NCBI GenBank assembly: GCA_003550665.1
Contig: PUKW01000095.1
Coordinates: 1 to 35,649 of the forward strand
Source: Paracoccaceae bacterium
Lineage (GTDB): Bacteria > Pseudomonadota > Alphaproteobacteria > Rhodobacterales > Rhodobacteraceae
Reading direction: 5' to 3'
DNA length: 35,649 nt
This document shows, piece after piece, positions 1-35,649 of this stretch. Made by a program: the position numbers and the translations under genes. The notes beneath the pieces are model-generated. The model searched no databases and was not told the origin of the DNA. It was given only the letters and a program-made list of their open reading frames with translations. How positions within the stretch are numbered: the stretch's first letter is position 1; each line of letters begins with the position of its first letter.

Positions 1-1719
1 GCGTTTTCGGGTTTCGGTCATCCCGCGACGGTAACGGTGGCGATGGTGCTCGTTGTCTCGGCGGGTCTCGCGCGCTCGGGCGCGATCCAGTTCCTGACCC
101 AGCCGCTGATCCGCGCCAAGCTCTCCGAAGGGCGCCATATCGCGGTGATGGGCGGCGTCGGCGGCGTGATGTCGGGCTTCATGAACAATGTCGCCGCACT
201 CGCGCTCTTGATGCCGGTGGACCGGCAGGCGGCGCGCAAGGCCAAGCGCGCGGCGGGGCGCACGCTGATGCCGCTGTCATTCGCCTGCATCCTCGGCGGC
301 ATGGTCACGCTGATCGGCACGCCGCCCAACATCATCGTGGCCACGATCCGCGGCGAAGAGCTGGGCGCGAGCTTCTCGATGTTCGATTACGCGCCGGTGG
401 GCGGGATCGTCGCGCTCGCCGGGATCGCCTTCGTCGCGCTGGTCGGCTGGCGGCTGCTGCCCGAGCGCGGCGAGCCGGTCGAGGAGGGGCGCGCGGCGCT
501 GTCGGAGTTCATCGCCGAGCTCTATGTCGCGAAGGGCTCGAAGATGGTCGGCAAGCGCGTGCGCGATTTTGAGCAGGAGGCCGAGGCCGCCGATGTCGCG
601 ATCCTCGCGGTGCTGCGCGGCGGGCGCAAACGCTTCGGCGCGGCGCGCAACCTCGTGCTCGCCGAGGATGATGTTCTGCTCATGGAGGCAGCACCCGAGG
701 GGCTCGAGGAGTTCCGCGCGGCGATGAAGCTCGATTTTCCCGCCGATGAGAGCGTCGCGGGCACCGCGCAGGACCTCGCGCGTGAGGGCGGGCCGTCGCT
801 GCTCGGCCGGGCCGGGCTCGAGGCGCGGCGCGAATCCCGCCGCGCCGGGATCGCGAGCGGCGAGGGCATGGTGCTCATCGAGGCGGTGGTCCAGCCCGGC
901 GCGCGCATCGACGGCAAGACGGCGCAGGCGGTGGGGCTGTCCTGGCGGCACCAGTCGGTGCTGATGGGGATTTCGCGGCGCGGGCGCACGATCCGCGACC
1001 GGGTGCGGCGCACCGAGGTCGAGGCGGGCGATATCCTGCTGCTGCTGGTGCCCGAGGAGACCCAGGCGCAGGTCACCGAGTGGCTTGGCGCGCTGCCCTT
1101 GGCGCGGCGCGGCCAGCCGGTGATCCGCGGCGATCTGGCCTTCGCGGCGTTGGGGCTGTTCGCGCTGGCGATCGCGGCGGCGAGTTTCGAACTCGTGGCG
1201 ATGCCCGTGGCGCTTGGCTTCGTGGTGATCGGCTATGTGCTCAGCGGCGTGCTCAGCGCGCGCGAGCTCTACACCCATATCAACTGGCCGGTGATCGTCC
1301 TGCTCGGCGCGCTTCTGCCGCTCGGGGATGCATTCGACAAGACAGGGACCACCAATCTCATCGCGTCGGGGTTGCTCGGGCTGGCAGAGGGCTATCCCGC
1401 CTGGGTCGTTCTCGCGGTGTTGATGGTGGTGACGATGACGCTTTCGGATGTGCTCAACAACAATGCCACCACGATCTTTGCCGCACCGGTGGGTATCCGT
1501 GTCGCCGAGCTGCTGGACGCAAACCCGGACGCCTTCCTCATGGGGGTTGCCGTCGCCGCCTCCTGCGCCTTCCTGACCCCGATCGGGCATCAGAACAACA
1601 CGCTCGTGATGGGGCCCGGGGGATATCGCTTTACCGATTACTGGCGCATGGGGCTGCCGCTCGAGGTGCTCGTGATCGCCGTGGGCGTCCCGATGATCCT
1701 GCTCGTATGGGGCCTCTAG
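1..1719 (+). CDS. SLC13-family permease with internal TrkA_C (RCK_C) domains, 5' truncated by the window edge
   Basis: Frame 1 is open from base 1 (AFSGFGHPATVTVAMVLV...), so the gene starts upstream. Motifs 'FMNNVAALALLMPV', 'GGMVTLIGTPPNIIV', 'SDVLNNNATTIFAAPVGIR', 'FLTPIGHQNNTLVMGPGGYRFTDYWRMGLPLE' fit DASS/SLC13 transporters; central TrkA_C-like segments. Confidence 0.9.
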   Translation, partial: AFSGFGHPATVTVAMVLVVSAGLARSGAIQFLTQPLIRAKLSEGRHIAVMGGVGGVMSGFMNNVAALALLMPVDRQAARKAKRAAGRTLMPLSFACILGGMVTLIGTPPNIIVATIRGEELGASFSMFDYAPVGGIVALAGIAFVALVGWRLLPERGEPVEEGRAALSEFIAELYVAKGSKMVGKRVRDFEQEAEAADVAILAVLRGGRKRFGAARNLVLAEDDVLLMEAAPEGLEEFRAAMKLDFPADESVAGTAQDLAREGGPSLLGRAGLEARRESRRAGIASGEGMVLIEAVVQPGARIDGKTAQAVGLSWRHQSVLMGISRRGRTIRDRVRRTEVEAGDILLLLVPEETQAQVTEWLGALPLARRGQPVIRGDLAFAALGLFALAIAAASFELVAMPVALGFVVIGYVLSGVLSARELYTHINWPVIVLLGALLPLGDAFDKTGTTNLIASGLLGLAEGYPAWVVLAVLMVVTMTLSDVLNNNATTIFAAPVGIRVAELLDANPDAFLMGVAVAASCAFLTPIGHQNNTLVMGPGGYRFTDYWRMGLPLEVLVIAVGVPMILLVWGL

Positions 1720-3494
1720 AACGGCCAGATCAGCGGTATCGCCACGCTCGCCGTGCCCGCCATGAGAAGGTTGAGCGGGATGCCGATGCGCATGAAATCG
1801 GTGAAGCGGTAGCCGCCGGGGCCGTAGACGAGGGTGTTGGTCTGATAGCCGATGGGGGTCGCGAAGCTCGCCGAGGCGGCCATCATCACCGTCACCACCA
1901 GCGGGCGCGGGTCGATCCCCAGCGCGACCCCGAGCCCGATCGCGATTGGAGCCACGACGACGGCGACGGCGTTGTTGGTCACGAGCTCGGTGAGCAGGGA
2001 GGTCAGCAGGTAGATCGACAGGATCAGAAGAAACGGCGGCAGCTCGGCGAGCCAAGGCGTCGCGCCGCCGACGATCCATTCGATCGCGCCCGAATTGTCG
2101 AGCCCCGCGCCGACCGCGAGCATCCCGAAGATCAGCGCCAGCAGCCGACCATCGACATAGCTGAACGCCTCTTCGGCATCGATGCAGCGCGTGAGCAGAA
2201 CCACCGCCACCCCCACGAAGGCCAGCGCGACGATCGGCGCCAACCCGAGCGCCGAAAGCCCCACCACCGCCGCGAGCGTGCCAACCACCACAGGCGCGTG
2301 TTTGCGCCGAAAGGGTTTCTCGGAGGGACGGCCGATATCGACCATGTCCATCTCGTCCGACAGTCGCCGAATGTCCGCGGGCGCGCCCTCGAGCAACAGC
2401 GTATCCCCCACCCGCACCACGAGGTCGTCGAGCTGGCGGCCGATATTCTGATTGCGCCGATGCACCGCGAGCACATAGACGCCGTAGCGCCGCCGCAGCC
2501 GCAGTTCGCCCAGTGTCGCGCCGACCATCCGGCAGCCCGGCGTGATCAGCACCTCGACCGTGGTGGTCTGCACCGAGGAGAGCTTGTCCACGAGGCTGAC
2601 ATCGCTGCGCCCCTGCAGGCCCAGAAGCTCCGACATCGGCGTGCGCAGCACGACCCGGTCGCCCGCCTGCAGTTCGACGGCGGCGAGTTTGCGGCGCAGC
2701 GAGGCATCGCCGCGCAGCACGTCGATCACCCGCGCATCGCCGCGCTTGAACAGCTCGAGCTCCTGCACCCGCTCGCCGATCAACTCGGAGCCCTCGGGGA
2801 TCGCGACCTCGGTGAAGAACTTCATCCGTGCCCGGTCCACCAGAAGCGCGCTCATCGACTCGCGCTCGGGCAGCAGGAACCGGCCCAAGAGCGCAAGATA
2901 GCCCACCCCGACCACGGCCATGATCAGCCCGACCGAGGATATCTCGAAAATGGTGAAGGGCTCGAGCCCGCGGGTCTGCGCGACCCCGTCCACGAGCAGG
3001 TTCGTCGAGGTGCCGATGAGCGTGATGGTGCCCCCGAAGATCGCGAAATAGCTCAGCGGGATCAGGACCTTCGAAGGCGAAACGCCGAGCTGCCTCGCGA
3101 GCTGGACGAAGATCGGGATCATCACCACGACGACCGGCGTGTTGTTGACGAAGGCCGACAGACCCAGAACCGTCAGCGTCAGGAGCGCAAGCGTGGTGAC
3201 CGGGCGCGCATCAACGTTTCGGGCCGCGTATTGCGTCACCGTATCGAGGGCGCCGGTCCGCACGAGTCCGCCCACGATGATCGACAGCGCCGCGATCGTC
3301 CAGGGGGCGTGATTCGACATCACCGAGAGCGCGTCATCCGGTGTCAGGATGCCGAGAACGAGCATCGTCATCGCCCCGGCGACCGCAACGACCTCGACGG
3401 GGTAGATCTCGCGCATGAACATCACGAACATGCCGACCACGATGGACAGGGCCAGCGCCGCCTCAACATCCGCGGAGAAATCGATCCCGATCAT
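1716..3494 (-). CDS. SLC13-family permease with TrkA_C domains
   Basis: 592 aa; 'FVNNTPVVVVMIPIFVQLA', 'GGTITLIGTSTNLLVDG', 'TNNAVAVVVAPIAIGLG', 'ASFATPIGYQTNTLVYGPGGYRFTDFMRIGIPLN'. Confidence 0.92.
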   Translation of the reverse strand: MIGIDFSADVEAALALSIVVGMFVMFMREIYPVEVVAVAGAMTMLVLGILTPDDALSVMSNHAPWTIAALSIIVGGLVRTGALDTVTQYAARNVDARPVTTLALLTLTVLGLSAFVNNTPVVVVMIPIFVQLARQLGVSPSKVLIPLSYFAIFGGTITLIGTSTNLLVDGVAQTRGLEPFTIFEISSVGLIMAVVGVGYLALLGRFLLPERESMSALLVDRARMKFFTEVAIPEGSELIGERVQELELFKRGDARVIDVLRGDASLRRKLAAVELQAGDRVVLRTPMSELLGLQGRSDVSLVDKLSSVQTTTVEVLITPGCRMVGATLGELRLRRRYGVYVLAVHRRNQNIGRQLDDLVVRVGDTLLLEGAPADIRRLSDEMDMVDIGRPSEKPFRRKHAPVVVGTLAAVVGLSALGLAPIVALAFVGVAVVLLTRCIDAEEAFSYVDGRLLALIFGMLAVGAGLDNSGAIEWIVGGATPWLAELPPFLLILSIYLLTSLLTELVTNNAVAVVVAPIAIGLGVALGIDPRPLVVTVMMAASASFATPIGYQTNTLVYGPGGYRFTDFMRIGIPLNLLMAGTASVAIPLIWPF

Positions 3495-3611
3495 GCGCGT
3501 CCCGCTCGCCCGCCGCTCAGACCTTGTCGCAGATCGCGACCGCGGTTCAATGCCTTTGTGGTGCGACCGGCCGCACCGCTTGCGGGGCCGTGCAAGCCGG
3601 GCGCGGTGCCT

Positions 3612-4424
3612 TCACGGTCCCGCCTGCGGCAGCCGCCCGCCGAGGCGCACCATCTCGATCCGCGTCGCAGCGCCGGTGCGATCATCCGTCTCGATATAGG
3701 TGCCCGAGAGCGTGACATCGCCCATCGCGGGCTCGAAGCGACCCTTGCCCATGCCGGTGACGAAACGGCGCATCGGTTCGTCCTTGGCCATCCCGATCAC
3801 CGAATTGTAATCCCCGCACATGCCCGCATCGCCGTGAAAGGCCGTGCCGCCGGGCAGGATCTGGGTGTCGGCGGTGGGGATATGGGTGTGGGTGCCGATC
3901 ACGGCGGAGGCGCGACCGTCGCACCAATGGCCCATCGCCATCTTCTCCGAGGTCGCCTCGCAATGCATCTCCACGATCACGGCATCGGCCTGCCCGCCGC
4001 GCGGATGCGTCTTGAGCACCGGTTCGATGGCGGAAAACGGATCGTCGAAGGGGCGCTTCATGAAGACCTGGCCGAGCACCTGTGCCACCAGTACACGCCG
4101 CCCGCCCGCGATCTCGAACAGCCTCGCGCCGCGCCCCGGCGCGGCCTTGGCGAAGTTGAGCGGGCGCAGGATGCGCGGTTCGGCATCGACATGGCCGAGC
4201 ATCGCCTTGGCATCGAAGGCATGATCGCCCAGCGTCACGCAATCGGCCCCGGCGCCGAACAGCGCATCGGCGTGCTCGGGCGACAGCCCGGCTCCCGCGG
4301 TCGCATTCTCGCCGTTGACGATCACGAAGTCGAGCTTCCACTCCGTGCGCAGCCCCGGCAGCGTCTCCGCCACCGCCGCGCGCCCCGCACGCCCCATCAC
4401 GTCGCCCAGAAAGAGTATCTTCAT
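3612..4424 (-). CDS. YmdB-like metallophosphoesterase (TIGR00282-type)
   Basis: MKILFLGDVMGRAGRAAV... 'VNGENATAGAGLSPEHADALFGAGADCVTLGDHAFD', 'VEMHCEATSEKMAMGHWCDGRASAVIGTHTHIPTAD' metal-binding motifs. Confidence 0.93.
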   Translation of the reverse strand: MKILFLGDVMGRAGRAAVAETLPGLRTEWKLDFVIVNGENATAGAGLSPEHADALFGAGADCVTLGDHAFDAKAMLGHVDAEPRILRPLNFAKAAPGRGARLFEIAGGRRVLVAQVLGQVFMKRPFDDPFSAIEPVLKTHPRGGQADAVIVEMHCEATSEKMAMGHWCDGRASAVIGTHTHIPTADTQILPGGTAFHGDAGMCGDYNSVIGMAKDEPMRRFVTGMGKGRFEPAMGDVTLSGTYIETDDRTGAATRIEMVRLGGRLPQAGP

Positions 4425-4469
4425 TCCTCAGGGATATGGCGCGCTGCCGGCCGGGGCAAGGCCGCCGCG

Positions 4470-5081
4470 TCATGCAAAGCGTCGCACGCCATGATCGGTC
4501 ACCACAGCGTCGAGGCGCTGATCGTTCGCGTCGGTGGGCAGCTCGGGCAGTTCCTGACCGGCATAGGCGAAGCCGAGCGCCGTCACCGGCCCCGCCGCGC
4601 GCAGCGCCGCGAGCGTGCGGTCATAAAAGCCGCCGCCATAGCCGAGCCTGTAACCGCGCGCATCGAAGGCCACCATCGGCACGATCACGACCCCGGGCAC
4701 GAGCCATGCGCCGTGCTCGGGGATGCGCGCGCCGAAATCGCCCGCGATCATCGGGCTGTCAGGGGTCCATTCGCGAAAGGCGAGAGGGCGGCCCATGCCC
4801 ATGATCACCGGCACGCAGACGGGCCCGTCATGCGCGGCCATGGCCGGCAGCGGGTCGATCTCGCTGTGAATCGGCATGTAGCCCGACACCACGCGCCCCG
4901 TATGCGCGGCGAGCTCGGCGCGCAGATGGCGCGACGGGTCGGGCGGCGCGGCGGCATGGGCGGCGCGGCGCGCGGCATAGGCAATGCGGCGCGCGGATTT
5001 CTTGGCCTCGGTGATCGGCGCGGATGCCACGGTGCGTCCCCCATGCGCGGCGCGGTCTTTCAACGCGCCCTCCGCGCGCAT
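4470..5081 (-). CDS. 5-formyltetrahydrofolate cyclo-ligase; exact start uncertain
   Basis: 'VVIVPMVAFDARGYRLGYGGGFYDRTLAALR' is the 5-FTHF cyclo-ligase signature; next to the YmdB-like gene. Confidence 0.92.
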   Translation of the reverse strand: MRAEGALKDRAAHGGRTVASAPITEAKKSARRIAYAARRAAHAAAPPDPSRHLRAELAAHTGRVVSGYMPIHSEIDPLPAMAAHDGPVCVPVIMGMGRPLAFREWTPDSPMIAGDFGARIPEHGAWLVPGVVIVPMVAFDARGYRLGYGGGFYDRTLAALRAAGPVTALGFAYAGQELPELPTDANDQRLDAVVTDHGVRRFA

Positions 5082-5118
5082 ACCGTGCCGCGCGGCGACT
5101 TGGCAACGGAGACCTCGG

Positions 5119-6420
5119 ATGGCGGACCTGCTGATCGGCCGAACGCTCGCCTTCGACGCCGATCCCTTCGTCGCGGGACCGGCGGCGGCGCGGATCGAGG
5201 GGCATGGCGGCGTGCTCGTCGAGGATGGGCTGATCGTCGCGACCGGCCCGGCCGACCGGCTGCGCGCCGCGCACCCGGATGCCCGGGTGACGGATTACGG
5301 CGACGCGCTGATCTCGGCGGGGTTCGTCGATGCCCATGTCCATTACCCGCAGACCGCCATCATCGCGAGCTGGGGCAAGCGGCTCATCGACTGGCTCGAA
5401 AGCTACACCTTCCCCGAGGAGATGCGCTTCGACGATCCCGACCACGCCGCCGAGATCGCGGTGCGCTATTTCGACCTCGCGCTCGCGCATGGCACCACCA
5501 CGATGTGCAGCTTCGCCACCACGCACAGCACCAGCGTCGAGGCGTTCTTTGCCGAGGCCGAGCATCGCGGGCTGTGCGCTGTCGCCGGGCGCACCTGCAT
5601 GGACCGCAACGCGCCCGAGGGGCTGTGCGACACGCCCGAGAGCGCCGAGGCCGAGTCGCGCGCGCTGATCGGGCGCTGGCACGGGCGCGGGCGGCTCGGC
5701 TACGCGATCACGCCACGCTTTGCGCCGACCTCGTCGCCCGAGCAGCTCGAGGCGCTCGGCGCGCTCTGGGCGGAGCACCCCGATTGCCTGATGCAGACGC
5801 ACCTGTCAGAGCAGACCGACGAGGTCGCATGGGTGCGCGCGCTGTTTCCCGAGGCGCGCGACTATCTCGACGTCTATGAACGATTCGGGCTGCTCGGGGC
5901 GCGGGGGCTATATGGCCACGCGATCCACCTTACCCATCGCGAGCGCGACCGGCTGCGCGAGGCGGGGGCCGGGCTGATCCACTGCCCGACCTCGAACACC
6001 TTCATCGGATCGGGGCTGTTCGATCTGGCCGGGCTTGCCGCGGCGGGCCAGCGTGTGGGGCTTGCGACCGATACCGGCGGCGGGTCATCGTTCTCGATGC
6101 TGCACACCATGGCCGCGGCGTATGAGATCGCGCAGCTGCGCGGCGCATCCGTGCATCCAGCCGCGCTCTACTGGCTCGCCACGGCCGGGTCGGCGCGCAC
6201 GCTGCATCTCGATGATCGCATCGGTAATCTCGCCCCCGGCATGGAGGCCGATATCGTGGTGCTCGACCTCGCCTCGACGCCGGCCATCGCGCAGCGCGCG
6301 GCGCGGGCCGAAGATATCTGGGAAGCCGTGTTCACGACCATCATGATGGGCGATGATCGCGCGATCCGGGCCGTCTGGGTGGGTGGCGTGCCCGATCCGC
6401 TGCCCGGCCGCGCGGGCTGA
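5119..6420 (+). CDS. guaD: Guanine deaminase
   Basis: From ATG 5119: MADLLIGRTLAFDADPF...; 'GFVDAHVHYPQT', 'MQTHLSEQTDEVAWVRALFPEARDYLDVYERFGLLG', 'ATDTGGGSSFSMLHTMAAAYEIAQLRG' are amidohydrolase/guanine deaminase motifs. The ORF track extends upstream to 4984 but overlaps the cyclo-ligase. Confidence 0.9.
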   Translation: MADLLIGRTLAFDADPFVAGPAAARIEGHGGVLVEDGLIVATGPADRLRAAHPDARVTDYGDALISAGFVDAHVHYPQTAIIASWGKRLIDWLESYTFPEEMRFDDPDHAAEIAVRYFDLALAHGTTTMCSFATTHSTSVEAFFAEAEHRGLCAVAGRTCMDRNAPEGLCDTPESAEAESRALIGRWHGRGRLGYAITPRFAPTSSPEQLEALGALWAEHPDCLMQTHLSEQTDEVAWVRALFPEARDYLDVYERFGLLGARGLYGHAIHLTHRERDRLREAGAGLIHCPTSNTFIGSGLFDLAGLAAAGQRVGLATDTGGGSSFSMLHTMAAAYEIAQLRGASVHPAALYWLATAGSARTLHLDDRIGNLAPGMEADIVVLDLASTPAIAQRAARAEDIWEAVFTTIMMGDDRAIRAVWVGGVPDPLPGRAG

Positions 6421-6462
6421 CGGCGGGGTGCGGCGCCTGCTCTTGGGACCATGCGCGGTTGC

Positions 6463-6486
6463 GGTGGCGTCCATGCCAACGCCACC
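6463..6486. terminator. Candidate hairpin between convergent guaD and oxyR
   Basis: Perfect 8-bp inverted repeat GGTGGCGT-ccatgcca-ACGCCACC in the convergent intergenic space; no clear T-tract. Confidence 0.45.
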
Positions 6487-6509
6487 GGGCTCTCCGGCGT
6501 TGCGCGCCT

Positions 6510-7439
6510 TCAGTCAGCGCGCGGCTGCGCCGGCAATCGGGCACCGTCCGGCCTGCGGCCCTCTTCGCGCAGGATGTCGGCGATGCGCAGGAACTGCTCG
6601 GAAAGCGGGCTGGATCTGCGCCAGATCATTCCGACCGTGCGCCGCGGACCCGGCGCGGGCAGCCGCGTGACCGACACCGGCGCCGAGCGCGCCTCGACGC
6701 CGACGGCCATCTCAGGAATGAGCGTCACGCCGATCCCGGCCCCGACGAGCTGCACCAGTGTGGAGAGGCTGCTGCCCTCCATCATGTTGCGTGTCCGCGA
6801 GGCGGGCAGATCGCAAAACGACAGCGCCTGGTCGCGAAAGCAGTGGCCCTCCTCGAGCAGGAGCAGCCGCATCTCGGCGAGGGAGTCGGGGTTGGGGACC
6901 GGACGCGCGGCGTCGCATTGCGGACGCACCAGCACGAATTCCTCGTCGAAGAGGGCGACCTCTTCGAGGGACGGCTCCGATATCGGCAGCGCCGCGATCG
7001 CGAGATCGAGCTGACCGTCGAGCAGGCCCGCGATCAGCTTCTGCGTCACAGCCTCGCGCGGATAGATTTCCAGATCCGGATAGGACCGCGCCAGATGCGC
7101 GACCACGCCGGGCAGGAAATAGGGCGCGATCGTCGGGATGACGCCGATGCGCAGCCGGCCGGCGAGCCGGTCGTCGGCGGCGCGGGCGAGGTCGCTGAGC
7201 TCGTCGACGGCGCGCAGGATCTCGCGCGCGCGTGCAGCAAAGGCCTCGCCAAGGCTGGTCAGCCGGATCTCGCGCGACCCACGCTCGACCAGCGGGGCGG
7301 CGAGAATGTCCTCGAGCTCCTTGATCTGCATTGACAGGGCCGGTTGCGAGATCGCGCACAGCTCGGCAGCACGACCGAAATGACGCTGCTGCGCGAGCGC
7401 CTCGAAGTAGCGCAGATGTTTCATGGACAGCCGACTCAT
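6510..7439 (-). CDS. oxyR: LysR-family transcriptional regulator, OxyR-like
   Basis: MKHLRYFEALAQQRHFGRAAELCAISQPALSMQIKELE HTH; 'EEGHCFRDQALSFCDLP' contains the pair of OxyR redox cysteines; divergent from katG. Confidence 0.9.
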   Translation of the reverse strand: MSRLSMKHLRYFEALAQQRHFGRAAELCAISQPALSMQIKELEDILAAPLVERGSREIRLTSLGEAFAARAREILRAVDELSDLARAADDRLAGRLRIGVIPTIAPYFLPGVVAHLARSYPDLEIYPREAVTQKLIAGLLDGQLDLAIAALPISEPSLEEVALFDEEFVLVRPQCDAARPVPNPDSLAEMRLLLLEEGHCFRDQALSFCDLPASRTRNMMEGSSLSTLVQLVGAGIGVTLIPEMAVGVEARSAPVSVTRLPAPGPRRTVGMIWRRSSPLSEQFLRIADILREEGRRPDGARLPAQPRAD

Positions 7440-9785
<2,346 letters not shown>

Positions 9786-9795
9786 GTCGCGACCA

Positions 9796-9824
9796 CCCGC
9801 GCGCCGGCAAACCCGGCGCGCGGG
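9796..9824 (+). terminator. katG intrinsic-type hairpin
   Basis: Perfect 12-bp GC stem CCCGCGCGCCGG-caaac-CCGGCGCGCGGG starting 10 nt after the katG stop; no T-run follows. Confidence 0.65.
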
Positions 9825-9927
9825 ACCATGACGCTGCCCCGCGTCCAGTGACCGGCAGCCTCAACTTGAGCGCGATGGCGTCACGGCGCACTTGGCAATC
9901 ACGACACGTTTCGACCCCGCGTCGCCC

Positions 9928-10461
9928 TCAGCGCAGCGCGGCGAGTTCGGTCTCGATGCTCGTGGCGCGCGATTGCATCGCGCCATCGGTGTCGAGGCCA
10001 GGGTGATTGCTCAGGAATTCGCGGATATCTGACTGCGCGGCCTCGAGCAGCGGCACCAGCTCGGCGGTGTCGGCGCCGTCGGCGCGGCGCACGCCGGCGG
10101 CCTCGTGGCGGGCGGTGCCGCGCACGGAGCGCGCGCTCGCACGGATCGAATCACTTTCGCTTTCCAGAAGCTCCCCGGCCGCCGTCGCGGCATCCGCGAA
10201 TCGGTCGGCGCGCAGCAGCGTGTGGGCGTATTCGAGGCGAACCCGGTCATCGACGGGGCTGCCCGCATCCAGGATCGCCTCGTAACCGCGCGTCGCGCGC
10301 GGGTAGTCGCCCGCCTCGAGTGCCTGCCTTGCTGCCGTGTAATCGGCGCGAAACCCGGCGTCGTCGTCGGGTGTCCCGACCCCCGAGCAGGCGGCGAGCA
10401 GGACGCAGAGCGCCGTGAGGCGCAGGGCGCGTCGCGCACGCGGTGGGGGCGGAATTGGCAT
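9928..10461 (-). CDS. Small lipoprotein, TPR-like helical content; possible pilotin candidate
   Basis: Signal peptide with lipobox 'LCVLLAAC|SG'; 'ARQALEAGDYPRATRGYEAILDAG' resembles a TPR unit; divergent from gspC. Confidence 0.75.
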   Translation of the reverse strand: MPIPPPPRARRALRLTALCVLLAACSGVGTPDDDAGFRADYTAARQALEAGDYPRATRGYEAILDAGSPVDDRVRLEYAHTLLRADRFADAATAAGELLESESDSIRASARSVRGTARHEAAGVRRADGADTAELVPLLEAAQSDIREFLSNHPGLDTDGAMQSRATSIETELAALR

Positions 10462-10540
10462 TCGGGTGTCCCGCAGGTTTCCTTATCCGCGGGATCGTAT
10501 GTATGCTGCCCCCCCATGTCGACACGAAACTCCCGGCGAC

Positions 10541-10546
10541 AGGAGG
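10541..10546 (+). promoter_or_regulatory. Shine-Dalgarno AGGAGG for gspC
   Basis: AGGAGG then 7 nt then GTG at 10554, in frame with the GspC-like ORF. Confidence 0.6.
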
Positions 10547-10553
10547 CCGCATC

Positions 10554-11057
10554 GTGACGCAGCGCCGCAAATCGACCACCCGGCCGCGGGGCGGGGCGCT
10601 GTGGCTGGTGCTGGGCGCCGTGGCGCTGGGCTACGGTGGCGGCGCGCTTGCGCTGGCGCTGCTGCCGATGGAGGGTGCAACGCCGGTCGCGGCGACGCTG
10701 CGCGATGTGCCCGAGGCGGCCGAGCCCGAGGCGCCCGAGCCGGCGGGTGCGCGCAGCTGGGCGCCCGTATTCGGCACTGCCGCGCCCGAGCCCGCCGCCG
10801 AGCCCGAACCCGAGGAGACGTTCGACTACGCGCTGTACGGGCTGGCCGCGGGCGGGTCGGATGGCTGGGCGGTGCTCGATGACGGGTCGGGGCAGCGAAT
10901 CGTGCGCGCAGGCGATACGCTGCCGGGCGGCGAGACGGTGCGCGAGGTCCGCGCAGAGGGGGTGATCCTCGACGGATCGGACGGCCCGCTGATCGTGAGC
11001 TTCGAGCCGGGTGAGGCGCGGGAAATGTTGGGCGAACGGGGAGACGATGATGGGTGA
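10554..11057 (+). CDS. gspC: Type II secretion GspC-like inner-membrane protein (short, HR domain only)
   Basis: GTG start suggested by SD at 10541 (the ORF track opens at 10443). One TM 'GGALWLVLGAVALGYGGGALALALL', Pro/Glu-rich linker, then HR-like 'YALYGLAAGGSDGWAVLDDGSGQRIVRAGDTLPGGETVREVRAEGVIL'; directly upstream of and overlapping gspD. Confidence 0.75.
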   Translation: MTQRRKSTTRPRGGALWLVLGAVALGYGGGALALALLPMEGATPVAATLRDVPEAAEPEAPEPAGARSWAPVFGTAAPEPAAEPEPEETFDYALYGLAAGGSDGWAVLDDGSGQRIVRAGDTLPGGETVREVRAEGVILDGSDGPLIVSFEPGEAREMLGERGDDDG

Positions 11058-13002
11058 ATGGATGCGCGCGGGGCGGCTCATCGCGATTGTCGCGGTGTTG
11101 AGCGCCGCGAATCCGGGGCTGCTGCGCGCGCAGACGGTGCTCGATATGCGCGATGTGGAGCTGCGCAGCTTCGTCGAGATCGTCGCCGAGCAGACCGGGC
11201 GCAACTATGTCATCGATCCGCAGGTTTCGGGCACCGTGACAGTGGTCGCACCCGACGAGGTCTCCCCCGAGGCGATCTACGAGATCTTTCGCAACGTGCT
11301 CGAACTCAACCGGCTGACGATCGTCGAGGGCAGTGACGCCGACCGGATCGTGCCCACCGCCGGCGCGAGCGAACTCAGCGGTCCCGGCGATGATCACACG
11401 CTGCGCGGCAGCGCCTACGAGACGCGGGTGATCCCGATCACGGCGCGTGACATGGACGAGGTCGTGGAAGCGATCGTGCCGCTCGTGCCCTCGGACGCCG
11501 CGATCACGCCGCTGCGCTCGCAGGGGCTGCTCGTGCTGTCGGATCGGCGCGACAACCTCGCGCGCATCGAGGATCTGGTGCGCCGGCTCGACGGTGCCGG
11601 CCGCCGCGAGGTCGAGGTGATCCCGCTCAATGACGCGAATGCCGGCGATCTTCTCAATGTCATCGACGGGCTCGAGGTGGTCCCGGCCGGGTCGAACATC
11701 TCGGCCGACACCAGCGCCAACACGATGGTGCTGTCGGGGCCGCCCGAGTTCCGCGACCGGATGCGCCGGCTGATCCGCCAGATGGACAGCCCGCAGCAGG
11801 CCGCCGTCTCGCGCGTGGTGCCGCTCGACTTCGCGGAATCGGAGGTGCTCGCCGAGGTGCTCACGCAGTCGGTCGGTGCGGCGGCCGGCGAGGACGGTGA
11901 CGGCGAGATCACCATCGTCGCCGAGCCCCAGAGCAACGCCATCGTCGTCAACGCGCCGAGCGACCGGATCGACACCATCGTCGAATCGGTCCGCCAGCTC
12001 GATGCGCAGCCCGACCAGGTGCTGATCGAGGCGGTCGTCTTCGAGATGGCCAGCGAGAAGTTCTCCGACCTGTCGGTGCAGTTCGGCGGCGTGCTCAACG
12101 ATGCGATCGGGGGCGGAACCTCCTTCGAGATGGAGGGGCGCGATTCGCTCCTCACGATGCTGAGCGCGGCGATGGCGGGGCTGACGCCGGACCCCGGCAG
12201 CGGCGGCGGTATCGGCGCCGTCGCCCAGGGTAATTTCGCCGGGCTCCTCACCGCCGTGGCGCGCGAGCAGACGACGCGGCTGCTCTCTACGCCCTCGGTG
12301 CTGGCGCTCAACAACCAGGATGCCGAGATCGTCGTTGCCGAAAACGTGCCCTTCGTGACGGGCAGCTTCTCGACGGTGGGCGACAGCGCGATCCCCGAAA
12401 GCCCCTTCGAGACCATCGAGCGCCAGGATGTGGGGCTCACGCTCAATGTGCGCCCGCAGATCAACCGCGGCGGCACGGTGCGCATGGAAATCTCGCAGGA
12501 GGTCTCGAACCTGACCGGCTCCACCTCGGCGGCGGGCGGCGAGATTACCGCGCGGCGCAGCCTCGAGACCACGGTGATGGTCGATGACGGGCGGGTCATC
12601 CTGCTCGGCGGGCTCATGGAGGAGGACGATACCCAGCGCAGCGACGGGGTGCCGGTGCTGAGCAGCGTGCCGCTGATCGGGCGGCTCTTCGAGGGGTCGA
12701 GCGCGCGCGAGGGCCAGCGGATGCTGCTCCTGATGCTGCGCCCGCGGGTGATCCGCGATCACCAGGAAGCCGCCGAGGTCACGCGCCAGGTCGCCGACGG
12801 CACCGAAACGCTCGGCCGCCAGCTCGAGGCCCGCACAGCTGGCAATCCGAACAATCCCGCCAACACGGCCGGCGACAATCCCGCGCCCTTCGGCGGGGTG
12901 AACCCCGAGCTGTCCTTCACCAGCACGAGCGCCGACGCCGCCACGCGCGAGCGCAATTTTCCGGGCCTGCCGCCGCGCCTCGAATTCGGCGCGGATCGCT
13001 AG
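11047..13002 (+). CDS. gspD: Type II secretion secretin GspD
   Basis: N0 'TVLDMRDVELRSFVEIVAEQTGRNYVIDPQVSGTVTV', secretin core 'RLLSTPSVLALNNQDAEIVVAENVPFVTG...VGLTLNVRPQIN', 'DDGRVILLGGLMEED...VPLIGRLFEGSS'. ATG at 11047 overlaps the gspC stop. Confidence 0.95.
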   Translation: MMGEWMRAGRLIAIVAVLSAANPGLLRAQTVLDMRDVELRSFVEIVAEQTGRNYVIDPQVSGTVTVVAPDEVSPEAIYEIFRNVLELNRLTIVEGSDADRIVPTAGASELSGPGDDHTLRGSAYETRVIPITARDMDEVVEAIVPLVPSDAAITPLRSQGLLVLSDRRDNLARIEDLVRRLDGAGRREVEVIPLNDANAGDLLNVIDGLEVVPAGSNISADTSANTMVLSGPPEFRDRMRRLIRQMDSPQQAAVSRVVPLDFAESEVLAEVLTQSVGAAAGEDGDGEITIVAEPQSNAIVVNAPSDRIDTIVESVRQLDAQPDQVLIEAVVFEMASEKFSDLSVQFGGVLNDAIGGGTSFEMEGRDSLLTMLSAAMAGLTPDPGSGGGIGAVAQGNFAGLLTAVAREQTTRLLSTPSVLALNNQDAEIVVAENVPFVTGSFSTVGDSAIPESPFETIERQDVGLTLNVRPQINRGGTVRMEISQEVSNLTGSTSAAGGEITARRSLETTVMVDDGRVILLGGLMEEDDTQRSDGVPVLSSVPLIGRLFEGSSAREGQRMLLLMLRPRVIRDHQEAAEVTRQVADGTETLGRQLEARTAGNPNNPANTAGDNPAPFGGVNPELSFTSTSADAATRERNFPGLPPRLEFGADR

Positions 13003-13011
13003 GGGCGCGGC

Positions 13012-14460
13012 ATGGAGCGGCGCGATCTCGGCTTTGCATTCGCGCGCGACAACCGGGTCGCCATCGATGGCGAACGGCTGGTGACGGGGCCCGAGCCGAC
13101 CATGGCGGGGCTGCGTGAGGCGCGCCGGGTCGCCGGGCGCCCGCTCACCCCCGAGCCCTGCGACGCGGCCGGGTTTCAAAGCCGCCTCGCTGCGCTGTTC
13201 GATGATGCCCAGGCGCGCGAGGAGGCCGTCGAGGTCGCCTTCGACATCGCCGATGGCGAGCAGCGCGATGGCGCGCGCGATATTCTCGAGGACCCCGAGG
13301 ACGCGCCGGTGATCCAGCTCGTCAACCAGCTCCTGCGCCGGGCGGTGCGGCTCGGGGCATCGGATCTGCATATCGAGCCGCACGAGGAGGGGCTGCGCGC
13401 GCGCATGCGCCTCGACGGGACACTGCAGACGGCGCTCGACCGGCGGGACGTGCCGGGGCGGCGCGTGGTCTCGCGGCTCAAGGTGATGGCCGGGCTCGAC
13501 ATCGCCGAGACGCGGCTGCCGCAGGACGGGCGCATCGCGCTGCGTCTCGGCGGCCGGGCGATCGATGTGCGCATGTCCTCGCTTCCGGGGCATTACGGCG
13601 AGCGGGTGGTGCTGCGGCTGCTGGACCGCTCGGAGGGGCTGGTGCCGCTCGACGCGCTCGGGCTCGGCGCCGATCAGGCGGAGCTGTTGCAGCGCCTCGC
13701 CGCGCAGCCCAACGGCATCATCCTCGCCACCGGGCCGACCGGCTCGGGCAAGACGACGACGCTCTATTCGCTGCTGCAGCTCGCCGACCGCGGCGAGCGC
13801 AACATCGTCACCGTCGAGGACCCGGTCGAATACGATCTGCCCGGCGTATCGCAATCGCAGGTCAATGCCGAGATCGGCATGACCTTCGCGATCGGGTTGC
13901 GCGCCGTGCTGCGCCAGGACCCGGACGTGATCCTCGTGGGCGAGATCCGCGACACCGAGACCGCGACGGTCGCCGCCGAGGCGGCGCTGACCGGCCATCT
14001 CGTCTTCTCCTCGCTGCACGCCAACAGCGCGCTCGCCACCATCGTGCGGCTGCGCGAGCTCGGCGTGGACAACTACCTGATCTCGGCGACGCTGCGCGGC
14101 GTGATCGCCCAGCGGCTCCTGCGCCGGCTCTGCGCGCAGTGCAGCGTGCCCCACGCCCCGAGCGACGCGGAGGCGGCGCTTTACCACGACGGCGGGGTCA
14201 AGCCGCCCGAGCGGCTGCATGCGGCAAGCGGCTGCGCGGCCTGCGAGCAGACGGGGTATTCCGGGCGTATCGGGGTGTTCGAGATCGTCGCCATCGACGA
14301 CGCGCTGCGCGGCGAGATCGATGCGGGCGCCTCCGAGCAGCGCATGCGCGAGCTTGGCCGCGCGCCCGAAGCCGGGCTGTTCGCGCGCGGGCTGTCGCGC
14401 GCGGCGCGCGGCGAGACCTCGCTCGCCGAGGTGTCGCGCGTGCTCGGCGACACGCAATGA
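13012..14460 (+). CDS. gspE: Type II secretion ATPase GspE
   Basis: Walker A 'ATGPTGSGKTTTLYSLL', Asp box, 'GEIRDTETATVAAEAALTGHLVFSSLHANSA', CxxC...CxxC zinc motif (CAQC...CAAC). Confidence 0.97.
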   Translation: MERRDLGFAFARDNRVAIDGERLVTGPEPTMAGLREARRVAGRPLTPEPCDAAGFQSRLAALFDDAQAREEAVEVAFDIADGEQRDGARDILEDPEDAPVIQLVNQLLRRAVRLGASDLHIEPHEEGLRARMRLDGTLQTALDRRDVPGRRVVSRLKVMAGLDIAETRLPQDGRIALRLGGRAIDVRMSSLPGHYGERVVLRLLDRSEGLVPLDALGLGADQAELLQRLAAQPNGIILATGPTGSGKTTTLYSLLQLADRGERNIVTVEDPVEYDLPGVSQSQVNAEIGMTFAIGLRAVLRQDPDVILVGEIRDTETATVAAEAALTGHLVFSSLHANSALATIVRLRELGVDNYLISATLRGVIAQRLLRRLCAQCSVPHAPSDAEAALYHDGGVKPPERLHAASGCAACEQTGYSGRIGVFEIVAIDDALRGEIDAGASEQRMRELGRAPEAGLFARGLSRAARGETSLAEVSRVLGDTQ

Positions 14461-15671
14461 GGTCCTATGGCTACGTCGCCTACACGCCCGAGGGCCGCCG
14501 CCGCCGCGGCGTCGTCGTGGCCGAGAGCGAGGCCGAGGCCTCCGAGCAGATCGGCGCCAAGGGGCTGTTGCCTGCGGAGATCACGCCGCGCGGCGGGGCA
14601 GGGGCGCCCGCGCTGCGCCGGCGCGGTTTCGCGCGGCGGATCGATCGCGACATGCTCGCCGTCTTCACGCGGCAGATGGCGGTGCTGCTTGCGGCCGGGC
14701 TCGCGGCGGATGCGGCCCTCGACGCCGTGCAGAGTTCGGCCAGCGCGCCCAGCATCGAGGGCCTCGCCGCCGAAGCCAAGGCCGGGCTGATGCAGGGCGA
14801 TCCGCTCTCGGAGGCGCTCGGGCGCGGGGGCGAGCTGCCGCCCTATTACCTGGCCGCTGTCCGCGCCGGCGAGCATTCCGGCGAACTCGCCGCCGTCTTT
14901 GAGACCCTCGCTGAGCATCTCGAGAATTCCGCGAGCGAGCGCGCGCAGCTCGCCTCGGCGCTGATCTACCCGGCCTTCGTGACGGTGGTCGCGCTGCTGG
15001 TGTGCGGGGTGCTGATGGTGACGGTGGCGCCCGAGATCGTGGCGATGTTCGAGGCGTCGGGACAGGAGCTGCCGGGGCTGACGCAGGCGATGCTCGCCGT
15101 GGTGGCGGTGATCGAGCGGCACTGGCCGCTCATCGTCGGGGGCCTGGCGGGGTTGGTGCTGCTGGGGATCGCGTCGGGCCGGGTGCCGGCGCTGCGGGCG
15201 CGGCGCGACCGGATGCTGCTCGCCGCGCCGGTGACGCGGCGCTTCATGCGCATGGCGGCGGCGGCGCAGTATCTGCGCACGCTGGCGCTCGTGATCAATG
15301 CGCGGCTGCCGCTTGACGCGGCGCTGCGTCATGCCGCGGGGGTGCTGTCGGTGCGCCCGTTCCGCGCCCAGGCCGAGGCGGCGGGCGAGGGCCTGCGCCG
15401 GGGCGAGAGCCTCGCCGCGGCGCTGCGCCGCGTGGATTTCCTGCACCCCGTCGCGCGCCAGCTCGTCGAGGCGGGCGAGGCCTCGGCGCGGGTCGGCCCG
15501 ATGACCGAGCGCGCCGCAATGCTGGCCGAAAGCTGGATGCGCACCGAGCGCAAGCGCATCGCGGTGCTGCTCGAGCCCCTGTCGATGGTGCTCGTGGGCG
15601 GGCTGGTTCTGGTGATCGTGTTGGCGATCCTGCTGCCGATCTTCGACATGCAGGCGATGGTGCAGGGCTGA
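14457..15671 (+). CDS. gspF: Type II secretion platform protein GspF
   Basis: MRSYGYVAYTPEGRRRRGVVVAESEAEA...; ATG at 14457 overlaps the gspE stop (ATGA); 'FTRQMAVLLAAGLAADAALDAV', C-terminal 'RKRIAVLLEPLSMVLVGGLVLVIVLAILLPIFDMQAMV'. Confidence 0.95.
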   Translation: MRSYGYVAYTPEGRRRRGVVVAESEAEASEQIGAKGLLPAEITPRGGAGAPALRRRGFARRIDRDMLAVFTRQMAVLLAAGLAADAALDAVQSSASAPSIEGLAAEAKAGLMQGDPLSEALGRGGELPPYYLAAVRAGEHSGELAAVFETLAEHLENSASERAQLASALIYPAFVTVVALLVCGVLMVTVAPEIVAMFEASGQELPGLTQAMLAVVAVIERHWPLIVGGLAGLVLLGIASGRVPALRARRDRMLLAAPVTRRFMRMAAAAQYLRTLALVINARLPLDAALRHAAGVLSVRPFRAQAEAAGEGLRRGESLAAALRRVDFLHPVARQLVEAGEASARVGPMTERAAMLAESWMRTERKRIAVLLEPLSMVLVGGLVLVIVLAILLPIFDMQAMVQG

Positions 15672-16418
15672 TCAGCCCGGCCCCGGAAGCGTCGCGCGCA
15701 GCACGCCGTTCTCGAGCCCGACGCGCGCGCGCCACTCCTCGGGCAGCTCCGCCGCATCCGCCGCCATCGTCAGCGTCAGCTCCACCGCCCCGCTATCGGC
15801 GCGCGCTTCGACCTGCGCCTCCGCCGCGCCGTCGTCGAGCGCGGCGGTGAACGCCCAGTCACCTGCTGCGCGCAGCCGCAATCGCGCCGGCCCGCTGCCC
15901 AGATCGAGCCCGTCGAGCGTGACGGCCTCGAGCCTGCCCTGCGCTTCGAGCGTGGCAAGCGTTCCCGCGCGCAGGTCGAACCGGCCCGCGCCGCCCGACA
16001 CCGCGACCTGCCCGTCCGATGCGAGCGGCGCCTGCGTCGCGGCGTTGCTTGCATCCGCCAGAAGGGGCGCGAGGGCCGCATTTCCGGAAAGATCCGCAAG
16101 TTGCAGCGTCTCCGGCACCGCCGGTGACAGGGTGGCCGTGGCCGCGATCCGCGCGCCCGGCGAGGTCAGTTCGACGCGCCAGCGCAGCCCGTCGCGACTC
16201 AGCCCCGCGAGCGACCAGCGCAGCACCGCACCATGGGTGCCCGGATTGCCCGCCCCGGCGCGGCCGCGCCAGAGCCCGGCATCGGCGGCCACCGACTCGG
16301 TCCAGCCGGGCAGCGCCGCGCCCGCCACCGCGCGCAGATGGCCCATGCGCCCCTCCGACAGCGCCGCCGCCGCGAGCCCCAGCGCGAGCCCCATCAGCGC
16401 CGCCGCCAGCCGGATCAC
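15672..16418 (-). CDS. gspN: Type II secretion protein GspN
   Basis: N-terminal TM; 'AAALPGWTESVAADAGLWRGRAGAG'; last gene of the minus-strand gsp run after gspM. Confidence 0.75.
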   Translation of the reverse strand: MIRLAAALMGLALGLAAAALSEGRMGHLRAVAGAALPGWTESVAADAGLWRGRAGAGNPGTHGAVLRWSLAGLSRDGLRWRVELTSPGARIAATATLSPAVPETLQLADLSGNAALAPLLADASNAATQAPLASDGQVAVSGGAGRFDLRAGTLATLEAQGRLEAVTLDGLDLGSGPARLRLRAAGDWAFTAALDDGAAEAQVEARADSGAVELTLTMAADAAELPEEWRARVGLENGVLRATLPGPG

Positions 16419-16915
16419 GAGCGCGGCTCCAGCACGACCTCGGCGGCGACCGTCGCGGCGCTGTCACCGCGTTCGATCCGCAGCGTGGCGAGGGTATAGC
16501 CTGCCTCGGCCTCGGTTTCATCGAGCCAGGGCATGAGCCGGGTGAAGGGCACCTCCGCAAAGCTCAGCGTGACCCCGTCGCCGCCCGTGCCGCCGATCTG
16601 ATCGACGGCGTCGCGCAGCCCGGCGTCGGTGAGGCTGGCTTCGAGGCCGCTCAGCCCGACCGGGTCGCTGGCGGCGGGCTCTGCCGCGGCGTCGGTGGCG
16701 GGCAGGGCGCCAAGCTCGGCGCGGCGCGCATCCAGCCAGGCGCGCTGCGCCTGCGCATCGTCGAGTGCGGTTTGCGCGGCCGCGCGGCGCTCCAGCAGGG
16801 GCTGCGCGACGCCGAAGATCAGCCCGGCCGGCAGCACAACGAAAGCCAGCACCGCGAGCATGAGCCGTTCGCGCCGCGTCAGCCGCGCGAGCGCAAGGGC
16901 GAGACGATGCGTCAT
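16415..16915 (-). CDS. gspM: Type II secretion protein GspM
   Basis: 'LTRRERLMLAVLAFVVLPAGLIFGVAQPLLERRAAAQTALDDAQAQRAWL...' N-terminal TM plus coiled coil, between gspL and gspN. Confidence 0.82.
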   Translation of the reverse strand: MTHRLALALARLTRRERLMLAVLAFVVLPAGLIFGVAQPLLERRAAAQTALDDAQAQRAWLDARRAELGALPATDAAAEPAASDPVGLSGLEASLTDAGLRDAVDQIGGTGGDGVTLSFAEVPFTRLMPWLDETEAEAGYTLATLRIERGDSAATVAAEVVLEPRS

Positions 16916-16948
16916 CGAGGTTCTCTCCGTTCCCGCGGCGCCGTCATC

Positions 16949-18160
16949 TCAACCCTCCCCCCGCTCGAGGATGATGGTGCCGGTCACGCCATTGCCCGCC
17001 GCGCTCGACTGGCCGACCCGCACGTCGAGCCCCTGCGTACGCAGTGCCGCCGCGAGCGAGTCGAGCGCCGCGAAATCCGCCACCGTCAGCTCGAGCCGGA
17101 TCTCCCCGTCGGGCTGCAGGACGGCCGCGGACAGCCGCGCCTCGGTGTCGTCGATGACCGCCGCGGCGTCATGGAGCCCGTCGAGCGGGCCGGTGGCGGC
17201 CTCTTCGGGTCCGGCCTCGGTGCGGCGCGCGTCGAGCGCGCGGGTGACCTGGGCGCGCACATCGGTGATCGGACCTTCGGGGATGAAGTCGCGGCGCACA
17301 TCCGCATGGATCTGTGCGCGCAGATCGGCGGCGGCATCGTACGTGCGCCGCGTATCGAGCTCGACCGCCGCGGCCCAGGCGGCAAAGCCCGCGACCGCGA
17401 GCGCCGCGGGCAGACGCAGCGCCGCCAGCCGCGCCTGAAACGCGGCACTGCGCGCGCCGAGTTCGGCGCTCAGATCGAGGGTCAGCTCGCCATGCGCAAG
17501 GCGGCGCGGCGGCGCGATCGTGTCCGCGAGGTCCTGCGCCGAGGACACGATCGGCGGCGCATCGGGCCCCGACAACACCGTGCGCAGCGCCGCATCAGCG
17601 GGCCCGGTCCACAGGATCGCGGCCGGGGCGGGGCTATCCGCAAGGGCCCGCTCGAGCATCACCGCGGCGAGCGCCGGCTCGGCACTGAACCCGTCGCGCG
17701 GGCCCAGCCGGGCGCGCACCGGGCCATCGGCGTCGGTCTCTATGGTCCAGAGTCCCTCGGCCGTCGGCAGGGCCAGATAGTCGGGCAGGATCGCGGTGCA
17801 GGTCGCGCCCGCCGGGGCTACCTCGGCGCGCCACGCGGCCGCCGCGTGCGTCTCCACGACAAGCATGGCGCTCCAACCCGCCTCGGCCCCCGCGAGCCGT
17901 GCCGAATGCATCTCGGGCGCGCCCGCATCAGGGCCGAGCCGGTCGCGAAGCTGGCGGCGGGCGACGGCCTCGCGCGCCGGATCGCGCAGACCATCCGGCA
18001 ACTCGACCGGGACCAGCGGCGCCTGCGCGCCCGGCACCAGCGCCACGAACGGCGCGTCGGGCAACGCCGCCCCGTCGCCCAACCGGTGCAGGCGCGGCGG
18101 CGGCTTGGCGCGCGCGAGGGGCCAGCGGCGGGGCAAGGCGGATCGGGCGGGCGCCATCAC
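16949..18160 (-). CDS. gspL: Type II secretion protein GspL
   Basis: Cytoplasmic actin-like N-terminal part, TM 'LRLPAALAVAGFAAWAAAVEL', periplasmic ferredoxin-like C-terminus 'GEIRLELTVADFAALDSLAAALRTQGLDVRVGQSS'. Confidence 0.85.
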   Translation of the reverse strand: MMAPARSALPRRWPLARAKPPPRLHRLGDGAALPDAPFVALVPGAQAPLVPVELPDGLRDPAREAVARRQLRDRLGPDAGAPEMHSARLAGAEAGWSAMLVVETHAAAAWRAEVAPAGATCTAILPDYLALPTAEGLWTIETDADGPVRARLGPRDGFSAEPALAAVMLERALADSPAPAAILWTGPADAALRTVLSGPDAPPIVSSAQDLADTIAPPRRLAHGELTLDLSAELGARSAAFQARLAALRLPAALAVAGFAAWAAAVELDTRRTYDAAADLRAQIHADVRRDFIPEGPITDVRAQVTRALDARRTEAGPEEAATGPLDGLHDAAAVIDDTEARLSAAVLQPDGEIRLELTVADFAALDSLAAALRTQGLDVRVGQSSAAGNGVTGTIILERGEG

Positions 18161-19059
18161 TCGGCCTCCGGCAGCGACAGGACCACGCGGATGTCGCCAT
18201 CTGGCTCCGTCCGGTGCAGCACCAGTTTTCGCCCGTGCCGCGCATTGTCAAGCCGCACCGCCACGCGCAGCTCGAACCAGTCCGAGCCGGCGTCGATCAG
18301 ACCATCCGGGAACGCCTCGAGGGCCTCCTCGCCGAGCGGTTCGAGCACGCGGCCGTAGAAATCCGCGGCGTCGGTGAAGGGCTCGGCCTCGCGCGGCTCC
18401 AGCAGTTCGGCGGCGAAATCGGCATCGATGCCGAGGAACGCTGCGAACAGGGCCGGGTCCATCGTGTTGGGATTGAGCTGCGCCTCGGGCGGAAGCGCGG
18501 CCAGCAGCGGCGCGAGCGCGTCGATATCGGCGTCGTCGATGCCGTCGATATCGCGCAGCTCGGCGATGTCCAGGATCGGGCCGTCGGGCGGCGCGGCGGC
18601 GTCCCAGAGCCCGGCGCGGTTGGCGCCGGGGGTCACGGCGTCGGCAATGCGCGCGGCCCGCTCTGGGGCCACGTCCCGGGCCCCGGCAAGGCGGATCAGC
18701 GCGGCGCGCGGCGCATCGCCCCAATCCTCGGGCTCGGTCAGCCAGTTGACGTTGAAGCGACCCTGCAGATCGGCGATGTCCCAGTCGAGCTCGGCGCGGT
18801 CAATCTCCATGTCGCGGCGCGGCGTGGCCCAGTCCTGATCGAGATGGACGGGGGCGTCCGGCTCGGTGTCGTCCGCGAGAAGGGCGATGGCCATTGGCGG
18901 TGCGGCGGCGAGGTGCAGCCGCGCCTGGTCGGCGGCGCCCTGCGCGGCGCCGCGTTCGCGGGCCTGATCCCCGCGCGCCAGCAGCGCGACCGCCACCGCC
19001 GAGAGCGCCGCCACCACGATCAGCGCATTGATCAGCGCCATGCCGCGCGGCGCGCTCAT
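18157..19059 (-). CDS. gspK: Type II secretion minor pseudopilin GspK
   Basis: Prepilin-like 'APRG|MALINALIVVAALSAVAVALLARGDQARERG' lacking Glu at +5, as is usual for GspK; 'DLQGRFNVNWL', 'AQLNPNTMDPALFAAFLG'. Confidence 0.93.
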   Translation of the reverse strand: MSAPRGMALINALIVVAALSAVAVALLARGDQARERGAAQGAADQARLHLAAAPPMAIALLADDTEPDAPVHLDQDWATPRRDMEIDRAELDWDIADLQGRFNVNWLTEPEDWGDAPRAALIRLAGARDVAPERAARIADAVTPGANRAGLWDAAAPPDGPILDIAELRDIDGIDDADIDALAPLLAALPPEAQLNPNTMDPALFAAFLGIDADFAAELLEPREAEPFTDAADFYGRVLEPLGEEALEAFPDGLIDAGSDWFELRVAVRLDNARHGRKLVLHRTEPDGDIRVVLSLPEAE

Positions 19060-19628
19060 GGTGCGGTCACGAGGCGCAGCGTGCCGTGCCGCTCGGTGTC
19101 GATGCGCAACGCGATGCCGCGCGGTGGCGGCGTCTCGGTGCGCGGGCTGGGCAGCGCGTCTTCGGGGTCACGCGGGCCGCCGAGCGGTTCGGCCTCGAAG
19201 CCGGTCACGCCGGTGAGGATCACCGCCGCCGGCCCGCCATCGCCGCTCGACGGGACGAGGCGCGGCCAGCTGCGCCGCGTGAGGGTGTCCTCGGCGCGGT
19301 CATGCACCCATTCGACGCGCCCGATCCCGGTCTCGCCCGGCAGGCGCGGCTGGCCGCCGACGCTGAGGGCGAGGCGGCCGGGGGCGATTTCGGCGGGTGG
19401 TTGGGGGGCGCCGGTCGGCGGGTGAAAATCGGCCGGGACCACGGCGTCGAGATCGCTGCGCAGAAGGGCGAGGCCGCGCATCAGCTCGGCGGCGTCGTCA
19501 TCGGCGCGCGTGAGCGCGTCGCGGCTGCGGATCGAGCCCGACAGCGCCTGCAGCGCCATCACCGCCACCAGCGAGAAGATCGCCAGCACCGCGATCAGCT
19601 CGACGAGGGTGAAGCCGCGCGCCCTCAT
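19056..19628 (-). CDS. gspJ: Type II secretion minor pseudopilin GspJ
   Basis: 'MRARG|FTLVELIAVLAIFSLVAVMALQALSGSIRSRDAL' prepilin motif; ATG complement at 19626-19628 inside the longer track ORF. Confidence 0.92.
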   Translation of the reverse strand: MRARGFTLVELIAVLAIFSLVAVMALQALSGSIRSRDALTRADDDAAELMRGLALLRSDLDAVVPADFHPPTGAPQPPAEIAPGRLALSVGGQPRLPGETGIGRVEWVHDRAEDTLTRRSWPRLVPSSGDGGPAAVILTGVTGFEAEPLGGPRDPEDALPSPRTETPPPRGIALRIDTERHGTLRLVTAP

Positions 19629-19999
19629 GGGCCGGGCGATGCGCTGACGGTGGCGACGAGCCGCGCGCCGGGGCGGTCGGGGGTCGTCACGCGGATATCG
19701 GCCGCGATCAGCCCGCCCTCGGTCTCGGACTCGGCGATCTCGACGGTCCATGTGAACGGCCCCATCTCGACCTGCGCGGGCAGCTCGCGCCCCGCCTCGA
19801 GCCCGTGCAGCCGCAACTCCGCCGCGCGGTTGAGGGCCACCTGGTGGGCGAGGGTGCGCGCCGTCTGATCGCCGATCCCGCGCTGGGCGGCGTCGAGCGC
19901 GCGCATCGCGGCGAGCGTGCCGATCGACAGGATCGTGATGGCGATGACAAGCTCGATCAGCGTCACGCCGCGCGGCGGGCGCGTCACTCGGCGTGGCAT
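19625..19999 (-). CDS. gspI: Type II secretion minor pseudopilin GspI
   Basis: 'PPRG|VTLIELVIAITILSIGTLAAMRALDAAQRGIGDQTARTLAHQVALNRAAELRL' GspI signature; ATG complement at 19997-19999. Confidence 0.92.
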   Translation of the reverse strand: MPRRVTRPPRGVTLIELVIAITILSIGTLAAMRALDAAQRGIGDQTARTLAHQVALNRAAELRLHGLEAGRELPAQVEMGPFTWTVEIAESETEGGLIAADIRVTTPDRPGARLVATVSASPGP

Positions 20000-20475
20000 T
20001 CGAGCGGCTCCGGGCCGGAGGTGGCGCAGCGATGCGCCGCGCCGCGCGGGCCGAGGCGCAGCTCGAACGCGGTGCTGCGGCCATCGGGCAGAAAGCGCAC
20101 GGGCGGTTCGTCGTCGTCGGTCTCGGGCGTCGTGAGCGCGCCGCGGATCAGCTGCCCGTCGATGCGCCATTCGGACCGCTCGGGCAACGCGCCGCCGCCG
20201 ATGCGGCGCCAGCCATCCGCCTCGCGGCGCAGGATCTCCCAGCCGTCCCCGTCCGGGCGCAGCCCCGCCGGCGCGCGCGCGAGAATGGCGAGGTCGCGCG
20301 CACGCGCCACGCCGGCCTCCAGTGCCTCGGCGGTGCGCGCCGGGCTGGCCTCGCGGGTGCCGGTCAGCCGGCCCTCGGTGGCGAAGCCGAGCGTGACGGT
20401 GAGTGCGAGTACCGAGACGATGGTGACGACGATGACGAGCTCGATAAGCGAGAACCCCGCCGCCGCCCGCGTCAT
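19984..20475 (-). CDS. gspH: Type II secretion minor pseudopilin GspH
   Basis: 'MTRAAAG|FSLIELVIVVTIVSVLALTVTLGF' prepilin motif; position between gspG and gspI. Confidence 0.9.
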   Translation of the reverse strand: MTRAAAGFSLIELVIVVTIVSVLALTVTLGFATEGRLTGTREASPARTAEALEAGVARARDLAILARAPAGLRPDGDGWEILRREADGWRRIGGGALPERSEWRIDGQLIRGALTTPETDDDEPPVRFLPDGRSTAFELRLGPRGAAHRCATSGPEPLECHAE

Positions 20476-20930
20476 TCGATCGTCCAGTTGCCCAGCATCG
20501 CGTCCACGCCCTCGCCGCCCGGTTCGCCATCGGCGCCGTAGGTGTAGAGATCATAGGGGCCGTGCTGGCCGGGCGAGACATACTGGTAGTCGCGGCCCCA
20601 GGGGTCCTGCGGGATGCGGTCGATATAGCCGTTCTCGGCCCAGTTCGGCGGCTCCGGCTCGATGCTGGGCGGCTCGACGAGGGCGTCGAGGCCCTGCTCG
20701 GTGGTCGGGTAGGTGTGATTGTCGAGCCGGTAGAGATCGAGCGCGGAGGACAGCGCCGCGATGTCGGATTCGGCGCGCGCCACGCGGGCCTGGTCGGGTC
20801 GGTCGATCACCCGCGGCACGATCACCACGGCAAGGATCGACAGGATCACCACGACGACCATCAACTCAATCAGCGAAAAGCCGCGATCGGCTTTCCTCGG
20901 GGCGGCGGGTCGGTTACGTGCGCTGCGCAT
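20472..20930 (-). CDS. gspG: Type II secretion major pseudopilin GspG
   Basis: 'DRG|FSLIELMVVVVILSILAVVIVPRVIDRPDQARVARAESDIAALSSALDLYRLDNHTYPTTEQGLDALVEPP' is a GspG signature; ATG complement at 20928-20930. Confidence 0.97.
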   Translation of the reverse strand: MRSARNRPAAPRKADRGFSLIELMVVVVILSILAVVIVPRVIDRPDQARVARAESDIAALSSALDLYRLDNHTYPTTEQGLDALVEPPSIEPEPPNWAENGYIDRIPQDPWGRDYQYVSPGQHGPYDLYTYGADGEPGGEGVDAMLGNWTIE

Positions 20931-20990
20931 GACAGGGCAAGGATTACGCATTCGCGACCCCGCGCGCAATGGGGCACCGGGAGCCGCGGC

Positions 20991-21791
20991 TTGAGCGTGG
21001 CGGCGGAGATCGCGCGCGTGCTCGTCGTCGTGCTCGGCCCGGCGATGGGATCGGCGGCGGCGCTTCTGGCGGATCGGCTGCCGCGTGGCGAGCCGGTGGG
21101 GCTGACGCGCTCGCGGTGCCGGTCCTGCGGGCGGGTGCTCGGGGCGCGCGAGCTGGTGCCGGTGCTGTCCTGGCTCTGGCAGCGCGGGCGCTGTGCGGGG
21201 TGCGGCGCGGCGATCCCGGCCTGGCTGCTGCAGGCGGAGATCGCGGGGCTGGCGCTCGGGATCGGGGCGGCGCTCGTCGGGGCGGGGGCGGGGCAGGTGC
21301 TGCTCGGCGCGCTGGTGCTGTGGTGCCTGCTCGCGCTGACGCTCGCGGATCTGCGCCATTTCCGGTTGCCCGACGCGCTCACGGCGGCGCTGCTGGTGCT
21401 CGCAATCGGGCTGGCCGTGATCGGGGACGGGCGCCACTGGCCCGGCTGGCCGGAGCGGCTTGCCGGGGCGCTTGCGGGAGCGGCGCTGGGGGCCGGGGCG
21501 TTTGCGGCGCTGCGCGCGGCGTATCGCTGGCGGTCCGGGCGCGAGGGGCTCGGGGCGGGCGATGTCAAGCTGATGGCCGGGATCGGGGCGCTCACCGGGC
21601 CGGGGGCGCTGGCGGTGGTCACGCTGGTGGCGGGGGTGTCGGCGCTCGCCGTGGCGGGCTGGCGGGCGCGGGCGCGGGGGCGGCGGCTGCGCCGGGATGC
21701 GCGGCTGCCCTTCGGGGCGTTTCTCGCGATGGCGGCGGCGCTGGTGTGGCTGCTTACGGGCGCGCCGGCGCCCTTTCTCGCGCTGCGCTGA
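20991..21791 (+). CDS. gspO: Prepilin peptidase / N-methyltransferase (GspO/PilD type)
   Basis: 'RCRSCGRVLGARELVPVLSWLWQRGRCAGCGAAIPAWLL' CxxC pair, 'LADLRHFRLPDALT' and 'GAGDVKLMAGIGALTG' catalytic Asp motifs. Start is TTG 20991 or GTG 20997. Confidence 0.92.
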   Translation: MSVAAEIARVLVVVLGPAMGSAAALLADRLPRGEPVGLTRSRCRSCGRVLGARELVPVLSWLWQRGRCAGCGAAIPAWLLQAEIAGLALGIGAALVGAGAGQVLLGALVLWCLLALTLADLRHFRLPDALTAALLVLAIGLAVIGDGRHWPGWPERLAGALAGAALGAGAFAALRAAYRWRSGREGLGAGDVKLMAGIGALTGPGALAVVTLVAGVSALAVAGWRARARGRRLRRDARLPFGAFLAMAAALVWLLTGAPAPFLALR

Positions 21792-21829
21792 GGCCTTCGG
21801 GGTGGCGTCGCGGGCGCGGTCCTGATTGA

Positions 21830-23359
<1,530 letters not shown>

Positions 23360-23423
23360 CGCGCGGCTTGCCCGCCCGCCTCCGCCGGGCTAGCAGGACG
23401 GGATCGCAGCGGGAGCGCCGAGC

Positions 23424-25112
23424 ATGGATATCGCCTTCGACACCGTCTTCTACGAGATCGCGATCCTCGTGCTGCTCGCCGCCGGGATCGGTTTTCTCGG
23501 CCTGCTGATGCGTCAGCCGCTCGTGGTGGCGTTCATCGCGGTGGGGGTGCTGGCGGGGCCGGATGCGCTGGGGCTCGTCAGCTCGACCGAGTTCATCGAG
23601 ACGCTCAGCCAGATCAGCATCGCGGTGCTGCTGTTTCTGGTGGGACTCAAGCTCGATGTCAGCCTGGTGCGCAATCTCGGGAAGGTGGCGGTGGCAACCG
23701 GGCTCGGCCAGATCCTGTTCACGGTGCTGTTCGGCTTTTTCATCTGCCTGGGGCTCGGCATCGACGTGGTCACCTCGATCTACGTCGCCGTCGCGCTGAC
23801 CTTCTCGTCCACCATCATCATCGTCAAGCTGTTGTCGGACAAGCAGGAGATCGGCGCGCTGCATGGCAAGATCGCGCTGGGTTTCCTGATCGTGCAGGAC
23901 ATCTTCGTGGTGCTGGCGATGGTCACGCTCTCGGCTATCGGCGTGGGCGCCGATGCCGAGACGGGCGCGGCGATGGACATCCTGATGGTGCTCGTGGGCG
24001 GCGCGGTGCTCGTGGGGTTCGTGTGGTTCTTTATCCGCTACGTGGCCGACCGGCTGCTCGCGCAGGTGGCGCGCTCGCCCGAGCTTCTGGTGATCTTCGC
24101 CGTTGGCTGGGCGGCGGGGCTCGCCGCGGCGGGGGACGCGGTAGGGCTCGGCAAGGAGCTTGGCGGGCTTCTCGCGGGCGTGTCGCTCGCCTCGACGCAG
24201 TTTCGCGAGGCGATCGGCTCGCGGCTCGCCAGCCTGCGCGACTTCCTGCTCCTGTTCTTCTTCATCAGCCTCGGCGCCGGGCTCGACCTGACGACGCTGG
24301 GCGATCAGGTGGGCCCGGCGCTGGTGCTGTCGCTTTTCGTTCTGATCGGTAACCCGCTGATCGTGCTGGCGATCATGGGGTATATGGGGTATCGCAAGCG
24401 CACCGGTTTCCTTGCCGGTCTGACCGTCGCGCAGATCTCGGAATTCTCGCTCATCTTCATGGCGATGGGCGTGTCCATCGGGCATGTGACGCAGGAGTCG
24501 ATGGGGCTCGTCACGCTGGTCGGGCTCGTGACGATAGCGATCTCGGTCTACATGATCACCTGGTCGCACAAGCTCTATGCCCTGCTCGAGCCGTTGCTGG
24601 GCGTGTTCGAGCGCCGGGTGGCGTTTCGCGAGGACGCCGACGATGCCGGGTCAACCTCCGCGACTCCCTACGACTTCATCATTTTCGGGCTGGGGCGGTA
24701 TGGCTGCAATATCGGCCATCAGCTCGGCGAGCGCGGCTACCGCGTGCTGGGCGTCGATTTCGACCCCGAGGCGCTCGCGAACTGGCGGCGCATGGGCTTC
24801 GACGGGCAGTTCGGGGACGCGACGGACCCCGAATTCACCGCGCATCTGCCGCTTTCGGATGTGCGTGCGGTGATTTCCGCGGTGCCACGCGAGAAGGGCA
24901 GTCTGACCGAATCCGACCCGCAGATGGCGCTTCTGCACGGGCTTCAGAGCGCGAATTTCCGTGGCAAGCTGGCGCTGGCGGTCAACTCGGAAAGCGAGGC
25001 CGAGGGGCTGCGCCAGAAGGGTGCGAAAATCATCCTGACGCCCTTCGACGACGCCGCGAGCTTCGCCGTTGAACGGCTCGAGGCGGACGTGACGCCGGCC
25101 GCGTCGGGGTAA
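23424..25112 (+). CDS. Kef-type CPA2 cation:proton antiporter with C-terminal TrkA_N (RCK) domain
   Basis: 'LLFLVGLKLDVSLVRNLG', 'ALTFSSTIIIVKLLSDK', 'FLLLFFFISLGAGLDL', then Rossmann 'DFIIFGLGRYGCNIGHQLGERGYRVLGVDFDPEAL'. Confidence 0.95.
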   Translation: MDIAFDTVFYEIAILVLLAAGIGFLGLLMRQPLVVAFIAVGVLAGPDALGLVSSTEFIETLSQISIAVLLFLVGLKLDVSLVRNLGKVAVATGLGQILFTVLFGFFICLGLGIDVVTSIYVAVALTFSSTIIIVKLLSDKQEIGALHGKIALGFLIVQDIFVVLAMVTLSAIGVGADAETGAAMDILMVLVGGAVLVGFVWFFIRYVADRLLAQVARSPELLVIFAVGWAAGLAAAGDAVGLGKELGGLLAGVSLASTQFREAIGSRLASLRDFLLLFFFISLGAGLDLTTLGDQVGPALVLSLFVLIGNPLIVLAIMGYMGYRKRTGFLAGLTVAQISEFSLIFMAMGVSIGHVTQESMGLVTLVGLVTIAISVYMITWSHKLYALLEPLLGVFERRVAFREDADDAGSTSATPYDFIIFGLGRYGCNIGHQLGERGYRVLGVDFDPEALANWRRMGFDGQFGDATDPEFTAHLPLSDVRAVISAVPREKGSLTESDPQMALLHGLQSANFRGKLALAVNSESEAEGLRQKGAKIILTPFDDAASFAVERLEADVTPAASG

Positions 25113-25225
25113 GGTCCGCATCGGTGGCGGGCCGCGCATCGGGCGGCATCACATGCGCAATTGAGCGTTGTATTTTCGCGCCCGCGGTTGCGCACATGCT
25201 GTCGCGCGCGTTAACTCTGCAATCC

Positions 25226-25678
25226 ATGGCGCGTCTTGACAACATCTCCGACATGATATTGCAGGAGCTGACGCGCGATGGCCGGTTCAGCAACCTGGAA
25301 CTCGCGCGCCGCGTCGGATTGTCGCCCTCGGCCTGCCTGCGCCGGGTTCAGGAGCTCGAACGCGACAACATCATCAAGGGATACCGGGCCCGCGTGAACC
25401 GCGACGCGCTCGGCCGGGGATTCGTTGCCTATGTGACCGTGGGGCTGTCGCAGCATTCCCGCGCCGCGCAGGACGCGTTCGAGCGCGCGATCGACGCGGC
25501 CGAGCAGGTCCGCGAATGCCACAGCGTGGCAGGCTCGGTCGAGTATCTGCTGCGTGTCGAGGTTGCGGATCTTTCGGACTACAAGGCGTTTCGCGCCGAT
25601 ATTCTTGGCGCGTTGCCGCAGGTGACGTCGATCCGCAGCTATGTCGTGATGGACTCGCCCAAGGACGAGGTGCGTTGA
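25226..25678 (+). CDS. Lrp/AsnC-family transcriptional regulator
   Basis: 'MARLDNISDMILQELTRDGRFSNLELARRVGLSPSACLRRVQELERDNIIKGYRARVN' HTH, then 'VRECHSVAGSVEYLLRVEVADLSDYKAF' RAM domain; ATG at 25226. Confidence 0.95.
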   Translation: MARLDNISDMILQELTRDGRFSNLELARRVGLSPSACLRRVQELERDNIIKGYRARVNRDALGRGFVAYVTVGLSQHSRAAQDAFERAIDAAEQVRECHSVAGSVEYLLRVEVADLSDYKAFRADILGALPQVTSIRSYVVMDSPKDEVR

Positions 25679-25707
25679 AAGCGCGCTTGCGCGGCGACTT
25701 GATTTCG

Positions 25708-25723
25708 ATAATACTAGAATTAT
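25708..25723. promoter_or_regulatory. Candidate ArsR-family operator overlapping the start of the ArsR gene
   Basis: Near-perfect 16-bp palindrome ATAAT-a-CTAG-a-ATTAT, its last bases overlapping ATG 25722. Confidence 0.5.
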
Positions 25724-26045
25724 GAAACGAACGACCACGCCTCTCGATACGGAACACGCCGCGCTGACCTTCGCCGCGCTCGGCTCCGAACAGCGGCTCG
25801 CCGTGCTGCGTGCGCTGGTGCGGGCGCGGCCGGCGGGGTTGAGTATCGGAGCCCTGGGCGCGCGGTGCGGAATCACCGGATCAACGCTCACCTTTCACAT
25901 AAAGATATTGGCGCAAGCCGGCCTGGTAAAACAGGAACGTAACGGACGCCGGATCATTTGCGCGGCCGATACGGCGGCGATCCGGGGATTGTCGGACTTC
26001 CTGCTTGCGGAGTGCTGCGCGGATCAGGGGCCTGACCATGGCTGA
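25722..26045 (+). CDS. ArsR-family HTH regulator with C-terminal vicinal cysteines
   Basis: 'TFAALGSEQRLAVLRALVRARPAGLSIGALGARCGITGSTLTFHIKILAQAGLVKQERNGRRIICAAD', C-terminal 'LLAECCADQ'. Confidence 0.9.
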   Translation: MKRTTTPLDTEHAALTFAALGSEQRLAVLRALVRARPAGLSIGALGARCGITGSTLTFHIKILAQAGLVKQERNGRRIICAADTAAIRGLSDFLLAECCADQGPDHG

Positions 26046-27069
26046 TGCGGCGGTCCCGCGGCGCCGCGACAGTCTGCGGCGGCTCGACCGGGTGGCGCTC
26101 GCGATCGCGGCGCTGCTTGTGGCGGTCGCGGTGCTCGATCCGGCCCGGTTCGGCGAGACAGTCGCCTTCGCGCTCGGCGCGCTCGCGCGCACGGCGCCGA
26201 TCATCGCGGTCGCGACCCTCGCGCTCGCCTTCGTGAAGGCGGCGGGGGCGGAGACGCTCGTGGGGCGGGCGTTCCGGGGGCCGGCGCTCGTCATGATCGC
26301 GCTCGCGGCGCTCGTCGGCGGGCTGTCGCCCTTCTGCTCCTGCCAGGTGATCCCCTTCATCGCGGCATTGCTCGCCGTGGGCGCGCCGCTCGCGGCGGTG
26401 ATGGCGTTCTGGCTGTCCTCGCCCCTGATGGATCCGGCGATGTTCGTTGTCACCTCCGCGGTGCTCGGGCTCGACTTCGCGCTGGCCAAGACGGCTGCGG
26501 CGGTGCTGATCGGCATCGGCGGGGGGCTCGTAGTGCATGCCTTTGCGCGCGGGCCGGTCTTTGCCGATCCGTTGCGCCCCGAAAGCAAGCCGGGGGGCTG
26601 CTGCGGCCAAGCCAAGACGCCGTTCGAAGGCGCGCCGCGCTGGGATTTCTGGCGTGAGGCGCCGCGGCGCGCGCTGTTTGCCCGGACCGCGCGCGACAAT
26701 GTACTGTTTCTCGGCAAGTGGCTTGCGCTGGCCTATGTGATCGAGGCGTTGATGATCGCCTATGTCCCTGCCGCGCTGATCGCGGGGGTGCTTGGCGGCG
26801 CCGGGGTGCAGCCGATCCTGCTGGGCGCGCTGGTGGGGGCACCGGCGTATCTCAACGGTTATGCGGCGGTGCCGCTCATGGACGCGCTGCTGGGTCAGGG
26901 GATGGCGCCGGGCGCGGCGATGGCCTTCGTCGTGGCGGGGGGCATGAGCTCGATCCCGGCGGCGATCGCGGTCTGGGCGCTCGTGCGCGCGCGGGTCTTC
27001 GCGGCGTATCTCGGCTTCGCCTTCGCCGGTGCGCTGCTCGCGGGGCTCGGCTGGCAGCTCATTGCCTGA
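26038..27069 (+). CDS. DUF318/ArsP-type permease
   Basis: 'FVKAAGAETLVGRAFRGPALVMIALAALVGGLSPFCSCQVIPFIAALLAVGAPLAAVMAFWLSSPLMDP', 'GAPAYLNGYAAVPLMDALLGQGMAPGAAMAFVVAGGMSSIPA'; ATG 26038 overlaps the ArsR stop. Confidence 0.88.
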   Translation: MADAAVPRRRDSLRRLDRVALAIAALLVAVAVLDPARFGETVAFALGALARTAPIIAVATLALAFVKAAGAETLVGRAFRGPALVMIALAALVGGLSPFCSCQVIPFIAALLAVGAPLAAVMAFWLSSPLMDPAMFVVTSAVLGLDFALAKTAAAVLIGIGGGLVVHAFARGPVFADPLRPESKPGGCCGQAKTPFEGAPRWDFWREAPRRALFARTARDNVLFLGKWLALAYVIEALMIAYVPAALIAGVLGGAGVQPILLGALVGAPAYLNGYAAVPLMDALLGQGMAPGAAMAFVVAGGMSSIPAAIAVWALVRARVFAAYLGFAFAGALLAGLGWQLIA

Positions 27070-27136
27070 CGCCTTTCGCGAAACGGTGGCAGCCGGCCTT
27101 GCATCTCGAGGATGCGACGGCAGGTGCCTGGGACTC

Positions 27137-27162
27137 GGCGCGTGAGTGCAGGCGAACGCGCC
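27137..27162. repeat. Hairpin repeat copy 1
   Basis: GGCGCGT-gagtgcaggcga-ACGCGCC, 7-bp perfect stem; near-identical copy at 28923. Confidence 0.7.
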
Positions 27163-27167
27163 GCGCT

Positions 27168-27623
27168 TCAGATCGGTAGGGCGGCATCGGCCTTGAGCTG
27201 ATCCATCACGATCTGGCTTTGCACGCGGGCGACGACGGGATGCGGCAGCAGCACCTCGTGGATCAGCCGGTTGAGCGCGGGCAGATCGGCGCAATAGGCG
27301 CGCAGCAGGTAATCGGCCTCGCCCGTGAGGGTCCAGGCGCTGACGATCTCGGGCTGTGCGGCGACGAGCCGCGCGAAGCCCCGCGCGGCATCGGGGGCGT
27401 GGGTGGCCATCTGCACCTGGATGAAGGCCTGCACCGCGAGACCGAGCCGCGCCGGGTCGAGGCGCGCGGCATAGCCGGTGATGTAGCCCGCCGCCTCGAG
27501 GCGCTGACGCCGGCGCCCGGCCTGGGAGGCCGAAAGGTTGAGCCGCGCGCCGAGCTCCTGCGCCGTCAGGTGCGCATCCTCCTGCAGGGCGGTGAGCAGC
27601 CTCGTGTCGATGTCGTCAAGCAT
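27168..27623 (-). CDS. Lrp/AsnC-family transcriptional regulator, divergent from hppD
   Basis: 'MLDDIDTRLLTALQEDAHLTAQELGARLNLSASQAGRRRQRLEAAGYITGYAARLD' HTH, 'VSAWTLTGEADYLLRAYCADLPALNRLIHEVLLPHPVVARVQSQIVMDQLK'. Confidence 0.95.
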   Translation of the reverse strand: MLDDIDTRLLTALQEDAHLTAQELGARLNLSASQAGRRRQRLEAAGYITGYAARLDPARLGLAVQAFIQVQMATHAPDAARGFARLVAAQPEIVSAWTLTGEADYLLRAYCADLPALNRLIHEVLLPHPVVARVQSQIVMDQLKADAALPI

Positions 27624-27664
27624 GCGGCATCTCCGCGTTTTGCGGGAAATCTATGCGGCATCCC
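27622..27664. promoter_or_regulatory. Direct repeats in the asnC-hppD intergenic region
   Basis: ATGCGGCATCTC at 27622-27633 and ATGCGGCATCCC at 27653-27664, start-to-start spacing 31 nt. Confidence 0.4.
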
Positions 27665-27756
27665 TGAGCATGACCAGCCAAAGATGCCCTTCGATGCGCA
27701 CACGCTGCGCGCGGGATCGCGTATACTCTTGCAGGCCAACAGCGACTGGAGGAGTC

Positions 27757-28854
27757 ATGGGACCGTTCCCGCATACCGCACCATACGCCACGATCACCGA
27801 GGACAACCCGGCCGGCACGGACGGCTTCGAATTCGTCGAGTTCGCGCATCCCGAGCCGGAGGAGTTGCGCTCGCTGTTCACGAAGATGGGTTACGAGAAG
27901 GTCGCCCGGCACAAGACGAAGGATATCGAGCTCTGGCAGCAGGGCGACATCAGCTATCTGATCAATGCGGAACCCGACACGCATGCGGCGCATTTCATTG
28001 AGGAGCACGGCCCCTGCGCGCCGTCGATGGGCTGGCGCGTGGTGGATGCGCAGCACGCCTTCGCGCATGCGGTCGCGTGCGGCGCGGAGCCCTATGAGGG
28101 GCCGGGCAAGACGATGGATGTGCCGGCGATCAAGGGGATCGGGGGCAGCCTGATCTACTTCATCGACCAGTACCGCGAGCAAAGCCCCTACAACGCCGAG
28201 TTCGAGTGGCTCGGCAAGGCGAACCCGGCCGGTGTGGGCTTCTATTACCTCGATCACCTGACCCACAACGTTCATCAGGGTAACATGGACAAGTGGTTCG
28301 CCTTCTACGGCGACATCTTCAATTTCCGCGAGATCCGCTTCTTCGACATCCAGGGCAAGTTCACCGGGCTGCATTCGCGCGCGCTGACGTCGCCCTGCGG
28401 GCGCATCCGCATCCCCATCAACGAGGATCGCAGCGAGAAGGGCCAGATCGTCGAGTATCTCAAGCGTTATAACGGCGAGGGTATTCAGCATATCGCCGTG
28501 GGGACGGAGACGCTCTACGACTCGGTCGATGCCATCGCCGAACGGGGGCTCAAATTCATGCCCGCGCCGCCCGAGGCCTACTACAAGATGAGTCATGACC
28601 GGGTGCAGGGCCATGACGAGCCGCTCGACCGGATGATGAAGCACGGCATCCTCATTGACGGCGAGGGCGTGGTCGATGGCGGCGAGACGCGCATCCTGCT
28701 GCAGATCTTCTCGAAGACGGTGATCGGGCCGATCTTCTTCGAGTTCATCCAGCGCAAGGGCGATGACGGCTTCGGAGAGGGCAACTTCAAGGCGCTCTTC
28801 GAGTCGATCGAGCAGGACCAGATCGAGCGGGGGGTGCTTACGTCGGATTCGTAG
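27757..28854 (+). CDS. hppD: 4-hydroxyphenylpyruvate dioxygenase
   Basis: From ATG 27757 preceded by GGAGGAG: 'MGPFPHTAPYATITEDNPAGTDGFEFVEFAHPEPEELRSLFTKMGY', 'GFYYLDHLTHNVHQGNMDKWFAFYGDIFNFREIRFFDI', 'GEGIQHIAVGTETLYDSVDAI', 'LLQIFSKTVIGPIFFEFIQRKGDDGFGEGNFKALFESIE'. Confidence 0.98.
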   Translation: MGPFPHTAPYATITEDNPAGTDGFEFVEFAHPEPEELRSLFTKMGYEKVARHKTKDIELWQQGDISYLINAEPDTHAAHFIEEHGPCAPSMGWRVVDAQHAFAHAVACGAEPYEGPGKTMDVPAIKGIGGSLIYFIDQYREQSPYNAEFEWLGKANPAGVGFYYLDHLTHNVHQGNMDKWFAFYGDIFNFREIRFFDIQGKFTGLHSRALTSPCGRIRIPINEDRSEKGQIVEYLKRYNGEGIQHIAVGTETLYDSVDAIAERGLKFMPAPPEAYYKMSHDRVQGHDEPLDRMMKHGILIDGEGVVDGGETRILLQIFSKTVIGPIFFEFIQRKGDDGFGEGNFKALFESIEQDQIERGVLTSDS

Positions 28855-28922
28855 AGCGCGTGGCGCAAGTGCGGGGACGGTCTGGCGCCCTTTTAGCGTT
28901 CGGCATCAGAGGGTTAGAGGGC

Positions 28923-28948
28923 GGCGCGTGAGTGCGGATGAACGCGCC
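28923..28948. repeat. Hairpin repeat copy 2
   Basis: GGCGCGT-gagtgcggatga-ACGCGCC, 7-bp perfect stem; matches the copy at 27137. Confidence 0.7.
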
Positions 28949-28954
28949 TGCGCT

Positions 28955-31846
28955 CTAGGAGTCCCCGCCCACACGCAGGATGTGGTCGCGCCCGCGCTTG
29001 ACGTAGCGCAGCGCGCTTTCGTCGATGGCGGCGACCCGGCCGCCATCGAGTTCGTCGCCCACGCCGACGCGCACCATCCGCCCGTTCGACATCCGGACCA
29101 GCGCGCGCCGGTCCGCGTTGCCGCCGAACACCCCGATCAGGTTGATCCGACGCAGATTGAGCATGCCGGCGTTGGTGGCTGCTTCCGCGACCTGCGCCGA
29201 GGCGGGTATATCCGGCGCACTCGGGGTCGGAGCGGACTCCGCCGGGGTGCTCGCGCCGCTGACGGGGGCGTCCGCCTGCGCGGCTTCGGCCTGCTGCGCC
29301 GCGGTCTCGGTGGCGCGCTGAACGGCCCGCGACTCGGCGAAATTCTGCGGCCGGTCGTCGGGTCGGGGCGCGGTCGCGACGGCGTTTTCGGTGGCGGTGG
29401 CGAAAGCGTCCTCGCGGGCGGCGATGACCTCTGCAGCGGCCTCGGAGACGCTGTCGGGGCGGGTGCGGGGCGCGGGGGCGCGCAGTTCGGCCGCTTGCGC
29501 GGCATCGGCAAGCGCGTCGGCGGTGTCGTCGCGCCGTGTCGCGTCGTCCTGAGCGGTCGCCGCGGTGGCGGCCGGGCGCGGCTCGGGCCGGAAATCGCTG
29601 AGGGCCGGGTCCGAGGCGATTGTCGGGGCGCTTTCAGGGGCCGTCGCGTCGAGGCGCGAGCGGGCCGCCTCGAACGCGGTTTCCGGTGTTACCGCCACGA
29701 TCCCGCCGCCATCGAGGGGCGGCGCGTCCGCGGCCCTGTCCGCCGCGCGCAGCGCCGGCGTCAGCGGCGGTGCGCCGGTCACGACCTCGATCGCGGGGCG
29801 CCGGCGGTCGAAGGCAATGTCGGGGGTGGCCGCGACGAGACCGCCACCGTCGAGCACCGGCGGCTGCGCCGCGACGGTGGCGAGATCGGGTGCGCGCGGG
29901 GCCGGGAGGATGGGCGGCTCGCCGATGGTGACCTCGACGGCAACGCGTTGCCGCTCGACGGCTGCGGGCGTTGTCGCCACCACGATGCCCGCGCCATCGA
30001 GAACGGGCGGTGTGGCCGTTTCGGTGTCGGGCGCGGCGGGGTCGGGGATGACGGGGGGCGCGCCAGTGACCACGTCGACCGGGACCGCGGCGCGCGCGAG
30101 CGCAGCATCCGGGGTGGCGGCGAGGATTGCGGCGGCGTCCGGCGGGGGCGCATCCGGCGCGGCCGTCCCCGTCCCGGAGCGCGAAGTGGGCAGCAACGGC
30201 GGCGGGCCGAGGACAACGTCGAACCGGTGGCGCGTGAAGGCCGCCTCGGGGGTGGCCGCCGCGATGCCGCCGCCGGACAGGGCGTATTCCCGTGCGGGCA
30301 CGATCGGCTCGGGAATGTGCGGACGCGACAGCGCGGACTGCGTCAGCGCGCCGATCGGCGGCGCATCGACGGGGATGCGCGGCGTGTCGAGCGCGCCGAC
30401 CCGGGTGGTATCCATCGCCCCGAAATCCGGGGTCGCGGGGGTCGCGGGAGCCTCGGTCGGCGGTGCGAACAGGACCTGCTCCTGGGTTTCGTCGAACCAC
30501 AGCGCCGTCGCCCACAACCCAACCGCCGCGGCGAGCAGAACCACTGCACCCCCGCCGAGCGCGAGGCGGCGCCGGCGGCGTGCCCGCTGCGCCTCCGCGG
30601 CGCCGAACACCGTGACGGGCTCATCACCATCCCCCGCACCCTCAGCCATACGCAATCGCCGCGGCTCGGGCGGGTGGGCCGTGGGCGGCGAGGCCGGGCC
30701 GCGACGCCGCCCCGTGAGCATCCCGGTTGCGCGCTTTGCGGCGGGCTTGCGCGCGGCCGGCCACGCACCCTTGCGACCACGCGTCTTGCGACCGGGTTTG
30801 GTGGCGGCGACCGGTGCGGAGGTGTCCGCCGGCGTGGAGTTGTCGGCCGGCGCCTGCGCGGCTTGCTCCGCAGGGTCGTTGTCGCCCGCATCCGTGGTAT
30901 CGGTGCGCTGCGGGGTGGCCGTTCCAAGGGCGTCACCGGCGGGCGACGCCGTCGGATCCGCCGGCGGCTCGGAGGTCCCGGCATCGCCATGCATCGGCGG
31001 CGCCGGTTGCGCAGGGGGCTCGCCAGGCGCTGTCCGGGCCGCACTTGCCGGTGCGGCGTGCTGGCCGCGGGCGGGCGCGGCAGCCGTGACACCCGTGGCG
31101 GCGGCACGCGCGCCGCGCGCTCGGGCAAGCAGGCCGTCCGGCGCCGAGGGCGCGCTTGCCGGCGCTCCCGGGGTCGTGTCCTTGAAATCCGCGCCTGCGG
31201 GCGCGGCGGATCGGGTCGGCGCCGGCGCGCCGGCGGCAGGGGTTTCGGACCCGTCTGGTTCGGATGGCGCGGCATCGGGGCGGGCGCCCTCGCGGATGAC
31301 GCAGCGATCCGGGGCGAGGGCATCGCCCTCGGGCAGAAGGGTATCGAGGGTGCTGCTGGCGCCGAAATCGGGCGCGCGCGGGAACTGCGCCTCATGCGGC
31401 GCGGCGGTAAAGCAGGCCGGGTTGAAGCGGTGGCGCCGCGCGATTTCCTCGGCCTGTTCGAGCGTTTCGCGCGCGACGAGCGCCACGCGCGCCGTGCCCG
31501 CCGAAACCTCCCAATCAAAGGCGATTTCATCGAGAGCGTAAGGGGTTTCGCCCTCGACGGCGGCCCTGATCTCGGCGCGCTGGCCGCCCGCGTCGGCGGC
31601 GGTGACCGCAACCTGCGTATAGCGGACTTCCGCCTCGGGGATCACGAGCGCGGTGGTAAACCCGCCCGGCGCACGCTCCTGGGCCTGTCGGCGAAGCTTT
31701 GCAAGTTCGACGTCAAGCGCCGCGGAATCCTTCAGCGCGACCGCGCCCACGCGCTGCCAGCCCTCCGCTCGGCGCTGCAGGAGGGTGATGCGGTCAAAGG
31801 ACAGATCAAGGGCGAACTCGGGTGTCATCACGTCAACATAGCACAT
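28955..31846 (-). CDS. Large membrane-anchored protein: PilM/GspL-like N-terminal region, basic linker, one TM, Pro/Ala-rich tandem repeats, GspC/PilP-like C-terminal domain
   Basis: N-term 'MTPEFALDLSFDRITLLQRRAEGWQRVGAVAL...IRAAVEGETPYALDEIAFDW', TM 'LALGGGAVVLLAAAVGLWATALWF' (about 30494-30570), repeats about 29577-30297, C-term 'LNLRRINLIGVFGGNADRRALVRMSNGRMVRVGVGDELDGGRVAAIDESALRYVKRGRDHILRV'. Alternative start ATG 31828. CDS existence is strong; domain assignment is inferred. Confidence 0.85.
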   Translation of the reverse strand: MCYVDVMTPEFALDLSFDRITLLQRRAEGWQRVGAVALKDSAALDVELAKLRRQAQERAPGGFTTALVIPEAEVRYTQVAVTAADAGGQRAEIRAAVEGETPYALDEIAFDWEVSAGTARVALVARETLEQAEEIARRHRFNPACFTAAPHEAQFPRAPDFGASSTLDTLLPEGDALAPDRCVIREGARPDAAPSEPDGSETPAAGAPAPTRSAAPAGADFKDTTPGAPASAPSAPDGLLARARGARAAATGVTAAAPARGQHAAPASAARTAPGEPPAQPAPPMHGDAGTSEPPADPTASPAGDALGTATPQRTDTTDAGDNDPAEQAAQAPADNSTPADTSAPVAATKPGRKTRGRKGAWPAARKPAAKRATGMLTGRRRGPASPPTAHPPEPRRLRMAEGAGDGDEPVTVFGAAEAQRARRRRRLALGGGAVVLLAAAVGLWATALWFDETQEQVLFAPPTEAPATPATPDFGAMDTTRVGALDTPRIPVDAPPIGALTQSALSRPHIPEPIVPAREYALSGGGIAAATPEAAFTRHRFDVVLGPPPLLPTSRSGTGTAAPDAPPPDAAAILAATPDAALARAAVPVDVVTGAPPVIPDPAAPDTETATPPVLDGAGIVVATTPAAVERQRVAVEVTIGEPPILPAPRAPDLATVAAQPPVLDGGGLVAATPDIAFDRRRPAIEVVTGAPPLTPALRAADRAADAPPLDGGGIVAVTPETAFEAARSRLDATAPESAPTIASDPALSDFRPEPRPAATAATAQDDATRRDDTADALADAAQAAELRAPAPRTRPDSVSEAAAEVIAAREDAFATATENAVATAPRPDDRPQNFAESRAVQRATETAAQQAEAAQADAPVSGASTPAESAPTPSAPDIPASAQVAEAATNAGMLNLRRINLIGVFGGNADRRALVRMSNGRMVRVGVGDELDGGRVAAIDESALRYVKRGRDHILRVGGDS
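29577..30297 (-). repeat. About five degenerate tandem protein repeats (roughly 45-50 aa) inside the large fusion-like protein
   Basis: Units of the form 'LDGGG(I/L)VAATPxxAFxRxRxxxEVVTGAPPxxPxxRAxD...PP' read in translation: REYALSGGGIAAATPEAAF.., PDAAAILAATPDAAL.., LDGAGIVVATTPAAV.., LDGGGLVAATPDIAF.., LDGGGIVAVTPETAF... Confidence 0.75.
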
Positions 31847-32013
31847 TGATGCGCGCGCCGGACTGTGCCCGGCACGTTTCCTTAAACTACAGCAGCTTGC
31901 CGCTCATGGGAAGCCGCACATGGGGGCGCAGCGACCTGCGGTTGCGCGATTAAGGCTTGTCGGACGGGCAGGGCGCCCGCAAACTGAACGAATAAGTATC
32001 CAGGGAGCGTGCG

Positions 32014-32703
32014 ATGGCGGGTATCGGTTTGGTGATTCGGACGATCGGGGCCGGGATCGCCATCGCGGCGGCGATCGCGGTTGCGGCGCAGGCTGACAAC
32101 GGCCGGATCACGGTTCATGGCGAGGGGCGCGCGGCCTCGGTCCCGGACATGGCGACGCTGAGCATCGGGGTGAGCGCGCGCGACGCTGCCGCCGAGGCGG
32201 CGATGGAGCAGGCGGCCGTGGCCATGGCGGCGGTGCGCACGCGGCTCACCGAGATCGGGATCGAGCGGCGCGACATGCAGACCGGGGTTCTGTCGCTGCA
32301 GCCGCGCCCCGACCGCGAGAGCGGCGAGGACGCCGGTTTCGAGGCGCGCAACGGGCTCGAGGTGACGGTGCGCGATCTCGATCTGCTCGGGCAGGCCCTC
32401 GATGCCGTGCTCGCCGAAGGGGTCAACGAGCTGCACGGGCTACGTTTCGGGCTGAACGACCTCGAACCGCTCACCGAGGAGGCGCGCCGCGCTGCCGTCG
32501 AAGATGCCCGCGCGCGCGCGGAGACCTACGCGGATGCGGCGGGCATCTCGCTCGGCCGGTTGATCAATCTGCGCGACGAGCATGTCTCGAACGGGCCGCG
32601 GCCGATGCTGCGCATGGAGAGCGCTGGTGACGTCGGGGACTCGCTTTCCGAGGGCGAGGTGACCGTGACCGCGCGGGTCACGGTCGATTACGGTTTCCGG
32701 TGA
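32014..32703 (+). CDS. SIMPL-domain (DUF541) protein, exported
   Basis: Signal peptide, then 'GRITVHGEGRAASVPDMATLSIGVSARDAAAEAAMEQAAVAMAAV', 'VNELHGLRFGLNDLEPLTEEARRAAVEDARARAETYADAAGISLGRLINL'. Confidence 0.93.
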   Translation: MAGIGLVIRTIGAGIAIAAAIAVAAQADNGRITVHGEGRAASVPDMATLSIGVSARDAAAEAAMEQAAVAMAAVRTRLTEIGIERRDMQTGVLSLQPRPDRESGEDAGFEARNGLEVTVRDLDLLGQALDAVLAEGVNELHGLRFGLNDLEPLTEEARRAAVEDARARAETYADAAGISLGRLINLRDEHVSNGPRPMLRMESAGDVGDSLSEGEVTVTARVTVDYGFR

Positions 32704-32712
32704 GACGCGCGG

Positions 32713-34002
32713 TCAGCCGGCGGCGCTGAGGGCCTGATCGAGATCGGCGATCAGGTCGTCGGCGTCCTCGATCCCGATCGACAGGCGCACCACGTTGGGG
32801 TCGGCGCCGGCAGCCTTCTGTTGCGCCTCGGTGAGCTGGCGATGCGTCGTCGAGGCCGAGTGGATCACCAGCGAACGCGTGTCGCCGAGATTGGCGACGT
32901 GGCTGAACAACTCGAGGCTGTCCACGAAGCGCACGCAGGCGTCGTAGCCGCCCTTGAGCGCGAAGGTGAAGATCGAGCTCGCGCCCCTGGGGCAGATCCG
33001 GGTCATGCGCTCGGCATAGGGCGAGGAGGGCAGCCCGGCATAGCTAACGCGCTCCACCGCAGGGTGTTTCTCGAGCCATTCGGCCACCCGGAGTGCATTT
33101 GCGCAGTGCTTATCCATGCGCAGGCTGAGCGTCTCGATCCCGAGCAGCGTGTAATGCGCCGCCTGCGGGTTGAGCGTCATGCCGAGGTCGCGCAGCCCCA
33201 CCGCGATGGAGTGAAACGTGAAGCCGAGCGGGCCGAAGGCCTCGGCAAAGGTCAGGCCGTGATAGGCGGGCTCGGGCTCGGACAGCGAGGGGAACTTGTC
33301 GCTCGCCGACCAGTCGAATTTGCCCGAATCGACGACGCATCCCCCCGTGACGGTGCCGTTGCCCGTCAGATACTTGGTCATCGAGTTGACCACGAGCGTG
33401 GCGCCGTGCTCGATGGGCCGGCACAGATACGGCGTCGCGGTGGTGTTGTCCACGATGAGCGGCAGGCCCGCCTTGTCGGCGATGCGCGCCATTGCATCGA
33501 GATCGGTGATGTAGCCGCCGGGGTTGGCAATCGACTCGCAGAAGATGGCACGGGTGTTCTCGTCGATGGCGGCCTCGACGGCGTCGAGGTCGTCGGTGTC
33601 GACGAAGCTCGCGCTCCAGCCGAAGCGCTTGAGCGATTGCGAGAACTGCGTGACCGTGCCGCCGTAGAGCCGGGTCGAGGCGACGATGTTACAGCCCGGC
33701 CGCATGAGCGGAAACAGCGCGAGGATCTGCGCGGCGTGCCCCGAGGAGCAGCACACCGCCCCCGCGCCGCCCTCGAGCGCGGCCATGCGCGCCTGCAATG
33801 CGTTCACGGTCGGGTTGGTCAGGCGAGAGTAGATATAGCCGACCTCCTCGAGCCCGAAGAGCCGCGCAGCATGTTCGGCGTCGCGAAACACGTAGGAGGT
33901 GGTCTGGTAGATCGGCGTCTGGCGCGCGCCCGTCGCCGGGTCGGGCGCCGCGCCGCCATGTATCTGAAGCGTGTCGAATCCGTGCTGCCGCGTGTCCGTC
34001 AT
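32713..34002 (-). CDS. metY: O-acetylhomoserine aminocarboxypropyltransferase (PLP-dependent Cys/Met metabolism family)
   Basis: 'GFDTLQIHGGAAPDPATGARQTPIYQTTSYVFRDAEHAARLFGLEEVGYIYSRLTNPTVNALQARMAALEGGAGAVCCSSGHAA', 'VVNSMTKYLTGNGTVTGGCVVDSG'. Confidence 0.93.
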   Translation of the reverse strand: MTDTRQHGFDTLQIHGGAAPDPATGARQTPIYQTTSYVFRDAEHAARLFGLEEVGYIYSRLTNPTVNALQARMAALEGGAGAVCCSSGHAAQILALFPLMRPGCNIVASTRLYGGTVTQFSQSLKRFGWSASFVDTDDLDAVEAAIDENTRAIFCESIANPGGYITDLDAMARIADKAGLPLIVDNTTATPYLCRPIEHGATLVVNSMTKYLTGNGTVTGGCVVDSGKFDWSASDKFPSLSEPEPAYHGLTFAEAFGPLGFTFHSIAVGLRDLGMTLNPQAAHYTLLGIETLSLRMDKHCANALRVAEWLEKHPAVERVSYAGLPSSPYAERMTRICPRGASSIFTFALKGGYDACVRFVDSLELFSHVANLGDTRSLVIHSASTTHRQLTEAQQKAAGADPNVVRLSIGIEDADDLIADLDQALSAAG

Positions 34003-34102
34003 GATTTCCCCCCGCGCTGCGTTCGGTCGCGAGGGTAGTGCCGGGCTCTTTCCCCTGCAAGCACGGCCTGCTAGAGGGAGGCATCAGACAGGAGACGTGA
34101 CG

Positions 34103-34516
34103 ATGCCCAGCCCGTTTCACCTCGCCTTTCATGTCCGCGACCTCGACGAGGCCCGCGCCTTTTATGGTGCCACGCTGGGCTGCACGGAGGGGCGCAGCAC
34201 CGAAAGCTGGGTCGATTTCGATTTCTTCGGGCATCAGCTGAGCCTGCATATCGGCGCGCCCTTCGCGACCGAAAACACCGGCAAGGTCGGCGATCACATG
34301 GTCCCGATGCCGCATTTCGGCGTGGTGCTGCCGCTGCCCGAGTTCGAGGCGCTCGCCGCGCGGCTCAGCGCGACCACGACCGATTTCGTGATCCCGCCCA
34401 CCGTCCGCTTCGAGGGCGAACCCGGCGAGCAGTGGACGATGTTCTTTCGCGACCCGTCCGGCAATCCCATCGAGGTGAAGGGCTTTGCCGACATGGAGGG
34501 CGTGTTCGCGGCCTGA
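34103..34516 (+). CDS. VOC-family (glyoxalase/dioxygenase fold) protein
   Basis: 'MPSPFHLAFHVRDLDEARAFYGATLGCTEGRSTESWVDFDFFGHQLSLH', 'FFRDPSGNPIEVKGF'; ATG 34103 after GGAG. Confidence 0.93.
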   Translation: MPSPFHLAFHVRDLDEARAFYGATLGCTEGRSTESWVDFDFFGHQLSLHIGAPFATENTGKVGDHMVPMPHFGVVLPLPEFEALAARLSATTTDFVIPPTVRFEGEPGEQWTMFFRDPSGNPIEVKGFADMEGVFAA

Positions 34517-34602
34517 ATGGCGGCGTTCGGCCGATCGGCCGGATCGCGGGTTTGCGCGGGGCTCGCCGGGCGTTACGCTGCGCTGGTGAGCGGAGGTGCA
34601 GG

Positions 34603-35193
34603 ATGGCGCGAAAGTCGGGTATCGCAGGGAGCATGGCCGTGGTCGCGGCGCTGACGGTGCCGCCGCTCTGGGCCGCGGAAAGTATCTCGGGTCGGTTTCT
34701 CGTGGCGGAGCCGGATCTTGGCGGCAGCCCCTTCGGCGAGACCGTCATCCTGATGCTCGAGCATGGCGGCGCGGGCGCGGTCGGGGTGGTGGTCAATCGT
34801 CCTGTCGAGGAGCTTGCGCTGTCTGAGCTGGTCGATGAGCCGCCGGAGGCGATCGAGGATCTTCGGGTCGAGCTGTATTCCGGCGGTCCGGTCGAGGAAA
34901 ACAGCCTGATCGCGCTGCATGACGAAGGCTTCGAGGCCGAGGGCACCGAAGTCGTCGCTGACGGCATCGCGACGTCGCCCGTCGGCGAAGTGCTCGAGGC
35001 GATAGCGGATGAGCGCGGGCCGGACGAGGTGCGGCTTTATGCCGGATATGCCGGCTGGGCGCCCGGCCAGCTCGAGGGCGAGTTCGAGCGCGACTCCTGG
35101 CATGTGATCCCGGCCGATGCCGGGCTCGTCTTCTCGCGGGCGCCGGGGGCGGTCTGGGACGAGGCCACGCGCCGCCGGCAGACCGACCTGTGA
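34603..35193 (+). CDS. AlgH/YqgE (UPF0301) family protein with an apparent N-terminal signal peptide
   Basis: 'ISGRFLVAEPDLGGSPFGETVILMLEHGGAGAVGVVVNRPVEE', 'LYSGGPVEENSLIALH', 'RLYAGYAGWAPGQLEGEFERDSWHVIPAD'; preceded by 'MARKSGIAGSMAVVAALTVPPLWAAE'. Confidence 0.92.
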   Translation: MARKSGIAGSMAVVAALTVPPLWAAESISGRFLVAEPDLGGSPFGETVILMLEHGGAGAVGVVVNRPVEELALSELVDEPPEAIEDLRVELYSGGPVEENSLIALHDEGFEAEGTEVVADGIATSPVGEVLEAIADERGPDEVRLYAGYAGWAPGQLEGEFERDSWHVIPADAGLVFSRAPGAVWDEATRRRQTDL

Positions 35194-35292
35194 TCCGGGA
35201 GCGGCGCACGGTGCCGCGACGGGTCGTTAAACCTTTCACGACATAACCGGGGCCGCGTCCGCAGGCGGGCGCAGGCAACCCCGGAGGATCCC

Positions 35293-35355
35293 ATGCCGGC
35301 AACCGGCACGACGCGGCGCGCGGCGATGCGCGATGCGCGCGGCCAGCGCGCATGA
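35293..35355 (+). CDS. Possible 20-aa small ORF coupled to the downstream membrane protein
   Basis: GGAGG at 35283-35287, ATG 35293: MPATGTTRRAAMRDARGQRA*, TGA overlapping the next ATG (ATGA at 35352-35355). Confidence 0.35.
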   Translation: MPATGTTRRAAMRDARGQRA

Positions 35356-35594
35356 GCACCGCGAAGCCCAAGACCTACAAGCGCGAAAAGGCGGTGGTGC
35401 ACGCGGCTCTGTGGTGGGCGCTCACCGGGTTTGCAGCCTGGGCGATGGTGTTTGCGCCGAGCGCCAATCACGCCGCGCTTAAGGCGCTGGTGATCGGCTC
35501 GGGCATCTATGTCTTCGGCTTCGCCGCGGGCGCCTGGGGCATGGACTGGTGGGCCAAGCAAAAGCCCTTCGCAATCGGAAAGGACGCGACATGA
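35352..35594 (+). CDS. Small two-TM membrane protein, holin-like in size and topology
   Basis: 80 aa; hydrophobic 'VVHAALWWALTGFAAWAMVFA' and 'ALKALVIGSGIYVFGFAAGAWGMDWWA', charged termini; stop overlaps the next ATG (ATGA). Confidence 0.65.
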   Translation: MSTAKPKTYKREKAVVHAALWWALTGFAAWAMVFAPSANHAALKALVIGSGIYVFGFAAGAWGMDWWAKQKPFAIGKDAT

Positions 35595-35649
35595 TCCATC
35601 ACGGCGATGTGCCGGTGCGCGAGGCGATCCTGCACACTTCGGCGACGCC
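35591..35649 (+). CDS. 5' end of a gene cut by the window edge; N-terminus resembles an N-acetylmuramoyl-L-alanine amidase
   Basis: MIHHGDVPVREAILHTSAT...; 'VREAILHTSATP' resembles the Amidase_2 opening 'IxxHxTATP'. Only about 19 residues visible. Confidence 0.4.
   Translation, partial: MIHHGDVPVREAILHTSAT

Follow-up and report, generated by a model that had tools for sequence, protein, structure and literature searches.

A single-chain fusion of GspL-type and GspC/PilP-type domains is carried by Rhodobacteraceae genomes with and without a secretin

What does a protein do that carries a GspL-like domain at one end and a GspC-like domain at the other, on a single chain, when its genome may or may not encode the secretion machine from which such domains are known? 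The question is raised by a gene in the window, by which we mean the whole stretch of 35,649 nucleotides of Paracoccaceae bacterium DNA that was analysed. The gene and its surroundings are laid out as follows.

28955..31828, minus strand: complete coding region, read from Met7, the conserved start, through the stop codon (the first ATG is at 31846), from the ORF listing and the MKP/MTPxFAL start in relatives
31334..31828, minus strand: N-terminal cytoplasmic domain of about 165 aa with the GspL/PilM (actin-like) fold, from AF2, Foldseek and weak Pfam matches
30566..31333, minus strand: cytoplasmic Pro/Ala-rich linker, 39-591 aa in relatives, from composition and lengths
30509..30565, minus strand: single TM segment LALGGGAVVLLAAAVGLWA, residues 428-446, from hydropathy and an architecture repeated in 80 loci
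29165..30508, minus strand: periplasmic Pro/Ala-rich stretch, 301-529 aa from TM to HR in relatives, from alignment and linker lengths
28958..29164, minus strand: C-terminal HR domain (GspC-HR/PilP fold), the most conserved part, from AF2, Foldseek, TIGR03021 and Pfam
32014..32703, plus strand: SIMPL (DUF541) protein, divergent neighbour, from Pfam
32713..34002, minus strand: metZ-type Cys/Met PLP enzyme, upstream neighbour and synteny anchor, from Pfam
10443..20960: T2SS cluster of the window, separate from the fusion locus, with gspC, D, E and F on the plus strand and gspN, M, L, K, J, I, H and G on the minus strand, from Pfam and reading

The open reading frame on the minus strand (28955-31846) encodes 963 aa. 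Translation probably begins at Met7 (base 31828): the sequence MTPEFALDL there lines up with MKPxFALxL in the relatives, and the six codons before it are not conserved. We compared 81 loci, namely the window and 80 named genome contigs with up to about 10 kb of flanking sequence to either side, and found both end domains within one ORF in 80 of them. Because of this, and of the low dN/dS described below, the ORF is not a chance GC-rich reading frame. Nearly all relatives have one TM segment, as called by hydropathy alone, and in the 80 loci at least 301 aa separate it from the HR domain. The length of the cytoplasmic linker, by contrast, differs up to fifteen-fold (39 to 591 aa), and this linker is the part shortened most in small genomes. 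In the window, the periplasmic stretch contains degenerate repeats at about 29642-30277, read directly from the sequence. It also carries several conserved family motifs, a feature absent from the original prediction: YAxTGIW, DAVALP, LVxPTPEGTLNPDGV and RPxxRP. These came from the full alignment of 97 full-length members; a regular-expression search for a periplasmic motif gave no match.

To identify the two ends, we used AlphaFold with alignments of 44 (N-end) and 41 (C-end) sequences and searched the models with Foldseek. The N-domain model (pLDDT 95.5) matched the cytoplasmic domain of GspL best (4pht, E 5e-8; 1yf5), together with PilM (E 1e-6). The core of the C-domain model has a pLDDT above 90, and its top twelve PDB matches were PilP and GspC-HR structures, the latter including 3oss_C and 6hcg_e, with one GspB at rank 12. 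Sequence comparison pointed the same way at lower strength. In the N-ends of 22 members, Pfam found T2SSL in five and PilM_2 in three, all weakly (E up to 1), and PilP matched 19 of 19 family C-ends, each weakly. The C-end scored E 4e-7 against TIGR03021 (pilP_fam), with 31.0 bits, below the curated cut-off of 34.65, and in a profile-profile comparison with 12 gsp families gspC came first. The same type of comparison between the N-domain and Rhodobacteraceae GspL was not significant; the identity of the N-domain was settled by the GspL of other families and by the structure search. A PDB sequence search with the single protein returned no match, and we discarded weak profile matches to CENP-S and ribosomal L2 as accidental. 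A Pfam scan of the full-length single sequence gave PilP alone, weakly, and the periplasmic domain of GspL (GspL_C or PilN-like) was not found. The architecture of a GspL-type domain, a TM segment and an HR domain in one chain is thus well supported. The original prediction had assigned both termini in this way and had pointed out that a single chain of this kind could span the envelope; the models agree with the assignment, and the N-domain, one TM segment, a long periplasmic stretch and the HR domain in one ORF would in principle allow such a span.

The original prediction also expected the family to be conserved in relatives, and this held: a profile search of 200 genomes of Rhodobacteraceae, a large marine family, nearly all from different genera, found the N-domain in 192, nearly always in single copy. 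Many of these genomes are drafts, metagenome-derived assemblies included, and absence calls refer to Pfam/NCBIfam models at E 1e-3. Three of the eight genomes missed by the N-domain profile (G106, G139, G166) contain divergent but complete fusions adjoining metZ. At the same locus, two more (G019, G208) encode proteins limited to the HR domain and a signal or TM segment; in G046 there is a fragment of the HR domain. In the fragmented assemblies of G164 and G196, neither the N-domain nor the HR domain was found. In a wider sample of 290 genomes of the class, which took in Rhodobacteraceae as well, every match beyond that family was weak, and the clearest of those read were GspL genes of T2SS operons. 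The literature searched contained no description of the fusion family. In two genomes the gene is split into N-part and C-part ORFs (G018, L042:6857-8340, where the two overlap; G076, L223:2618-3915), which may reflect a frameshift or a protein naturally made in two parts. We also noticed a second, short HR-only ORF of 101-146 aa away from the main locus in some genomes (L206:5588-6025 in G210; G084:C41; G154:C4; G131:C5).

We next consider how this distribution relates to secretins. GspD (TIGR02517, over the curated cut-off) was present in 29 of the 200 genomes, all 29 of which have the N-domain, as do 163 of the 171 genomes without GspD over the cut-off. For INDEPENDENCE from secretins, we took 20 genomes that TIGR02517 does not match and ran the general secretin model PF00263 on them; 17 contained no PF00263 secretin. 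PF00482 (GspF/PilC/TadB-type) was absent from all 17, PF00437 (the GspE-superfamily ATPase) was over the cut-off in only one, and a search for the STN (N0-like) domain found it in none; STN-domain receptors were accordingly dropped as candidates for an N0-like partner in these genomes. Even so, 16 of the 17 encode the N-domain, TM segment and HR domain together in a single open frame (569-1118 aa), and in the seventeenth (G047) the N-domain alone was detected. Independence of the fusion from a secretin is therefore well supported. The original prediction had proposed co-occurrence with gspD as a check and had named a distribution independent of any secretin among the findings that would count against it; this is the distribution that we observed. 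The accessory or second-adaptor role that it suggested, which would tie the protein to T2SS, T4P or a secretin, does not survive the retention of the whole fusion in 16 of 17 genomes that have neither a secretin nor a GspF-family protein.

The T2SS in the window has to be read in the same light. As originally predicted, the window encodes its own GspL and GspC, both among the gsp genes found by Pfam (C, D, E, F, G, K, L and M; gspN, J, I and H were called by position and reading only). The cluster lies about 8 kb from the fusion gene and is most likely incidental to it, because gsp genes were found near the fusion in none of the 80 loci outside the window. The stable neighbours of the fusion are metZ, upstream on the same strand in 68 of 81 loci, and SIMPL, divergent in 73 of 81. 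The region 10443-21791 consists of two opposed T2SS arms, gspCDEF (plus) and gspNMLKJIHG (minus), followed by a prepilin-peptidase-like ORF (plus) by reading only. Elsewhere in the genome of the window there are two Tad-like loci (contigs C203 and C286, PF00482 and PF00437), and PF00263 detected no secretin besides the GspD of the window.

Where, then, did the fusion come from? Two genomes, G021 and G012, contain separate, unfused gspL, gspM and HR genes, and these unfused forms are the only ones adjoining gsp genes. In G021, an exact overlap of 97 bases connects contigs C119 and C23, and the joined sequence has the order metZ - gspE - gspL - gspM - HR, with the operon directly downstream of metZ, which is the position of the fusion in other genomes; Pfam assigns T2SSE and MshEN to gspE, and T2SSM_b to gspM. 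In G012, one contig carries metZ and gspL, separated by other genes, and a different contig carries gspM and, after it, the HR gene. The first N-profile had included the unfused GspL rows of these two genomes, so it was rebuilt without them; the rebuilt profile still matched the unfused GspL (E 1e-17 and 5e-16) and matched the GspL genes of other families at E 4e-8 and weaker. Outside Rhodobacteraceae, an independent C-profile matched an HR gene in the same T2SS operons in which the N-profile found GspL. In the N-domain tree, built from short sequences and with modest support (0.80 for the clade that includes the divergent L043 member), the GspL of G021 and G012 forms the sister group of the fusion clade, and GspL from Rhodobacteraceae T2SS lies outside. 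The T2SS of the window is of another kind, with T2SSM and GspL_C by Pfam. The simplest history, fairly well supported by synteny, gene order and the tree, would be that the fusion was born at the metZ locus from a gspE-gspL-gspM-HR operon, when gspL and the HR gene became one and both gspM and the periplasmic portion of GspL disappeared; this ancestry is drawn from two relatives, one of them through the joining of two contigs. The G021 genes (L044, L196) resemble a T2SS half-machine beside metZ, and the only secretin and GspF-family matches in that genome belong to its Tad locus.

The pattern of selection indicates which part of the protein matters most. Median pairwise dN/dS, calculated from few and non-independent pairs (16 per end domain, 12 for the linkers), was about 0.04 in the HR domain, 0.15 in the N-domain and 0.21 in the linkers. 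Some residues are invariant in the fusion family, the β1 segment of the HR domain (NLIGVYG) is strongly conserved, and the fusion is retained even in genomes of 2.1-2.5 Mb. We regard the HR domain as the central part of the protein because it has the lowest dN/dS and because G019 and G208 keep HR-only forms. The clear constraint on the N-domain, in turn, argues that it has some role in most lineages, beyond what a tether would explain.

From these observations, we consider it probable that the fusion is a stand-alone core Rhodobacteraceae envelope protein, built from T2SS platform parts, that acts as a trans-envelope tether. The tether function itself we infer from the linker length, the dominance of the HR domain and the known binding mode of GspC/PilP. 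The TM segment would fix the protein in the inner membrane, and the protein would act as a tether or scaffold, with the HR domain reaching over the periplasm to a non-secretin envelope partner. GspC-HR binds the secretin N0 domain mainly via its first strands, by β1 strand addition (PMC3169554). Because GspC-HR uses β1 on N0 and the β1 of the fusion is strongly conserved, the predicted contact would use the same edge strand. The cytoplasmic domain may tune or localise the tether and would be dispensable in some lineages, and the conserved periplasmic motifs may bind other envelope parts. Whether the fusion also represents the inner-membrane half of a T2SS condensed to one chain and exapted as a machine-independent, periplasm-spanning protein, with its HR domain on a new envelope partner, we hold to be an even call.

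Other readings have to be set against the tether. Service as an accessory regulator or second inner-membrane/secretin adaptor of a T2SS (or of Tad/T4P) would fit the folds of the two ends, the T2SS cluster nearby in the window and the N-domain in every GspD-positive genome; however, the N-domain is nearly as regular in genomes without over-cut-off GspD, the whole fusion persists where a secretin and GspF-family protein are lacking, and gsp genes adjoin it at none of the other loci, so that we find this reading very improbable, and as a general role it is refuted by the fusion in secretin-less genomes. Proteins of the SIMPL (DUF541) family form periplasmic rings, as in Brucella BP26, and the HR domain might work with the divergently encoded SIMPL as a ring that replaces the secretin. 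The constancy of this neighbour speaks for such a pairing, but 12 of 33 genomes checked that have some form of the fusion gave no SIMPL match, which rules out SIMPL as an obligate partner and makes the pairing very improbable.

One-piece signalling, in which the HR domain and linker motifs sense the state of the envelope and the FtsA/GspL-like domain relays it to a cytoplasmic or divisome partner, deserves more weight, and we rate it as unlikely rather than improbable. It would account for the conservation of the N-domain, whose fold is shared with FtsA in the Foldseek search, and it would suit a protein with one TM segment and, in part of the family, a juxtamembrane (R)MTVFGAR motif. Yet only 22 of the 80 loci contain that motif, the conserved neighbours include no evident regulator linked to the gene, and G019 and G208 keep the HR part alone. 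Least credible of all is a decaying T2SS relic without function: the fusion does stand in the position of a partial T2SS operon, and G018 and G076 have it in two pieces, but strong purifying selection at both ends, invariant residues, and near-universal retention that extends to genomes of 2.1-2.5 Mb are not what a relic would leave.

The preferred reading, a stand-alone tether, can be placed against the systems from which its parts are known. With GspL of T2SS (PF05134/PF12693) the fusion shares the fold (4pht) and the order of a cytoplasmic domain followed by one TM segment, and the fusion-family profile, run on other alphaproteobacteria, matches GspL encoded in T2SS operons. It differs in its shorter N-domain (about 165 aa, against about 230 aa in solved GspL chains), in having no GspL_C or PilN-type periplasmic domain, whereas the GspL of the window has GspL_C, and in the absence of a GspE-family partner from nearly all secretin-less genomes. 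The actin-like fold of the N-domain is also that of PilM of T4P (PF11104), but PilM is nucleotide-bound, has about 350 aa and binds the PilN tail (5eou), whereas the N-domain of the fusion is smaller and membrane-tethered.

At the other end, PilP of T4P (PF04351, TIGR03021) gave the best structural and sequence matches. PilP is a lipoprotein, whereas in the fusion the HR domain closes a chain that has a TM segment, and the score against TIGR03021 stays under its curated cut-off. GspC HR (PF11356) has the same fold and likewise lies C-terminal to a TM-anchored linker, but in the fusion this linker is 300-530 aa long and a secretin in the genome is not needed. A match to HR/PilP or to GspL alone should not be taken as a T2SS or T4P in a genome. 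HR domains of the GspC/PilP type are not known except as partners of secretins, and for GspL/PilM the only known role is that of a platform adaptor in type IV filament machines. A fused pair conserved across a bacterial family, and kept without such machines, would show that these modules can work outside them, and the fusion would name a core envelope factor of Rhodobacteraceae.
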